Origin: Roseovarius marisflavi
GTDB lineage: Bacteria; Pseudomonadota; Alphaproteobacteria; Rhodobacterales; Rhodobacteraceae
Reading direction: 5' to 3'
DNA: 64,000 bases
Assembly: GCF_900142625.1 (NCBI RefSeq)
Contig: NZ_FRBN01000006.1
Span: 62,001-126,000, forward strand
In this document: one piece after another, positions 1 to 64,000 of the stretch
Numbering within the stretch: the stretch's first letter is position 1
Layout of the letters: each line of letters opens with the position of its first letter
Program-made: the position numbers and the translations under genes
The notes under the pieces: model-generated
The model's input: only the letters and a program-made list of their open reading frames with translations
What the model was told of the DNA's origin: nothing
The model's database searches: none

Positions 1-930
1 CATGCGCGCATCCTTGAGAATGGCGCGCATGGTGTTCAGTGTCGCCATGCAGGTGGTCGGCGACACGATCCAGACCCGCGCGGAAAACCCGTCGCGCACC
101 AGTTCGGGGAAATTCGCGTGAAGCTCGGCATAGACCGCCTCGGAGGGCAGAAACATCAGCGCCCCATCGGCGGTTTCGCCGTCCAGAATGTATTTCTCCG
201 AGATGTCGCGGATATGCTTCTTGACCGAGATGCGCAGAAACTTGGCGGCCTCGTTCAACTCCCAATCGGTCTTGGCGCGGCGCAGGGCCTCATAGGCTTC
301 TAGAGGGAATTTGCTGTCGATACAGATCGGCCCCGGCGGGTTGGGCAGGTGGATAAGGCAATCGGCGCGCCGCCCGTTCGACAGCGTGTGTTGCAGGCTA
401 TAGCTATCCGAGGGCAGGGCCTTGGTCACGATATCGGTCAGCTGGATTTCACCGAACGCCCCGCGGGTCTGTTTGTTGCTCAGGATGTCCTGAAGCGACA
501 GAACATCGCCCGAGAGCTTGGTGATATTATCCTGCGCCTTGTCGATTGCCTGAAGCCGCTGTTGCAGATCGCCAAGCGATTGCGCGGTGCGCCGGGCCGA
601 GCCTTGCAGGTTTTCCGACATCTGTTCCGACACCTGCGACAGGCGCTTTTCCATCAGTTGAAGCAGATGCGATTGCGCCGCTGCCTGTGCCTCGGAAACA
701 TGGTTAAGCCCGCCGGCAAGCTGGTGTTGCCCGTCGCTGAGCCCCTGCACGCGAAGCCCCAATTGTCCGACCTGCTGCGCCAGCGGTTCGGCGAGGCTGG
801 CCGAACGCGCCGAGGCCCGCACCGCCATGATCAGCAGGATCAGGATCAGCAGCACAAGTGCGGCCCCCACGAGGGCGGCCAGTACAAGCGGCTCGCTAAG
901 CGAAAACTGAGTATCGCCGATCTGAATCAT
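1..930 (-). CDS. rmuC: DNA recombination protein RmuC (C-terminus cut by window edge)
   Basis: RmuC-family protein: one N-terminal membrane anchor, a coiled-coil linker and a restriction-endonuclease-like domain; linked in other bacteria to limiting recombination between inverted repeats. Reading the minus strand from the ATG at 930 gives a hydrophobic segment at about residues 14-37, a Gln-rich helical region, then family motifs such as [16 protein letters not shown] and [19 protein letters not shown]. The frame is open to base 1, giving 310 codons, so the C-terminal part lies outside the window. The start overlaps the mutL stop as ATGA, implying translational coupling in a mutL-rmuC repair operon. 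Confidence 0.93.
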
Positions 931-2789
931 GTGCGACCAAACAGGCGTTCGATGTCAGACAGACGCAGCTCCACATAGGTGGGGCGGCCGTGGTTGCACT
1001 GGCCTGATAGCGGCGTGCGTTCCATTTCGCGCAAAAGGGCGTTCATTTCCTCACCGCTCATGCGCCGACCCGAGCGGATCGAGCCGTGACAGGCAACCCG
1101 CGACAGGATCGCGTCGATGCGCGATTTGAGGGTCTGGCTGTCGCCCTGATCGGCGAGTTCATCGAGGATATCGCGCAACAGGGCAGGGGCGTTGACCTGA
1201 CCCAGAATGGCGGGTGTTTCGCGCACCGCGATGCTGCCCGGCCCGAAGGGTTCGAGGGTAAGGCCAAGCCGTGCAAGATCATCTGCCGCATCAAGCAGGA
1301 TGGCGCAATCGGCCTCGCAGAGATCAACGATATCGGGGATCAAAAGCGCCTGCGAGGCGACGCCGGTGTCGGCCATCTGTGCCTTGAGGCGTTCGTAGAC
1401 AAGCCGTTCATGCGCGGCGTGCTGATCCACGATGACCATGCCGGTTTCGGTCTGGGCGATGATATAGTTTTCATGGACCTGCGCGCGCGCCGCCCCAAGC
1501 GGCAGGGCGGTTGCGGGGGGCTCGTCCGGCTCTTGCGTGCCGGCCTCGTTCGGGTCCGGCTCGACCCGCGCGCTATAGGCCTGTTGCATCTCGGCAAAAC
1601 CGGGCGCTTGCGATTGATAGGCAAGGGCGCGGGCACCGGGCGAGGGGCGATCCATCTTGTAGACGCGCGCGCCCGCGGGTCCGGCGGGTTCGGGGCGAAA
1701 CGCCCCGAGCGTGGCCCCCGCAACCGTGCTTGAGGCGCGATGCCCGGCCTCGGCCAGAGCATGGCGCAGCCCCGACACGATAAGCCCGCGCGCCAGCCCC
1801 GGATCGCGAAAGCGGACCTCGGATTTGGCCGGGTGCACGTTGACATCTACCAGCGTCGGGCCGCAGTCGAGAAACAGCGCCGCCGCCGGGTGGCGGTCGC
1901 GGCTGAGGACGTCGCTATAGGCGGCGCGCAGCGCGCCATAGAGCATCTTGTCGCGCACGGGCCTGCCATTCACGAAGAGGTATTGCGTCACCGAAGAGCC
2001 GCGCGAATAGGTCGGCAGGGCGGCATAGCCCGTCATGCTGAGCGCGTCACGCGTGGCCTGAATGCGCAGGGCGTTCTCGGCGAAATCGGCCCCGATCACC
2101 CGCGCCAGCCGCCCGTGCAGGGCATCGAACAGATCACCGGTTTCCGGGTCGGCGCGAAAGGTGATCCGCCCTTCGCCGCCCCCCGACACATCGCGCAGGG
2201 TAAAGCCGACAAAGGGCTCGGCCATGGCAAGGCGCTTGATGGTATCGCTGATCGCCTGGGTCTCGGCGCGGTCGCTGCGCATGAATTTAAGCCGCGCAGG
2301 CGTGGCATAAAACAGATCGCGCAGGGTGACCGTGGTGCCAGAATTCAGAGCGGCGGGTTTGACCGCGCTCATCTGGCCGCCAGAGACCGAGATTTCAGCC
2401 GCCTCGAACCCGCGCGCCCGCGAGGTGATGGTCAGCCGACCCACCGCGCCAAGCGAGGGCAGGGCCTCGCCGCGAAACCCGAAGGAATGGATATTGAGGA
2501 GGTCGGTGCCGTCAATCTTTGACGTGGCATGACGCGCCAGGGCCAGCGGAAGTTGCTCGGGCGCAATGCCACAGCCGTCGTCGCGCACCCGAATGAGGGT
2601 CTTGCCGCCATCGGCAATCGCCACGTCGATCCGCGTCGCGCCCGCATCAAGGGCGTTTTCCACCAGTTCCTTGACCGCAGAGGCGGGGCGTTCGACCACC
2701 TCACCGGCGGCAATACGGTTGATCGCGCCCTCGTCAAGCTGGCGAATAAGCGGCTGTGCCGGGTCTATATTGGGGTTGGCGATGCTCAT
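927..2789 (-). CDS. mutL: DNA mismatch repair protein MutL
   Basis: MutL links mismatch recognition by MutS to strand incision. The 620-residue product has the GHKL ATPase at the N-terminus ([10 protein letters not shown] at about 41-50, DDGCGI near 75, GFRGEAL near 104), a transducer domain, a Pro/Ala-rich linker and a C-terminal dimerisation domain. At about residue 455 it carries [12 protein letters not shown], matching the metal-binding endonuclease motif DQHA-x2-E-x4-E. ACH (about 566) and CNHGRP (about 598) provide further endonuclease-site residues. It is therefore the nicking type of MutL found in bacteria without MutH, not the E. coli type. rmuC follows with a 4-base overlap. Confidence 0.97.
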
Positions 2790-2862
2790 ACCGCAAGACT
2801 TAGCACGGACCCGGGCGATTCTGCTAGATGCGGTGAGAGGGAATGACGCACCGATCAGGCAT

Positions 2863-2889
2863 AAAAAAACCCGGGCGCGAACGCCCGGG
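2863..2889 (-). terminator. Rho-independent terminator of glnK-amtB
   Basis: An 8-bp GC stem (CCCGGGCG / CGCCCGGG, 2870-2877 and 2882-2889) with a CGAA loop is followed, on the minus strand, by seven T residues (2863-2869). It lies 34 bases after the amtB stop. Confidence 0.85.
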
Positions 2890-2923
2890 AAGATCTCTTA
2901 CGGCTGATCGGGAGGAGGATGGA

Positions 2924-4249
2924 TCAGCCTTTGGAGAATTCTGGATAGGCCTCCATGCCCAGCTCTGCCATGTCGAGGCCGTTGATCTCATCCTCTTCGC
3001 TGACGCGCAGGCCAAAGATGCCCTTGAGCAGCAGCCAGACGATGGCCGAGGCGACGACAACAAAGGCGCCGACGATCAGGATCGAGATAATCTGGGTGCC
3101 AAAGCTTGCATCCGAGTTGGTCAGTGGCACAGCCAGAGTGCCCCAGATGCCCGCGAAGAGGTGAACCGGAATGGCCCCCACGACGTCGTCGATCCTGAAC
3201 TTGTCGAGCATCGGTACGGCGAAGACCACGATCATGCCACCAACACCACCAATAAGCATGGCCTGGAAAAGCGAGGGCGTCAGCGGTTCGGCGGTGATCG
3301 ACACCAGACCGGCCAATGCACCGTTCAGGATCATCGTAAGGTCAGGCTTTTTATAGAGCATCTGCGTCAGGATCAGAGCAACCACTGCCCCGGCGGCCGC
3401 CGCGGTGTTGGTGTTCGAGAAGATCCGGCTGATGTCAGCCACGTTCCCGGCGGTGTCCATGTAAAGCTGTGAGCCGCCGTTAAAGCCGAACCAACCAAGC
3501 CACAGGATGAACGTGCCCAGAGTGGCAAGTGCAAGGTTCGAGCCGGGGATCGGAATGACACGGCCGTCTTTGGCGTATTTGCCGATACGCGGCCCTAGGA
3601 TGATGGCGCCCGTCAGAGCGGCCCAGCCACCCACCGAGTGGACAACGGTCGAGCCGGCAAAATCAAGGAAACCCATTTCGTCAAGAAAACCGCCGCCCCA
3701 TTTCCAGCTCGCCTGAACCGGATAGATCACGGCCGTCAGAACGATGGTGAACATCAGGAAGGGCCAGAGCTTGATCCGCTCGGCCACGGCACCCGACACG
3801 ATTGACGCGGTCGCGGCACAGAACATCAGCTGAAAGAAGAAATCAGAGCCAACCGAGGCATAGGTCAGGTCAGGTTCCGCGCCTGCAAGGCCAACCGGCT
3901 CAAGCGAGGTGATCGAAAACGCGCCAAGGATGCCCTGCATGCTCCAGCCATCGCCGGGGTACATCAGGTTGTAGCCGAGGATATAGTAAAAGATCGAGGC
4001 GAGAGAGAAGAGCGCCATGTTCTTGGTCAGCTGCATCGCGACGTTCTTGCCGCGCACAAGGCCCGCTTCGAGCATGGCAAAGCCCGCGGCCATGAAGAAC
4101 ACCAGAAAGCCCGACACGAGGAACATGAAGGTGGTGAAGATGAACCCGATATCGGCGTTGGTCGGCGTCGTGTCGGCCTCTTGTGCAAGGCCAAGCTGCG
4201 GCAGCGCGATCAGCGTTGCGGCAAGGCCAAGTTTGGTCATGGAATTCAT
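2924..4249 (-). CDS. amtB: Ammonium transporter AmtB
   Basis: Inner-membrane ammonium channel of the Amt/Rh family, 441 residues. An N-terminal signal peptide (cleavage near LGLAQ, about residue 22) precedes eleven hydrophobic segments. Family residues are visible: AMLEAGLVRGKN in the first helix and the twin pore histidines in VVHSVGG and VHLFAGIWG. The cytoplasmic C-terminal tail that binds GlnK is present. It lies 26 bases after glnK in the usual glnK-amtB order, so expression probably responds to nitrogen limitation and GlnK would block the channel when ammonium rises. Confidence 0.97.
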   Translation of the reverse strand: MNSMTKLGLAATLIALPQLGLAQEADTTPTNADIGFIFTTFMFLVSGFLVFFMAAGFAMLEAGLVRGKNVAMQLTKNMALFSLASIFYYILGYNLMYPGDGWSMQGILGAFSITSLEPVGLAGAEPDLTYASVGSDFFFQLMFCAATASIVSGAVAERIKLWPFLMFTIVLTAVIYPVQASWKWGGGFLDEMGFLDFAGSTVVHSVGGWAALTGAIILGPRIGKYAKDGRVIPIPGSNLALATLGTFILWLGWFGFNGGSQLYMDTAGNVADISRIFSNTNTAAAAGAVVALILTQMLYKKPDLTMILNGALAGLVSITAEPLTPSLFQAMLIGGVGGMIVVFAVPMLDKFRIDDVVGAIPVHLFAGIWGTLAVPLTNSDASFGTQIISILIVGAFVVVASAIVWLLLKGIFGLRVSEEDEINGLDMAELGMEAYPEFSKG

Positions 4250-4275
4250 TGTACTGTCCTTTCCCCTGCGCGTGG

Positions 4276-4614
4276 TTAAAGCGCGTCGTCGTTGGTTTCG
4301 CCGGTGCGCACGCGCACGGCCTGAGCGATGTCGAGAACAAAGATCTTGCCGTCACCGATTTTGCCGGTTCGGGCGGTCTTGGTGATGGTCTCGACCACCT
4401 GATCGGCCATGCCGGCGCTTACGCCGATTTCCAGTTTGATCTTGGGCACGAAATTCACGGCGTATTCGGCGCCGCGATAGATTTCCGTGTGTCCTGACTG
4501 CGAGCCGAAGCCCTTGATTTCGGTAACCATCATGCCGCGCACCCCGATCTCGGTCAGCGCTTCGCGGACCTCTTCAAGTTTGAACGGCTTTATCGTTGCA
4601 ATGATGAGTTTCAC
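4276..4614 (-). CDS. glnK: Nitrogen regulatory protein P-II
   Basis: Small trimeric signalling protein of 112 residues that senses 2-oxoglutarate, ATP/ADP and uridylylation state. The N-terminus MKLIIATIKPFKLEEVREAL is the P-II signature. The T-loop contains the uridylylated tyrosine at position 51 (TEIYRGAEYAV), and the ATP-binding segment ARTGKIGDGKIFV follows. First gene of the glnK-amtB unit, which favours GlnK over the housekeeping GlnB. Confidence 0.96.
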   Translation of the reverse strand: MKLIIATIKPFKLEEVREALTEIGVRGMMVTEIKGFGSQSGHTEIYRGAEYAVNFVPKIKLEIGVSAGMADQVVETITKTARTGKIGDGKIFVLDIAQAVRVRTGETNDDAL

Positions 4615-4659
4615 GTCTACCCCTTTCGGTTTCCTGTGGCTCAGCGCGTTATTTGCACC

Positions 4660-4675
4660 TGCAGAAAAGGCGCCG
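4660..4675 (-). promoter_or_regulatory. Possible sigma-54 type -24/-12 element before glnK
   Basis: The minus strand reads CGGCGCC-TTTT-CTGCA, which keeps the GG-N10-GC spacing of sigma-54 promoters and ends about 46 bases before the glnK start. The match to TGGCACG-N4-TTGCA is partial, and some Rhodobacteraceae drive nitrogen genes from NtrC-activated sigma-70 promoters instead. Confidence 0.3.
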
Positions 4676-4737
4676 GGCGCGGATTCTTGAAGTCGGAAGG
4701 CGGGTTTCGGGGGCGATTGTCGCAGTGCCGTGATTGA

Positions 4738-4780
4738 AAAATAGGCGAAAAGGTTTATTTGCCTAAAAAATAGGCAAATG
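4738..4780. repeat. Triple AAATAGGC(A/G)AA box with perfect 9-bp inverted repeat
   Basis: Between divergent glnK and the PBP gene, the box AAATAGGC(A/G)AA occurs at about 4738-4749, inverted at 4757-4767, and again at 4769-4779. The last two form a perfect inverted repeat ATTTGCCTA-N5-TAGGCAAAT (4757-4779). This looks like an operator array for a dimeric regulator or the stem of a hairpin in the PBP leader; the regulator is unknown. Confidence 0.55.
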
Positions 4781-4869
4781 GAAAAGCCGCAAGCGGTGTT
4801 CCGGGGTCTCTACTTTTGTGAAAAGGCAATATAGAGTGCCCCAAAGAAACAGGTCCGGGCAGGGCGAGC

Positions 4870-7005
4870 ATGAGCAATTCAGGACGTAAAAAGCCGCCCT
4901 TGGTGGCGCCCAAGCGCACGCGCAAGGCCCCGGCCAAATCTGCGCGTCGCAAACCTGCGGCCAAACGGGCGCGGCGCAAACCGTCGCGCAGCCGCAATCC
5001 GATCATCGCTTTCTTTGCGCGCATCATCGGCTGGGTTCTGCGGGTGATCTGGGGGATCAGCTGGCGGATTGGCGCGGTTCTTACGCTGATCGTCGGTCTT
5101 TTGGTGGGCTATACCTATACCACGCTGCCGGAATATGCCTCGCTTCTGGATGGGCGTGCCAAGGGGTCTGTCACGCTTTTGGATCGCAAGGGTGACGTCT
5201 TTGCCTGGCGCGGCGATCAGTTTGGCGGGGTGATTGATGCCGATACGGTCAGCAAACACCTCAAGAACGCGGTGATCGCCACCGAAGACCGGCGGTTTTA
5301 CATGCATCCCGGCGTTGATCCGATCGGTATTGCAAGCGCGATCCGCATCAACCTGAGCGAAGGCCGCGGTCCGCTGTCGGGCAATGGCGGCTCTACCATC
5401 ACCCAACAAACCGCCAAATTGCTGTGCTTCGGTGTCAAATATGACGAGACCCAATGGAAGAGCGAGGCCGAGTATGTCTCTGATTGCCGCCGCTCGTCGC
5501 TGTGGCGCAAGGCGAAAGAGGCGATCTATGCCCTGGCGATGGAGGCGAAATACACCAAGGATCAGGTGTTGTCGGTTTACCTTAACCGGGCCTATCTTGG
5601 TGGCGGTGCTTATGGCGCCGAGGCCGCAGCACAGCGCTATTTCGGCAAATCGGCGGCCAATCTCAACCCCTCCGAGGGGGCGATGCTGGCCGGGCTTTTG
5701 ACGGCCCCCACGACATTGGCCCCGACACGCAACCTTGAGCGCTCGCAGAACCGGGCCTCGGTGGTGATCGGCCTGATGCGCCGTCAGGGCTATTTGTCGG
5801 ACCAGGAGGTTGCCATCGCTCTGGCCAACCCCGCAGAGCTTTCGGCGGCGGCAGAGGCGCAGGCCGGCGGATATTTCGCCGATTGGGTGATGGCCTCGGG
5901 GCCAGAATTTTTCACCCGCGACACCACCGAGGACGTGATCATCAAGACCACCCTTGATCAGCGCATTCAACGCGCCGCCGAGGATGCGCTGAAGTATATT
6001 TTCGAGGAGAAGGTGCGCGACGGGTCAAAGGCGCAAGCCGCAATTGTGGTGATGTCGGCCGATGGCGCGGTGCGTGGCATGGTGGGCGGGCGCAAGACCA
6101 AGGTCGTGGGCGCCTTCAACCGCGCAACACAGGCCAACCGCCAGACCGGATCGGCGTTCAAGCCCTTCGTCTATGCCACCGCGCTTGAGTTGGGATACCA
6201 CTATGATTCCGTCGTGGTGGATGAGCCCTATTGTATAAACATTGCGGGATCGGGCCGCTGGTGCCCGGAAAACTATACCCGCAAGCATTATGGCCGCGTG
6301 ACCCTGGCCGAGGCGCTGCGCCAGTCGCTGAACGTGCCGGCGGTCAAGATTTCGGAAGACGTCGGCCGCGATCTTGTGCGCAAGGTGGCCAGCGATTTTG
6401 GCATCGAAAGCGATCTGGCGGCGGGGCCGGCCCTGGCGCTTGGGGCTTCGGAAAGCACGCTGATCGAGATGACCGGGGCCTATGCGGGCATTCTCAACGG
6501 CGGGTCGTCGGTGACACCCTATGGTCTGGTCGAGCTTAGCCTTCTGGGGGAAAAAACCCCCCTGATGGGCAGCGGCGGCGGTATTGGCGAGCGGGTGATC
6601 CGCGAAGAGGCTGCCCGCGAGTTGATCTATATGATGAGCCGGGTGGTCGATGGCGGCACCGGGGCCCGGGCCAAATTGCCCGACCGCGAGGCGGCCGGCA
6701 AGACCGGCACCACACAGGCGGCGCGCGATGCCTGGTTTCTGGGCTTTAGCGCCGATTACGTGGCCGGGGTCTGGATGGGCTATGACGACAACACGCCGCT
6801 CACCGGGGTGACGGGCGGCGGTCTTCCGGCGGAAATCTGGCGCGAAACCATGGTGCGCGTGCATGAGGGCGTGCCGGTCAAGCCGCTGCCTATGCTGCGC
6901 CCGGCGCCCAGGGCCGCCCCGGCCGCCCCCCGGCAACGCAGGCAAAGGCCGCTCAGCAACAATCCGATTGAAAATATCCTGCGCGGAATCTTTGGGGGGA
7001 ACTGA
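4870..7005 (+). CDS. Class A penicillin-binding protein (PBP1-type)
   Basis: Bifunctional peptidoglycan synthase, 711 residues. A cytoplasmic Lys/Arg/Ala/Pro-rich tail (1-45) precedes one membrane anchor (about 46-85). The GT51 glycosyltransferase domain follows, with catalytic Glu139 in ATEDRRFYMHPG and the GGSTITQQ motif near 173-180. The transpeptidase domain has SxxK at Ser428-Lys431 (TGSAFKPF), SLN near 490 and AGKTGTT near 615. It is short for PBP1A (usually about 800 or more) and ends in a Pro/Arg tail. The ATG at 4870 follows GGGCAGGGCGAGC, an adequate ribosome-binding site. Confidence 0.93.
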   Translation: MSNSGRKKPPLVAPKRTRKAPAKSARRKPAAKRARRKPSRSRNPIIAFFARIIGWVLRVIWGISWRIGAVLTLIVGLLVGYTYTTLPEYASLLDGRAKGSVTLLDRKGDVFAWRGDQFGGVIDADTVSKHLKNAVIATEDRRFYMHPGVDPIGIASAIRINLSEGRGPLSGNGGSTITQQTAKLLCFGVKYDETQWKSEAEYVSDCRRSSLWRKAKEAIYALAMEAKYTKDQVLSVYLNRAYLGGGAYGAEAAAQRYFGKSAANLNPSEGAMLAGLLTAPTTLAPTRNLERSQNRASVVIGLMRRQGYLSDQEVAIALANPAELSAAAEAQAGGYFADWVMASGPEFFTRDTTEDVIIKTTLDQRIQRAAEDALKYIFEEKVRDGSKAQAAIVVMSADGAVRGMVGGRKTKVVGAFNRATQANRQTGSAFKPFVYATALELGYHYDSVVVDEPYCINIAGSGRWCPENYTRKHYGRVTLAEALRQSLNVPAVKISEDVGRDLVRKVASDFGIESDLAAGPALALGASESTLIEMTGAYAGILNGGSSVTPYGLVELSLLGEKTPLMGSGGGIGERVIREEAARELIYMMSRVVDGGTGARAKLPDREAAGKTGTTQAARDAWFLGFSADYVAGVWMGYDDNTPLTGVTGGGLPAEIWRETMVRVHEGVPVKPLPMLRPAPRAAPAAPRQRRQRPLSNNPIENILRGIFGGN

Positions 7006-7031
7006 AAACGGCGCCCAAAGGGGCGCCGTTT
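7006..7031 (+). terminator. Hairpin terminator after the PBP gene
   Basis: Directly after the stop codon, an 11-bp perfect stem (AAACGGCGCCC / GGGCGCCGTTT) encloses an AAAG loop. It sits between convergent PBP and mlaC genes and may serve both strands. Confidence 0.75.
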
Positions 7032-7058
7032 GATAATAACAAGCTCTGTCTGGTCGGG

Positions 7059-7664
7059 TCAGCCGGCCTTCTTGAGGTCCGCAATCATCGCGTTGAAATC
7101 GCCATTACGCCGATCCAGCATCGCGCCCACTTCGGTGCGTTCACTCAGGCGCAGACTGATGCCTTCGATGATCATATCAAAGAACAGGTCCTTGCCCGAG
7201 CGGTCAGAAACCAGAAAGCTGACCTCGAAGGGCGACTCGCCGCGTAGATAGGCGGTCGATTTCACTTCATGCCAGGATTTCACCGCTTTGACCGAATTCA
7301 CTTCAATACGGCCACCGACAAACTCGTTGAAGCGCTTGCCATATTTGCGCGCGATATAGCCCCGGAACGCCTTGGTAAAGGCGGCCATCTGGCTGCTTGA
7401 AATGCGGTTGGCGTCGGCACCAAGGGTCGAGCGGGCAATGATGTTAACATCGGCGTAGCGCGTAAAGATGCGCTCGAAGTCCGAAATCATGCCGGACACG
7501 GGTTTTCCCGAGGCGATCACCCGGTTGATATCCGACACAACCGCATCAACAAGCGTGCGCGCCCGCGCATCGGTAAGCGCCAGAACGCCGGACGGAATCG
7601 CGGCAAGTCCGGAAAAAGCAAGGCCGGTGGTGATGAAATGGCGACGCGATAGGTTACTGGTCAT
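7059..7664 (-). CDS. mlaC: MlaC-type phospholipid-binding protein
   Basis: Periplasmic carrier of the Mla pathway (Tol-Tol-Ttg2/MlaC family), which moves phospholipids between outer-membrane MlaA and the inner-membrane MlaFEDB transporter. The 201-residue product starts at the ATG at 7664, chosen because GGAGGA lies 5 bases upstream; a longer frame to 7703 lacks this site. The N-terminus has a twin-Arg-like signal (SRRHFITTGLAF). The body contains FTKAFRGYIARKYGKRF, typical of MlaC. It overlaps the 3' end of mlaA by 11 bases. The mlaFED genes are not in the window. Confidence 0.85.
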   Translation of the reverse strand: MTSNLSRRHFITTGLAFSGLAAIPSGVLALTDARARTLVDAVVSDINRVIASGKPVSGMISDFERIFTRYADVNIIARSTLGADANRISSSQMAAFTKAFRGYIARKYGKRFNEFVGGRIEVNSVKAVKSWHEVKSTAYLRGESPFEVSFLVSDRSGKDLFFDMIIEGISLRLSERTEVGAMLDRRNGDFNAMIADLKKAG

Positions 7665-8454
7665 AAGGGTCCTCCAACGAGCCGGAAGTGGCAGGGGCAT
7701 CATATGGGTCTACATAAGTATTGCCTGCCGTTCCGCCCAGTTCAAACCGGCGATTTTGAAGATAAAGTGATCGTGACTGCGCGTAACTGTCGGCGCTTTC
7801 ATAGAGAATTGAATCAATCGTATCGCCAAATTTCTCGCGTTTGCTCAGACCGGCGGATACGCCTGCGGCCGTACCGGCAAAGCTTTCGGGCGGATCAAGG
7901 ATATATGTGAGCGGGTTGGTGAAGAGATCCACCGCCATGCCCCAGGTGTCACGCTCTGTCGACGGGCCGAGAATCGGCAATTCGACATAGGCACCTTCGC
8001 GCCCGCCCCAGACATGCAAGGTTTCGCCGAAATCGGTGTTTGTGCCCGCAGCCATGCCCATTTCGCTGGCCGGATCAAAGAAACCGCCAAGGCCAACAGT
8101 GGTGTTCACCACAAAGCGCGCGGCGTCCTCGATAGCGCCGCGCATGTTCAGCTGAAGCACGTTGTTGACGACATCGCTGGGCAGCGAAAGGTTGACTGCA
8201 AACCGCACAACTGCGTTTTCGATGTCGTCGGGTACGACGCTTGTGTAGCCCTTTGCCAGCGGACGAACCAGCGCGCGGTCAAGACGGCGGTTGAACTGGT
8301 GAACCTCACGGTTCTGGCCTTCATAAGGGTCAAACGCCTCTTGCGTCGTCTGTGCAGGATCAGGCTTGGCGCAGGCCGCAAGCAGAATCAGGCCGACGAG
8401 GGCAGCAACGCGGCTTACGGGTTTAGAAAGCAATTTCAAGTTCGAAGGCAGCAA
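7654..8454 (-). CDS. mlaA: MlaA/VacJ outer-membrane lipoprotein
   Basis: Outer-membrane component that removes misplaced phospholipids from the outer leaflet. 266 residues with a lipoprotein signal ending in the lipobox LLAAC. Family motifs are present: FDPYEGQNREVHQFNRRLD, FAVNLSLPSDVVNNVLQ, RFVVNTTVGLGGFFDPA and the DFGETLHVWG segment. Transcribed with mlaC, which it overlaps, forming a two-gene MlaA-MlaC unit. Confidence 0.93.
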   Translation of the reverse strand: MLPSNLKLLSKPVSRVAALVGLILLAACAKPDPAQTTQEAFDPYEGQNREVHQFNRRLDRALVRPLAKGYTSVVPDDIENAVVRFAVNLSLPSDVVNNVLQLNMRGAIEDAARFVVNTTVGLGGFFDPASEMGMAAGTNTDFGETLHVWGGREGAYVELPILGPSTERDTWGMAVDLFTNPLTYILDPPESFAGTAAGVSAGLSKREKFGDTIDSILYESADSYAQSRSLYLQNRRFELGGTAGNTYVDPYDAPATSGSLEDPYDQ

Positions 8455-8639
8455 TTGAAATATCCGTAAAGTCAGGGAATCACAGGATGATATATACGAT
8501 CAGGCTGGCAAACCCATCCGGGTTCGCGGCTTGTTCACGATGCTGTGGCAGATTGGTGACATCGATTTTGCCCATTTAAACCGTTTCCTTGCAACATGTA
8601 ACCTTTATCATTCGAAATGTGGATGCGATTGGATAGGTG
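8455..8639. other. Intergenic region upstream of mlaA, no gene seen
   Basis: Locally AT-richer than its neighbours and presumably holding the mlaA promoter on the minus strand. Short open frames on either strand have no ribosome-binding site or recognisable protein, so none is called. Confidence 0.5.
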
Positions 8640-8870
8640 AAAAAATGATCCCGGGCGTGAAGAATTGCATATCTTGCGCCGTAAAAGCGGTGATCGCTGC
8701 TGGTGGGTCGGTTTTTTGAGCTGCCTTATGGGAATGCCCTGATGCTGACAGGTCCTATTTATCTGCTTCAGGTCTGTGTCCGGGGGCGAATCATGGGCCG
8801 GGTCGGCGCCCGCTTTCAGACGCGCCCTGACCGCCGCGTATTTGGCCGCATTGCAGCGGGCCTATCGAGG
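8640..8870 (+). pseudogene. Decayed N-terminal fragment of a type I secretion ABC transporter
   Basis: Three reading frames in succession resemble the start of PrtD/HlyB-type secretion permease-ATPases. Frame one (about 8640-8735) reads REELHILRRKSGDRCWWVG and then hits a stop. Frame two (about 8730-8843) reads NALMLTGPIYLLQV, then RGRIMGRVGARFQ and DRRVF. Frame three (about 8845-8870) continues AALQRAY. Intact relatives have roughly 25-30 residues between LMLTGPLYMLQV and RGRVMARVGARFQ; here the two blocks are nearly fused, indicating an internal deletion as well as two frameshifts. No ATPase domain follows, so this is a remnant. Confidence 0.72.
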
Positions 8871-9069
8871 TGGATCAGACCCGGCAGGCGGGTCAGTCCC
8901 CCGCCAGCCTGAGCCGATCGAACAGGAATTGCTTGACCAGCAATCGCTATCTGAGCAAAGCGCTTTCGCGCTTAGGCCGATTTGATCGCGCGCAGAGCCG
9001 TTTTTTGATTTCATTCCCGAAAAACAGCGACTAGCGTCGGCGCAACGCAGTACCAAGGGAGATGTGAAC
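8871..9069. other. Intergenic region before ridA, no gene seen
   Basis: Open frames here have no family resemblance. The region presumably contains the ridA operon promoter; AAGGGAG at about 9056-9062 is the ridA ribosome-binding site. Confidence 0.5.
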
Positions 9070-9531
9070 ATGGGCCAATTTGAATCAAAACTTGCCGAGA
9101 TGGGGATTACCCTTCCAGATGCCCCGGCCCCTGCGGCCAATTATGTGCCCTATGTGCAGGCGGGCGACATGCTTTATGTCTCGGGCCAGATTGCCAAGGA
9201 TGACAACGGCTTGATCATCGGCACACTTGGCGATGACATGGATGCGGCGGCAGGTGCCGCAGCGGCCAAGGTCTGCGCGATTGCGCTTTTGGCGCAGGTC
9301 AAGGCGGCCTGTGGCGGCGATCTTGACCGGCTGGTGCGGGTGGTCAAGCTGACCGGTTTTGTCAATTCCACCGCCGATTTCACCGATCAGCCGCAGGTGA
9401 TCAACGGCGCCTCTGACTTTATCGGCGAGGCGCTTGGCGACGCGGGCAAACATGCGCGCGCCGCCGTTTCGGCGCCGTCCTTGCCGTTTGGCGTGGCGGT
9501 TGAAATAGACGGGGTGTTCCAGATCAGATGA
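9070..9531 (+). CDS. ridA: RidA family protein (enamine/imine deaminase)
   Basis: Trimeric YjgF/YER057c/UK114-family protein that hydrolyses reactive enamine/imine intermediates released by PLP enzymes. 153 residues with the longer alphaproteobacterial form (FESKLAEMGITLPDAPAP), then YVSGQIAKDDNG and a C-terminal RAAVSAPSLPFGVAVEIDG. The ATG at 9070 was preferred over the GTG at 9064 because AAGGGAG is then 8 bases away. It opens an ATGA-coupled run with the GDPD gene. Confidence 0.88.
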   Translation: MGQFESKLAEMGITLPDAPAPAANYVPYVQAGDMLYVSGQIAKDDNGLIIGTLGDDMDAAAGAAAAKVCAIALLAQVKAACGGDLDRLVRVVKLTGFVNSTADFTDQPQVINGASDFIGEALGDAGKHARAAVSAPSLPFGVAVEIDGVFQIR

Positions 9532-10295
9532 CGGCGCTGGCAGAGGTGCTTTTGCGCCTGCCGCTTGCGCATCGCGGGCTGCATGACGTGGCGGATGGGC
9601 GCCCCGAGAATTCGCGCGCGGCGATCCGTGCGGCGATCAAAGCGGGCTATGGCATCGAGATCGACCTGCAACTGTCGCGCGACGGGCGCGCGATGGTGTT
9701 TCATGACTACGACCTTGACCGATTGACCGGCGTCAAGGGCCCGGTGCGCCAACGCGATTCTGTCGAGCTCGGGCAAATCCCGCTTTTGGGCGGCGATGAG
9801 GGCATTCCCGATCTTGCCGAGGTGTTAGCGCTTGTCGCCGGGCGCGCCCCGCTTTTGGTCGAACTCAAGGATCAGCATGGCCAGATGGGCGAAACCGACG
9901 GTACGCTTGAACGGGCCACGGCCGATTGTCTTGCGGGCTATACCGGCCCGGTCGCGGTGATGTCGTTCAATCCGCATATGGTTGCCCGCTTGGCCAGCCT
10001 TGCGCCCGACATGCCGCGCGGGATCGTCACCTGTGGCTATACCGCCGCGGATTGGCCGCTGTTGCGCGCCGAAACCCGCGCGCGGCTTCGTGATATTCCC
10101 GATTACGGCCCGACCGGATCGGTCTTTGTCAGCCACGATATCGACGATCTGGACAACCCGCGCCTTGCCGACCTCAAGGCTGATGGGGCCGGGATACTCT
10201 GCTGGACCGTGCGGTCGCCGCAAGCCGAGGCCGAGGCGCGCAAAACCGCAGATAATATCACATTCGAGGGCTATCTTCCCACGCCCGCCGCTTGA
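9528..10295 (+). CDS. Glycerophosphodiester phosphodiesterase
   Basis: GDPD-family TIM-barrel enzyme of 255 residues, expected to hydrolyse glycerophosphodiesters to glycerol-3-phosphate and an alcohol. Active-site motifs are present: LAHRGLHD (His/Arg), ENSRAAIRAAI, IEIDLQLSRDG (metal-binding Glu/Asp) and MVFHDYDLDRLTG (catalytic His). No signal peptide is seen, so it is probably cytoplasmic, like UgpQ. The start overlaps the ridA stop as ATGA. Confidence 0.92.
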   Translation: MTALAEVLLRLPLAHRGLHDVADGRPENSRAAIRAAIKAGYGIEIDLQLSRDGRAMVFHDYDLDRLTGVKGPVRQRDSVELGQIPLLGGDEGIPDLAEVLALVAGRAPLLVELKDQHGQMGETDGTLERATADCLAGYTGPVAVMSFNPHMVARLASLAPDMPRGIVTCGYTAADWPLLRAETRARLRDIPDYGPTGSVFVSHDIDDLDNPRLADLKADGAGILCWTVRSPQAEAEARKTADNITFEGYLPTPAA

Positions 10296-10348
10296 TCCGC
10301 GCGCAAGGCGGGCCAGATAGAACCTGTGGCAAGAGAACGGCGGGGCCA

Positions 10349-11536
10349 ATGACGCAAAGCGAGGTAGTGATAAGCCTGCACGACGCCCTGGCGCAGATCG
10401 GGCCCGAGGCCTGGGATGCCTGCGCCTGCCCCGAGGCTGCGGGCGGGGGGCGTCCGAACGACCCCTTCACCACCTACCGGTTTCTCAAGGCGCTGGAAGA
10501 CAGCCGCTCTGTCGGCGTCGGAAGCGGCTGGCAACCCCATTACATGACGGCCGAGGCCGAGGGGCAGGTCATCGCCTGTGCGCCGCTCTATCTCAAGTCC
10601 CACAGTCAGGGCGAATATATCTTCGATCACAATTGGGCCGATGCCTATGAGCGGGCGGGTGGGCGCTATTACCCCAAGCTTCAGGTTGCGGTGCCGTTTA
10701 CGCCGGTGACCGGGCGACGGTTTTTGGTACGCCCCGGTTTTGAAGAGATCGGGCGCGCCGCCCTTGTTCAGGGCGCGGTCGAAACCGCCGGTCGCAATGC
10801 GCTCTCATCCTTGCATCTTACCTTTTGCACCGAGGATGAGGCCCGCGCCGGGGCCGCCATGGGCCTTATGGCGCGCAAGACCCAGCAATATCACTGGGTC
10901 AATCGCGGCTATGCCGATTTTGACGCCTTCCTCGCCGATCTGTCGTCGCGCAAGCGCAAGACCATCCGCAAGGAGCGCGCCCGTGCGCAGGGCTTTGGCG
11001 GCGAGATTGAACAGCTGACCGGCGATCAGATCAAGCCGCACCACTGGGATGCGATCTGGGCGTTTTATCAGGATACCGGCGCGCGCAAATGGGGCACGCC
11101 TTACCTGACGCGGGCGTTCTTTGATCTCGCCCATGACCGGCTGCGCGATGACATCCTTTTGGTGCTGGCACATCGCGAGGGTCGGGTAGTGGCAGGGGCG
11201 ATGAACCTGATTGGCGCCTCGGCACTTTATGGCCGATACTGGGGCTGCACCGAGGATCACCCCTGCCTGCATTTCGAGCTGTGCTATTACCAGGCGATGG
11301 ATTTCGCCATTGCGCAGGGGCTTGACCGGGTAGAGGCTGGTGCGCAGGGTGAGCACAAGCTGGCGCGCGGCTATTTGCCGGTGGGCACACATTCATTGCA
11401 CTGGCTGCGCGATGAGGGTTTCGCCGAAGCCGTCGCGCATTACCTTGAGGCAGAGCGCGCGGCGGTGGATGAGGATATCGAGGTTCTCACCGGCTATGGC
11501 CCGTTCCGCAAAACCGACATGGAGGATCACGAATGA
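10349..11536 (+). CDS. DUF482 / GNAT-fold protein
   Basis: COG3146-type protein of 395 residues with an acetyltransferase-like fold, related in shape to FemAB enzymes but of unknown substrate. Recognisable blocks are [50 protein letters not shown] and [14 protein letters not shown]. An ATG at 10349 was chosen; a TTG at 10292 would add 19 poorly supported residues overlapping the GDPD stop. It overlaps the dehydratase gene downstream by ATGA. Confidence 0.82.
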
Positions 11537-11832
11537 GCGAACACCTGAGCGAGACCGCCCGCAAGACTACTCTGACGCCCTTGCTTGAAAACGGCTGGAC
11601 GCTCGATGAAGAGCGGGATGCGATCTTCAAAGAGTTCAAGTTCGCCAATTTCGTCGAGGCCTTCGGCTTTATGACCCGCGCCGCGATCTGGGCCGAGAAA
11701 TGGAATCACCATCCAGAATGGTTCAATGTTTACAACAAGGTGAACGTGGTCCTGACCACCCATGACGTCGATGGGCTTAGCGCGCTTGACCTCAAGCTTG
11801 CCCGCAAGATGGACGGTCTGGCCGAGGGATGA
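11533..11832 (+). CDS. phhB: Pterin-4a-carbinolamine dehydratase
   Basis: Enzyme of 99 residues that recycles the 4a-hydroxytetrahydropterin formed by aromatic amino acid hydroxylases. The active-site stretch [20 protein letters not shown] is intact. No phenylalanine hydroxylase (phhA) lies in the window. It is coupled upstream to the DUF482 gene and is followed at once by the broken MFS gene. Confidence 0.93.
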
Positions 11833-11860
11833 CGGCGCCGCTGCGTATGACCGGCATGCC

Positions 11861-13075
11861 ATGACGCGGGCGCGGACCCTGCCTTGCGAACAGGCCGCGC
11901 GCAACATCGCGATCTACCCATGGTTTCTCTATTTCCAGGCGCAACTTTCCGCCACCGAGGCGATCCTGCTTTATGCCATCTATGATGTCGGCACCACTGC
12001 GCTCGAGGTGCCCTCTGGCTAGATGTCCGACCGGTTTGGGCGTCGCTTTACCCTTTTGGCCTCGGCTGTGGCGGGGCTTGCGGGGGCGATCTTGCTGGCG
12101 CTTGGCAATGATTTCGCCACCTTTGCCCTTGCCCAGATCCTGATGGGGGCAAGCATGGCCTTCGCCTCGGGCACCGATAGCGCCATGCTCTATGAATCAC
12201 TCGTGGCCGCCGGTCGCAAGGCCGAGGTCGAGCAACAGGAACTCCGGGCCTGGCGGTTTTCCTTCACCGCGCTTGCGCTGTCCGCCATCACCGGCGGCGC
12301 CATGGCAACGCTCGCGTCGACTGCGCCGTTCTACGCAGGTGCATTTGCCTTTGGCGGGGTGCTTTTGCTCGCCCTGCGCTTTCACGAGCCGCCCAAATCC
12401 GGCGCCCCCTTGCCCGAAGGGGCCGAAGTGCTGCGGCTGCACGCGCTGAAATCCGCGCTGACCCAGCCGGTTCTGATCTGGCTCTTTGCGCTCAGCGTGC
12501 TGATGTACGGCTTTAGCCATTTGCCCTTCGTCTTTGGCCAGCCCTTTATCCTCGCGGCCCTGAACGACGGTGGTCACGGCGCCAACGCGCCCATGGTCAG
12601 CGGCGCGGTCTCGGCGGCGATGATGGTGATTTCGGTGCTCACGTCTTGCTGGGCTCTGCGGCTTCGCAACTGGCTTGGTCTACCTGCGATCCTGATGGCG
12701 GCTTTCACGATGCAGATCGCCCTGATCGGTATTCTGGCGCTCAGCAACACCATCATCGTCATCGCGATCATGTTCCTGCGAATGGTGCCGGATTCGCTCT
12801 CGAAGCCCTTCATCGCCGCGCGGGTTCAGCCGGAATTGCAGGACACCAGCCGCGCCACCTACCTGTCATTACAGAGCTTTTGCGCGCGGCTCGTCTTTGC
12901 TGCAACGCTTTACCTCGCCTCCTTCGGTACCGCCCGCGAGGGCCTGATGCCCTATGCCGATATCCAGCGCATTTTGGGATACTACGTTCTCGGCGGGCTG
13001 GCTGTCCTGATCGCCCTGATCATCGCCGCCCGGCGTCTGCCGATTGATGCCCGACGGCCTGCTTCTTCTTGCTGA
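11861..13075 (+). pseudogene. MFS transporter interrupted by an in-frame amber codon
   Basis: From the ATG at 11861 the frame encodes the start of a major facilitator transporter (FLYFQAQLSATEAILLYAIYDVGTTALEVPSG) and stops at TAG 12020-12022. The same frame resumes at ATG 12023 with MSDRFGRR, the conserved MFS loop A, and continues for 350 residues of alternating hydrophobic segments. The stop therefore replaces the aromatic residue expected in PSG(Y/W)xSDRxGRR, a one-base change. The first helix also looks short (PWF joined directly to LYFQ), suggesting a small deletion. Readthrough, reinitiation at the TAG-ATG junction or a sequencing error cannot be excluded. Confidence 0.82.
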
Positions 13076-13112
13076 AAATATCCCGGGGAGTGTGAGGGGC
13101 AGCGCCCCTCAC
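13061..13112 (-). repeat. Dispersed intergenic repeat, copy 1
   Basis: On the minus strand: a GTGAGGGGC-loop-GCCCCTCAC hairpin (13092-13112), CTCCCCGGGATATTTTCAGC, then AAGAAGAAGC. It shares its core CGGGATATTT...GCAAGAAGAAG with copies at 18181, 29151, 29727, 30472 and 34084. The TTCTTCTTGCTGA end of the element forms the last codons and stop of the MFS pseudogene. Confidence 0.75.
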
Positions 13113-13120
13113 CCCAACAA

Positions 13121-13146
13121 AAAAGAGCGACCTGCGCCGCTCTTTT
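13121..13146. terminator. Bidirectional terminator between MFS and peroxiredoxin genes
   Basis: A perfect 9-bp stem AAAAGAGCG / CGCTCTTTT with an 8-base loop has A-rich and T-rich flanks, so it can end transcripts from both convergent genes. Confidence 0.85.
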
Positions 13147-13172
13147 CCTAAGTCCCTCAAGGTGGGGTTGGC

Positions 13173-13661
13173 TTACATCGCCGCCAAAAGCGATTCCCCG
13201 GCGGTCACTTCGCAGGTGCCGGGGCTTTCCTCGGCATGCAGCAAGGTCACCGTGCCATCTTCGACCAGCATGGCGTAGCGCTTGGAGCGACCATAAAGCC
13301 CGGCGGGCGGCGCATCGAACTCCATGCCAATCGCCTTGGTAAACGCGCTTTGCGGATCCGACATCATGCTTAGGCCCGCCTCCGTCGCGCCGGTCGCCTC
13401 GCCCCAGGATTTCATTACGAAGGGGTCATTGACGCTGATACAGATGATCTCATCCACGCCTTTTTCGTCAAACTGCGCCTTGGTGCGCACAAAGCTTGGT
13501 ACATGCGCCGAATGGCAGGTCGGCGTATAGGCGCCCGGCACGGCAAAGATCACCACTTTGCGCCCAGCGGTATGTGCGTTAAGCGATACCTCTTGCGGGC
13601 CGTCTGCGCCCAGTTGCAAAAGCGTCGCATCGGGAAGTTTGTCGCCTTTCGAAATGGTCAT
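13173..13661 (-). CDS. Peroxiredoxin, Prx5 type
   Basis: Thiol peroxidase of 162 residues that reduces peroxides using a peroxidatic cysteine. The active site VPGAYTPTCHSAHVP places this Cys at residue 49. The C-terminal region ends with a second cysteine in SPGTCEV, as in Prx5/AhpE-like proteins that use glutathione or glutaredoxin. Transcribed divergently from the ferredoxin-reductase-like gene across a 91-base gap, which suggests a shared promoter region. Confidence 0.93.
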   Translation of the reverse strand: MTISKGDKLPDATLLQLGADGPQEVSLNAHTAGRKVVIFAVPGAYTPTCHSAHVPSFVRTKAQFDEKGVDEIICISVNDPFVMKSWGEATGATEAGLSMMSDPQSAFTKAIGMEFDAPPAGLYGRSKRYAMLVEDGTVTLLHAEESPGTCEVTAGESLLAAM

Positions 13662-13752
13662 GGTCGTTCCTCGCCTATTAAATGGGTTTCATTTGGATGT
13701 AGATATAGGCGGGTGATAGGCAAGTGACCACGATAAATTAAGGAGAGGGCGA

Positions 13753-14964
13753 ATGCCGGGGGTAGTAGTGATCGGGGCCGGACAGGCCGGCGCGTCGGTG
13801 GTGGCCAAGCTGCGCACGGATGGTTTTGAGGGGGCGATCACCCTGATCGGTGATGAGCCTGTCCCCCCCTATCAGCGCCCTCCCTTGTCCAAGAAATACC
13901 TGCTGGGCGACATGGCGCTCGAGCGGCTTTACCTGCGCCCCGAGCGGTTTTATCCCGAGGCCGATATTGATTTGCGCCTTGGCTCTGCGGTCACGGGGAT
14001 CGACCGGGCGAGCAAAGAGGTGGTCATGGGGCAAGAGCGTCTTGGATATGACGATCTTGTGCTCGCGACCGGCTCGCTTCCGCGACGTTTGCCTGCTTCC
14101 ATTGGTGGCGATCTTGGCGGGGTGCATGTGGTGCGCACGCTTGGCGATGTCGATGCCATGGCACCGGGTTTCGTGACCGGCGCAAAGGTTTTGATCGTCG
14201 GCGGCGGCTATATCGGGCTTGAGGCGGCGGCGGTCGCCGCCAGTCGCGGCATGCAGGTGGTTCTTGTCGAAATGGGCGAGCGGATTTTGCAGCGCGTGGC
14301 GGCCAAAGAGACCTCTGATTACTTCCGCGCCCTGCATACGCGCCACGGTGTCGATATCCGCGAAGGTATCGGGCTTGAGCGGCTGATGGGCGAGGGCCAG
14401 GTGAGCGGCGCGCGCCTTAGCGATGGTAGCGCGCTTTCGGTGGATATGGTCATCGTCGGTGTCGGCATTACCCCCGACACCGCCCTTGCCGAGGCGGCGG
14501 GCCTTGTGATCGACAACGGGATCGCGGTCGATGCCATGGGACATACCAGCGATCCGTCGATCTGGGCGATCGGCGATTGCGCCTCTTTCCCCTATGACGG
14601 CGGCAGGCTGCGGCTGGAAAGCGTGCCCAATGCGATCGACATGGGCGATTGCGTGGCGGGCAACATCATGGGCAAGGACGTGGCCTATGTGCCGCGCCCG
14701 TGGTTCTGGTCGGATCAATATGATGTCAAGCTCCAGATCGCCGGGCTGAATACCGGCTATGACAGGATTGTCACCCGCGCCGCCGACGGCGAGGATGCGG
14801 TGTCGTTCTGGTACTTCAAGGGCACAGAGCTTTTGGCGGTCGACGCGATGAATGACCCGCGCGCCTATATGGTCGGCAAGCGTCTGATTGATGCAGGCAA
14901 AACCGCCGATCCGGATTTGGTGGGCGATGCCAGCGTTGACCTCAAGGCGTTGTTGAAAGCGTGA
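13753..14964 (+). CDS. FAD-dependent ferredoxin/rubredoxin reductase-like protein
   Basis: Flavoprotein of 403 residues that moves electrons from NAD(P)H to a small iron-sulfur or heme partner. The FAD-binding motif VVVIGAGQAGASVVAKLR is at the N-terminus, the YQRPPLSKKYL motif follows, the NAD(P) site is VLIVGGGYIGLEAA, and the second FAD motif is SIWAIGDCASFP. The C-terminal reductase domain begins near RPWFWSDQYDVKLQIAG. AAGGAGAGGGCGA immediately precedes the ATG. The redox partner is not evident in the window. Confidence 0.9.
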   Translation: MPGVVVIGAGQAGASVVAKLRTDGFEGAITLIGDEPVPPYQRPPLSKKYLLGDMALERLYLRPERFYPEADIDLRLGSAVTGIDRASKEVVMGQERLGYDDLVLATGSLPRRLPASIGGDLGGVHVVRTLGDVDAMAPGFVTGAKVLIVGGGYIGLEAAAVAASRGMQVVLVEMGERILQRVAAKETSDYFRALHTRHGVDIREGIGLERLMGEGQVSGARLSDGSALSVDMVIVGVGITPDTALAEAAGLVIDNGIAVDAMGHTSDPSIWAIGDCASFPYDGGRLRLESVPNAIDMGDCVAGNIMGKDVAYVPRPWFWSDQYDVKLQIAGLNTGYDRIVTRAADGEDAVSFWYFKGTELLAVDAMNDPRAYMVGKRLIDAGKTADPDLVGDASVDLKALLKA

Positions 14965-15521
14965 GGATCATTGCCGGAAAACATCGTGGCCGCGCCCTTG
15001 CCAGCGTTGGCAAAGGGGATGCCGCCGCGCATTTGCGCCCGACTAGCGACAGGGTACGCGAAAGCCTGTTCAACGTTTTGGCAGGTGGGTATGGCGATCC
15101 GGTAAGCGGGGCGCGGGTTCTGGACATCTTTGCCGGCACCGGCGCGCTTGGCCTTGAGGCGCTGTCGCGCGGCGCGACGATGGTCAGTTTCATCGAAGAT
15201 GGCCGCAAGGCTCTTAGCATTCTGCGCGAGAATATCGCGCTCTGCCGTGCCGAGAGCGAAACCCGGATTTTCAAAACCGACGCGCGCCGTCCGGGTGAAA
15301 ACCCCGGTGCGCCGCATGACCTTGTGTTTCTTGACCCGCCCTATGGCAAAGGTCTTGGCGAAGCGGCGCTCGGCGCGGCCCTTGCCGGGGGCTGGATCGC
15401 CGAAGGGGCGCTGATCGTCTGGGAAGAAAGCGCAGGCATTATCCCGCCCGAAGGCGTTCAGCTTATCGAGGAACGCAAATATGGCGATACCGTCATCCGC
15501 TTTCTGGAGCGACCTTCTTAG
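14961..15521 (+). CDS. rsmD: 16S rRNA m2G966 methyltransferase RsmD
   Basis: SAM-dependent enzyme that methylates G966 of 16S rRNA. 186 residues, starting at a GTG that overlaps the upstream stop (GTGA). Characteristic parts: MRIIAGKHRGR, LRPTSDRVRESLFNVL, the SAM-binding VLDIFAGTGALGLEALSRGA and the catalytic LVFLDPPYGK. It converges with ubiH with a 4-base overlap. Confidence 0.96.
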   Translation: MRIIAGKHRGRALASVGKGDAAAHLRPTSDRVRESLFNVLAGGYGDPVSGARVLDIFAGTGALGLEALSRGATMVSFIEDGRKALSILRENIALCRAESETRIFKTDARRPGENPGAPHDLVFLDPPYGKGLGEAALGAALAGGWIAEGALIVWEESAGIIPPEGVQLIEERKYGDTVIRFLERPS

Positions 15522-16735
15522 CCGCGCATCAAGTCGGGCAGATCACCCGACAGCCCCGCCGCCTCGCGGATAAATCCACGGCGCAGGCCGGGCATGGCGC
15601 CAATCGCGCCCATGCCAAGATCGCGCGCCACGCGCAGCAGCGGGTTGTCGTTGGAAAACAGCCGGTTGGTAAGGTCCGTCGCCATCGCAAGCGTTGCGGT
15701 ATCAAACCGGCGCCATTGCTGATATCGGGCCAGAACATCGGCGGCGGCAAAGTCTTCGCCGCGATGGCTGGCCTCGTCCAGCACCTGCGCCAGAGCGGCG
15801 ACATCGCGCAGCCCGGCGTTTAGGCCCTGCCCCGCAATCGGATGCATCCCGTGCGCCGCATCGCCGATCAGGGCAAGCCGCTCTGCGACAAACTCGTTGG
15901 CGACGCTCAGGCTGAGCGGATAGGCGAACCGTTTGCCCGCCAGCGTGATATCCCCGAGGAAATTGCCAAAGCGCGGGCGCAGAACCTCCATGAAATCCGC
16001 ATCCGACAGGGCGGCAAAGCGGGCGGCGGTCTCATCTGTCTCGCTCCAGACAATCGAGCTTTGATTGCGGGGCAGAGGCAGGATCGCAAGCGGCCCGTGC
16101 GGCATGAAAAACTGATGCGCGATGCCATTATGAGGCAGCTCATGCGCGATTGCCGCCACAAGAGCGGTCTGCCCATAGCCCCAGCCTGTGCGCTTGATCC
16201 CGGCGCGCATTGCGGTGCCCGATCCGCGCCCGTCAGAGCCGACAATCAGCCGCGCGCTCATCACCTTGCCCGACCTAAGCGTGACGCTTGCGCCTTTCGG
16301 GCCGACCTCTTGCGCGATCACGCGATCCCCGGACACCTGGGTGATCAACGGCGTCTCGGCCATCGCCGCAAGCAGGGCGCGGCGCAAAAACCTATCCTCA
16401 AGCATGTGACCCATCGGGCCTTCTTCGATCTCGGCATGGTCGAAATGCAGAAAGAACGGCGCAGGCCCCTGGCCCGCGTGCCCGTCCGAGACCTTGATTT
16501 CAAGCATCGGTTGGGCGTGATCGGCGACCCGCGCCCAAATCCCGAGATTGTCCAGAAGCCGCACCGAGGCCAGGGCCAGAGCATAGGCGCGCCCGTCAAA
16601 GGCGGCGTTTTTGCGCACTGGCTCGTCGAGCGCGTCGATCACCGTGCTGCGCAACCCGGCGCGCGCAAGGGCCAAGGCAAGCGCCGGGCCATTGAGCCCG
16701 CCACCAACAATCACGATATCGCTGTCATATTCCAT
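15518..16735 (-). CDS. ubiH: UbiH/UbiF-type FAD monooxygenase
   Basis: Flavin hydroxylase of the ubiquinone pathway, 405 residues. It shows the FAD motif DIVIVGGGLNGPALALALA at the N-terminus, a DG motif (LIVGSDGRGS) and the second FAD motif RLALIGDAAHGMHPIAGQGLN. Which ring position it hydroxylates cannot be decided from sequence alone. The start at 16735 puts the FAD strand at the usual distance; an ATG at 16771 would add 12 residues. Its 3' end overlaps rsmD. Confidence 0.9.
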   Translation of the reverse strand: MEYDSDIVIVGGGLNGPALALALARAGLRSTVIDALDEPVRKNAAFDGRAYALALASVRLLDNLGIWARVADHAQPMLEIKVSDGHAGQGPAPFFLHFDHAEIEEGPMGHMLEDRFLRRALLAAMAETPLITQVSGDRVIAQEVGPKGASVTLRSGKVMSARLIVGSDGRGSGTAMRAGIKRTGWGYGQTALVAAIAHELPHNGIAHQFFMPHGPLAILPLPRNQSSIVWSETDETAARFAALSDADFMEVLRPRFGNFLGDITLAGKRFAYPLSLSVANEFVAERLALIGDAAHGMHPIAGQGLNAGLRDVAALAQVLDEASHRGEDFAAADVLARYQQWRRFDTATLAMATDLTNRLFSNDNPLLRVARDLGMGAIGAMPGLRRGFIREAAGLSGDLPDLMRG

Positions 16736-16828
16736 ACCCCTCAATATGTTTGACGGGGCGGGATTGTCCATGCGCCGCTCTGCCGCTACCAATGATTTTT
16801 GAATGCAACGTTAGGCGGGGGACAGGCA

Positions 16829-18157
16829 ATGCAAGACTGGCTGAAGATGACAGCAGGCGATCTGGGGCGCGGCATCGGGCGCGGCGAGATCGACCCGCAG
16901 GCCCTGACCGAGACCTATCTTGCGGCGATCAACGCCCACCCGGCGCGCGACCGTATCTATAGCGCGGTGACCGAGGCGCGCGCCCGCGCCGAGGCCGAGG
17001 CCGCCGCCGAGCGCGCCGCCGCCGGGCAACGCCTTGGTGTGCTGGACGGCGTGCCGATCAGCTGGAAAGACCTGTTTGACAGCGCGGGCGTTGCCACCGA
17101 GGCGGGCAGCGCCCTGTTGGCCGGTCGCGTGCCCGAGCGTGACGCCGAGGTCTTGCGCAATGGCACGGCGGCGGGGCTTGTCTGTCTTGGCAAGACCCAT
17201 ATGAGCGAGCTGGCCTTTTCCGGGCTTGGCCTTAACCCGGTGACGGCGACGCCGCCCTGTGTGAATGACGCGGGCGCGGTGCCGGGGGGGTCATCCTCGG
17301 GGGCGGCGGCCAGTGTGGCCTATGATCTGGCGGCCTGTGGCATCGGATCGGACACCGGCGGCTCGGTGCGCATTCCCTCGGCCTGGAACGATCTGGTGGG
17401 GTTGAAAACCACCGCCGGGCGGGTGTCGCTAGCGGGGGTTGTGCCGCTTTGTGCCAAGTTTGATACGGTCGGCCCGCTGGCGCGTTCGGTCGAGGATGCG
17501 GCGCTGATGCTGGCGGCCCTTGAGGGCGGCAAACCCGCCGATCTGCGTGGTGCCCGCCTTGACGGGCTGCGCTTTGCCGCGCTTCAGACGGTGGTTTTGG
17601 ATGATATCCGCCCCGAACCGGGCGCCGCCTATGAGGCCGCCATTGCGCGTCTGCGCGAGGCGGGGGCGGTGGTCGAGGAAATCGACGCGCCCGAGGTGGC
17701 GCAAGCGATGCCGCTTTCGGCGGCGCTTTTCACCGGCGAGGCCTATGGCATCTGGCGCGACGTGATCGAGGCCGCGCCCGAAAGGATGTTCGCGCCCATT
17801 CTCGAACGCTTTCGCGGTGGCAAAGAGGTCAGCAGCGCCGATTACGTGGCCGGATGGCGCATGCTTGACGGGTTGCGCCGCGATTGGGCCGCGCGGGTTG
17901 CGGGCTATGATGCGGTGATCATGCCCTCGGCCCCGAACCTGCCGCCCAATGCCGAGCGGTTGATGAGCGATGAGGCCTATTATGTCACCGAGAACCTGTT
18001 GACCCTGCGCAACACGCGGGTTGGCAACCTGATGGGGCTTTGCGCCGTGACATTGCCCACGGGCCAGCCAAGTTGCGGGATCATGTTCTGTGGCAAACCG
18101 TTTCAGGAAGAGCGGCTTTTGCGCGTGGTCAAGGCCGCCGAAGACGCCTTGGCCTAG
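16829..18157 (+). CDS. Amidase (GatA-like amidase signature family)
   Basis: Amidase-signature hydrolase of 442 residues. The Ser-cisSer-Lys triad is visible: Lys in GVPISWKDLFD, the cis-Ser in VPGGSSSGAAASVA and the nucleophile in GIGSDTGGSVRIPSAW. The substrate is unknown; no gatB or gatC lies beside it, so it is unlikely to be the Glu-tRNA amidotransferase subunit. The ATG at 16829 follows GGCGGGGGACAGGCA. It is divergent from ubiH. Confidence 0.88.
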   Translation: MQDWLKMTAGDLGRGIGRGEIDPQALTETYLAAINAHPARDRIYSAVTEARARAEAEAAAERAAAGQRLGVLDGVPISWKDLFDSAGVATEAGSALLAGRVPERDAEVLRNGTAAGLVCLGKTHMSELAFSGLGLNPVTATPPCVNDAGAVPGGSSSGAAASVAYDLAACGIGSDTGGSVRIPSAWNDLVGLKTTAGRVSLAGVVPLCAKFDTVGPLARSVEDAALMLAALEGGKPADLRGARLDGLRFAALQTVVLDDIRPEPGAAYEAAIARLREAGAVVEEIDAPEVAQAMPLSAALFTGEAYGIWRDVIEAAPERMFAPILERFRGGKEVSSADYVAGWRMLDGLRRDWAARVAGYDAVIMPSAPNLPPNAERLMSDEAYYVTENLLTLRNTRVGNLMGLCAVTLPTGQPSCGIMFCGKPFQEERLLRVVKAAEDALA

Positions 18158-18180
18158 GGCGCGCGGGGCAAGGCAGGGAC

Positions 18181-18214
18181 GCCTCCGGCGGGAGTATTTT
18201 TGGAAAGATGAAAG
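18181..18214 (+). repeat. Dispersed intergenic repeat, copy 2
   Basis: GCCTCCGGCGGGAGTATTTT followed by TGGAAAGATGAAAG, 23 bases after the amidase stop. It matches the core of the other copies with several changes in the AAGAAG tail. Confidence 0.65.
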
Positions 18215-18351
18215 TGCGGGTGTGGGCATTCCTGCCAAAATGCCACAATTTGTCTGTCAAGGTATTGGTTTTGCTGGACCTGAAGCCGGGGCTTGGGTAG
18301 ATTCGGTTTCAAATGGGGCGATAACGATCCCAATCTTTGAGGCAGTATCAG

Positions 18352-19530
18352 ATGTTTCCCGAGCGGTTTTCGAACCTTCCGGCCTATGCGTTTCCGCGCC
18401 TGCGGAGCTTGTTGGACGCTCATGCGCCCGGCGGCGAGGCCTTGCATATGACGATTGGCGAGCCCAAGCACGATTTCCCGCGCTGGATTGTCGATATCAT
18501 TGCAGAGCACGCGGATGGCTTTGGCAACTACCCCGTCAACGAGGGCATGCCGTCGCTTCTGGAGGCGATGAGCGGTTGGGTGGGGCGGCGCTATGGCGTT
18601 GATCTTGCCGCGGATACCCGGATCATGGCGCTGAATGGCACGCGCGAGGGCCTCTATAATGCGATGATGGCGCTTTGCCCGGAAACCAAGGCGGGCAAAC
18701 GGCCCGTGGTGCTGGTGCCGAACCCGTTTTACCAGGTTTACATGGTCGCAGCACTTAGCGTGGGCGCAGAGCCGGTATTTTTGAATGCCACCCGCGAGAC
18801 TGGCTATCTGCCTGATTTCACGAGTCTTTCGGAAGATGTTCTGAACCGGGTGACGGTGGCCTATCTGTGTTCGCCGAGCAACCCGCAGGGCGCGGTGGCG
18901 AGCCGCGAGTATTGGGCCGATCTTATCGCTCTGGCGGAAAAGCACGATTTCCGCATCTTCGCAGATGAATGCTACGCCGAGATTTACCGCGATGGCCCGC
19001 CCGTGGGCCTGTTGCAGGTGGCCCATGAGATGGGCGCCGATCCCGAGCGGATCGTGGCGTTTCACAGCCTGTCCAAGCGCTCGAACCTGCCGGGGCTGCG
19101 CAGCGGTTTTGTGGCAGCCGGGCCCGAGAGCATCAAGGCGATGAAACAACTGCGCAATTATGCCGGCAGCCCCTTGCCGATGCCATTGCAGCATGCCGCC
19201 ACGGCGGTTTGGCAGGACGAGGCGCATGTGGTCGAGAACCGCCGTCTTTATGGTGAAAAATACCGTGTGGCGGACGAGATCCTTGGCAATTTGCCCGGCT
19301 ATCACAGCCCCGAGGCGGGATTTTTCCTGTGGTTGCCGGTGCCTGATGGCGAAGAGGCGACGATCAAGCTCTGGAAAGAGACCGGCGTTCGGGTGTTGCC
19401 CGGCGCGTATCTTAGCCAGGAGGCCGGCGGCGTGAACCCCGGCAAGGGATACATACGGGTCGCGATGGTGGCCGAAGAACAAGAGATGGCGCGCGGGCTG
19501 AACCGCTTGCGTGACTGTCTGTATGGATGA
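18352..19530 (+). CDS. Class I/II aminotransferase, possibly DapC
   Basis: PLP-dependent fold-type I aminotransferase, 392 residues. The Schiff-base lysine lies in [16 protein letters not shown], substrate-binding Asn in SPSNPQGA and the PLP Asp in [11 protein letters not shown]-terminal features ([29 protein letters not shown]) resemble succinyldiaminopimelate aminotransferases, which would place it in lysine/peptidoglycan synthesis; this is inference. The ATG at 18352 follows GAGGCAG. It overlaps or nearly touches ftsK. Confidence 0.85.
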
Positions 19531-19547
19531 TTGAGGGCGAAAAGAAG

Positions 19548-22457
19548 ATGGCATATCAAACGCGCGGGCGTGACCCCCTGTTGGACAGCACGATGACACA
19601 GGCGATTGAAAAGCGCGGCAAGGAATTGCTGGGCCTGACGCTCTTGATGTTGGCGGCCATGGCGGCGGCGATGGTGGCCTCCTATAGCCCGGACGATCCC
19701 AGCTGGATGTCGGCCACCGATGCGCCGGTGCACAACTGGATGGGGCAGGTCGGGGCGTCGATTGCCGCGCCGTTGTTCATGATCGTCGGTTGGGGTGCCT
19801 GGGGTCTTGCCATCGTTCTGGCGGTCTGGGGCGCGCGCTTTGCGCTTCATCGCGGGCAAGAGCGCGCCATCGGGCGGCTTATCTTTGCGCCGATCTGGCT
19901 TGCGGTTCTGGCGCTCTATGCCTCGTCGCTGACGCCGGGGGCGGAGTGGGCCGCGACCCATAGCTTTGGGCTTGGCGGGCTTTTTGGCGACACGGTTCTG
20001 GGCACGCTTCTGGGTATTTTGCCAATCGGGGCGAGCCTTGGACTCAAGCTTTTGTCGGTGCTTTTGGGCGCGGGCATGCTTGTGCTTGGGGCGTTTGTGC
20101 TTGGGTTTACTAAGTTGGAGCTGTCGCAGATCACCCGCTTCCTTCTGGTTGGTGTGATCATGACCTATGCCGGTATCATGACCCTTTTGGGCAAGGGCGC
20201 CGGGGGCGCGGCGCAGGCCGGGCAGGCCATGCAGGCGCGACTTGCCGATCGGCGTGCGCGCCGGGCAGAGGCCGCAGAGACCGCTGCCGCCGCCTATTAT
20301 GAGCCAGAGGTACAGCCTTCGGTCGTGCGGCGCGCCTATGCCGAGCCCGCTTTCGAGGACGCACAAGATTACGCCCCGGTTGCGGAAAAGCCCGGTGGCC
20401 TGCTTGCGCGGATGCCGATGCTGATGCGCAAACCCGATGTGATGCCAGAGCCGGAATTGGTGGAAACCGCCGCCTTTGAGGGCGAGGCGGAAATGCCCGG
20501 CGACGATCGGATCAGCGCCAAGATCTCGGATGTGATCCGGGCGCGGGTGCGTCAAAACCCGGCCGTGCGCGCCGAATCCGTGGCGCCGCTGACCAAGGGG
20601 CGCGGGCGCGGGCCTGATCCTCTGATCCTGAGCACAGGGCCGAAGGTTGCCCTGCCGCCAGAGCCGCCGCTGACCGCGCGCCGGGTGACGGATGTGCCGC
20701 CGGTGCCGCAATCCTATGGCTTTGACGACGAGGCGCCGTTTGACGATGACGAAGTGCTTGTCGATGATTTTGCCGCCTACGAGCCCGAACCGGAGCCACA
20801 GCCGGTGGCGCAGGCGCCGCGCATCCCCACGCCCGAGCCGCGCAAGGTGGTACAGCATGCCCCGCGCCGCGCGCCGCAGCCCTCGACGCAGGCCATTGCC
20901 GAGGCGCAGCCTGTGCTGCAATTCGATGAAGGCGCGGGCGTCGAGTACGAATTGCCGCCGCTCAGCCTTTTGTCGAGCACCGAAAATATTCAGCGCCATC
21001 ACCTGAGCGACGAAGCGCTAGAGGAAAACGCGCGCATGCTTGAAAGCGTGCTCGACGATTACGGCGTCAAGGGCGAGATCGTCAGCGTGCGCCCCGGTCC
21101 GGTCGTGACCATGTACGAGCTTGAACCGGCGCCGGGCCTCAAGGCGAGCCGGGTGATCGGGCTTGCCGATGATATCGCGCGCTCGATGTCGGCGCTTTCG
21201 GCGCGGGTTTCAACCGTGCCGGGCCGCTCGGTGATCGGCATCGAATTGCCCAATGACAACCGCGAGATGGTTGGGTTCCGAGAAATCCTGTCAAGCCGCG
21301 CCTATGGCGACGGCAATCAGCGCCTGCCGCTGGCGCTTGGCAAGGATATCGGTGGTGATCCGATGGTCGCGAACCTTGCCAAGATGCCCCACCTTTTGAT
21401 TGCGGGCACCACCGGTTCGGGTAAGTCGGTGGCGATCAACACGATGATCCTGAGCCTTTTGTACAAGCTGACGCCGGAAGAATGCCGGATGATCATGATT
21501 GACCCCAAGATGCTTGAACTGTCGGTTTATGACGGCATTCCGCATCTGTTGTCGCCGGTTGTGACCGATCCCAAAAAGGCGGTCGTGGCCCTGAAATGGG
21601 TCGTGGCGGAAATGGAAGACCGCTATCGCAAGATGTCGAAAATGGGCGTGCGTAACATCGACGGCTATAATGGTCGCGTCGACGAGGCCCTCAAAAAGGG
21701 CGAATTGTTCAGCCGCACGGTGCAGACCGGCTTTGACGACGACACCGGCGAGCCGGTGTTCGAGACCGACGAATTCGCCCCCGAGCGGATGCCCTATATC
21801 GTTGTGATCGTCGACGAGATGGCCGACCTGATGATGGTGGCCGGCAAAGAGATCGAGGCCTGCATTCAGCGCCTCGCGCAGATGGCGCGCGCCAGCGGCA
21901 TTCACCTTATCATGGCCACACAGCGCCCTTCGGTGGATGTGATCACCGGCACGATCAAGGCCAACTTTCCGACCCGGATTTCGTTTCAGGTCACGAGCAA
22001 GATCGACAGCCGCACCATTCTTGGCGAGATGGGCGCAGAACAGCTTTTGGGCATGGGGGACATGCTCTACATGGCGGGCGGCGGCAAGATCACCCGCTGT
22101 CACGGGCCATTTGTAAGCGACGAAGAGGTCGAAGAGGTGGTCAACCACCTCAAGGCTTACGGCCCGCCGACCTATGTCGGCAGCGTCCTTCAGGGCCCCG
22201 ACGAGGATAAGGCCGACAGCATCGACGCGGTTCTCGGGCTTAGCTCGGGCGGCAATACCGATATGGAAGACGCGCTTTACGATACGGCGGTTGCCATCGT
22301 GATCAAGGATCGCAAATGCTCGACCTCCTATATCCAGCGCAAGCTTGCGATCGGCTATAACAAGGCCGCACGCCTTGTCGAACAGATGGAAGATCAGGGC
22401 ATCGTCAGCTCTGCCAACCATGTCGGTAAACGCGAAATTCTGGTGCCGGAGCAGTAA
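19548..22457 (+). CDS. ftsK: DNA translocase FtsK
   Basis: Septal DNA pump that clears chromosome dimers and coordinates division. About 969 residues. Four hydrophobic segments span roughly residues 30-200, a low-complexity Pro/Glu/Ala linker reaches about residue 470, and the motor follows with Walker [14 protein letters not shown] and Walker [15 protein letters not shown]. The C-terminal gamma winged-helix domain that reads KOPS sites is present ([20 protein letters not shown]). An earlier ATG at 19527 would overlap the aminotransferase stop as ATGA and add seven residues; either start is possible. Confidence 0.96.
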
Positions 22458-22536
22458 ACCCTTTCCCGCGTTCCACCGGGTTTCGGATTGGGCGCGGGCA
22501 GAGGTCACAGCCACCTCCAAAGGCGGAGACAGAGAT

Positions 22537-23247
22537 ATGCCCGACGATTCCATCCCCTCAGTGGACACCCAGACGGGTGTCACACAGCGCCTGATGGATG
22601 TCCCGAACTGGCTCTATCTCTTGCGGGAATTCGATTCGCTCTATCGCTATGGATCTGCGGGCGGCAGCCCGGCGATCCGTGGTCATCGCAAGCGGGTGCG
22701 CGACAGGCTCTCGGCGGTTATGGCCCGCAACCCGGAAATGAGTGTGCGCGCGAGCGAGACCAAGCCGGTCACGGCGCATCTTCCCCGCGCGCTTGACCTT
22801 GGTGAGCGGGCCGCGATGCAGGGCATGGCGCGCGCGCTGCGCGAGGTCAAAGACGCGCTGACCTGGGAATACGGCTATGAGAAGATTTCCAGGGCGTTGA
22901 GCCAGAAATATGCCTATTGCGAAATCCTCGGCCCGCAAGGCCCGGTGCAATGCGACAACCTGATCCTTGGGTTCGTGCTGTTTGCCCCGAATACGACCTA
23001 TCCACAGCATAGCCACAATGAGATTGAGGAAAGCTATATCTCGATCTCCGGCGCCTGGTCGGAAAACAACTCGGCGGTTTTTGCCCCCGGATCTCTGATC
23101 CTCAATCGGTCGGGAGATGAGCATCGCATCACCACAGGGGATCGCGACCCCTGTTTGCTTGCCTATGCCTGGACCGGCCCCGAGGCGCGGCTTGCCAAGC
23201 CGGACATGAAGCTGTCATCGACCCGCAAAACCAAATCGGCGCCATAA
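22537..23247 (+). CDS. dddL: Dimethylsulfoniopropionate lyase DddL
   Basis: Cupin-fold enzyme, 236 residues, that cleaves the algal osmolyte DMSP to dimethyl sulfide and acrylate. The body matches DddL: NWLYLLREFDSLYRYGSAGG, LTWEYGYEKISRALSQKYAY, and the cupin metal site YPQHSHNEIEESY (His158, His160, Glu164) with a further His at 196 (GDEHRIT); Tyr167 lies in the same motif. The ATG at 22537 follows GGCGGAG. No other DMSP catabolic gene is nearby. Confidence 0.88.
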   Translation: MPDDSIPSVDTQTGVTQRLMDVPNWLYLLREFDSLYRYGSAGGSPAIRGHRKRVRDRLSAVMARNPEMSVRASETKPVTAHLPRALDLGERAAMQGMARALREVKDALTWEYGYEKISRALSQKYAYCEILGPQGPVQCDNLILGFVLFAPNTTYPQHSHNEIEESYISISGAWSENNSAVFAPGSLILNRSGDEHRITTGDRDPCLLAYAWTGPEARLAKPDMKLSSTRKTKSAP

Positions 23248-23266
23248 ACGCGCGCTTTGCTATCGG

Positions 23267-23285
23267 ATAACACCCGGCGTGTTAT
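23267..23285. repeat. 7-bp hairpin between dddL and lolA
   Basis: ATAACAC-CCGGC-GTGTTAT forms a perfect inverted repeat 19 bases after the dddL stop. With no T-tract it is a weak terminator; it could also be an operator. Confidence 0.4.
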
Positions 23286-23364
23286 TGCGTCTCTTGGCGC
23301 GCGCCCCCATGTTTTTGGCCAAGACAGGATGCAAAGGCTTGTGGAAAGGCTTAGATCAGACGTT

Positions 23365-23970
23365 ATGAATTATATGCGTATCTTGACGGTCCCGGCATTT
23401 ATGCTGGCGATGACCCTCCCGGCGGCGGCGCAACAGCTGTCGCTTGGGCAAATCTCTGGCTATCTGAACGGTCTCAAGACCGCGCAGGGCGCATTTACCC
23501 AGATCAACGATGATGGCACGATCAGCACGGGGCGCATATTGATCAAGCGTCCGGGGCGGGTGCGGTTCGAATATGATCCGCCCGAGAAAACGCTGGTGGT
23601 TGCCGATGGCGATACGGTGGGGATCGTCGATCCCAAGTCAAACACCGGAACCGAGGCCTATCCGCTGCACCGCACGCCGCTCAAGATCATCCTTGCGCGC
23701 AATGTCGACCTGACCCGCGAGCGGATGGTCACCGGCCATAGCAGCGACGGCAAATCCACCACGGTGCGTGCGCAGGACCCCGATAACCCCGAATACGGAA
23801 GTATCGAGCTTGTCTTTACCGGTGATCCGGTCGAGTTGCGCCAATGGGTGATCAACGACAGCGGCGGCAGCCGCACGACGGTGGTTCTGGGCGATCTCAA
23901 AACCGGCATGCGCCTTGAGGATGAAAGCTTCGTCATTCCCGGCAAGGACCGGGTCCTGATCGACCGTTAG
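23365..23970 (+). CDS. lolA: Outer-membrane lipoprotein carrier LolA
   Basis: Periplasmic chaperone that carries lipoproteins from LolCDE to the outer membrane. 201 residues: a signal peptide (MRILTVPAFMLAMTLPAAAQ) then the LolA beta-barrel, with typical blocks GRILIKRPGRVRFEYDPP and TLVVADGDTVGIVDPKSN. The ATG at 23365 or 23374 could start it; longer frames add residues before a good signal peptide. It sits between ftsK-dddL and a convergent lytic transglycosylase; ftsK-lolA proximity is common in proteobacteria. Confidence 0.9.
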   Translation: MNYMRILTVPAFMLAMTLPAAAQQLSLGQISGYLNGLKTAQGAFTQINDDGTISTGRILIKRPGRVRFEYDPPEKTLVVADGDTVGIVDPKSNTGTEAYPLHRTPLKIILARNVDLTRERMVTGHSSDGKSTTVRAQDPDNPEYGSIELVFTGDPVELRQWVINDSGGSRTTVVLGDLKTGMRLEDESFVIPGKDRVLIDR

Positions 23971-23989
23971 GCGGCCCTCTTCGCGCCCC

Positions 23990-24032
23990 TGCAGGCGGCC
24001 TCGCGGGGGTCCCCTCCCGAGGCGCGCCTGCA
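23990..24032. repeat. Imperfect long inverted repeat between convergent genes
   Basis: GCAGGCGGCCTCGCGGGGG is followed by its imperfect complement (ending CGAGGCGCGCCTGC), forming a roughly 18-bp GC-rich stem between lolA and the transglycosylase gene. It probably acts as a transcription block for both strands, although it has no T-tract. Confidence 0.5.
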
Positions 24033-24056
24033 AGAGCGGATGAGCCGACCCTTAGA

Positions 24057-24653
24057 TCACACGCGCCGCCCGCGACATTGTGCAAGCTGGCTCTGATAGG
24101 TTGTTGAGCGCGCCCCAACCTCGCCCGCTACCCGCAACAGCCAGGGCTTGCCATTGTAGCTGCCGCGCGAAAAGCCGGTGCGCCCTTCGTGATAGGCAAG
24201 GTACTGACTGCTTGCATCGCCCAGGGAAATCCCAAGGCCTTCATTGGATTTGGCCATATACCAGCCAATAAAATCGGCGGCGTCATGGATGTCGCTGCGG
24301 CGCGCGGCAAAGCGGTTATTGTCGCGCTTGTACTCATCCCAGGTGCCGTCCAGCGCCTGGCTGTAGCCATAGGCCGAACTTTGCCGACCCATCGGGATCA
24401 CCCCGAGTGAATAGCGAAACGGCGTGCGCGCATCGCTGATGAATTTGCTTTCCTGGTAAATCGTCGCCATCTGCACATGCACCGGCACACCCCATCGGCG
24501 CTCGGCCGCACGGAAGGCGCGGGCATATTCCGGGCGCTCACCCAGGATGGCGCAGGCGTTGTCTAGGTTGCGCGGTGCTGTGCCATAGCCGCTGCCGCCG
24601 CCACAGGAGGCCAGCAACAATAACACCATAAATGCGCGAAGAGTTCTGCTCAT
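24057..24653 (-). CDS. SLT-domain lytic transglycosylase lipoprotein
   Basis: Predicted peptidoglycan-cleaving lipoprotein of 198 residues. The signal ends in the lipobox LLLASC. The lysozyme-like SLT domain has the catalytic Glu in ATIYQESKFIS and further motifs SSAYGYSQALDGTW and QYLAYHEG, comparable with E. coli EmtA-like small lytic enzymes. Divergent from hspQ. Confidence 0.82.
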   Translation of the reverse strand: MSRTLRAFMVLLLLASCGGGSGYGTAPRNLDNACAILGERPEYARAFRAAERRWGVPVHVQMATIYQESKFISDARTPFRYSLGVIPMGRQSSAYGYSQALDGTWDEYKRDNNRFAARRSDIHDAADFIGWYMAKSNEGLGISLGDASSQYLAYHEGRTGFSRGSYNGKPWLLRVAGEVGARSTTYQSQLAQCRGRRV

Positions 24654-24719
24654 CTGCCTCTCGCTTTCTTCTTTTTTCGGTAGTTTAGCCGAATCTGCGA
24701 GCGGTGGAAATCACGAATT

Positions 24720-24797
24720 ACCCGATTTTGTGGCGCCGCCCTGCGCGGCCTGACTGTAGGGATGAGGTTCACAGACTGTTTCCGCCGAAAATCGGGT
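24720..24797. repeat. 10-bp inverted repeat with 58-base spacing in the divergent promoter region
   Basis: ACCCGATTTT (24720-24729) is matched by AAAATCGGGT (24788-24797) between the transglycosylase gene and hspQ. The arms may be two half-sites for one regulator. A CTTGAAA box at 24818-24824, typical of heat-shock -35 elements, lies just downstream, but I see no convincing -10 partner. Confidence 0.4.
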
Positions 24798-24856
24798 GGA
24801 TGGTTGGACAAACCACCCTTGAAACGTTTACTATGTCTCTGTAGGGGCTGTTTATT

Positions 24857-25183
24857 ATGATTAGATCACGCGCGAAATATCACCTGGGCCAGGTTGTCCG
24901 CCACAAGAAACACCCCTTTCGCGGGGTGATCTTTGACGTGGATCCACAATTTTCAAACACGGACGAATGGTATGCCTCGATCCCCGAGGATAGCCGCCCG
25001 TCGAAAGAACAGCCGTTCTATCACCTTCTGGCCGAGAATGAGCAGAGCTATTACGTGGCCTATGTCAGCGAACAGAACCTTGTTGCGGATTATTCCGGCG
25101 AGCCGGTAGATCATCCCGATATCCCCGATCTGTTCGGTCCGTTCGAGGACGGGCATTACCCGCTGCATTTCCAGCTCAACTGA
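24857..25183 (+). CDS. hspQ: Heat shock protein HspQ
   Basis: Small hemimethylated-DNA-binding-domain protein of 108 residues; in enterobacteria it modulates Lon and DnaA stability. The family core is clear: KYHLGQVVRHKKHPFRGVIFDVDP, QPFYHLLAENEQSYYVAYVSEQNL. The ATG is preceded at about ten bases by GTAGGGG. It is convergent with ggt. Confidence 0.92.
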   Translation: MIRSRAKYHLGQVVRHKKHPFRGVIFDVDPQFSNTDEWYASIPEDSRPSKEQPFYHLLAENEQSYYVAYVSEQNLVADYSGEPVDHPDIPDLFGPFEDGHYPLHFQLN

Positions 25184-25198
25184 GCGTCGATTGCGGGC

Positions 25199-25222
25199 AA
25201 GGGCGGGCTATCGCCCACCCTT
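25199..25222. terminator. Hairpin between convergent hspQ and ggt
   Basis: A 10-bp stem with one mismatch (AAGGGCGGGC / GCCCACCCTT) and a TATC loop fills the 44-base gap, followed by TTTCACCTT. It probably ends both transcripts. Confidence 0.55.
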
Positions 25223-25227
25223 TCACC

Positions 25228-26805
25228 TTAATATCCCAGGGCACAGCCATCTTTGCGCGGATCGCTGCCGCCTTCAAGAACGCCGCTTTCATGGATCTGG
25301 ATCGCCTGCGCGCCGCCGATCGCATCCGGATCGGCGATTACGTCATGCCCCTTGTCCGCAAGCGCCTGCGCCACATCCGCGCCATAGCCGCGCTCAAGCT
25401 TGAGGCCCGTCGGATCGGCAAAGGCGCGCGGTGCATCAATCGCGGCCTGCGGGCCGAGACCGAAATCGCGCAGGTTTGACACAAATCGTGCATGGCCCGT
25501 CGATTGATACGACCCGCCCATCACCCCGAATGGCATGGTCACGCGACCGCCTTCGGTCAGCATGCCGGGAATGATCGTGTGCATCGGTCGCTTGCCGCCG
25601 CCAAGCTCGTTGGGATGCCCCTCTTCGAGGGTAAAGCCCGCGCCCCGGTTTTGCAGCAGGATGCCAAACTTTTCTGATGCGATGCCCGACCCAAACCCGT
25701 GAAAGATCGAATAAATCAACGAGACAGCCATGCGATCACGATCAACGACCGTGATATAGACCGTATCGCGGTGCACCGCTTCGGTCAGCGGTTTAGCGAC
25801 CGCCATCGCCTTTTGGGGGTCAATCAGCGCGGCCAGATTGGCCGCCGTATCGGGTGCCAGCATGTAATCAAGCCGCGTCGTGCTGGCCGGATCGGCGATA
25901 AAACGGTTGCGCGCGTCATAGGCAAGCTTGGTCGCCTCTGCCTCGATATGAACGCGCTCTGCGCCAAAAGGGTCCATGCCGGCGATGTCGAAATGCTTGA
26001 GAATGTTCAAAAGCAGGATCGCAGTCGCGCCCTGACCGTTGGGCGGATGCTCGACCAGATTGGCGCCTTTGTATTCACCGCTCACGGGCGTCGTATAATC
26101 ACAGCGCTGAGCGGCGAAATCCGCCGCGCTATGCGCGCCGCCCATGGCGTTGAGCACGGCCAGCATGTCCTCGGCAATCTCGCCTTCGTAAAACGCGGCG
26201 CGCCCGTCCTTGGCAATCCGGCGCAGAACCCCGGCCTGACCGGGGGCGTGAAACATCTCGCCGGGCTTGGGCGGTGTGCCCCCTGGCATGAAATGCCGCA
26301 GCCCATGGCCCTGCAGGGCCTTGCCCGCCGTGGGCCAGTCATGCGCCACGCGCGGTGCCACGGGAACGCCGTGTTCGGCATAATGGATCGCGGGTGCCAG
26401 AAGCGTATCAAGGCCAAGCCGACCGTGATCGGCGCTCAGTTGGCAAAACGCATCAATCGCGCCGGGTATGGTCACCGCATGCGCGCTGTTGAGGGGAACT
26501 GTGGTGTGGCCCTGCGCGCGCAGCGCGTCGGCGTCTGCGGCGGCGGGTGCCCGGCCAGACCCGTTGAGGGCATGAATCTGGTCCTCGCCCGGCTTGGTGA
26601 AAAGCACAAAGCAATCGCCCCCGATGCCGGTCATCTGCGGCTCGCAAATGCCCAGAAGCACCGCACCGGCAATCGCCGCATCCATGGCGTTGCCACCTTG
26701 CTGAAGGATATCAATCGCAGCCTTGGCCGCCAGCGGGTGCGAGGTGGCACACATTCCGTTTGTCGCATAGGTGGCCGAGCGGCCGGGCAGGTGAAAATCG
26801 CGCAT
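25228..26805 (-). CDS. ggt: Gamma-glutamyltransferase family protein
   Basis: Ntn-hydrolase of 525 residues related to gamma-glutamyltranspeptidases that act on glutathione and other gamma-glutamyl compounds. The precursor would self-cleave before the Thr in HRDTVYITVVDRD, where the small subunit begins. Other family blocks are MCATSHPLAAKAAIDILQQG, TGIGGDCFVLF and GGSYQSTGHARFVSN. The start at 26805 has GGAG five bases away; the open frame extends to 26949 without support. No signal peptide is seen, so a cytoplasmic enzyme is likely. Confidence 0.9.
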   Translation of the reverse strand: MRDFHLPGRSATYATNGMCATSHPLAAKAAIDILQQGGNAMDAAIAGAVLLGICEPQMTGIGGDCFVLFTKPGEDQIHALNGSGRAPAAADADALRAQGHTTVPLNSAHAVTIPGAIDAFCQLSADHGRLGLDTLLAPAIHYAEHGVPVAPRVAHDWPTAGKALQGHGLRHFMPGGTPPKPGEMFHAPGQAGVLRRIAKDGRAAFYEGEIAEDMLAVLNAMGGAHSAADFAAQRCDYTTPVSGEYKGANLVEHPPNGQGATAILLLNILKHFDIAGMDPFGAERVHIEAEATKLAYDARNRFIADPASTTRLDYMLAPDTAANLAALIDPQKAMAVAKPLTEAVHRDTVYITVVDRDRMAVSLIYSIFHGFGSGIASEKFGILLQNRGAGFTLEEGHPNELGGGKRPMHTIIPGMLTEGGRVTMPFGVMGGSYQSTGHARFVSNLRDFGLGPQAAIDAPRAFADPTGLKLERGYGADVAQALADKGHDVIADPDAIGGAQAIQIHESGVLEGGSDPRKDGCALGY

Positions 26806-27040
26806 GTCAGCTCCGTTATCCTGATGTTGGTCGGACAGTAGGGCCGGCGCAGTGATTTGCCAATTGCAGCGGTATGATTCCGGGGAATTTAAAACCTCGG
26901 CGCCGCACACTGGGTGGGGGCTATTACGCACGACGCCGAGGGAAGCCATATGCAGCTACACCTCAATGTATGGCGGGACTCTGGGGCGCTACTTTGGAGA
27001 AAATGGGGTTAGATTGGGGCGCCAGCACGGATAGGTTGTA

Positions 27041-27487
27041 TCAGGGTGCTTCGCGCAGGAATTCCAGCGTCAAATGGTTCATTCCATCGCGTCTTTCATA
27101 GGCAACACGTTCGGTCAGGTCGCGAATCAAGAACCAGCCGAATCCCCCCTCGGGCAGGTCATCGCGTGGCCCCGTGTGATCAGGCAAATTGCCTTGCGGC
27201 AGGCATAATCCTGGCAAGGGAGCACCGCCATCGCAGAGATGTAAGCAGAGCCGGTCCGGTTTGATCGACACCTTCAGCAGAAAGTCGCGCTCCTGATCCG
27301 TGGCATAGGCATGCTCAACGATGTTGTTCAGCGCCTCGGCCATGACAAGTTCGACCGATCCGCAGGTATCTTCGCACACGCCGCGCTCGGAGAGCCGCGA
27401 TCGCACCGCCAGCAATGTGTCGCGTACCGCCAGCTCCGAGGCCGTCGCCGTAAGCGTGAAATCCGTCAGTGTGCCCTCTAAAGTCAC
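27041..27487 (-). CDS. Anti-sigma factor RsbW-like serine kinase
   Basis: HATPase protein of about 148 residues from the RsbW/SpoIIAB group. The N-box is VMAEALNNIVEHAY, followed by LCDGGAPLPG and GGFGWFLIRDL. In partner switching such a kinase binds either a sigma factor or an unphosphorylated STAS protein. A GTG at 27487 with AAAAGGGA seven bases upstream is the best start; a TTG at 27565 would overlap the STAS gene by 29 bases. The target sigma factor is not in the window. Confidence 0.83.
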   Translation of the reverse strand: MTLEGTLTDFTLTATASELAVRDTLLAVRSRLSERGVCEDTCGSVELVMAEALNNIVEHAYATDQERDFLLKVSIKPDRLCLHLCDGGAPLPGLCLPQGNLPDHTGPRDDLPEGGFGWFLIRDLTERVAYERRDGMNHLTLEFLREAP

Positions 27488-27536
27488 CGCGATGTCCCTT
27501 TTGAAGTGGCGGACCGCCGGGGAGCCCGGCCTTTGA

Positions 27537-27875
27537 TCAACCTGTTGCACGCGCTTTGAGGGCAATGATATCGTCGTGAATTACAAATACGGTATCCATC
27601 CGTGTCAGGCGAAAGACCTTGGCCACATCGGGCGTCAACCCGGCCAGATCAAGCCGTCGCTCGCCACTTAGCTGTTTCATGGCGGCGACGATCGCGCCAA
27701 GGCCGCTTGAATCCACGAAGGTGACATTGCTGAGGTCGAGCACGATATGCGCCGGGCCTTGCGATGTGACATCGCGCATCCTGTCCTTGAACCGGATGGC
27801 GGCCGCGGCATCGATCCGTGCCTCGCCCACGGTTATGATATTCATGTCATTGTGATATGTTGATTGCAGGTCCAT
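27537..27875 (-). CDS. STAS-domain anti-sigma factor antagonist
   Basis: SpoIIAA/RsbV-type protein of 112 residues. It contains the phosphorylatable serine in LDLSNVTFVDSSGLGAIVAA. It lies 49 bases upstream of the RsbW-like kinase on the same strand and is probably its partner. GGAGG is located just before the ATG. Divergent from the thiolase gene. Confidence 0.9.
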   Translation of the reverse strand: MDLQSTYHNDMNIITVGEARIDAAAAIRFKDRMRDVTSQGPAHIVLDLSNVTFVDSSGLGAIVAAMKQLSGERRLDLAGLTPDVAKVFRLTRMDTVFVIHDDIIALKARATG

Positions 27876-27971
27876 GGTGCCTCCGGCCCGATACGTAGTA
27901 ATACAGCCAAGGCTAGACCCAATTGGTTACCATTCGGTATGCAGGATCAGAATTTTTCAGGAGGCAGGTCA

Positions 27972-29144
27972 ATGAATGAGGTTGTGATCGCAGGGGCGGC
28001 GCGCACCCCGATGGGTGGGTTCCAGGGAGATTTCGACGGGGTCGAGGCCGCCGTATTGGGCGGCGCTGCGATTCGCGCGGCCCTTGCCGATGCCCGTGCT
28101 GAAACGGTTGACGAGGTTCTTATGGGCTGTGTTCTGCCCGCAGGTCAGGGGCAGGCGCCCGCGCGTCAGGCCGGGTTTGCCGGCGGCCTCGGTGAAGAGG
28201 TGCCCGCCACCACGCTCAACAAGATGTGCGGGTCGGGGATGAAGGCGGCGATGATCGGCTTTGACCAGATCGCCCTTGGCCACACCGATCTGATGATCGC
28301 GGGTGGGATGGAATCGATGTCAAATGCGCCCTATCTTTTGCCAAAAATGCGCGGCGGCGCGCGTCTTGGCCACGCAGCGGTGGTGGATCACATGTTCCTT
28401 GACGGGCTGGAAGATGCCTATGACAAGGGGCGCCTCATGGGCACATTCGCCGAAGATTGCGCCGAGAAGTTCCAGTTCACCCGTCAGGCTCAGGACGAGT
28501 ACGCGCTTGCCTCGCTGCAAGGCGCTCTGGATGCTCAATCCTCGGGTGCGTTTGACGGCGAAATCACCCCTGTGACCCTCCAGACCCGCAAGGGCGAGGT
28601 GACCATTTCCCATGATGAGCAACCCGCCAAGGCCCGGCCTGAAAAGATACCGGAGCTCAAGCCTGCCTTTCGCAAGGGCGGCACCGTCACGGCGGCCAAT
28701 TCCAGCTCGATCAGCGATGGAGCCGCGGCGCTTGTCCTTGCGTCCCGCACGGCGACCGAGGCGCGCGGGTTGAACATTCGCGCCCGCATTCTGGGCCATG
28801 CCAGCCATGCCCAGGCCCCCGGTCTTTTCACGACCGCCCCGGTGCCTGCCGCGCAAAAGCTGCTGAAAACCATCGGCTGGTCGGTAGAGGATGTCGATCT
28901 CTGGGAGGTGAACGAGGCCTTCGCCGTGGTTCCGATGGCCTTCATGCACGAAATGGGCCTGTCCCGCGATAAGGTCAACGTCAATGGCGGCGCCTGCGCG
29001 CTTGGCCACCCGATTGGCGCAAGCGGTGCCCGGATCATGGTCACGCTGCTCAACGCGCTTGAAAAACGCGGTCTCAAACGCGGCGTCGCTGCGATCTGCA
29101 TTGGGGGCGGTGAAGGCACGGCAATCGCGATTGAGCGGGTGTGA
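27972..29144 (+). CDS. Acetyl-CoA acetyltransferase (thiolase)
   Basis: Thiolase of 390 residues that condenses or cleaves acyl-CoA. The nucleophilic Cys lies in LNKMCGSGMKAAM at about residue 88; the catalytic His is in VNEAFAV and GGACALGHPIGASG, and the second Cys in AICIGGGEGTA. Either PHB synthesis (PhaA-like) or degradation is possible. AGGAGG precedes the ATG at 27972. Confidence 0.93.
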   Translation: MNEVVIAGAARTPMGGFQGDFDGVEAAVLGGAAIRAALADARAETVDEVLMGCVLPAGQGQAPARQAGFAGGLGEEVPATTLNKMCGSGMKAAMIGFDQIALGHTDLMIAGGMESMSNAPYLLPKMRGGARLGHAAVVDHMFLDGLEDAYDKGRLMGTFAEDCAEKFQFTRQAQDEYALASLQGALDAQSSGAFDGEITPVTLQTRKGEVTISHDEQPAKARPEKIPELKPAFRKGGTVTAANSSSISDGAAALVLASRTATEARGLNIRARILGHASHAQAPGLFTTAPVPAAQKLLKTIGWSVEDVDLWEVNEAFAVVPMAFMHEMGLSRDKVNVNGGACALGHPIGASGARIMVTLLNALEKRGLKRGVAAICIGGGEGTAIAIERV

Positions 29145-29150
29145 CCCTGT

Positions 29151-29197
29151 TTCTTCTTGCCATAAATATCCCGGGGGTGTGGGGGCTGGCCCCCACG
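29151..29197 (-). repeat. Dispersed intergenic repeat, copy 3
   Basis: On the minus strand: GTGGGGG-loop-CCCCCAC hairpin (29179-29196), ACCCCCGGGATATTTATGGC, then AAGAAGAA. It lies between the thiolase stop and the fRMsr gene, in the same orientation as copy 1. Confidence 0.75.
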
Positions 29198-29205
29198 GCT
29201 TTCAG

Positions 29206-29679
29206 GTGCAAAAGGGGCTGAGCATTCGAATTGACTACGACGAGATCACCAAGACCATCGCCGCGCTCCGGTCCGGCGAGACCGATGTGGTGTCCCTGAT
29301 GGCCACGATTGTGTGCGAGTTGCATCACGCTGATGACCGGTTCGACTGGACCGGGTTTTATCGTGTGGCGGGGCCGGAGATGCTAAAGATCGGCCCCTGT
29401 CAGGGGGGACATGGCTGCTTGCAGATTCCGTTTTCGCGCGGAATCTGCGGCGCTGCGGCGCGCAGTGGCGAGGTGCAGCTTGTCGATGACGTGGATGCGT
29501 TCGCCGACCACATCGCCTGCGCCAGTTCGACCCGCTCCGAGAGTGTCCTGCCGGTGCATAACGGGCGGGGCGCTCTGCTGGGTGTGCTGGATATCGACAG
29601 TGATCAGCCCGCCGCGTTTACGCAGGCAGATGCAGATCGTCTGGGTGAGATCGTGACGATGGTGTTCGGGCGGGTTTGA
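29206..29679 (+). CDS. Free methionine-(R)-sulfoxide reductase (GAF domain)
   Basis: GAF-domain reductase (fRMsr family), about 157 residues, that repairs free L-methionine-(R)-sulfoxide. The three family cysteines are present, in GGHGCLQIPF, GICGAAAR and HIACASSTRSE, and FDWTGFYRV and GVLDIDSD flank them. There is no ATG. The GTG at 29206 has no ribosome-binding site, whereas AAAAGGGG lies six bases before an ATT at 29224 that matches the expected N-terminus. The listed start is thus provisional. Confidence 0.85.
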   Translation: MQKGLSIRIDYDEITKTIAALRSGETDVVSLMATIVCELHHADDRFDWTGFYRVAGPEMLKIGPCQGGHGCLQIPFSRGICGAAARSGEVQLVDDVDAFADHIACASSTRSESVLPVHNGRGALLGVLDIDSDQPAAFTQADADRLGEIVTMVFGRV

Positions 29680-29726
29680 TCCGGTGTGTATTGCAACAGG
29701 CGGTTGAACTGTTGGCGCGTGCGGGA

Positions 29727-29762
29727 GCCTCCGGCGGGGATATTTTCAGCCATAAGAAGCCC
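29727..29762 (+). repeat. Dispersed intergenic repeat, copy 4
   Basis: GCCTCCGGCGGGGATATTTT, then CAGCCATAAGAAGCCC, located 48 bases after the fRMsr stop. Confidence 0.75.
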
Positions 29763-29802
29763 GGTAGTGGTCTAACCGGAAAGCGTGGTGTATGCGCCAG
29801 TC

Positions 29803-30447
29803 ATGTCAGAATATTCCCCCCCAACCGATCCGCTTGACGTGTTGCATGATGACCACGAAATCCTTGTGGTCAATAAGCAAGCTGGCCTATTGTCCGTACC
29901 CGGCAAGGGCGAGCATCTGGCCGATTGCCTTTTGGCGCGGGTGCAGGATGCTTATCCGCAGGCGCTTTTGGTGCATCGGCTGGATCGCGACACATCTGGT
30001 GTGATGATCTTTGCACTCACCCCGCATGCACAGCGTCATCTGGGCCTGCAATTTGAAAAACGACAGACGAAAAAGACCTATGTCGCGCGGATCTGTGGCA
30101 AGCTTGAGCCAAAGACCGGCGAGGTTGACCTGCCGCTTATCGTGGACTGGCCGAACCGGCCCTTGCAAAAGGTCTGTCATGAGACGGGGCGCGCCGCCTT
30201 CACCGAATGGCGGGTGATGCGCTATGGCACCGATGAAACCCGCGTGCGGCTTACCCCCAAGACCGGGCGCAGCCATCAGTTGCGGGTGCATATGCTGGCG
30301 CTTGGCCATCCGATTCTTGGTGATCCGCTCTATGCCACGGGCGCGGCGCGCGATTTTCCCCGCCTTATGCTGCATTCCGAAGAGCTTCGCATTCGTCACC
30401 CGGACGGCGGGGCGGGGGTGAAATTCCGTGCCAAGGTGCCGTTTTAG
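29803..30447 (+). CDS. rluA: RluA-family pseudouridine synthase
   Basis: Pseudouridine synthase of about 214 residues. The catalytic Asp lies in LLVHRLDRDTSGVMIFA, and RVRLTPKTGRSHQLRVHM and GHPILGDPLY are family motifs. It lacks an S4 domain, which fits RluA (23S U746 and tRNA U32) better than RluC or RluD. The ATG at 29803 has no clear ribosome-binding site; GTG codons at 29785/29788 lie just after GGAAAG and would add five or six residues. Confidence 0.88.
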   Translation: MSEYSPPTDPLDVLHDDHEILVVNKQAGLLSVPGKGEHLADCLLARVQDAYPQALLVHRLDRDTSGVMIFALTPHAQRHLGLQFEKRQTKKTYVARICGKLEPKTGEVDLPLIVDWPNRPLQKVCHETGRAAFTEWRVMRYGTDETRVRLTPKTGRSHQLRVHMLALGHPILGDPLYATGAARDFPRLMLHSEELRIRHPDGGAGVKFRAKVPF

Positions 30448-30471
30448 GCAGGTACAGCGCGATTCGTCAGG

Positions 30472-30497
30472 TTGAGTATTTATGCCAAGAAGAAGCC
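30472..30497 (+). repeat. Dispersed intergenic repeat, copy 5 (short)
   Basis: Contains only the core: TTGAGTATTTATGCC followed by AAGAAGAAGCC, 25 bases after the rluA stop and just upstream of the rpsD promoter. Confidence 0.65.
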
Positions 30498-30510
30498 CCT
30501 GTCTGAGTGG

Positions 30511-30538
30511 TTGACAGCAGGGTTTGGCCCTGTATAAG
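30511..30538 (+). promoter_or_regulatory. Strong sigma-70-like promoter for rpsD
   Basis: TTGACA (30511-30516) and TATAAG (30533-30538) are separated by 16 bases, close to consensus. It would produce a leader of about 155-160 bases before rpsD. Confidence 0.75.
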
Positions 30539-30639
30539 CGCGACTTCATTGGTGTTGGTGGCCCCTGCAAGGGGATGCCTGTCGGGACCCTGTCGAAAGA
30601 TAAGGCCAAAGGACAACGCCCTTCATCGCTATCCACGCC

Positions 30640-30664
30640 CCGAAAAGTGGGAACCGGTTTTCGG
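30640..30664. repeat. CCGAAAA...TTTTCGG palindromic element in the rpsD leader
   Basis: CCGAAAA (30640-30646) and TTTTCGG (30658-30664) enclose GTGGGAACCGG. Elements built on GAAAAGTGGGAACCGGTTTTC recur between genes of alphaproteobacteria as far as I recall. Here it lies 38 bases before the rpsD start within the predicted transcript. Confidence 0.6.
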
Positions 30665-30702
30665 ATCAGGTGTGGAAGCTCTTAAATCGAAGGAGATCAG
30701 CC

Positions 30703-31323
30703 GTGACAAAACGCACGTCTGCCAAGTACAAAATTGACCGCCGCATGGGCGAAAACATTTGGGGCCGCCCCAAATCACCCGTCAATCGCCGTGAATATGG
30801 CCCCGGCCAGCACGGTCAGCGCCGCAAGGGCAAAGTCTCTGACTTTGGTCTTCAGCTGCGCGCCAAGCAGAAGCTTAAAGGCTATTACGGCGATCTGACC
30901 GAAAAACAGTTCCGTCGCATCTTTGCCGAGGCCGAGCGTCTTAAGGGCGATACCGGCGAGAACCTGATTGGTCTGCTCGAGCGCCGTCTTGACGCGCTTG
31001 TGTACCGTGCCAAATTCGTTTCCACCATGTTTGCCGCACGCCAGTTCGTGAACCACGGCCATGTGAAGGTGAACGGTCAGCGCGTGAACATCCCGTCGTA
31101 CCGTGTAAAAGAGGGTGACGTGATCGAAGTACGTGACCGTTCCAAGCAGATGACCGTTCTGCTGGAAGCGGTTCAGCTCGCCGAGCGCGACGTTCCCGAT
31201 TACATCGATGCGGATCACTCGAAGATGGTTGCCACCTTCGTGCGTCAGCCGGGCCTGTCGGATGTGCCCTATCCGGTGCTGATGGAACCGAACCTCGTTA
31301 TCGAATTCTACGCGCAGAACTAA
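30703..31323 (+). CDS. rpsD: 30S ribosomal protein S4
   Basis: Primary 16S rRNA-binding protein that nucleates small-subunit assembly, 206 residues. N-terminal [19 protein letters not shown], the GPGQHGQRR motif and the S4 RNA-binding domain ([32 protein letters not shown]) are intact. It begins with GTG at 30703, with AAGGAG upstream at good spacing. As in many alphaproteobacteria it stands apart from the main ribosomal operons. Confidence 0.98.
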
Positions 31324-31344
31324 GTTTTCTGCATATGTGTCAGA

Positions 31345-31375
31345 GGCCGCGACGGGAAACCGCCGCGGCCTTTTT
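31345..31375 (+). terminator. Rho-independent terminator after rpsD
   Basis: Stem GGCCGCG / CGCGGCC around a 12-base loop is followed by TTTTT (31371-31375), 21 bases after the rpsD stop. Confidence 0.88.
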
Positions 31376-31435
31376 CGTTTCGTACTGGTCAAGTGTGAGT
31401 GCCAAAGCTAGAACGTCGCTTGGGAGATTTTTGAT

Positions 31436-32521
31436 ATGACCAAGATTATACCGCAGCCGGGCATTATGGAGATCGCGCCTTATCAGGGGGGCGCATCGCA
31501 TGTTGAGGGCATGACCAATGTGGTCAAGCTCAGCTCGAACGAAAACCCGTTTGGCCCCTCTGAGGCGGCCAAGGAGGCGTTTCGCAAGGCGGCCTATGAG
31601 TTGCACCGCTATCCCTCGACCGATCACGCCGGCCTGCGCGCCGCGATTGGCGAGGTGCATGGTCTTGACCCCGAGCGCATCGTTTGTGGTGTCGGCAGCG
31701 ATGAAATCATTTCGTTCCTCTGCCAATCCTACGCCGGGCCGGGCGATGAGGTGATCCACACCGAGCACGGCTTTGCCATGTACCGGATCAGCACGCTGGC
31801 CAATGGCGCAACCCCCGTAGAGGTGCGCGAGCGCGAGCGGGTGACCGATGTGGATGCCATTCTGGCGGCCTGTAACGAGAACACCCGGCTGGTGTTCATC
31901 GCCAACCCCAACAACCCGACCGGCACGATGGTGGGCGAGGCAGATCTTGCGCGGCTGGCGGGGAACCTGCCGGAGCGGGCATTGCTGGTGATTGATGGCG
32001 CTTACGGCGAATATGTCGAGGGCTATGACAGTGGCGCATCGCTTGTCGAGGCGCGCGAGAACGTGGTGATGACGCGGACCTTTTCCAAGCTTTACGGGCT
32101 TGGCGGGTTGCGCGTCGGTTGGGGCTATGGGCCGCAGCATGTGGTGGATGTTCTCAACCGGGTGCGCGGGCCGTTCAACCTTAGCCATGCGGCGCTTGTC
32201 ACCGCCGAGGCGGCGGTGCGCGATACCGACTGGGCCGCGAAATGCCGCGATGACAACACCCGCATGCGCGCCTGGCTTGCCGAGGCCCTGGCGGGCTATG
32301 GCGTGGCGTCGGATACCTCTACAGGGAATTTCATCCTGGCGCGGTTTGCCGATCGCGCCGAGGCCGAGGCCTGTGATGCGCATCTGCAATCCGAGGGTCT
32401 TATCGTGCGCCGGGTGGCGGGGTACAACCTGCCGCATTGTCTGCGGATCACGGTTGGTGACGAGCCAAGCTGTCGCCGGGTGGCGCATGCGATTGGCCAG
32501 TTCATGGGACGGGCGCGATGA
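31436..32521 (+). CDS. hisC: Histidinol-phosphate aminotransferase
   Basis: PLP enzyme of 361 residues converting imidazole acetol phosphate to histidinol phosphate; in alphaproteobacteria it often also transaminates aromatic substrates. The Schiff-base lysine is in [28 protein letters not shown] and [12 protein letters not shown] are HisC motifs. The GGGAG ribosome-binding site precedes the ATG. It is ATGA-coupled to the dehydrogenase that follows, supporting a role in tyrosine or phenylalanine synthesis too. Confidence 0.93.
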
Positions 32522-33435
32522 GCATCATCTACGAGCGTGTCGCGCTGATCGGGCTTGGGCTGATTGCCTCTTCCATGGCACATGCGATGCGGCGCGCGGG
32601 CGTTGTGGGAGAGATCAGCGGTTATGCGCGCTCCGCCGAGACGCGCGACGTGGCGCGCGAAATAGGGCTTTGCGACCGGGTCTGTGACAGCGCCGCCGAG
32701 GCGGTCGCGGGCGCCGACCTTGTGGTGCTTTGTGTGCCTGTTGGCGCGATGGGCGCGGTGGCCGCCGAGATCGCCCCGGCGCTCAAACCCGGCGCGACGG
32801 TGAGCGATGTCGGATCGGTCAAACGCGCGGTGATCGATGCGGTCGCCCCGCATCTGCCCGAAGGCGTGCATTTCGTGCCGGCCCATCCGCTTGCGGGCAC
32901 CGAGCATTCGGGGCCGCGCTCGGGCTTTGCCGAACTCTTTGACAACCGCTGGTGCCTGATCGTGCCGCAGGAGGGCAGCGATCGCGCGGCGGTCACCCGG
33001 CTTGAGAGTTACTGGCAGGCGCTTGGCGCGCTGACCGATGAAATGGAAGCGGACCACCACGATCTGGTGCTGGCCGTCACAAGCCACGCGCCACATCTGA
33101 TTGCCTATACGATGGTCGGCGTCGCCGATGATCTGCGCCGGGTGACCGACAGTGAAGTGATCAAGTATTCCGCCGCCGGGTTTCGCGATTTCACCCGGAT
33201 CGCGGCCAGTGACCCGACCATGTGGCGCGATGTGTTCCTGAACAACAAGGATGCAACGCTTGAAATACTGGGGCGCTTCACCGAGGAATTATTCGCGTTG
33301 CAAAGGGCGATCCGCATTGGTGACGGTGATCACCTGCATGCCTATTTCACCCGCACGCGGGCGATCCGGCGCGGCATCATCGAGGCCGGGCAGGACACCG
33401 ATGCGCCAGATTTCGGCCGGGCGCGGAAAGCATGA
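32518..33435 (+). CDS. tyrC: Prephenate/arogenate dehydrogenase
   Basis: NAD(P)-dependent dehydrogenase of the tyrosine branch, 305 residues. The Rossmann motif is [27 protein letters not shown] and [13 protein letters not shown] carry active-site residues, including the catalytic His. No chorismate mutase or ACT domain is fused, fitting a TyrC-type cyclohexadienyl dehydrogenase. It is coupled by ATGA on both sides, to hisC and to the extensin-like gene. Confidence 0.93.
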
Positions 33436-34046
33436 GGCGGCTGGCCCTGAGCCTTGCGTTCGGGCTAAGCGCCCTGGCGACGGGATGCGGGCGCGGCGAC
33501 GATCAGACGGTGAGCAGCAACAGCGGCGGCCTGTGTGGCCGCCCCGCCCTTGCAGGAGAGGTGATTGGCCCGCTGAGCAATCCGATGGATGGCTGCGGGT
33601 CTTCTCATGCGATCCGGCTTGAGGCGGTGGGCCCAATCCGCCTGAGCCGAGCGGCGACGATGGATTGCCCGACGGCGCGCGCACTTGAAACATGGGTCAA
33701 GAAAAGTGCCGTTCCAGAGGTCGGGCGCATGGGCGGTGGTCTAAGCGGTTTGCGCGTCGTGGCGCATTATACGTGCCGGACCCGCAACAGCCAGCCCGGA
33801 GCCCGAATTTCAGAGCATGGCCGGGGCAAGGCGATTGATATCGCCGCGCTGCAACTGCGCGACGGGTCCGAAATTTCGGTGCTCAGCGATTGGGGGCAGG
33901 GGCCACGTGGCCGGGTTCTGCGCCAGACGCACAGGGGCGCATGCGGGCCGTTTGGTACGGTGCTTGGCCCCAAATCGGACCGCCATCACCAGGATCATTT
34001 CCATTTTGACACCGCATCGCATCGCGGCGGACCCTATTGCCGCTAG
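33432..34046 (+). CDS. Extensin-like C-terminal domain lipoprotein
   Basis: Predicted lipoprotein of 204 residues (lipobox LATGC at about residues 15-19) with an extensin-like C-terminal domain. The domain holds a peptidase M15-like metal pattern: ISEHGRGKAIDIAAL and HHQDHFHFD. Six or more cysteines suggest disulfides. A role in peptidoglycan cleavage is plausible but inferred; the substrate is unknown. Coupled to tyrC by ATGA, though the functions look unrelated. Confidence 0.85.
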   Translation: MRRLALSLAFGLSALATGCGRGDDQTVSSNSGGLCGRPALAGEVIGPLSNPMDGCGSSHAIRLEAVGPIRLSRAATMDCPTARALETWVKKSAVPEVGRMGGGLSGLRVVAHYTCRTRNSQPGARISEHGRGKAIDIAALQLRDGSEISVLSDWGQGPRGRVLRQTHRGACGPFGTVLGPKSDRHHQDHFHFDTASHRGGPYCR

Positions 34047-34083
34047 GCGATGAATTGGTCGAGATGTCGGTCTGAGGGTGAAG

Positions 34084-34142
34084 GCGGCGGGGGCTCTGCC
34101 CCCCGCCCCCCCCCGCCGGGATATTTAAGGCCAGAAGAAGCC
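34084..34142 (+). repeat. Dispersed intergenic repeat, copy 6
   Basis: A GCGGGGG-loop-CCCCCGC hairpin, a nine-C run, then CGCCGGGATATTTAAGGCC and AGAAGAAGCC. It lies between the convergent extensin-like and DUF2125 genes and ends just before the DUF2125 stop. Confidence 0.78.
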
Positions 34143-34148
34143 GTGCTC

Positions 34149-35150
34149 TCAGCGCAGGCGCAGCACCGGTGCGGGGCCAAGCGGGATCGGGCCGAGCATC
34201 ACCCGACCGTTGCGCAGGCTGAGCGGGATGTCGAGCGTTTGCGGGTTGCCCGCCATTTGCGCCATCATCGACAGGCCGGATTCGAGGGTCTTGAGCATCG
34301 ATTCTGGCAGGGCGCCCGAGGCGACCGCAAGATCAAGGATATCGCGCCAGTTGCGGGCCTTTATGGTGATTTCGCCGGTGGGCTGCCCCGTGGCGTCAAC
34401 CGAGATTTCGCCCGCCGCCTGAAGCTGAAGCTGGCCCCATGTGGCATCGGCGAGGTCGAGTTTGATATGGGTCGGCTGGGGGCGCGCGTCCTCGATTGCG
34501 CTGCGATCCCAGGGTTTGTCGAAGCTCACGGTCAGATCGGCGCGCACCCCGGCAAGCTGTGTCGGAAGGGTGTTTTTCGGATCAAGCCGGGCGCGCCACG
34601 GGGTTGAGGGGCTCAGGCCCTCGGTCGCAAGGCCAAGCCGATAGGTGGCCGCGCCGTTGCGTTCGGCGGCGAGGGTCAGCGCGGTCAGCGCGGTTGTCTC
34701 ATCGGGGCGCGCCTCTGGGGCCACGCGCAGGAATTCGGTGGTCAGGGTTGCGCGCTCGGGGGCAAGAGCGGTGTTTGGGGCCAGCACCAGACTTGCGCGC
34801 ATATCGGTGCTTTGAACGCGGAATTTATCCTGCGGCGTCGCGATCAGCTGATCGTCGGGCCAGACGGCGATGACGTGATTGGGGCGATAGCTCAGCGTCA
34901 GGATCTGGAAAAACGGCGCTTCCCAGGCAAGGCCGGTATCGGGATCGGCAAGGGCGAGATTGCTAAAGCTGGTGTCAAAGCGGTTGGGAAAACCCTGAAC
35001 CGTCAGATCAGAGGTTTCGGCCACCCAGCCCTCGGCGCGGCGGGCGTCAAACCATTGGCCGAACGCCTGCTGCAAGCCCTTTTGGCCGACAAACCAGTAC
35101 CCCGACCAACCCAGTGTGGCGATCACGATCAACGTCAGCAATGCTCTCAT
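34149..35150 (-). CDS. DUF2125 domain-containing protein
   Basis: Protein of 333 residues with an N-terminal signal anchor (MRALLTLIVIATLGWSGYWFVG) and a mainly beta periplasmic body; the DUF2125 family is of unknown function and common in alphaproteobacteria. Typical blocks are VQGFPNRFDTSFSNLALADP and AVWPDDQLIATPQ. The repeat-rich, beta-strand style resembles AsmA/TamB-like envelope proteins, but this is only an impression. The ATG at 35150 was chosen over a TTG six bases upstream. Confidence 0.82.
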   Translation of the reverse strand: MRALLTLIVIATLGWSGYWFVGQKGLQQAFGQWFDARRAEGWVAETSDLTVQGFPNRFDTSFSNLALADPDTGLAWEAPFFQILTLSYRPNHVIAVWPDDQLIATPQDKFRVQSTDMRASLVLAPNTALAPERATLTTEFLRVAPEARPDETTALTALTLAAERNGAATYRLGLATEGLSPSTPWRARLDPKNTLPTQLAGVRADLTVSFDKPWDRSAIEDARPQPTHIKLDLADATWGQLQLQAAGEISVDATGQPTGEITIKARNWRDILDLAVASGALPESMLKTLESGLSMMAQMAGNPQTLDIPLSLRNGRVMLGPIPLGPAPVLRLR

Positions 35151-35218
35151 GCGCAAGCGCCCCTTTCATGCCCTGTTGGGATGGTGTTTATAGGGGCAAA
35201 AGCACGAGGAACAGCAAA

Positions 35219-35749
35219 ATGACAATGTGGGTGTTTGGCTATGGATCGCTGGTCTGGAACCCCGGTTTCGAGGCGCAGGACCGGGTGATCGCAAGCTTGC
35301 CCGGCTATCACCGGAGCTTTTGCATGCGCAGTATCCACCACCGGGGCACCGATGAAAACCCCGGCCTCGTTCTTGCGCTGGACGAGGCGCCGGGCGCGGT
35401 CTGTCATGGGGTTGCCCTCTCGGTGCCGCCCGAAAAAGCGCCCGAGGTGCTTGAGTATCTGCGCGAGCGCGAGCTCATCTCTTCGGCCTATCTCGAAAAG
35501 GTGCTTGAGATCGACCTTGCCGATGGTCGGCGCGTCGAGGCGGTGACCTATGTGATCGACGCCGATCACGTGCAATATTGCGGTGGTCTGGACCTTGAGG
35601 AACAGGCCGGCATCATCGCCCGCGCGGTTGGTGGGCGCGGGCCAAACACCGAATATTTGTTCAATACGGCCGACCACCTGGATCAGCTTGGGATAATGGA
35701 TCGCGACCTTGACTGGCTGGTGCGCCGGGTGCGCCACCTCGCGGGATAA
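35219..35749 (+). CDS. chaC: ChaC-type gamma-glutamylcyclotransferase
   Basis: Enzyme of 176 residues that cleaves glutathione to 5-oxoproline and Cys-Gly. The family motif FGYGSLVWNPGF forms the substrate pocket, the catalytic Glu lies in the region ERELISSAYLEKVLE, and NTEYLFNTADHL closes the domain. GAGGAA lies seven bases before the ATG. Together with ggt at 25.2 kb it gives the window two glutathione-degrading enzymes. Confidence 0.9.
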   Translation: MTMWVFGYGSLVWNPGFEAQDRVIASLPGYHRSFCMRSIHHRGTDENPGLVLALDEAPGAVCHGVALSVPPEKAPEVLEYLRERELISSAYLEKVLEIDLADGRRVEAVTYVIDADHVQYCGGLDLEEQAGIIARAVGGRGPNTEYLFNTADHLDQLGIMDRDLDWLVRRVRHLAG

Positions 35750-35815
35750 ATCCTTGGCTTGTCAGGTCTTAACGCGTAGGGTTGTGCCAATAATTCAAGT
35801 GTCGGGAGCGTCCAG

Positions 35816-37051
35816 ATGGACCAGCCGGACCGCGAGGTCGAGCCACAGTTTTCACATCCCGTACGCCAGATCGTGCTTATGCTGCTCGTTCTGGCGCTGA
35901 CGGGGCTTGGCGCCTTTGTCGCCTTGCCGCGGGTCTTGCCGGTGTTTCAGGCCAATCCCTGGCTGAACGGGTTTATCCTTTTGGTGTTTTTCATCGGGGT
36001 TGTGGCCTGTTTCTGGCAGGTGTTTCAGCTGATCGGCTCGGCGCGGTGGATCGAGGGCTTTGTTGCCCGGACGCCGGGGCATGAGCTAACCAAGCCGCCG
36101 CAATTGCTGGCGCCGCTGGCAACGATGTTGCGCGCGCGCGGCAAGCGGATGCAGATCGCCTCGACCTCGGCGCGCTCGATCCTTGATTCCGTGGCACAGC
36201 GGATCGACGAGGTGCGTGATATCACGCGCTATATCGTCAACATGCTGATTTTCCTGGGCCTTTTGGGCACCTTCTATGGTCTGGCAACGACCGTTCCGGC
36301 GGTGGTCGATACCATCCGAAGCCTCGCGCCGCAAAATGGCGAAGGCGGGGTCGAGGTGTTCAACCGCCTGATGACCGGGCTTGAGGCCCAGTTGGGCGGC
36401 ATGGGTGTGGCGTTTTCCTCGTCGCTTCTGGGCCTTGCGGGATCGCTTGTCGTGGGGTTGTTGGAGCTGTTCGCAGGCCACGGTCAGAACCGGTTTTACC
36501 GCGAGCTTGAGGAATGGATGTCGACGATCACCCGCGTTGGCTTTGCCAGTGGCGAGGGCGAGGGCGGCGGCGAAACCGATGCGATGACCCATGTGCTTGA
36601 CCATATGGCCGATCAGATGGACAGCTTGCAGGCCGTCATCACCCAATCGGATGTCAGCCGCGCCATGGTCGATCAAAAGCTTGGCGTGCTGGCGGATTCA
36701 ATTGAGCGGCTGACCCATCGGATGAGCGACAGCAACCCGGTGCAAAGCGCGCTCATGCGGATGGCCGAGGGGCAAGAGCGCCTGATCCAGACCCTGGAAA
36801 ACCGCGAGACCGGGGCCAACGAGGGGCTTGATGCCGAAAGCCGGATGCGGCTTCGCTCGATCGACGTACAGATGTTGCGCATCCTGGAAGAGATAAGCGC
36901 CGGACGCCAGGAGACCATGACCGAGCTGCGCACCGATCTCGCCGCCCTGGCGCGGGTGCTCAATCAGGGGCGCCCCGCTCCCGAGCGGCGCTCGCGGCCC
37001 TTCGTGACGCCGCTCAATCCGCTCAATCCGGACAAGACCGGGGAGAGCTGA
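35816..37051 (+). CDS. MotA/TolQ/ExbB-like proton channel subunit (ZorA-like)
   Basis: Inner-membrane protein of 411 residues. Hydrophobic segments lie at about 18-38, 50-71, 139-160 and 195-220. Segments 3 and 4 carry the MotA_ExbB signature, FLGLLGTFYGLATTVPAVVD and GMGVAFSSSLLGLAGSLVVG. A charged helical tail (about 225-411) follows, predicted cytoplasmic. It is two bases upstream of a MotB-like gene, so the pair probably forms a 5:2 ion-driven complex. It is not MotA of the flagellum (no flagellar genes nearby) and not TolQ (no tolRAB). Biological task unknown. Confidence 0.87.
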   Translation: MDQPDREVEPQFSHPVRQIVLMLLVLALTGLGAFVALPRVLPVFQANPWLNGFILLVFFIGVVACFWQVFQLIGSARWIEGFVARTPGHELTKPPQLLAPLATMLRARGKRMQIASTSARSILDSVAQRIDEVRDITRYIVNMLIFLGLLGTFYGLATTVPAVVDTIRSLAPQNGEGGVEVFNRLMTGLEAQLGGMGVAFSSSLLGLAGSLVVGLLELFAGHGQNRFYRELEEWMSTITRVGFASGEGEGGGETDAMTHVLDHMADQMDSLQAVITQSDVSRAMVDQKLGVLADSIERLTHRMSDSNPVQSALMRMAEGQERLIQTLENRETGANEGLDAESRMRLRSIDVQMLRILEEISAGRQETMTELRTDLAALARVLNQGRPAPERRSRPFVTPLNPLNPDKTGES

Positions 37052-37053
37052 GC

Positions 37054-39012
37054 ATGGGCCTGTCACGGCGTAGCGGAGCACGGTTTCAAGGCTCGATCTG
37101 GCCAGGATTTGTCGATGCGATGACCGGTCTTTTGCTGGTTCTGATGTTCGTGCTTACCATCTTCATGGTGGTGCAATTTGTCTTGCGTGAAGAGATCAGC
37201 GGTCAGGCCACCAAGCTTGACGCGCTTGGCGCCGAGGTGGCGGCGCTGTCGCGCGCGCTTGGGCTTGAGCGGGATCGCAGCACCGATTTGCAGGATCGTG
37301 TTGGCACTTTGACGGCGACCTTGGGCGAGGCGCGCGCAGAGCAACAGGAACAGGCGGCCCTGATCGATACCCTGCGTGCGCAAACGGCGGCCCAGACCGC
37401 AGCACTTGGCAAGGCGCAGACCCGGATCGCCAGCTTTGAAGAACAGGTCGCGGGCCTGTTGTCAGAGCGCGAGCGCGCAGAGGGACAGATTGCCGATCTT
37501 GAGGGCGAACGCGACACGCTTTTGTCCGAACAGGAGACATTGCAACTGGCGCTGGCGGGCTTGCGCAACGAGGTTGATTCACAGGCCGAGGCCGCGCGCC
37601 TTGCCGCCGCGCGCCGCGAGGCGCTTGAGGCCCTTGCAGAGGATTTGCGCCGCCAGAATGCCGAAACCGAGGCGGCGCTTGGCCAAGAGGTGGCCGCGCT
37701 GGAGGCAGAGCTGAGCGAGCAGGAACAGACCCGTCTGGCCGAGGCCGCCGCCGCAGAGGCCCTGCGCGCGCGGCTGACGGGGGCGCAGGCCGAGCTGACC
37801 TCGATGACGCTGGCGCTTGAAGCACAGCGCAAGCGGGCCGAGGAAACGCTGACCCTGTTGGCCGCTGCCGAGGATGCGCGCGCGGATATGGACACCCAAC
37901 TGGTCGCCGCCCTTTTGGCGCAAGACGAGGTGGCCACGCGCCTTGAGGGCCGCGAGACCACGCTTGCCGCGAAAGATGCAGAGATCGCCGGTTTGAAGAC
38001 TGAACTGGCCGAGGCTCGAAGCGGGCAGGCCGAGGTTAGCGATACCCTCGGAGCAACGCAGGACGACCTTGCGCGCGCAGAGGCAAGGGTGAGCGAGCTT
38101 GAACAGGCCTTGGCCCGCGCCCTGGCCGAGGTTGAGGCGGCCAAAGGCGAGGCGATGGATGCCGATGAGGTGCGCCGACAATTGACGGCGGCGCTTGCCG
38201 CCAAGCTTGCGGCGCAAAATCAGGCCGAGGCGCAGATGAGCACCGCCGAAGAGCGCGCCACTCTGTTGGCCGAGGCGCGCCGCCGTCTGGCGGATCAGCA
38301 AGAGCTGGCCACTGAGGCGCAAAAGCAACAGGCCCTTCTCAACCAACAGGTTGCCGCTCTGCGCCAGCAGCTTTCGGGGATTCAGGCGCTTTTGGATGAT
38401 GCCAAGGTGCGCGAGGCCGCAAGCGAGGTTCAGCTTCAATCGCTTGGCAACGAGTTGAATACCGCATTGGCCCGCGTCGCCGCAGAAGAACGCCGCCGTC
38501 GCCTGCTTGAAGAAGAAAAGCTTCGCCTTGCCGAGGCCGAAAAAGAGAATCTTGAAAAATACCGCTCCGAGTTTTTCGGGCGCCTGCGCGATTTGCTGGG
38601 CCAGCAAGAGGGCGTGCGCATCGTCGGGGATCGGTTCGTGTTCTCGTCAGAGGTTTTGTTTGCGCCCGGCGAAGCGCGGTTGTCGCCTGCCGGGGCGGGA
38701 GAGATTGCCAAGGTGGCGGGCATCCTGCGCAATGTGACCAATGACATCCCCGAGGGCATCGACTGGGTGCTTCAGGTCGATGGGCATACCGATAACGTGC
38801 CGCTGATCGGTGGCGCGCAATTTGCCGACAACTGGGAGTTAAGCCAGGCGCGCGCGCTTTCGGTGGTGCGCTATCTGGTGGGCGCGCTCGGCTTTCCGCC
38901 GGATCGCTTGTCGGCCAACGGCTTTGGGGAATATCAGCCGATCAATCCCGCCGATACCCCAGAGGCCCGCGCCCAGAACCGGCGGATCGAACTCAAGCTG
39001 ACCGGGAAATAG
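37054..39012 (+). CDS. MotB/ZorB-like protein with giant coiled coil and OmpA-like domain
   Basis: Partner of the upstream channel gene, 652 residues. A short basic cytoplasmic start is followed by one membrane helix (about 19-44) with the conserved ion-binding aspartate at position 21 (WPGFVDAMTGLLLVLMF), as in MotB and ZorB. Residues of about 46-515 are almost purely Ala/Glu/Leu/Gln/Arg heptads, predicting a very long coiled coil. The last 130 residues form an OmpA/MotB peptidoglycan-binding domain (LQVDGHTDNVP, NWELSQARALSVV, NRRIELKL). Topology puts the coiled coil and OmpA domain in the periplasm. Confidence 0.87.
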   Translation: MGLSRRSGARFQGSIWPGFVDAMTGLLLVLMFVLTIFMVVQFVLREEISGQATKLDALGAEVAALSRALGLERDRSTDLQDRVGTLTATLGEARAEQQEQAALIDTLRAQTAAQTAALGKAQTRIASFEEQVAGLLSERERAEGQIADLEGERDTLLSEQETLQLALAGLRNEVDSQAEAARLAAARREALEALAEDLRRQNAETEAALGQEVAALEAELSEQEQTRLAEAAAAEALRARLTGAQAELTSMTLALEAQRKRAEETLTLLAAAEDARADMDTQLVAALLAQDEVATRLEGRETTLAAKDAEIAGLKTELAEARSGQAEVSDTLGATQDDLARAEARVSELEQALARALAEVEAAKGEAMDADEVRRQLTAALAAKLAAQNQAEAQMSTAEERATLLAEARRRLADQQELATEAQKQQALLNQQVAALRQQLSGIQALLDDAKVREAASEVQLQSLGNELNTALARVAAEERRRRLLEEEKLRLAEAEKENLEKYRSEFFGRLRDLLGQQEGVRIVGDRFVFSSEVLFAPGEARLSPAGAGEIAKVAGILRNVTNDIPEGIDWVLQVDGHTDNVPLIGGAQFADNWELSQARALSVVRYLVGALGFPPDRLSANGFGEYQPINPADTPEARAQNRRIELKLTGK

Positions 39013-39024
39013 GTCGGCGGGGTT

Positions 39025-39999
39025 TCAGGGCGCGACGGTGATATCCGCATGGCGCAGCGCCAGCACCTCTTGGTCGCGTTGCAGGCGGACATAGCCGCGA
39101 TAGGCCCCGGCGGGCCAGCCCGCAGCGGGGGCCTTGCGGCCAAAGGCGCGGAAAAGCTGGGCCTGTGGATCGTCAAGCGTGATGTCCTGACGAAAGATTT
39201 GACCCTCCGGGCCCTGGGCCGTAAAGATAAGCTGATCGCCGGGTTCTGCGTAAAACGCATGACCATAAAGCACCAGCGGTTGATCGGGCCTGGCCGTCGC
39301 CGCGCGCGCGGCGCCGGATTTCACGGCGTCAAAGCCGGGCACCGTGGTTGAAAACCCGGCCGTAAACAGCCCCGCGCGATGATAGGCAAGCACGCTGTCC
39401 CAAAGGCCGGTGCCGCTCGCCGTGCCACAGGTATTGCGATCCTCGGGGTTGAACGGGTCGATAACCTTGCCATCCTTGAGCATGCCGATATGGACATGGG
39501 GCACATTGGTCAGACCGCTTAACCCGACCTCACCAAGAACCGCGCCGCGCTCAAGCTGATCGCCTTTGCGCACCTGAACAGAGCCGCTCTTCATGTGACA
39601 GTAAAGGGTTTGCCAGCCGTCCCCGTGATCAATGCGCACGGCATTGCCGCATTCGCGGCCCTTGATGCTGTCTCGGGTGGCGGGGGTAACGGGTTGGTCG
39701 GGAACACCGTCACGGGTTGCGGCCACCACGCCGGGGGCGGCGGCAAGAACGTCAACACCAGCGGTCATCGCGTCAAAGGATAACAGCACGATATCGGTGC
39801 CGCGGTGGGCATCGCGGCTTTTGAGGCCGCACATGAAATCGCGCTTTCCGGGGCCGGGATCGGCGTCGACATAATCTTCGACATAACAGGTTTTGCCGGG
39901 CTCACAGTCAATCGGAAGGCTAAGCCGTGGCGCGTCTGCGGCGGCCACTGGGGCCGCCGCAAGTATCAGTGTGGCAAGGGCAAAGGCCGTTCGCGTCAT
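39025..39999 (-). CDS. M23 family metallopeptidase
   Basis: Predicted secreted peptidoglycan endopeptidase of 324 residues with a signal peptide ending near APVAAADA. LytM zinc ligands are present: HRGTDI (HxxxD) near residue 66 and the HVHIG motif near 170. A C-terminal beta domain of about 110 residues follows. Its ATG overlaps the clpA stop (TGATG), so the two are co-transcribed. It converges with the MotB-like gene 12 bases away. Confidence 0.88.
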   Translation of the reverse strand: MTRTAFALATLILAAAPVAAADAPRLSLPIDCEPGKTCYVEDYVDADPGPGKRDFMCGLKSRDAHRGTDIVLLSFDAMTAGVDVLAAAPGVVAATRDGVPDQPVTPATRDSIKGRECGNAVRIDHGDGWQTLYCHMKSGSVQVRKGDQLERGAVLGEVGLSGLTNVPHVHIGMLKDGKVIDPFNPEDRNTCGTASGTGLWDSVLAYHRAGLFTAGFSTTVPGFDAVKSGAARAATARPDQPLVLYGHAFYAEPGDQLIFTAQGPEGQIFRQDITLDDPQAQLFRAFGRKAPAAGWPAGAYRGYVRLQRDQEVLALRHADITVAP

Positions 40000-42335
40000 C
40001 ACTCAGCGGTGAGCAGCGGCGGCTTTTTCTTGCCCGAAAGGCGGCGCGCCACTGGGCCTTCGACCTCGAGGTCGATCTTGCCATCCTTGACGCCAACCTT
40101 GACCACGCCACCCTTGGCGAGCTTGCCGAACAAAAGCTCCTCGGCCAGCGGCTTTTTGATGTGTTCCTGAATGACACGGCCAAGCGGGCGGGCGCCCATC
40201 TTGTCGTCATAGCCACGATCCGCAAGCCAGGCGGCCGCAGGTTCGGTCAACTCGATGGTCACGTCACGATCCATAAGTTGTGCCTCAAGCTGAAGCACGA
40301 ACTTCTCGACCACTTTCAGGATCACCTCTTTGGGCAGGGCGCCAAAGGAAATCACCGCATCAAGCCGGTTGCGGAATTCCGGCGTGAAGGTGCGCTCGAT
40401 CGCGGCGGTGTCTTCACCTTCGCGGCGGTCGCGGCCAAAGCCAACAGCCGATTTCGCCTGTTCAGAGGCCCCGGCGTTCGAGGTCATGATCAGGACCACG
40501 TTGCGGAAATCAACGGTGCGGCCGTTGTGATCGGTCAGCGTGCCGTGATCCATGACCTGAAGCAGGATGTTGAACACATCGGGGTGCGCTTTTTCGATCT
40601 CATCCAGCAGCAGCACACAATGCGGGTGCTGATCGACGCCATCGGTCAAAAGCCCGCCCTGATCAAAGCCGACATAGCCCGGAGGCGCACCGATCAGGCG
40701 AGAGACCGCGTGCTTTTCCATGTACTCGGACATGTCAAAGCGGAGCAATTCCACACCAAGCGAATCTGCAAGCTGTTTGGCGACCTCGGTCTTGCCCACG
40801 CCGGTGGGACCAGCAAAGAGATAGTTGCCAATCGGTTTTTCCGGCTCGCGCAGACCTGCACGCGACAGCTTGATCGCCGACGCGAGCGCCTCAATCGCAG
40901 TATCCTGACCAAACACGACGCGCTTGAGACCGGCTTCGAGATCCTTGAGAACCTCGGCGTCGTTCTTGCTGACGTTCTTGGGCGGGATGCGGGCGATTTT
41001 CGCGACCACGTCCTCGATCTCTTTCACGCCGATGCTCTTGCGGCGTTTTGAGGCGGCCAGAAGATGTTGCGCGGCACCGGCTTCGTCGATGACGTCAATC
41101 GCCTTATCGGGCAACTTGCGGTCATTGATATAGCGCGCCGACAAATCCACCGCAGAGCGGATGGCGTCATTGGTGTATTTGACGCTGTGATGATCCTCGA
41201 AATAAGGCTTCAACCCTTTGAGGATTTTCACCGCATCCTCAACGGTCGGCTCGGCCACGTCGATTTTCTGGAAGCGACGCGCGAGGGCGCGGTCCTTTTC
41301 GAAATGCTGGCGGAATTCCTTGAAGGTGGTCGAGCCCATGCAGCGAAGCTTGCCGCCCTGCAAGGCCGGCTTGAGCAGGTTCGAGGCATCCATCGCGCCG
41401 CCAGATGTGGCGCCGGCACCGATCACGGTGTGGATTTCGTCGATGAACAAAACCGCGTCGGGGTGTTTTTCCAACTCGGTCACCACCGCCTTGAGCCGCT
41501 CTTCAAAGTCGCCGCGATAGCGGGTTCCGGCCAGAAGCGCGCCCATATCGAGCGAAAAGATGGTCGTTTTCGAGAGAACTTCGGGGGTTTCGCCCATGAT
41601 GATCTTGTGCGCGAGGCCCTCGGCGATGGCGGTTTTGCCAACACCGGGATCGCCCACCAGAAGCGGGTTGTTCTTGCGGCGGCGACACAACACCTGAATG
41701 CAGCGCTCAACCTCTGAATCGCGGCCGATCAGCGGGTCGATATCGCCCGAACGCGCCTTTTCATTAAGGTCGACACAGTATTTCGCAAGTGCGGATTCAC
41801 CGGCCTCGACCGCGTCGGATTCGCCATGGGTCTTGGCGCCCTCGTCATCAAGGTTGCTGGCCCCGCTCAGCGGGCGCGATTCGCCGTATGCCGGATCCTT
41901 GGCAACGCCGTGGGCGATGAAATTCACCGCATCATAGCGCGTCATATCCTGTTCCTGCAGGAAATAGGCGGCGTTGGATTCACGTTCGGCAAAGATCGCG
42001 ACCAGAACATTGGCCCCGGTCACCTCGGTCCGCCCCGAGGATTGTACATGGATCGCGGCGCGTTGGATGACGCGCTGGAAGGCGGCGGTCGGCACCGCCT
42101 CTGATCCGTCGATATCGGTCACCAGATTGGCAAGGTCGTCGTCGATGAATTCCACCAGGGTGGTGCGCAATTCTTCGGTGTCGACACTACAGGCCTTCAT
42201 CACGCGCGACGCGTCGGGCTCGTCCACAAGGGCGAGCAGCAGGTGTTCCAATGTGGCAAACTCATGCTGGCGCGCGTTGGCCAGGGCCAAAGCGGCATGG
42301 ATTGCTTGTTCCAGCGTGGTCGAGAATGAAGGCAC
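39999..42335 (-). CDS. clpA: ATP-dependent Clp protease ATP-binding subunit ClpA
   Basis: AAA+ unfoldase that feeds ClpP, 778 residues. The N domain that binds ClpS and substrates (about 1-145) precedes two ATPase modules, with Walker [16 protein letters not shown] and [15 protein letters not shown] and Walker B LFIDEIH and [12 protein letters not shown]. The GTG start at 42335 follows AAGGAG; a frame to 42374 has no support. clpS is usually upstream in related genomes but is absent here. Confidence 0.96.
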
Positions 42336-42491
42336 GATGAGTGCTCCTTCTGATCTGGGGTGGGGCGGTATCACCCCATCCTTGGCCTCATAGTCTTAAA
42401 GTTTGGTCGATAGCGGCCATCCTTCAAGGCTTTTTTTATAAAACCGGCTCACTTTTCGTTATACCGGCTGGTTTTTTGATCACGATACCGT

Positions 42492-43259
42492 TCAAAAGCG
42501 GTCTTTTCGGGTCCGGATCTCGGCGAAGACAAGGGCAGGGTCCTGCCCGGTCATTCCAAGATTGGCCTGAACGCCCGGATCGGCGGCGCGTAAAAAGGGG
42601 TTGGTGGCCAGTTCTTCGGCCAGGGTTGAGGGAACGGTTGCCTGGCCTGCGGCGCGCGCGGCGTCGATGGCCTTGGCCCTTGATATAAGTGCCGGATTGC
42701 CCGGATCAACGCTTAGGGCGAATTTTGCGTTGGCCTGGGTGTACTCATGTCCCGAGCAGACGGTGGTCTCGGGCGGGAGCGCGGCCAGCTTGCACAGGCT
42801 TGCATACATTTGCGCCATCGTGCCCTCGAACACCCGGCCACAGCCAAGCGCCATGAGGCTATCGGCGGTGAACACCACGGCACTTTCGGGGAAATGCACC
42901 GCGATATGGCCGACGGTATGGCCCGAGACATCAATAACACGGCCGGTTTCGCCGCCAAGCGTGATCGTATCGCCTTCGCTCACGGCCAGATCAAGCGGCG
43001 GCAGGCGATGCGCGTCGGCGGCGGCACCGATCACCTGTGCCGGCGCGGCGGACAGCAAGTCGCCAAGACCCTGAGTGTGATCGGCGTGGTGATGGGTCAA
43101 AAGAACATGGCTTAGCACCCAGCCCTTATCGGCGAGCGCCGCGATGATCGGCGCCGCCTCTGGAACATCGACGGCCATGGTGTCACCCGTGCCCGGATCA
43201 TGCGCCAGAAAGGCGTAATTGTCGGACAGGCAGGGAATGGTCAGGATGTGCAAAGCCAT
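42492..43259 (-). CDS. gloB: Hydroxyacylglutathione hydrolase (glyoxalase II)
   Basis: Metallo-beta-lactamase-fold enzyme of 255 residues that hydrolyses S-D-lactoylglutathione. The binuclear metal site is LLTHHHADHTQGLGD, with later ligands in VSGHTVGHI, FTADSLMALGCGRVFEGT and CSGHEYTQAN. The ATG at 43259 lies after GGGAAAAG. Divergent from the methyltransferase gene, with a 63-base shared upstream region, as is common in Rhodobacterales. Confidence 0.94.
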   Translation of the reverse strand: MALHILTIPCLSDNYAFLAHDPGTGDTMAVDVPEAAPIIAALADKGWVLSHVLLTHHHADHTQGLGDLLSAAPAQVIGAAADAHRLPPLDLAVSEGDTITLGGETGRVIDVSGHTVGHIAVHFPESAVVFTADSLMALGCGRVFEGTMAQMYASLCKLAALPPETTVCSGHEYTQANAKFALSVDPGNPALISRAKAIDAARAAGQATVPSTLAEELATNPFLRAADPGVQANLGMTGQDPALVFAEIRTRKDRF

Positions 43260-43322
43260 GGTCTTTTCCCGAATGCAGGTTACTGTTAGGTTCGAGAGTG
43301 ACTGATCTTTGCCGGGGCTGCA

Positions 43323-44063
43323 ATGCATCTGGACGTGCAGGACCTACGAAATTTTTACTACCGAAGCACCCTCGGGCGCGCGGTTCAAAAGGCTGTGCGC
43401 GCCGAAGTCGCCGAATTCTGGCCCGAGGCCAAGGGCCAGACGGTTGTGGGCTATGGCTTTGCGGTGCCGTTCCTGCGCCCCTACCTTGCCGATGCGCGCC
43501 GGGTGGTCGGGTTGATGCCCGCCCCGCAGGGGGTGATCGGCTGGCCGCAGGGGATGCCGAATATCTCGGTTTTGTGCGAAGAAACCCTCTGGCCGATTGA
43601 AACCGGTCGTGTGGATAAGCTCTTGGTGGCACACGGATTGGAGACCTCTGATCAGCCGGGCGCCGTGCTGGAAGAATGCTGGCGGGTGCTTGGGCCGGGT
43701 GGGTCGGCCTTGTTTATCGTGCCCAACCGCGCCGGGCTCTGGTCGCGCAGTGATCGCACGCCGTTTGGGTTTGGGCGGCCCTATACCCAGACCCAGCTCG
43801 AGACGCAGCTTAAGTCGCATAATTTCCTGCCCGAGCGGCACGTAACCGCGCTTTATCAGCCGCCCTCGGATAAACCGTTCTGGCGCAAGACGGCCGGCAT
43901 GTGGGAAAGGATGGGCGCAAAGCTTTCGGTGGTGGCGGCGGGGGGCGTTTTGATGGTCGAGGCCACGAAACGTGTGCAGGCGCCAAGCGGGCCGGGCCTG
44001 CGCGACAAGGTGCGCAAACCCCTCGGCGTTCTGGCGCCGCAACCCAAGGCCAAACCGGTTTAG
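43323..44063 (+). CDS. SAM-dependent methyltransferase-like protein
   Basis: Class I methyltransferase-like protein of 246 residues. The SAM pocket is degenerate ([15 protein letters not shown] instead of the usual GxGxG), but [38 protein letters not shown] and the Rossmann-like C-terminal strand order fit. Substrate unknown. Paired divergently with gloB, a conserved neighbour in related genomes to my knowledge. Confidence 0.8.
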
Positions 44064-44075
44064 ACCGGGCAGGCA

Positions 44076-44099
44076 CGTGGGTTTCACCCACCCTACGCA
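44076..44099. repeat. GTGGGTTTCACCCACCC repeat, copy 1
   Basis: GTGGGT-TTC-ACCCAC forms a hairpin and is followed by CCTACGCA. A second copy lies at 49879-49901. Located 13 bases after the methyltransferase stop. Confidence 0.8.
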
Positions 44100-44282
44100 G
44101 GTGGACAGGTCGGATGGTCTTTGGCCGGGGATGCGCGAATTGGCGGCGGTTTCGACTGATAGCGGTAACGAATGGCGCGCGATTCAGCGGGGGCGTGGAG
44201 TGGGGAATCGCTAAATGTTGCGAAAAAGTGATCTTTTTACGTTGATAAAATGCGCGCAATAGGTCGCACCCTTTATAAGTGT

Positions 44283-44312
44283 TTGAAACTATGCGGTATT
44301 CATTCGTATACA
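44283..44312 (+). promoter_or_regulatory. Candidate atp operon promoter, distal
   Basis: TTGAAA (44283-44288), an 18-base spacer and TATACA (44307-44312) resemble a sigma-70 promoter. Confidence 0.5.
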
Positions 44313-44328
44313 ACGATTTCCGCGCGGC

Positions 44329-44357
44329 TTGCTAGGTTGGCAAGGCACTGCTATACC
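44329..44357 (+). promoter_or_regulatory. Candidate atp operon promoter, proximal
   Basis: TTGCTA (44329-44334), a 17-base spacer and TATACC (44352-44357) lie about 100 bases before atpH. Confidence 0.5.
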
Positions 44358-44460
44358 GCAGCCGAATTTCGGTGTTTCGTAAATATCATCGCACGCAAAC
44401 GTCCCCGGAAGCGGCCAAGTGAGGCTTGCCAACCGGGGCCAGACAATCGGAAGGGTGGAC

Positions 44461-45021
44461 GTGTCCGAACCAGCTTCGATCTCCTCCGGCATCGCCGAGC
44501 GCTATGCCACCGCGATTTTCGCGATTTCAAAAGAGAGCAAATCTCTGGCGAAACTTGAAACCAATCTTAACGATCTGGCGCAGGCGCTGGATGACAGTGC
44601 CGATTTGCGCGCGTTGATCAGCTCTCCGGTTGTGACACGTGACGAGCAGGGCGCCGTGATGGCCGCCATCGGCAAGAAAATGAAACTTGTTCCCGAGATG
44701 CAGAACGGTCTTGGGCTGATGGCTGAAAAGCGTCGCCTGTTCGTTCTTCCCCAGCTGGTTGCCCGGCTGCGCGCGATGATCGCCGAGGACAAGGGTGAGG
44801 TGAGTGCCGAAGTGACCAGCGCTAAGGCGCTGACCAAGGCACAAGCAGACAAACTGGCCAAGACGCTGAAAGAGCGTGTGGGCAAGGACGTCAAGATCAA
44901 TGCGACCGTCGATGAAAGCCTCATTGGCGGTCTTGTCGTTAAAGTGGGCTCGAAGATGATCGACACGTCGATCCGCTCCAAGCTTAATTCCCTCCAGAAT
45001 TCAATGAAAGAGGTCGGATAA
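44461..45021 (+). CDS. atpH: ATP synthase F1 subunit delta
   Basis: Peripheral-stalk subunit that ties the F1 head to subunit b, 186 residues. N-terminal ISSGIAERYATAIFAIS and C-terminal VDESLIGGLVVKVGSKMID are delta signatures. It begins with a GTG at 44461 after GGAAGGGTG; upstream ATG-less extension to 44419 is unsupported. First gene of atpHAGDC. Confidence 0.95.
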   Translation: MSEPASISSGIAERYATAIFAISKESKSLAKLETNLNDLAQALDDSADLRALISSPVVTRDEQGAVMAAIGKKMKLVPEMQNGLGLMAEKRRLFVLPQLVARLRAMIAEDKGEVSAEVTSAKALTKAQADKLAKTLKERVGKDVKINATVDESLIGGLVVKVGSKMIDTSIRSKLNSLQNSMKEVG

Positions 45022-46560
45022 ATGGGTATCCAAGCTGCAGAGATTTCTGCGATCCTTAAGGACCAGATCAAGAATTTCGGTCAAGAGGCCGAAGTGGCCG
45101 AGATTGGTCGGGTTCTGTCGGTCGGTGACGGTATTGCGCGCGTTCACGGTCTGGACAATGTGCAGGCCGGCGAGCTGGTCGAATTCCCCGGTGGCATCAT
45201 GGGGATGGCGCTTAACCTTGAGGCCGATAACGTCGGCGTCGTGATCTTCGGTTCAGACCGTGAGATCAAGGAAGGCGACACCGTCAAGCGCACCAAGTCG
45301 ATCGTGGACGTTCCGATCGGTGACGGTCTTCTGGGTCGCGTTGTCGACGGCCTTGGCAACCCGCTTGACGGCAAGGGCCCGATCAAGAGTGATACGCGCG
45401 GCCTGGCCGACGTGAAAGCGCCGGGCATCATCCCGCGTAAATCGGTTCACGAGCCGATGGCGACCGGTCTCAAGTCGGTTGACGCGATGATCCCGATTGG
45501 CCGTGGCCAGCGTGAGCTTATCATTGGTGACCGTCAGACCGGCAAAACCGCTGTGGCGCTCGACACCATCCTGAACCAGAAGGTCTATAACGAGGCCGCT
45601 GGCGACGACGAAAGCAAAAAGCTGTACTGCATCTACGTTGCGGTTGGCCAGAAGCGTTCGACCGTGGCGCAGCTGGTGAAGAAGCTGGAAGAAAGCGGCG
45701 CGATCAAATATTCGATCGTCGTTGCGGCAACCGCATCCGACCCCGCGCCGATGCAGTTCCTTGCGCCCTATTCGGCCACCGCGATGGCCGAGCATTTCCG
45801 CGACAACGGCCGTCACGCGCTTATCGTTTATGATGACCTTTCCAAACAGGCCGTTGCCTATCGCCAGATGTCGCTTCTTCTGCGTCGTCCGCCCGGCCGC
45901 GAAGCCTATCCCGGTGACGTTTTCTATCTTCACTCCCGCCTGCTCGAGCGTTCGGCCAAGCTGAACGAAGAAAACGGTTCGGGCTCGCTGACGGCTCTGC
46001 CGATCATCGAGACCCAGGGCGGTGACGTGTCTGCGTTTATTCCGACCAACGTGATCTCGATCACCGACGGTCAGATCTTTCTTGAAACCGAACTGTTCTA
46101 TCAGGGCGTTCGCCCGGCTGTGAATACCGGTCTGTCGGTCTCGCGGGTTGGCTCTTCGGCGCAAACCAACGCGATGAAATCCGTCGCCGGGCCGGTGAAA
46201 CTCGAGCTGGCGCAGTATCGCGAGATGGCCGCCTTTGCTCAGTTCGGCTCTGACCTTGATGCCTCGACGCAGCAGTTGCTGAACCGTGGCGCGCGCCTGA
46301 CCGAGCTGATGAAGCAGGCCCAGTATTCGCCGCTGACCAACGCCGAGATCGTCTGCGTGATCTATGCCGGTACCAAAGGGTATCTGGACAAGATCGGTGT
46401 CGATCAGGTGGGTCGTTTCGAGGCTGGTTTGCTTGGCCACCTGCGCGGCAAACATGCCGACCTGCTGGCGTATATCACCAAGGAAGATCCCAAGATCAAG
46501 GGTGAGGCCGAGGATAAGATCAAGGCCGCGCTGGACGAATTCGCCGCTGACTTCGCTTAA
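45022..46560 (+). CDS. atpA: ATP synthase F1 subunit alpha
   Basis: Non-catalytic nucleotide-binding subunit of the F1 hexamer, 512 residues. P-loop [13 protein letters not shown], the arginine finger region in the [11 protein letters not shown] segment and the N-terminal beta-barrel are intact. The ATG follows the atpH stop with no gap, implying tight coupling and matched synthesis. Confidence 0.99.
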
Positions 46561-46574
46561 GGGGAGATAAGGCA

Positions 46575-48897
<2,323 letters not shown>

Positions 48898-48913
48898 GAA
48901 ACGCGTGTAGCCC

Positions 48914-48946
48914 CCCGAGCGGACCACATCACGTGGGCCGCTCGGG
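48914..48946 (+). repeat. Stable hairpin in the atpD-atpC gap
   Basis: A 14-bp stem with one mismatch (CCCGAGCGGACCAC / GTGGGCCGCTCGGG) and a 5-base loop ATCAC fills the 73-base gap. No T-tract follows, so it is more likely an mRNA processing or stabilising element, or a partial attenuator, than a full terminator. Confidence 0.75.
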
Positions 48947-48970
48947 CGCTGCATCATCAAGGAGGCCCAA

Positions 48971-49396
48971 ATGGCTGATACAGTGCAATTCGATTTGGTG
49001 AGCCCTGAGCGGCTTCTGGCATCGGTCGCCGCCAATGAGGTGCAGATCCCCGGTGCCGAGGGTGATCTTACGGCCATGGCCAACCATGCGCCGCTGATCA
49101 CCACGCTGCGCCCCGGTGTCCTGAAGGTTTCAGGCCCCGATGGCGCCCGCGAATACGTCGTCACCGGCGGTTTCGCCGAAATCAGCGGTGACAGCGTTTC
49201 GGTTCTGGCCGAGCGCGCCGTGCCGCGCGAAGACATGACTGCGGAACAGTTCAAGGCCATGGTATCCGAGGCGACAGACAAGCTTGCGCATGCGCAGGAA
49301 ACCTTTGTCAACGAGCCTGGCCCGGTTGACGATGCCGCCAAACTTTTGGCGGATATGGTCGCGATTGGCGATCACATCGGTCTTTCGGCCAATTAA
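48971..49396 (+). CDS. atpC: ATP synthase F1 subunit epsilon
   Basis: Rotor subunit that inhibits ATP hydrolysis, 141 residues. The beta-sandwich has [33 protein letters not shown] and [20 protein letters not shown]; the C-terminal helical part is short of the usual two helices but present. AAGGAGG precedes the ATG. Last gene of the operon. Confidence 0.96.
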
Positions 49397-49421
49397 GGCC
49401 GCGAGAGATTAACATCTAAAG

Positions 49422-49444
49422 GGGCCGTCTTGCGGCCCTTTTTT
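49422..49444 (+). terminator. Rho-independent terminator of the atp operon
   Basis: GGGCCG-TCTTG-CGGCCC stem followed by six T residues, 25 bases after the atpC stop. Confidence 0.9.
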
Positions 49445-49510
49445 CTTTTTCAGTTCTCAATTCTGCGAGAAACCCTTATTACCAAAAGGCTGGACCCAAG
49501 AGGCTACGCC

Positions 49511-49864
49511 ATGAAAGTTTTCATCAATCAGGCCATTGGCATTGATCAGGGTGATGATGTGCTGTTTTCGGATTACGAAGATGGCGGCACCATGTGGACC
49601 GGCCACGGCGAACGTGACCGGCGCACCAAAGTCGTGTTCAAGACGCCCTTCAAATCAGAGCCGGTCGTGCATCTTGCCATGTCGCTCTGGGATATGGACA
49701 GCGCCACCAATGCGCGCGCCGATGTGACGGCGGAAAAGATCACCCGGACGGGTTTTGACGTGGTGTTTCGTACCTGGGCCGACACCCGCGTGGCGCGGGT
49801 GCGCGTGCGCTGGATGGCGATTGGCGAGCTGTTTCACGAAGACGACTGGCAGGACGTCTATTAG
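49511..49864 (+). CDS. H-type lectin domain protein
   Basis: Protein of 117 residues that is almost entirely one H-type lectin domain, a small beta-sandwich first known from the snail Helix pomatia agglutinin (GalNAc binding). Matching blocks are VLFSDYEDGGTMWTGHGERD, KSEPVVHLAMSLWDMDS, NARADVTAEKITRTGFDVVF and DTRVARVRVRWMAIG. No signal peptide or membrane segment is seen. Function in bacteria is not established; ligand binding is inferred. It follows the atp operon but is separated by a terminator. Confidence 0.83.
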   Translation: MKVFINQAIGIDQGDDVLFSDYEDGGTMWTGHGERDRRTKVVFKTPFKSEPVVHLAMSLWDMDSATNARADVTAEKITRTGFDVVFRTWADTRVARVRVRWMAIGELFHEDDWQDVY

Positions 49865-49878
49865 GCCACCCGCGCGGG

Positions 49879-49901
49879 CGTGGGTTTCACCCACCCTACG
49901 C
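49879..49901. repeat. GTGGGTTTCACCCACCC repeat, copy 2
   Basis: Identical over the hairpin and the CCTACGC tail to the copy at 44076, again placed just after a gene end, here between the convergent lectin and prs genes. Confidence 0.8.
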
Positions 49902-49924
49902 GTGGCCGTGCCCTTATCCTGCGA

Positions 49925-50941
49925 TCAGATTCCGAACTGGCCTTCATAGACCGGCTCAAGCGACGGCGTCTCGAACAGCGACGACACGCTTGTGCCGTTC
50001 CAGATGTTCAGGATGGCTTGGGCAAAGACCGGTGCGGTGGGCAGAATGCGGATATTGTGGGCCGCGCGCACCGCAGTGGTGGGCGCGATCGTGTCGGTCA
50101 GGACCAGCGATTTCATCACCGATTTCTCGATCCGTTCGACCGCCGGGCCGGACATGACGCCGTGGCTGATATAGGCGTGGACCTCTGAGGCGCCGTTTTC
50201 CATCAAAAGCTCGGCCGCCTTGCAGAGCGTGCCGGCGGTGTCGCACATGTCATCTACGATCAGGCATTTCTTGCCGGTCACATCGCCGATCACGGTCATT
50301 TCCGCCACTTCGCCGGCTTTCTCGCGGCGTTTGTCGACGATCGACAGGGGCGCCTCGATCCGCTTGGCCAATTCGCGCGCGCGCGCCACGCCGCCGACAT
50401 CGGGCGAGACGACCATAAGGTCCTCCATCCCGCCTTTGAACTGCATCATGATATCCAGTGCAAAGACCGGCGAGGCATAAAGGTTGTCGACAGGAATGTC
50501 GAAAAAGCCCTGGATCTGTGCGGCATGCAAATCCATCGTGAGAACCCGTTCAATGCCGGCCTCGACGATCATGTTCGCCACAAGCTTGGCCGAGATCGGC
50601 GTGCGCGCCTTGGAGCGGCGATCCTGGCGGGCATAGCCGAAATAGGGGATCACGGCGGTGATGCGCGCCGCCGAGGACCGGCGCAGAGCGTCCGCCATGA
50701 TCAGCAGTTCCATCAGGTTGTCATTGGCCGGGTTCGAGGTTGGCTGAATGATGAACATATCCTCGCCACGCACGTTCTCATAGACCTCGACGAAAATCTC
50801 GCCATCGTTGAAACGTTCGACCCGTGCGTCGACAAGACCCACATTGACGCCGCGATGCATCGACATCCGCCGCGCAATGGCGGTGGCAAGTGGCATGTTG
50901 GCGTTGCCCGAAATGAGCTTGGGTTGCGATGTGGTTGGCAT
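49925..50941 (-). CDS. prs: Ribose-phosphate pyrophosphokinase
   Basis: PRPP synthase, 338 residues, supplying PRPP for nucleotide, histidine, tryptophan and NAD synthesis. The flexible ATP loop ([21 protein letters not shown]), the [20 protein letters not shown] motif and the PRPP-binding [14 protein letters not shown] are intact. The ATG at 50941 fits homolog length; the open frame extends to 51052 without support. Confidence 0.97.
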
Positions 50942-51043
50942 GGTGAGGTCCCCGGCTGTGCAATGTGACAGATTCGTGATGTTGACACCGCTTAGCATGT
51001 GCCTAGGGTCAGGCAAAGCTATGCAACGGGGGAGCACGCCAAA

Positions 51044-51643
51044 ATGGCCCATATCGACTATTATTTCTCAACTTTGTCACCCTATGCCTATCTGGCGGGT
51101 ACCGGGTTGGAGGAAATTGCCGCCAGGCACGGCGCGACGGTGACCTACAAGCCGCTCGATATCATGGCGCTGTTCGCGCGCACGGGCGGCACCCCGCCCG
51201 CCGAGCGCCACCCCTCGCGCAATGCCTACCGCGCGCAGGAACTGCCGCGACAGGCGAAAAAGCGCGGTATGGCGCTTAACCTCAAGCCTGCGCATTGGCC
51301 GACCAACCCGGCGCCGTCGTCCTATGCGATCATTGCCGCGCAAAATGCCGGGGGCGGTGATATCGGCGCTTTGGCGCATGGCATCATGCGGGCCTGTTGG
51401 GTCGAGGACCGCGATATCGCGGGCGATGACGTGGTGCGCGAGTGCCTGCAAAAGGCCGGCTTTGATCCCAAACTTGCCGATAGCGGTTTGCTGAGCGGGG
51501 CAGAGACCTATGCCCGAAATCTTGAAGAAGCGGTGAATGCCGGGGTTTTCGGCGCGCCGTTTTACGTGGTGGACAGCGGGCAAAGTTTTTGGGGCCAGGA
51601 CCGTCTAGACGAGCTTGACCTTCATCTGGCGGGCAAGCTCTAA
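51044..51643 (+). CDS. 2-hydroxychromene-2-carboxylate isomerase family (DsbA fold)
   Basis: Kappa-class GST/DsbA-fold protein of 199 residues. [14 protein letters not shown] holds the active-site serine equivalent, [15 protein letters not shown] and [10 protein letters not shown] (cis-Pro) are family motifs. It may act as a glutathione-dependent isomerase in aromatic catabolism, but no pathway genes are nearby, so the substrate is open. Divergent from prs; the alpha/beta hydrolase follows after 4 bases. Confidence 0.87.
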
Positions 51644-51647
51644 CGCC

Positions 51648-52454
51648 ATGCCGCGCGCCGAAAAGGCCGGGTTTGACACCTGTTGGACGACCTTCGGGCA
51701 GGGGCCGCGCGCGGCGCTGATGCTGCATTGCTCGCTGGCCCATAGCGCAAGCTGGGGCGGCATGGCGCGGGTCTTGTCCGGCGCTCTTGGCATGGTGGCT
51801 TTTGACGCGCCCGGCCATGGGCGCAGTGGCGCCTGGGATGAGCGCGGCGAAATTCAGGACGTGACGACCCGGATCGCGGCCAGCTTTCTTGAGGGGCCGA
51901 CGGATATCATCGGGCATTCGTTTGGCGCGACGGTCGCCTTGCGGCTCGCGGTAGAACGCCCCGAACTGGTGCGCTCCCTGATCCTTTACGAGCCGGTGTT
52001 TTTTGGGGTGGCGCTTGCCGATCATCCCGAGATGCGAGGGCCCCATGAGGCGGAGCTGGCGATGTATGTGCAGGGCATGACCAGCGGTGATTATCACCTT
52101 GCGGCAGAGGGGTTCATCCGGGTCTGGGGCGACGGGCGGGCCTGGTCGGATATACCTGCCGAGGCGCGCGCGGCCATGGCGGTGCAGATGCCGCTTATCG
52201 AGGCCGCAGCGCCTGCGCTTTATGATGACGCGGGCGGGATGCTTGCCAGCGGCGCGCTGGAGCGGATCAGCGCCCCGGCGCTCTTGCTGGAAGGCAGCCA
52301 GTCACCGGCGATCATCGCGGCGATCAACGAGGGGCTCGCGGCGCGCCTTGGGCGCGTCGAGAGGTCGGTGGTCATCGGCGCCGGGCATATGGGGCCGATG
52401 ACCCATCCCAAGCAGGTGAGTTCTGAGGTGTTGCGCTTTCTGGCCTGGACCTGA
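51648..52454 (+). CDS. Alpha/beta hydrolase
   Basis: Hydrolase of 268 residues. The nucleophile elbow GHSFGATVALRLA holds Ser, an acid follows near LLLEGSQSP, and the catalytic His is in GAGHMGPMTHP; the oxyanion segment is LMLHCSLAHSASW. Substrate unknown. Start at the ATG at 51648, four bases after the isomerase stop, implying one transcript. Confidence 0.87.
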   Translation: MPRAEKAGFDTCWTTFGQGPRAALMLHCSLAHSASWGGMARVLSGALGMVAFDAPGHGRSGAWDERGEIQDVTTRIAASFLEGPTDIIGHSFGATVALRLAVERPELVRSLILYEPVFFGVALADHPEMRGPHEAELAMYVQGMTSGDYHLAAEGFIRVWGDGRAWSDIPAEARAAMAVQMPLIEAAAPALYDDAGGMLASGALERISAPALLLEGSQSPAIIAAINEGLAARLGRVERSVVIGAGHMGPMTHPKQVSSEVLRFLAWT

Positions 52455-52462
52455 GCGGCGCC

Positions 52463-53509
52463 TTAGCCGCGCGCGAGGTCGAGGAAGGTCGCGATATGGT
52501 CTTCGGTGATCGACCAGTCGCAGACCAGCCGCATCATCAGAGGTTCGTCATCGGGGCCATTGTCAAGCGGACCATCATAGAGACCATAGGCCGCCCCAGC
52601 CGCCTTGAGCCGCTGATGGGTGGCGCGGGGCAGGGTGGCGAAGATCATGTTGACCTCTGGTTCGACCACGATCCCGGCCTCTGGCAGATCGCGCAGCCCC
52701 GCCACCAGCGTCGCGGCGCGGGCATTGGCGGTGCGCGCCAGATCAAGCCATAGATCGTCCTTGAGGTACTCAAGCATCTGCGCCGACAAGAAGCGGTGCT
52801 TGGAGAACAGATGCGCCGAGCGTTTGCGCCGCAGCTCGAACTCCCAGGCGTTTTCGGGGTTGAAAAAGATCACCGCCTCGACCCCGAGACAGCCGTTCTT
52901 GGTGCCGCCCATGCTGACCGCGTCAATTCCGGCTTTCCAGGTCATGTCGGCAGGTGTGCACCCAAGCGCGGCCACAGCATTGGCAAAGCGCGCACCGTCA
53001 AGGTAGGTCGGCAAGCCGTGATCGCGCGCCACGCGGGTCAGCGCCGCCAGCTCCTCACAGCTATAGATCCGGCCGCGTTCGGTGGCCTGCGTCAGCGCGA
53101 GAGGCCCGTGCTGCGCCACATGCACGTCGCCCTTGGGCCACTCGGCAATCGCGGCCCTCAGATCGGCGGGCGTCATCTTGTCGGCCGCGCCTGTCAGGCT
53201 AAGCTTGGCGCCGCCTGTAAAGAACTCGGGCGCGTTGCATTCATCGGTGTGGATATGCGCCAGCGGGGTGCAAAACACAGTCTGCCAGGGCTGTGACAGC
53301 GTGGCCAGAGCAAGCGCATTGGCCGCCGTGCCGGTCGCCACGAGGTAAACGCTGGCCTGGGGCGCCTCGAACAGGGTGCGGATCTGGTCGCGCACTCGCT
53401 CCATCAAGGCATCATCGCCGTAAGAGGGCTGAAACCCGGTGTTGGCCTCGGCCATGGCGGCCATCACCGAAGGGTGTGCAGGGCCGGTATTGTCAGAGCC
53501 AAAAAACAT
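52463..53509 (-). CDS. ltaE: Low-specificity L-threonine aldolase
   Basis: PLP enzyme of 348 residues that splits L-threonine or allo-threonine to glycine and acetaldehyde. The Schiff-base lysine lies in SMGGTKNGCLGVEAVIF, the PLP-binding Asp in TYLDGARFANAVAAL, and the N-terminal FFGSDNTGPAHPSVM is typical. Its ATG overlaps the stop of the upstream Cys-cluster gene by one base. Confidence 0.93.
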   Translation of the reverse strand: MFFGSDNTGPAHPSVMAAMAEANTGFQPSYGDDALMERVRDQIRTLFEAPQASVYLVATGTAANALALATLSQPWQTVFCTPLAHIHTDECNAPEFFTGGAKLSLTGAADKMTPADLRAAIAEWPKGDVHVAQHGPLALTQATERGRIYSCEELAALTRVARDHGLPTYLDGARFANAVAALGCTPADMTWKAGIDAVSMGGTKNGCLGVEAVIFFNPENAWEFELRRKRSAHLFSKHRFLSAQMLEYLKDDLWLDLARTANARAATLVAGLRDLPEAGIVVEPEVNMIFATLPRATHQRLKAAGAAYGLYDGPLDNGPDDEPLMMRLVCDWSITEDHIATFLDLARG

Positions 53510-53979
53510 CAGCGCGGTTCCTCGATGATATGATCTTCCCAGTCGTCCTCGGAAATCTCGAATTCGGGCAGGGTGCGCGATTGCATCGACACGCGCGCGT
53601 CATGCACGCTTTGCGGATCGCCCGAGATCAGCGGGTGCCAGCCGTAAAGCGGCTTACCCTGACGCAACAGCTTGTAGGCGCAGGTTTCGGGCATCCAGTA
53701 GAGGTGACTGTCAAGGTTCCTGGGGCTGAGCGAGATGCATTCGGGTACGAATTGATGGCGGATAGGGTATTGCCCGCATTTACAGGTGGTGTCGTCAAAC
53801 AGCCGACAGGCGATCCGGGTCATGACCACTTCGCCGCTGTCTTCATCCTCAAGCTTGTTCATGCAGCATTTGCCACAACCGTCGCAAAGCGCCTCCCATT
53901 CGGGTTGGGTCATCCGCTCAAGCGGGGTGGTTTTCCAGAACTCGGGGCGCAGGCCGCTGCGCTCAATCGGGTCGCTCAT
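53509..53979 (-). CDS. YcgN/UPF0260 cysteine-cluster protein
   Basis: Small protein of 156 residues (YkgJ/UPF0260). The cysteine set CDGCGKCC, ACRLFD, CKCGQY, PECISL and ETCAYK probably binds a metal or Fe-S centre; function unknown. It sits between ribF and ltaE, coupled to both (ATGA with ribF, TGATG with ltaE). The ATG at 53979 was preferred over 54012. Confidence 0.9.
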   Translation of the reverse strand: MSDPIERSGLRPEFWKTTPLERMTQPEWEALCDGCGKCCMNKLEDEDSGEVVMTRIACRLFDDTTCKCGQYPIRHQFVPECISLSPRNLDSHLYWMPETCAYKLLRQGKPLYGWHPLISGDPQSVHDARVSMQSRTLPEFEISEDDWEDHIIEEPR

Positions 53980-54914
53980 AGGGCGGCCAGAATCTGGCGG
54001 GCACGCAGGCAATCGGTATCCATCTGGGCGATGAACGCCTCAAGGCCGTCAAAGGTCTCTTCGGGGCGCAGATATTCGACAAGCCCGACCGAGAGATCGG
54101 TGCCGTAAAGATCGCCGGAGAAATCGAAGAGGAAGGTTTCCAGATTGGCAATCTCGCCGTTGAACATCGGGCGCACCCCAAGCGAGGCGGCGCCGTGATA
54201 GGTGCCCTTGTGCGGCCCATCAAGCACATCAACCAGAACCGCATACACCCCGAATTTCGGCGGGTGTAGCCCGGCAATCGACATATTCGCGGTCGGGTAT
54301 CCAAGCTCGCGACCGCGTTGCTCGCCGCCTATGACGGGGCCTTCGATACGGTGCCAGTGACCCAGCATATTGGCGGCGCTCTTTGGTTTGCCCTCGGTCA
54401 GGGCGCGGCGGATCGCGGTCGATGACACCTGTCCGGCATCGCCTTCCAGAAGCCGGGCGATGGTCACGCCAAAACCCATCTCGGCGCCAAAGGCCTCAAG
54501 ATCGGCGGCGGTGCCCGCGCGCCCCTTGCCAAAGCAGAAATCGGCACCAACGACCACATGGCGCAGGCCAAGCCCGCCGCTCAGGACCGTGCGGGCAAAC
54601 CCCTCTGGCGTCAGCGCGCTGAGGGCGGCGTTGAAGTTAAGCTCGTAAAGCCGCTCGACCCCGAGCTTCTCAAGCCGGTGCGCGCGCGCCTCTGGCCCCA
54701 TCAGGCGAAAGGGCGGCGCGTCGGGCGCAAAATATTCGCGCGGATGCGGCTCGAATGTCAGAATGCCAAGCGGGGCGTTGATTGCTTTCCCCGCCTTGCG
54801 GGCGATGTCGATCACCGAACGGTGGCCAAGATGAACGCCATCGAAATTACCGATGGCGGCGCTGGCACCGCGATCGGCCTCGGTGACATATTGGAAATCC
54901 CGGATGATACGCAT
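53976..54914 (-). CDS. ribF: Bifunctional riboflavin kinase/FAD synthetase
   Basis: Makes FMN then FAD from riboflavin, 312 residues. The N-terminal FMN adenylyltransferase domain has AIGNFDGVHLGHRSVI and FGKGRAGTAADL, with the SSTAIRRAL motif; the C-terminal flavokinase domain has GRELGYPTANM and FLFDFSGDLYG. The ATG at 54914 directly abuts an 18-bp palindrome, and no standard ribosome-binding site is visible. Confidence 0.95.
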   Translation of the reverse strand: MRIIRDFQYVTEADRGASAAIGNFDGVHLGHRSVIDIARKAGKAINAPLGILTFEPHPREYFAPDAPPFRLMGPEARAHRLEKLGVERLYELNFNAALSALTPEGFARTVLSGGLGLRHVVVGADFCFGKGRAGTAADLEAFGAEMGFGVTIARLLEGDAGQVSSTAIRRALTEGKPKSAANMLGHWHRIEGPVIGGEQRGRELGYPTANMSIAGLHPPKFGVYAVLVDVLDGPHKGTYHGAASLGVRPMFNGEIANLETFLFDFSGDLYGTDLSVGLVEYLRPEETFDGLEAFIAQMDTDCLRARQILAAL

Positions 54915-54932
54915 GGCGCTAGGCCTAGCGCC
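54915..54932. repeat. Perfect 18-bp palindrome abutting the ribF start codon
   Basis: GGCGCTAGGCCTAGCGCC is its own complement and ends at the base next to the ribF ATG, in the 50-base gap after the RND gene stop. It occupies the position where a ribosome-binding site is expected. Confidence 0.7.
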
Positions 54933-54964
54933 GCCGGGCCGCGCGTGCAAGTCAGAACACGCGT

Positions 54965-57900
54965 TCAATGCGCCGTGGCGCGCCCGAGGCGATGCGCGAT
55001 GGCCATGGCGATATAGATCACCATCAAAAGCGCAAATGTTCCGGCCAGAAACAACAGCAGCGCGGCCATCATTGGCGACAGGGTGGCGAGCATCGGCAGG
55101 GGCTGCGCGATCGCGCCGGGCAATGCGCCGGTTGCCAGCGTCACGCCCATGGTCGCGCCCAGCCAGGCCAGCATCGCCCCAAGCCCGAGCCAAAGTGTTA
55201 CCCCAAGTGGCCCGCGCCGCACCTTGAGGCCCCGGCGCAGCGCCGCGATCTGGCGCGCAAGGTCATGTTGCATAGCGATCAGAGCGGGCACCACAAGCAG
55301 CACCAGAAGCATGCCAAAGCCAAGCCCATAGACCAGCGTGATCACTGTGGGTTTCAAAAACTGCGCCTGCGTCGAGCGCTCAAACAGCAGCGGCGTAAGG
55401 CCCAGAACAGTGGTCAGCGTGGTCAAAAGCACCGGGCGAAGCCGGTCGGCAACCCCGTCGATGATCGCCGGAATAATGCCGCGCTCGCTGGCGTATTCGT
55501 CAATCGCCGTCACCAGGACGATGGAATCGTTGATGATGATCCCGGTCATCCCCAACAGGCCGACCACCGTGAACATGCTCAGCGGCACATCCCATTGTGC
55601 ATGGCCATAGATCGTGCCGACAAGGCCGAAAGGGATGATCGCCATGACCACCAAGGGCCGGGTCCAGCTTGCAAAGACAAGCGACAGTACAAGGTAAATC
55701 CCCAGCAATGTCAGGATCAGACCAAGCCGGGCATCGGCCATGAATTCATCCTCTTGTTCCGAGAGGCCGGCCAGGCGCCATTCGACCTGGTATTCGCTGG
55801 CCACGGCAGGCAGGATTTCGGTCTTGAGAAGCGCGCCGATCTCGCTGGCGCGGGCCGGGTCATCCTCGGAGATATCGCCGGTGACACTGATCAGGCGCAG
55901 ACCGTTTTCGCGCCGCACGGTGGAAAAGCCGGTGCGCTGCGTGACACTGACGATATCGGCCAGCAGAACATATTCACCGCCCGGCGTGCGAAGCTGCATC
56001 CGCTCGATGAAATCCGCCGTAAGCTCGCCCTCGGGCAGCTCGACGCGCACCTCGGCAGAGCGCGACCCGTCGGGATAGGTCGCCGCCTCAATGCCGCCGA
56101 CCCGGTGGCGCAGCACGCGGCCAAGATCGTCGATCGCAAAGCCAAGCGCCTGCCCCTGCGGGGTCAGCTCAAGGATCAGCTCTTCCTTGTCATAGGCAAG
56201 GTTGTCCTCGACCGCCGACACCTCTGGGAACCGCGTCAGGGCGGTCTTGAGCGCCTCGGCGGCGGATTTGAGGATATCGGCGCTGGCGCCATAAAACTGC
56301 ACATCAAGCGCGTCACCGCCGGGGCCGGATCGCCCGCCGCGAAAGCTCAGGGTTTCGACCAGCGGGTGACGCTCGACACGGTCCTGAAGGTCGGCGACAA
56401 AGGCAAAGCTCGAATAGGGGCGCAGGTCGGCGTCGATCAGCTCGATCGTGATGCCACCCAGCAAATCGGCGTCCTTGCTGTCGGCCCCGGCAAGGCCCCG
56501 CCCCGCCGTGCCGCCGATCTGGGCGATCACGTAATCAAGCGGATTGGTGCCGTGCTCGGCCTCGTATTCTGCGCCAAGGGCTTCGGTGGCGCGCTGCATT
56601 TCGCGCATCATGGCAAGGGTATTGTCGCGGGTGGCGCCGGGGCTCATGGCGAAATTGCCGCTGACGCTGCCGCGTTCGGGGGCGTTGAAAAAGCGCCATG
56701 TGACATCGCCGCGAATGAAGGCCGCCGCCTGAACCGCGAGCAGCAGGATTGTGGCGGCAAGCACCACGTAACGGCCCCGGATCACAAGCGCGATCAGCGG
56801 GCGAAAGGCGCGGTCGCGAAACCAGCCAAAGCCGCGATTGACCACCCGGCTTGGCCAGTCATACCAATGCAACTGCCCCGAATGGGCCAGGGCATGCGCC
56901 ATGTGGTTGGGCAGGATCAGGAAACACTCGATCAGGCTTGCGATCAGCACGGCGATCACCGTGAAGGGGATGTCATAGATCAGATCGCCAAACCGCCCGC
57001 CGATCACCGCCAGCCCAAAGAACGCGATCAGCGTGGTCAGCGTGGCGGAAAACACCGGAAGCGCCATGCGTGCCGCGGCGCGCTCGGCCGCGACCATCGG
57101 CGGCTCGCCGAGCTTGCGCAGGCGCGCATCGGCATGTTCGCCCACCACGATGGCGTCATCGACCACAATGCCAAGCGTGATGATCAGTGCGAAAAGCGAG
57201 ATCATGTTGATCGTAAGACCAGCGGCAAACATAAGCGCCATCGCCGCCAAAAGGGCCACGGGAATGCCCGCCGCCACCCAGAATGCGGTGCGCGCGTTGA
57301 GGAACAGGAACAACAGCCCGACCACCATCGCCAGCCCGGTCAGGGCGTTGTCGAGCAGCATAGAGATGCGCCCCGAGATCGCCTCGGCGCGGGTGCGGAT
57401 CAGGCCGATGCTGACACCCTCGGGCAGGGTCTCTGTCATCTGGTCGGCGAGGGTTTGAACCTTGGCCTGAATATCAAGCGCGTCGCCGCGCGCAGAGCGG
57501 TCGACGCGCACGGTAATGGCGGGCTTGTCACCGACGAAATAGGCGACATCGCGGGTCACGCCCTTAACGCGCACGCGCGCCACATCGCCCACGGTCAGCG
57601 ACGAGCCGTCGGGGTTGGAGCGCAGTACCACATCGGCAAGTTGATCGGGGCTTCGCTTTTCGACGCCGGTGCGAATGCGGGTGTTGGCGCCGCTCATGTC
57701 GCCCGCCGGATCGGCGGTGATTTCGGCGGCAAGGGCGGCGGCGATCTCGGCCATGGTGATGTCATTGGCGATCAGGCTGGTTGAAGGCACTTCAATGATG
57801 GTTTCGGGCGCGGCGACGCCCTGGATCGTGGTGCGGGTAACGCCCTCGTCAAACAGGCGGATCACGAATTCATCCGCCAGAAGCGCAAGTTGCTGCGTGC

Positions 57901-58363
57901 CGACCGGGCCGGTGATCACCACATCGGTCACCTGATCGCGCCAGACCCCACGCCGCACGACCGGCTCGTCGGCCTCTTCGGGCAGGGTGGTGATGATATC
58001 AAGCGCTGCCTGCACCTCGTCCGCGGCGCGCCCCATATCCCAGCCGGGTTCGAATTCGAGGCTGAGTGTGGCACTGTTTTCGCGGCTGCTCGCGCTTGAG
58101 CTTTCGACGCCTTCGACCGCCAGAAGGGCGGGTTCGAGAAGCTGGACAATGGCGTTGTCGACATCCTCGGCGCTGGCGCCCTCCCAGGTGACCGAGACGC
58201 TTACGTTGTCGATCACCACATCGGGAAAGAACTGCGCGCGCATGCGCGGCAGGGCCATCAGGCCAAGCGCGATCATCACCACAAGCAAGAGGTTCGCCGC
58301 CGTGCGATGGCGGGTGAAATAGGACAGGATGCCCTGCAATGGCCCGGCGGGCGCGCCCTGCAT
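54965..58363 (-). CDS. RND efflux transporter permease with C-terminal extension
   Basis: Proton-driven AcrB/MexB-like inner-membrane pump, 1132 residues. Family features include the N-terminal MRAQFFPDVVIDNVSV, the TM4 proton-relay region VVDDAIVVGEHADARL, and GMTGIIINDSIVLVTAIDEY. After the normal last helix (FGMLLVLLVVPALIAM) an unusual tail of about 80 residues (1051-1132) adds two more hydrophobic segments. It starts three bases after the adaptor stop. Substrate unknown; no outer-membrane channel gene is nearby. Confidence 0.93.
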   Translation of the reverse strand: MQGAPAGPLQGILSYFTRHRTAANLLLVVMIALGLMALPRMRAQFFPDVVIDNVSVSVTWEGASAEDVDNAIVQLLEPALLAVEGVESSSASSRENSATLSLEFEPGWDMGRAADEVQAALDIITTLPEEADEPVVRRGVWRDQVTDVVITGPVGTQQLALLADEFVIRLFDEGVTRTTIQGVAAPETIIEVPSTSLIANDITMAEIAAALAAEITADPAGDMSGANTRIRTGVEKRSPDQLADVVLRSNPDGSSLTVGDVARVRVKGVTRDVAYFVGDKPAITVRVDRSARGDALDIQAKVQTLADQMTETLPEGVSIGLIRTRAEAISGRISMLLDNALTGLAMVVGLLFLFLNARTAFWVAAGIPVALLAAMALMFAAGLTINMISLFALIITLGIVVDDAIVVGEHADARLRKLGEPPMVAAERAAARMALPVFSATLTTLIAFFGLAVIGGRFGDLIYDIPFTVIAVLIASLIECFLILPNHMAHALAHSGQLHWYDWPSRVVNRGFGWFRDRAFRPLIALVIRGRYVVLAATILLLAVQAAAFIRGDVTWRFFNAPERGSVSGNFAMSPGATRDNTLAMMREMQRATEALGAEYEAEHGTNPLDYVIAQIGGTAGRGLAGADSKDADLLGGITIELIDADLRPYSSFAFVADLQDRVERHPLVETLSFRGGRSGPGGDALDVQFYGASADILKSAAEALKTALTRFPEVSAVEDNLAYDKEELILELTPQGQALGFAIDDLGRVLRHRVGGIEAATYPDGSRSAEVRVELPEGELTADFIERMQLRTPGGEYVLLADIVSVTQRTGFSTVRRENGLRLISVTGDISEDDPARASEIGALLKTEILPAVASEYQVEWRLAGLSEQEDEFMADARLGLILTLLGIYLVLSLVFASWTRPLVVMAIIPFGLVGTIYGHAQWDVPLSMFTVVGLLGMTGIIINDSIVLVTAIDEYASERGIIPAIIDGVADRLRPVLLTTLTTVLGLTPLLFERSTQAQFLKPTVITLVYGLGFGMLLVLLVVPALIAMQHDLARQIAALRRGLKVRRGPLGVTLWLGLGAMLAWLGATMGVTLATGALPGAIAQPLPMLATLSPMMAALLLFLAGTFALLMVIYIAMAIAHRLGRATAH

Positions 58364-58366
58364 GGC

Positions 58367-59842
58367 TTAGCCTCCGATCCGGCGTTCGAGGCGTTCGACC
58401 ATGGCGGTGGGCACGCGGGGCTTGTCGAGCTGACCCAGGAGACGCTCTTTCACGGCGGCGGGCATGTCATTGTTTGACTGCACGAAGGACACCAGTCGCG
58501 CGCGCCGGTCCGGGGTCAATTCAACCAGATCGGCGGGTTTGGCGGCGGCCTCGTCGCCCCCTTGCGGGACCGCCTCGGGGGAGAGCGTGCGCACCTTGAT
58601 GCCGGGGCCAAGCACCGGGGTGCGCTGATCAACCACCGCGCGCCCGGCAAGCCCCGGCGCGCGCACCAGGATTTCGTTGCCCTGACGACGCAGGAGCGTC
58701 ACGGGCAGCGCCTCAAGCCGGTCGTCCTCTGCCAGCACCAGCACCGCGCCATCCGGCCCAAGCGCCGAGGCGGGCAGGGCGATCACGCGTTCAAGCGGCG
58801 GCTCGTCGATCTGCACGGTGACGAAATCGCCGGGCTTCATCGCCGGGGCCATATCAAGCGTCGCAAAGATAAGCCGCCCGGTGCGCCCTTCGCCGACGGC
58901 GGCGCTATCGCGAGAGATTTCCCCCGTCGCGGAGAGTTCGAGACCGAAGACATCAAGGCTTACCCGTACCGGGGCGCCGATCAGGGCGCCCTGATCGTCC
59001 AGAAGCCGGGCATATTGCGGGGTCGAAACGCGAAACGCCACCTCAAGCGAGCTGGCATCGACCAGCTGCGCAAGTTGTTCATTGGCCGAGACAAGCCGCC
59101 CTGCCACGACGCTCACATCGCTGAGCGTGCCGCTGAAATCGGCGGTGATGCGGGTCTCGTCAAGGCGGCGCTCGGCCTCGGAGAGCAGCAGTTCGGCGCG
59201 CGCCAGATCGGTCGCAGCGCGGTCAATCCGGGCCTCGGCCAGGGCAAGCGCCTGGCGGCTGCCAAGCACCGCTTGGCGGGCCTGTGCGGCGGCAAGCTCG
59301 GCGGTCTCGACGATAGCGGTGGTGCCGACGCCGCGCGATTGCAGGTCACGCTGGCGGGTCAGGGCACGCTCTTGCAGTGCGTATTGATCGCGCGCCGCCT
59401 CAAGCTCGTCGCGGGCCAGATCAAGGGCACGAGCGGCTTCGCGGGTTTCGGCCTCGGCGTCCATCCGGTCGGCGCGGGCGCGATCACGTGCGGTTTGCGC
59501 ATCGGCCGGGTCGATGCGCGCCAGAAACTGCCCGGCGCGCACCTGTCCGCCCTCGACGAAATCGGGCGACAGCTCGGTGATGACTCCGCTGGCCTGGGTG
59601 CGCAGCTCAAGCGTGCGGCGGCTCTGGACCTGACCAAAGGCGGTCAGGACGGGGGTTATGTCGGCCTCTTGCGCAAGGGTTGTGCGCACCGCAAAGACGC
59701 GCTCGCGGCGATCCGGCTGGCGGGGTTCTTTTGCCATGCGCTCTGACACCGCGCTGACCACGGTTTGCCCGGCATAGGCCAAGAGCCCCAAGGTGAGCGA
59801 TAAAAGGAACAGCCCCGTCAGGCACTGGCGCAAAAACCGCAT
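58367..59842 (-). CDS. RND periplasmic adaptor (membrane fusion protein)
   Basis: HlyD/AcrA-like adaptor, 491 residues, that joins the RND pump to an outer-membrane channel. N-terminal membrane anchor (about 10-35), a split lipoyl domain (VTPVLTAFGQVQSRRTLELR and ITADFSGTLSDVSVVAG), a long alpha-hairpin rich in Ala/Glu/Arg (about 125-230), beta-barrel and membrane-proximal domains. A 60-residue helical C-terminal tail (ELTPDRRARLVSF...) is longer than usual. The ATG at 59842 follows AAAGGG at about nine bases. Confidence 0.92.
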   Translation of the reverse strand: MRFLRQCLTGLFLLSLTLGLLAYAGQTVVSAVSERMAKEPRQPDRRERVFAVRTTLAQEADITPVLTAFGQVQSRRTLELRTQASGVITELSPDFVEGGQVRAGQFLARIDPADAQTARDRARADRMDAEAETREAARALDLARDELEAARDQYALQERALTRQRDLQSRGVGTTAIVETAELAAAQARQAVLGSRQALALAEARIDRAATDLARAELLLSEAERRLDETRITADFSGTLSDVSVVAGRLVSANEQLAQLVDASSLEVAFRVSTPQYARLLDDQGALIGAPVRVSLDVFGLELSATGEISRDSAAVGEGRTGRLIFATLDMAPAMKPGDFVTVQIDEPPLERVIALPASALGPDGAVLVLAEDDRLEALPVTLLRRQGNEILVRAPGLAGRAVVDQRTPVLGPGIKVRTLSPEAVPQGGDEAAAKPADLVELTPDRRARLVSFVQSNNDMPAAVKERLLGQLDKPRVPTAMVERLERRIGG

Positions 59843-59947
59843 GAAACGCAACCCTTTGATATGGCCCGAAGCGCGTGTGGACCCCTTGCGAATGTAACCC
59901 GGACAGGAAAAATGCCAAGGGTATTGCGCGTTATACGCGGCCCGGCG

Positions 59948-60490
59948 CTATTTCCGTCGCTGGTGCTCGTCTAGACGCGGCATGATCTCGACGAAGTTGC
60001 AGGGGCGGTGGCGGTAATCAAGCTGAAGCTTGAGGATTTCATCCCAGGCATCGCGACAGGCACCGGGGCTTCCGGGCAGGGCAAAGAGGTAGGTGCCGCC
60101 CGCAACGCCCCCGGTGGCGCGGCTTTGCACGGCGCTGGTGCCGATCTTGGCCATGCTGACCATGGTAAAGACCGTGCCGAAGGCGTCGATTTCCTTTTCA
60201 TAGACATCGCGATGCGCCTCGACGGTGACATCGCGCCCGGTCAGGCCGGTGCCGCCGGTCGAGATCACCACGTCAACGTCATCCTGCGCGATCCAGTCAC
60301 GCAGATGAGCGGCGATCTGATCGCGTTCATCGCGCACGACCATGCGGTCAGCAAGGATGTGACCGGCGGCCTCGATCCGCTCGACAAGGAGTGCGCCGGA
60401 TTTATCCTCGGTGATATCGCGGGTGTCGCTCACGGTAAGAACGGCAATGCGCACGGGGATGAAGTCTTTGGTGTCGTCAATTCGAGACAT
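59948..60490 (-). CDS. moaB: Molybdenum cofactor biosynthesis protein MoaB
   Basis: MogA/MoaB-family protein of 180 residues that adenylylates molybdopterin. Motifs: VRIAVLTVSDTRD, VVISTGGTGLTGRDVTVEA and FALPGSPGACRDAW. It lies six bases after the LysE gene and ends the six-gene minus-strand run. No other moa gene is here. Confidence 0.95.
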   Translation of the reverse strand: MSRIDDTKDFIPVRIAVLTVSDTRDITEDKSGALLVERIEAAGHILADRMVVRDERDQIAAHLRDWIAQDDVDVVISTGGTGLTGRDVTVEAHRDVYEKEIDAFGTVFTMVSMAKIGTSAVQSRATGGVAGGTYLFALPGSPGACRDAWDEILKLQLDYRHRPCNFVEIMPRLDEHQRRK

Positions 60491-60496
60491 AGGGTG

Positions 60497-61120
60497 TTAA
60501 CTCCGTTCAAGAAGGGCAAGGCGGGCGGCAAGGGCGGTAAAGATAGCCGCCGATATCGCGCCAAGCCCGCGCGAAAAGCGCGCAGAGGTGGCCATGCGGC
60601 GGCCAAGCGAGCCGGCAAAGACGCCCACCGCGCCGTTGATAAAGAACCCGCCAATCGCAAGCACAAGCCCGAAGATCAGGAATTGTGGCAGGATCGCGCC
60701 GCGCGCGGGATCAACGAATTGCGGCACAAAGGCCAGCACGAAAAGGATCACCTTGGGGTTGGTGAGGTTGACCAGCATGCCCGCCCGAAAGGCACGCGCG
60801 GCGCCAAGCGCGGGGGCATCGGGGCGCAGCGCGCGCGTGCGCAAGGCGCCGACCGCCAGCCACAAAAGATAGGCCACGCCGATCCAGCGGATCACGTCAA
60901 ACAGCCCCGGCATCGCGGCCACCATGGCACCAAGCCCAAGCCCTGCCAGCGTGACGTGCACGAAGCCACCTGCCGAGATGCCAGCACTTGCCGCCATCGC
61001 CGCCCGCGATCCCGAGCGCAGGCCTAGCCCGAGGCAAAACATCATATCCGCCCCCGGTGCCAGGTTGAGGGCAAGCCCCGCCGGGATGAAGGCCAGAAGA
61101 ACAAGCGGGTCGATGATCAT
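60497..61120 (-). CDS. LysE/RhtB-family exporter
   Basis: Amino-acid or metabolite exporter of 207 residues with six predicted membrane segments. N-terminal LAFIPAGLALNLAPGADMMF carries the family NPGP-like loop, followed by AGISAGGFVHVTLAGLGLGA and the NLTNPKVILFVLAFVPQF motif. Substrate unknown. Overlaps the phosphoesterase gene by ATGA. Confidence 0.92.
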   Translation of the reverse strand: MIIDPLVLLAFIPAGLALNLAPGADMMFCLGLGLRSGSRAAMAASAGISAGGFVHVTLAGLGLGAMVAAMPGLFDVIRWIGVAYLLWLAVGALRTRALRPDAPALGAARAFRAGMLVNLTNPKVILFVLAFVPQFVDPARGAILPQFLIFGLVLAIGGFFINGAVGVFAGSLGRRMATSARFSRGLGAISAAIFTALAARLALLERS

Positions 61121-61716
61121 GGGGTGATCTCGAACCAGTTGATGGTCGGGCCAAGGTTGACGACGCGGGTGGCGCCGATCAGGCCGCCTTTGCCCCAGCT
61201 GTCATGGATATGGCCGCAAAAGGCATAGGTCGGCTGAAGCCGTTCGATCGCGTCGCGGATCGCGGTCGAGCCGACCGATTGCCCGACCGAGGTGACATCG
61301 GCCACGCCCTTGGGGGGCGAATGCAGGATCAGGATATCGGCGGCTGCGCAGGCGGCAAGCATATCGTGCGCGCGCTCTTCGGAAAGGTCACAGGACCAGG
61401 CGCCAAAGGGCGTTTCCGGAACGCCATAGCCGAGCCCGAAGAGGCGTGTATTGCCGATCTGCGTGCTGTTGCCGTGCAGGACCGTCATGTTGGGAAGGGC
61501 GGCGGCGCGCAGCTCTGGTGCGCTTTCGGCATTGCCGGGCACCACAACCATCGGCGCCGTGATCGCGCGCAAAAGGTCTATCGCCTCGGCGAGCCCCTGG
61601 CGCCTGTTACAAAAATCACCGGCGCCGATCACAAGATCAGCCTCTGCGCTGGCCGTGACAAGATCGGCGGCGCGGGCGCGCGCGAGATGCAGGTCGGAAA
61701 AGGCGAGGATCTTCAT
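61117..61716 (-). CDS. Metallophosphoesterase
   Basis: Calcineurin-like phosphoesterase of 199 residues. Metal-binding motifs are in order: FSDLHL, GAGDFCNR, VPGNAES, LHSPPKG and FCGHIHDSW. The substrate is unknown. The ATG at 61716 overlaps the DNA glycosylase stop as ATGA; a longer frame to 61845 is unsupported. Confidence 0.9.
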   Translation of the reverse strand: MKILAFSDLHLARARAADLVTASAEADLVIGAGDFCNRRQGLAEAIDLLRAITAPMVVVPGNAESAPELRAAALPNMTVLHGNSTQIGNTRLFGLGYGVPETPFGAWSCDLSEERAHDMLAACAAADILILHSPPKGVADVTSVGQSVGSTAIRDAIERLQPTYAFCGHIHDSWGKGGLIGATRVVNLGPTINWFEITP

Positions 61717-62510
61717 GCCCCGCCCCGAAGCCGCGCCTGAAGCGACAAAAGATCTGCCCAGGCCTCGCGCTTGGCCGAGGGGGTGCGCAAGAGATAGGCC
61801 GGATGCACCATCGGCAGCGCCGGTTTGCCATAGGCGGTCGTCCAAGCGCCACGCAGCCGGGTGATGCTGCGTTTTTCAAGGCCCGCATCACAGCTTATGT
61901 TGCCCATCAGCACCACGAAATCGGGATTGGCAAGCTCTACATGGCGCGCCACAAAGGGGCGCATCATCGCGATCTCATCCGCTGTGGGGTCACGGTTTTG
62001 CGGCGGCCGCCAGGGCAGGACATTGGTGATGTAAATCCCGTCCTCGGGGCGATCCGGGGTGCGGCCAAGGCCGATGGCGGCGAACATCCGGTCCAAAAGC
62101 TGACCGGCGCGGCCCACGAAGGGGCGGCCTTCGCGATCCTCGTCACGCCCCGGCGCCTCGCCGATGATCATGACGCGCGCACCCGGCGTGCCGTCGCTGA
62201 ACACCAGGTTGCGCGCCCCGCGTTGCAGATCGCAATGCGGAAAGGCGGCAAGCGCATCGCGCAGGCTCTCAAGCGAGCCCGCGTTGGCGGCGGCGGATTT
62301 GGCGACCGCGACAGGATCTACCGTCGGTTCTGGGCTTGGCGTGACCGAGGGCGCGGCGCGTGCGGGCGTTGTTTCGGCGGCGGGCTTGGCGGATTTATCC
62401 GGCAGTTCATAGCGGTTGACCGGCGCATCGCCAATCGCCTCGGTCGCGCCGAGTTCGATTTGCCAGGCCAGAAGCGCCTTTGCGTCATGATATCCGAGGA
62501 CCGATTCCAT
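61713..62510 (-). CDS. Uracil-DNA glycosylase (family 4-like)
   Basis: DNA base-excision enzyme of 265 residues. The active-site motif IGEAPGRDEDREGRPFVGRAGQ and the VHPAYLLRTPS loop are family 4/5 features, with ITNVLPWRPPQNRDPT between them. An N-terminal 85-residue segment rich in Pro/Ala is not part of the fold. Only two cysteines are present in the whole protein, so the four-Cys Fe-S cluster of classic family 4 enzymes appears missing. Confidence 0.88.
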   Translation of the reverse strand: MESVLGYHDAKALLAWQIELGATEAIGDAPVNRYELPDKSAKPAAETTPARAAPSVTPSPEPTVDPVAVAKSAAANAGSLESLRDALAAFPHCDLQRGARNLVFSDGTPGARVMIIGEAPGRDEDREGRPFVGRAGQLLDRMFAAIGLGRTPDRPEDGIYITNVLPWRPPQNRDPTADEIAMMRPFVARHVELANPDFVVLMGNISCDAGLEKRSITRLRGAWTTAYGKPALPMVHPAYLLRTPSAKREAWADLLSLQARLRGGA

Positions 62511-62635
62511 GCCTGCAAGCTACCTCGGGCGGGCGCCGCGCGAAAGCCGCGAAAGCTGTTGTTTGAAACCGGCGGGATTTGCGGGTGCGAAAGATGCCCT
62601 GCGAGACCGCCACGCAAGGGGCGAATGAGCCGCCC

Positions 62636-63484
62636 TCAGAGGCGGGTCCAGCTATCCGGGATCAGATCGGGGTTCGAAAGCTTGCCTGTCCCGAACCAGT
62701 TTTGCGGCGCGATCACGCGCTTCTCGGCGGAAGGGTTTAGCCAGGCCCCCCACCAGGAAAACGTTGAATTGGCAATCACGTGATGGGCACAGCGCGACAT
62801 CAGGGCAAGATCGAAATGCCCCCCCTCTTCGTCATTGATATCCACGACGGTCTGATCCTGCCCAAGGTCAAGATTGGCGCGCGCCCAAGCGGGGTCGTTC
62901 GAAAAGATAAAGCACGCGGGGGGGTGCCCAAGATCGCGTTCCAGCCGCTCGATCGCCTGGCGATAATAGGCCGAGGTGCAGGCGGCATAGCGTCCGGTGG
63001 CAAGGTAATCGCCGCGCCGCACATGCACCGATACCGGCAGTTTTGCCGCCTTGATCCGGGCGGCCATGTCGGCATTGGCGCCCGTCAGCGGGCTGGTCAT
63101 CACCAGATCATCGCGCAACTGCGTGGCAATCGGGGCGAAATAGCGCTCTGACTGCCAATAGCCATGCAGATAGGTGCCGGGGGCAAGGTTGAAAAACCCC
63201 GGTTCAAGCCCAAGGCCCGCTTCGCGGTGAAAGCGCGGGTTTCGCCCGAACGCCCGCCACAGACCATAGCGCAACGCCCCGTCCGACTTGGCCGGTGGCA
63301 AGGCAACGTCTCGGGCAAAGCGCGCCGCGCTAAAATGCTCGAAACAATCGTTCCGGGTTTTGCCGCTGTCGACATAGCGGCTGTCAAGCGCCAGATCACA
63401 GCCCAGATGATCTGCAAGCGCGCGACCGGCCGCATATTGGAAAAGCTGATTGCCAGCCCCGCCAAACAACCGGCTGATGATCAT
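62636..63484 (-). CDS. Alpha-1,2-fucosyltransferase-like glycosyltransferase (GT11)
   Basis: GT11-family enzyme of 282 residues. N-terminal LFGGAGNQLFQYAAGRALAD, the conserved VSVHVRRGDYLATGRY and NSTFSWWGAWLN are family motifs. It probably adds a fucosyl-like residue to a surface glycan. The ATG at 63484 overlaps the next gene's stop as ATGA. Confidence 0.9.
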   Translation of the reverse strand: MIISRLFGGAGNQLFQYAAGRALADHLGCDLALDSRYVDSGKTRNDCFEHFSAARFARDVALPPAKSDGALRYGLWRAFGRNPRFHREAGLGLEPGFFNLAPGTYLHGYWQSERYFAPIATQLRDDLVMTSPLTGANADMAARIKAAKLPVSVHVRRGDYLATGRYAACTSAYYRQAIERLERDLGHPPACFIFSNDPAWARANLDLGQDQTVVDINDEEGGHFDLALMSRCAHHVIANSTFSWWGAWLNPSAEKRVIAPQNWFGTGKLSNPDLIPDSWTRL

Positions 63485-64000
63485 TCGGCATCCCCCGGTG
63501 CAAAACCGCCCTCGGCGGGCGCCCTGCTGTGACGCGAGGCCTTGGCCACGCCCCGGCGATAGCGACAGCGCGCCCATTCGCGACCCAGCTTGGCCAGCGG
63601 CGGCCTGGCTGCGCCGCCCTGAATGGTCGAGCCGTCAAGCTGATCCGCGATATCGCTGACCCCCGAGGGCAGGATCGTGGCAGGGCGAAGCCCGGTATGC
63701 CAATGGCTTTGCACGAAGGTATCGACAGGCCGGTCAAACCGATCGCTCAGCGCCAAAAGCTGGCGCGCCGCCGCATTGCCTACCATTTGCGCAGTGGTGC
63801 GCAGCCCGCCACGTTCGGGCACGCTAAGTGCGCAGGTGCCTGCCATGTCGATCAGCGTCGAAGGGCCTTGCCGGGCGCGCGTCTGAAACTGGATATATCC
63901 GAGGGTCTCGATATGCGCGCGCGCAAGGCCAAGGGCGGCGCGATAGACCTCGGGGGTGATGGCGGCGTCATCCTCGATGATCATGGCCGCGGGCAGGTCG
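63481..64000 (-). CDS. GT25-like glycosyltransferase (N-terminus cut by window edge)
   Basis: The frame is open from 63481 to the window end with AAMIIEDDAAITPEVYRAAL at its visible start, matching the EDD metal-binding motif of GT25 LPS glycosyltransferases. Codons before the ATG at 63984 are in frame (DLPAA), so that ATG is internal and the true start lies outside. Coupled to the GT11 gene, suggesting a surface-polysaccharide cluster continuing beyond the window. Confidence 0.75.
   Translation of the reverse strand, partial: DLPAAMIIEDDAAITPEVYRAALGLARAHIETLGYIQFQTRARQGPSTLIDMAGTCALSVPERGGLRTTAQMVGNAAARQLLALSDRFDRPVDTFVQSHWHTGLRPATILPSGVSDIADQLDGSTIQGGAARPPLAKLGREWARCRYRRGVAKASRHSRAPAEGGFAPGDAE

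Follow-up and report, generated by a model that had tools for sequence, protein, structure and literature searches.

The window analysed here, a stretch of 64,000 nucleotides of Roseovarius marisflavi, harbours two adjacent genes, hereafter A and B, and raises the question of what kind of machine is formed by a divergent channel subunit of the MotA/TolQ/ExbB superfamily together with a wall-binding partner carrying a very long coiled coil.

The gene pair, its distribution and its neighbours

Both open reading frames were verified and both have ATG starts. A (35816..37051, + strand; 411 aa) encodes the channel subunit, with four probable membrane helices and a helical tail, and B (37054..39012, + strand; 652 aa) a partner of the PRK09039 family (NCBIfam NF006542), only 2 bp separating the stop of A from the start of B, which confirms the adjacent pair of 411 and 652 aa seen in the initial annotation. 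B scores 817 bits with NF006542 (equivalog cut-off 388), its residues 1–651 aligning with model positions 1–626. The family is named ('peptidoglycan -binding protein') but uncharacterised, and a freedom in length is already implicit in its five models, NF006542–NF006546, which are 627 aa and 342–350 aa long.

When searching sampled alphaproteobacterial genomes, A was found in about two thirds (188 of 289 at E ≤ 1e-20, and 161 of 235 of the more complete ones at the same threshold), some of the weakest matches among the 188 possibly belonging to another subfamily. B adjoins A in 95 of the 98 genomes fetched around B matches, and in the remaining three A is encoded elsewhere in the genome. In three further genomes (G311, G012 and G183) A is absent at E ≤ 1 and the B matches are weak, as if both had been lost jointly. 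The genome of R. marisflavi has one copy of A, and a single A match was found in each of seven of nine named genomes searched.

Co-orientation with nearby cell-wall enzymes had been called suggestive only, but the M23 peptidase gene lies on the minus strand (39025-40002), opposite to the pair. It adjoins the pair in 23 of 42 loci of the host's family, within the stretches fetched, and in none of 54 loci from other families. The ChaC and DUF2125 neighbours are kept in 40 and 39 of the 42 loci, respectively, and none of nine neighbour genes tested is kept beside the pair in the 54 outside loci. A functional link to the M23 or extensin-like neighbours was therefore rejected, the synteny being confined to the host's family.

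Comparison with known ion-driven systems

The core helix pair of A, residues 137–214 (36224..36457, + strand), contains the residues G148-L149-x-G151-T152-F153-x-G155-L156 and S203, invariant in alignment A1 (55 sequences). The Pfam model MotA_ExbB (PF01618) matches 42 of 43 A core sequences at E ≤ 1 (best 2.3e-7), A of R. marisflavi reaching 12.2 bits, under the cut-off of 22.9, and the PADLOC ZorA models match all 43 at E ≤ 1 (best 2.7e-14), so that, of the families named in the HMM libraries, ZorA lies nearest to A, which bears out the suggested likeness to MotAB/ZorAB ion motors. Since the A core profile (A3) gave no match to the PDB at E ≤ 1, the fold was judged from the predicted model, in which the AlphaFold2 core is mostly above pLDDT 90. 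Comparison with TolQ, ExbB and ZorA using Foldseek gave a probability of 1.00, yet E values of at least 5.5e-3, the best structural match being TolQ, at E 5.5e-3 with Foldseek and Z 11.5 with VIA (where an unrelated helical design reaches 9.8), and hhalign of A3 with the genome's own TolQ gave a probability of 35. Matches of a full-length A profile to the PDB were discarded as coiled-coil noise from the tail. Judged from these profiles and the model, A is predicted to belong to the MotA_ExbB fold.

The tail of A, residues 252–385 (36569..36970, + strand), is presumed cytoplasmic and resembles that of ZorA but is shorter. It is helical in the AlphaFold2 model with low to medium confidence, has a periodicity of 3.53 (557 windows) and a conserved tip, LRSIDxQxLRxLEExxxGR from residue 346 (alignment A1), and its length in 93 homologues is 63–213 aa with a median of 158. 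Tail length and B-rod length show a Spearman correlation of 0.41, uncorrected for kinship.

Zorya type III (ZorA3/ZorB3) shares with the pair the gene order, the Asp helix and the OmpA-type domain, and is at the same time its mirror image, with a long A and a short B. In ten ZorA3-type loci A is 675–1015 aa and B 213–240 aa in nine, the tenth having a B of 444 aa that is apparently a start-site artefact; three A and two B proteins of these loci were scanned and are ZorA3 and ZorB3, and the B partners match NCBIfam PRK09040. That the pair could nevertheless be a Zorya-like anti-phage system with its effectors elsewhere is very unlikely. It would fit with ZorA as nearest named family of A and with the match of the B OmpA part to ZorB3 at 78.9 bits, but both subunits fall far under family-level scores, 37.6 bits for A against best ZorA3-model scores of 815–1574 bits for three ZorA3-type proteins, and 347–382 bits for two ZorB3 proteins in the case of B (the PADLOC Zor models give no cut-off). 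Neither does the single copy of A in the genome, nor the neighbourhood kept within the host's family, suit such a system, and among ten flanking proteins scanned no Zor match (ZorC/D, ZorE or ZorF/G) was found, in agreement with the reported absence of ZorC/D/E. The A tails of 63–213 aa are likewise not the long tails of ZorA. The earlier claim that the long element is on B and not on A holds, with the addition that A also has a helical tail (~252–385).

A role as stator of a flagellum or as energiser of the Tol/Exb kind is extremely improbable for the pair, although the superfamily is common to all and a Komagataeibacter hansenii pair has been published as motA/motB. MotAB and PomAB have, like the pair, a four-helix A and a B with an Asp helix and an OmpA-type wall domain, but a short linker where B of R. 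marisflavi has its rod. No flagellin match was found in the R. marisflavi genome (assembly 99.99% complete; search controls positive in 4 of 14), which rules out a flagellar role in this organism if the assembly is right, and Komagataeibacter is stated to be aflagellate in the available text of PMC6570709. TolQ and ExbB differ in having three helices, according to the same text, and a TolR/ExbD partner, while B carries the OmpA domain PF00691 and gave no TolR/ExbD match at E ≤ 0.1 (Pfam). A PF01618 search of the genome returned TolQ and a FadB-like false match, TolQ being located at a separate locus with a TolR-like neighbour. The view that the pair is neither flagellar nor Tol/Exb was in this way upheld.

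A 2025 survey of MotAB describes generic ion transporters (GIT), non-flagellar A/B pairs in which the B gene, as here, lies directly 3' of A; in the part of the survey available (PMC12505986) their B subunits are without the OmpA-type domain that B of R. marisflavi has, and the PRK09039/A pair is unmentioned. The pair is best read as a chromosomal relative of ZorAB/MotAB that serves neither a flagellum nor defence.

Architecture and length of the B rod

B has a single N-terminal membrane helix at about residues 17–41 (37102..37176, + strand; limits read from the sequence). The putative ion-binding Asp21 (codon 37114-37116, + strand), previously noted, lies in this helix within WPGFVD, as in the ion-motor superfamily, and Asp occupies this position in 157 of the 159 B sequences aligned; the count comes from the alignment, the N-terminal anchor regex itself requiring the Asp. 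The coil spans residues ~45 to 515, no proline occurs from residue 17 to 538, and the hydrophobic period is 3.50 residues with a power of 25.8 (maximum 12.1 in 500 shuffles), which substantiates the coil of ~470 residues in the initial annotation. A rod of 455 residues × 0.1485 nm measures 67.6 nm, close to the ~70 nm estimated before and too long to stand across the periplasm.

The rod can be divided in three. The proximal part, residues 45–280 (37186..37893, + strand), is conserved in the host's family (alignment of 43) and contains the motif MTLALE at residues 251–256. It is followed by a hypervariable segment, residues 281–395 (37894..38238, + strand), the site of most length differences, where occupancy in the 43 family sequences is 0.38–0.68 at residues 281–380 and 0.86 at 381–400, and by a conserved distal part, residues 396–515 (38239..38598, + strand), with YRSEFF at 503–508. 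The OmpA/MotB-type peptidoglycan-binding domain, residues 535–643 (38656..38982, + strand), scores 64.5 bits with Pfam PF00691, has MotB 3khn as its best PDB match (E 1.2e-18) and contains G577-H578, L596-S597, R600 and R643-R644, invariant in 31 sequences (alignment A2). Compared by motif, the wall-binding residues of ZorB given in the available text of PMC11890865 correspond to invariant residues of B.

Across orthologues the distance from the Asp to the wall domain ranges from 144 to 2,193 residues, about 15-fold, with rods of up to 2,166 residues, and it is this range between orthologues together with an excess of heptad steps that is new here. The first set lost 7 of 100 B sequences for a missing anchor (17 of 100 with a stricter regex), and the first length measure 16 of 97 for a missing motif. 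In this sample 56 of 93 rods share one heptad phase (67 distinct lengths, p = 1.9e-14), and moduli 5, 6 and 8–13 give no signal. When pooling both samples there are 86 distinct rod lengths (p = 7e-13). Of 59 disjoint nearest pairs, 26 differ by heptad steps (p = 3e-8), only seven of these by a multiple of 14. The second sample comprised 60 loci, with B in 59 and both anchors in 54, of which 35 are in the predicted phase, mostly through one recurring length (174). Counting distinct lengths it is 9 of 24 (p = 0.004), and of the 17 lengths new to this sample 3 are in the main phase (p = 0.45), the whole-rod phase not being reproduced by these new lengths; it is also absent in rods longer than 560 residues (15 sequences, p = 0.66). 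Six of seven named loci are in phase, three of these equal in length, the Acidocella B having been left out for a missing anchor.

The proximal rod behaves more regularly. Of the 27 sequences left after 16 of 43 had been dropped, 25 keep the distance from Asp21 to MTLALE in a single heptad phase, as do, in a replication with the second sample, 13 of 14, giving 38 of 41 usable sequences. B of R. marisflavi is an exception, a stutter at residue 208 displacing its distance of 230 from the phase. The rod as a fixed-length ruler was rejected, lengths differing widely between orthologues, and growth by recent internal duplication left no self-BLAST match at 1e-6 in five rods. The best explanation is a length under little constraint beyond a minimum of about 17–21 nm, and its frequent change by whole heptads suggests an unbroken rod able to carry force or signal.

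It could be argued that the coil folds into a compact antiparallel bundle fitting a normal periplasm and that no giant rod exists, which the initial annotation had named as a refutation. The AlphaFold2 monomer of B comes close to this, with three helices (17–170, 177–330 and 336–515) of ~23–27 nm each and breaks at 171–176 and 331–335, but it is a monomer model with a pLDDT of 44 at the first loop and a pTM of 0.34. The heptad register is continuous across both predicted loops, and the Asp21-to-MTLALE distance spans the first of them while keeping its phase, R. marisflavi with its stutter excepted; steps of one heptad are seen, not of 14 residues alone. Repulsive g-e' pairs, those of a parallel pairing, number 179 in the host's family against 359.5 in shuffles and 74 against 161.6 in the remaining families (0 of 1000 shuffles as low in either case), and 19 against 57.5 expected in the stretch from Asp21 to MTLALE, but are not depleted in the b-g and e-c controls; the shuffle tests are uncorrected for kinship. 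An excess of attractive pairs occurs in the controls as well as at g-e', so that the loss of repulsive pairs is the sole specific signal; for B of R. marisflavi alone it is not significant (5 against 7.5; 166 of 1000 shuffles). The charge pairs fit a parallel in-register dimer in the host's family as well as in the others. As the register runs through the predicted loops, we consider fold-back unlikely. At ~68 nm the rod far exceeds the width of the periplasm and is expected to run lengthwise in the envelope.

Possible function of the pair

The K. hansenii motA/motB genes encode proteins of 348 and 321 aa and were overexpressed and tagged in 2019; in the available text of that study overexpression of either gene gave elongated, chained cells with septa, the GFP fusions were polar, and cell shape was unaffected when the genes were placed in E. 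coli (PMC6570709). In Novacetimonas cocois, considered closely related, A and B are 348 and 321 aa long, exactly the published lengths, and in Komagataeibacter melomenusus 348 and 320 aa; judged by these lengths the K. hansenii proteins are almost certainly members of the same family. Rods in the two relatives are short, with 153 residues from the Asp to YRSEFF compared to 482 in R. marisflavi. A C-terminal MotB-GFP fusion would be periplasmic, where GFP is often non-fluorescent.

That one overexpression study in K. hansenii, as far as its available text goes, points to the pair acting in envelope or cell-separation work. Together with the name PRK09039 it softens the earlier description of the pair as undescribed. 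A literature search for PRK09039 listed phage-genome and blue-light papers only, with no described function, none was found on a MotB with a long coiled coil or on the channel with Tn-seq, and in listings on motors, coiled-coil evolution and Zor in alphaproteobacteria none was recognised on the family beyond the Komagataeibacter papers. Changes in length are not mentioned in the available part of PMC4350178.

The model we propose, with about even chances of being right, is a motor of A and B, driven by ions as in MotAB, TolQR and ZorAB and held to the wall by a continuous parallel coil along the envelope. A and B would assemble, presumably as A5B2, ions would flow past the Asp21-bearing helix in the dimer of B, and this flow may turn the A ring and tail relative to B. 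The C-terminal domains of B would hold it on the peptidoglycan, the link being a single unbroken coiled coil of two parallel strands in register. Having no swivel, loop or proline and tending to whole-heptad lengths, this coil would be able to pass torque or tension on from the wall to the membrane and would serve, as it extends along the envelope, as a tether of long reach and torsional compliance. More tentatively, and with rather less probability, B may be a swivel-free torsion tether of 20 to more than 300 nm with which a rotary motor winds or pulls distant peptidoglycan, heptads tuning the compliance.

Possible too, though less probable, is a wall-strain-gated channel instead of a continuous motor, where peptidoglycan binding sets the tension or twist of the rod, which opens the ion path or shifts the A tail so that it signals to the cytoplasm. 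Linkers in heptad phase would then relay signals like the linkers of phytochrome diguanylate cyclases, whose lengths, in the available text of PMC9587094, change by 7 or by a -4 class and are heptad-quantised like the rod; those linkers, however, belong to a signalling enzyme and the rod is a periplasmic wall anchor. The conserved tip of the A tail and the view, in the available part of PMC11890865, that Zorya senses damage to the wall would agree with gating, but relatives are read as rotary motors in the accessible text of PMC9389320 and PMC11890865, a rod reaching 2,166 residues seems a long path for relaying a signal faithfully, and the loci compared across the class share no conserved output partner next to the pair.

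With the motor model preferred, the pair would be a further housekeeping-type ion motor besides flagellar MotAB and TolQR/ExbBD, present in 188 of 289 genomes and scarcely covered in the literature. If the torsion tether is true, mechanical work would be done in the envelope tens to hundreds of nm from the ion channel, the strength set by the coil staying constant while species add heptads to adjust compliance, in a mirrored version of the Zorya arrangement, where the long element extends into the cytoplasm. Heptad versus non-heptad insertions should separate the tether, signal and rotation models. Zorya gains a housekeeping-looking relative, which calls for careful reading of weak ZorA/ZorB matches, and the elongated, chained cells published in cellulose engineering gain a mechanism to test.

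The gene pair and its family

The two open reading frames proposed in the initial annotation were recovered together with the Asp21, the coil and the OmpA-like domain ascribed to them. Gene A, encoding a MotA/TolQ/ExbB-type channel subunit (35816–37051, 411 aa), and gene B, encoding its PRK09039-type partner (37054–39012, 652 aa), are both located on the plus strand with a gap of 2 bp. In B, Asp21 lies in the motif WPGFVD where the N-terminal membrane helix starts, followed by a coil to about residue 515 and an OmpA domain (residues 535–643, 64.5 bits). Residues 17–538 are proline-free and the hydrophobic period of the coil is 3.50 residues (power 25.8 versus a maximum of 12.1 among 500 shuffles). 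For A, AlphaFold2 predicts four membrane helices, two N-terminal and two in the core, ahead of a helical tail (mean pLDDT 82, the core mostly above 90 and the tail lower). The tip of this tail, residues 332–385 (36809–36970 in the window), is conserved across the Alphaproteobacteria, for example as LRSIDVQ from residue 346, and is a possible partner-binding site.

Over its full length B belongs to NCBIfam PRK09039, 'peptidoglycan -binding protein' (817 bits against a cut-off of 388), and its last 159 residues match MotB in PDB (3khn, E 1.2e-18). No dedicated family was found for A in the HMM libraries searched. When 43 core sequences of A were scanned against HMM libraries at E≤1, the PADLOC ZorA models matched all 43 (best 2.7e-14), Pfam MotA_ExbB 42 (best 2.3e-7; the window's own A, at E 0.15, falls below the cut-off) and NCBIfam ZorA_4 38, and the models MotA1, TolQ and ExbB just 2, 2 and 1, a distribution which makes ZorA the nearest named relative of A by profile comparison. 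The structural model of A matched TolQ, ExbB, ZorA and MotA, with Foldseek probabilities of 1.00 for the first three at E no better than 5.5e-3 and VIA Z values of 11.5 for TolQ/ExbB, 10.4 for ZorA and 9.7 for MotA, an unrelated helical design reaching 9.8; by its predicted fold A simply belongs to the MotA/TolQ/ExbB superfamily.

The pair was rejected as a flagellar stator since no flagellin match exists in the window's genome, apparently a non-flagellated member of the Rhodobacteraceae, and no flagellar MotA or ExbB was found among its PF01618 matches. The Tol system was likewise rejected, since TolQ, the sole other true channel match in this genome, is encoded at a separate locus adjoining a TolR-like gene. 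A second channel match, L002, was false and represents a FadB-like protein.

Distribution and linkage

A was present in 188 of 289 genomes evenly drawn from the class (E≤1e-20), about two thirds, and in 161/235 when restricted to genomes with completeness ≥90% and contamination ≤5%; in the Rhodobacteraceae the cut-off of the B model was exceeded in 139 of 149 genomes. Around B matches 60 class loci (three from the Rhodobacteraceae) and 39 further Rhodobacteraceae loci were fetched, one more region being a placeholder, and an A homologue adjoins B in 56 and 39 of these, respectively, or in 95 of the 98 genomes. In three genomes (G209, G103 and G141) A is located elsewhere. Genome G131 harbours, besides an ordinary pair, a second PRK09039-type B (L086, 450 aa) without the WPGFVD helix or an adjoining A, which accounts for the fourth locus where A is not next to B. 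No A was found in the complete genomes G311, G012 and G183, where the B matches are weak. In a sample of the phylum A was matched in 162/397 genomes at E≤0.001, with strong matches in a few families listed outside the class. Strong homologues listed there (E 1e-91 to 1e-96) occur in G503, G558, G582, G569, G751, G645 and G786, reflecting either transfer or an older origin, and B adjoins A in all five genomes fetched (G558, G569, G645, G751 and G786).

The neighbours kept in 42 Rhodobacteraceae loci are ChaC (40), DUF2125 (39), ClpA (32), an extensin-like gene (29) and an M23 gene (23), the last on the strand opposite to the pair. None of nine neighbours tested was seen in 54 loci of other families, where A stands beside B in 53, so that the suggested link to M23 and extensin-like enzymes did not hold up and the general linkage is that of A and B alone.

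Length and geometry of the rod

The rod of B, measured from the Asp to the conserved motif YRSEFF ahead of the wall domain, varies from 144 to 2,193 residues across 93 orthologues, and the coil proper, measured separately, from 140 to 2,166 residues in 81 of these, being proline-free in 78. The 39 loci of a single family encode B proteins of 435 to 2,363 aa. The longest B (L134:1722-8813, 2,363 aa) has a proline-free coil of 2,166 residues and adjoins an ordinary A.

Rod lengths are non-random. Modulo 7, 56 of the 93 fall in one residue class and 24 of the remaining 37 are 3 or 4 off it, the stammer and stutter classes (p=1.9e-14 on 67 distinct lengths); moduli 5, 6 and 8–13 gave no signal. 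When disjoint nearest pairs were compared to lessen the effects of kinship (all 154 usable rods), the difference was divisible by 7 in 26 of the 59 pairs of unequal length (p=3.3e-8). Just 7 of these 26 differences were divisible by 14, so nothing points to hairpin arms changing in pairs. A heptad model trained on 36,485 coil residues gave one discontinuity per 255 residues, 128/143 being of the 3/4 type; those in the window's B, at residues 208 and 402, cancel each other. In a second sample of 60 new loci with 54 usable rods the phase predicted in advance was found in 35, mostly because a single length, 174, recurs, and in only 3 of the 17 lengths new to this sample, and rods above 560 residues showed no whole-rod phase. 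Lengths are strongly quantised in short rods and along the proximal rod, whereas the signal blurs over the variable middle (residues 281–395 in the family alignment), a blurring that we explain by stutters.

In a parallel in-register dimer residue g faces the following e' (i, i+5). Repulsive g-e' pairs were reduced to about half the shuffled number in the Rhodobacteraceae (179 versus 359.5), in other families (74 versus 161.6) and in long rods (127 versus 235), with 0/1000 shuffles as low in each set, and the control pairs b-g and e-c showed no such depletion. Attractive pairs were enriched at g-e' and, to a lesser degree, at some control positions, and the loss of repulsive pairs is therefore the specific sign; the window's B alone (5 versus 7.5) is too short for a signal. 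A compact antiparallel bundle, raised in the initial annotation, finds some support in the AlphaFold2 monomer of B, drawn as three helices with breaks at 171–176 and 331–335 (pTM 0.34), but the heptad register is unbroken across both breaks and the distance from Asp21 to the conserved motif MTLALE, which spans the first, keeps one phase in 25/27 family members and in 13/14 later sequences, the window's B being an exception owing to the stutter at 208. From the depleted repulsion, the unbroken register and this constant phase the rod is taken to be straight and parallel, running along the envelope, with a computed length of ~68 nm here, close to the ~70 nm first estimated, and >300 nm in the longest case.

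Zorya, other motors and possible function

The contrast drawn earlier with Zorya was borne out; the long element is on A in Zorya and on B in the window's pair, a mirror image around a shared core, and no Zorya component was found among ten flanking proteins scanned, in agreement with the initial annotation. Ten outside-class loci opened among the phylum matches to the A profile (L322–L331) encode an A of 675–1015 aa and, in nine, a B of 213–240 aa, and PADLOC assigned those that were scanned, three A and two B, to ZorA3/ZorB3. When the two nearest long neighbours were scanned in five such loci a ZorG-like gene appeared only in L327, so some of these pairs may not be defence systems. Five further loci (L332–L336, from G755, G716, G777, G766 and G637) contain a different MotA-like subunit (444–598 aa) and a MotB-like partner (236–276 aa), which has a WPG(Y/F)VD helix and matches OmpA weakly if at all. 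Four of these loci also encode an HlyD-like membrane fusion protein within the gene run (Pfam-confirmed in L332, L334 and L335, by eye in L333), L335 additionally having a TolC-type protein, and by gene content the pair looks like a secretion-linked ion motor.

Jacek and co-workers (PMC6570709) overexpressed two Komagataeibacter hansenii genes, 'motA' (348 aa) and 'motB' (321 aa), and state that Komagataeibacter has no flagellum. Overexpressing either gene in K. hansenii gave elongated cells in chains with septa, and GFP fusions were polar, while the two genes left cell shape unaffected in E. coli. Among nine genomes searched, one A homologue each was found in Komagataeibacter melomenusus, Novacetimonas cocois, Gluconacetobacter entanii, G. 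dulcium, Gluconobacter oxydans, a Phaeobacter and an Acidocella, and none in the Acetobacter pasteurianus and Brevundimonas diminuta strains. A and B of N. cocois are exactly 348 and 321 aa, identical to the published K. hansenii lengths, and the K. hansenii pair almost certainly belongs to this family.

The residues of ZorB on which wall binding and defence depend (PMC11890865) have invariant counterparts in B when matched by motif. A review of 5:2 motors speculates that anchoring coiled coils limit the torque that can be borne (PMC9389320); an unbroken coil fits such a role and a flexible linker would not. The proposal of an undescribed wall-sensing or force-generating machine stands in part, B having a named family and the mechanism being plausible but unproven. 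The PRK09039-type pair is a named but essentially uncharacterised family for which the structural description of the rod is new, and its only phenotype known to us points towards the pole and the separation of cells.
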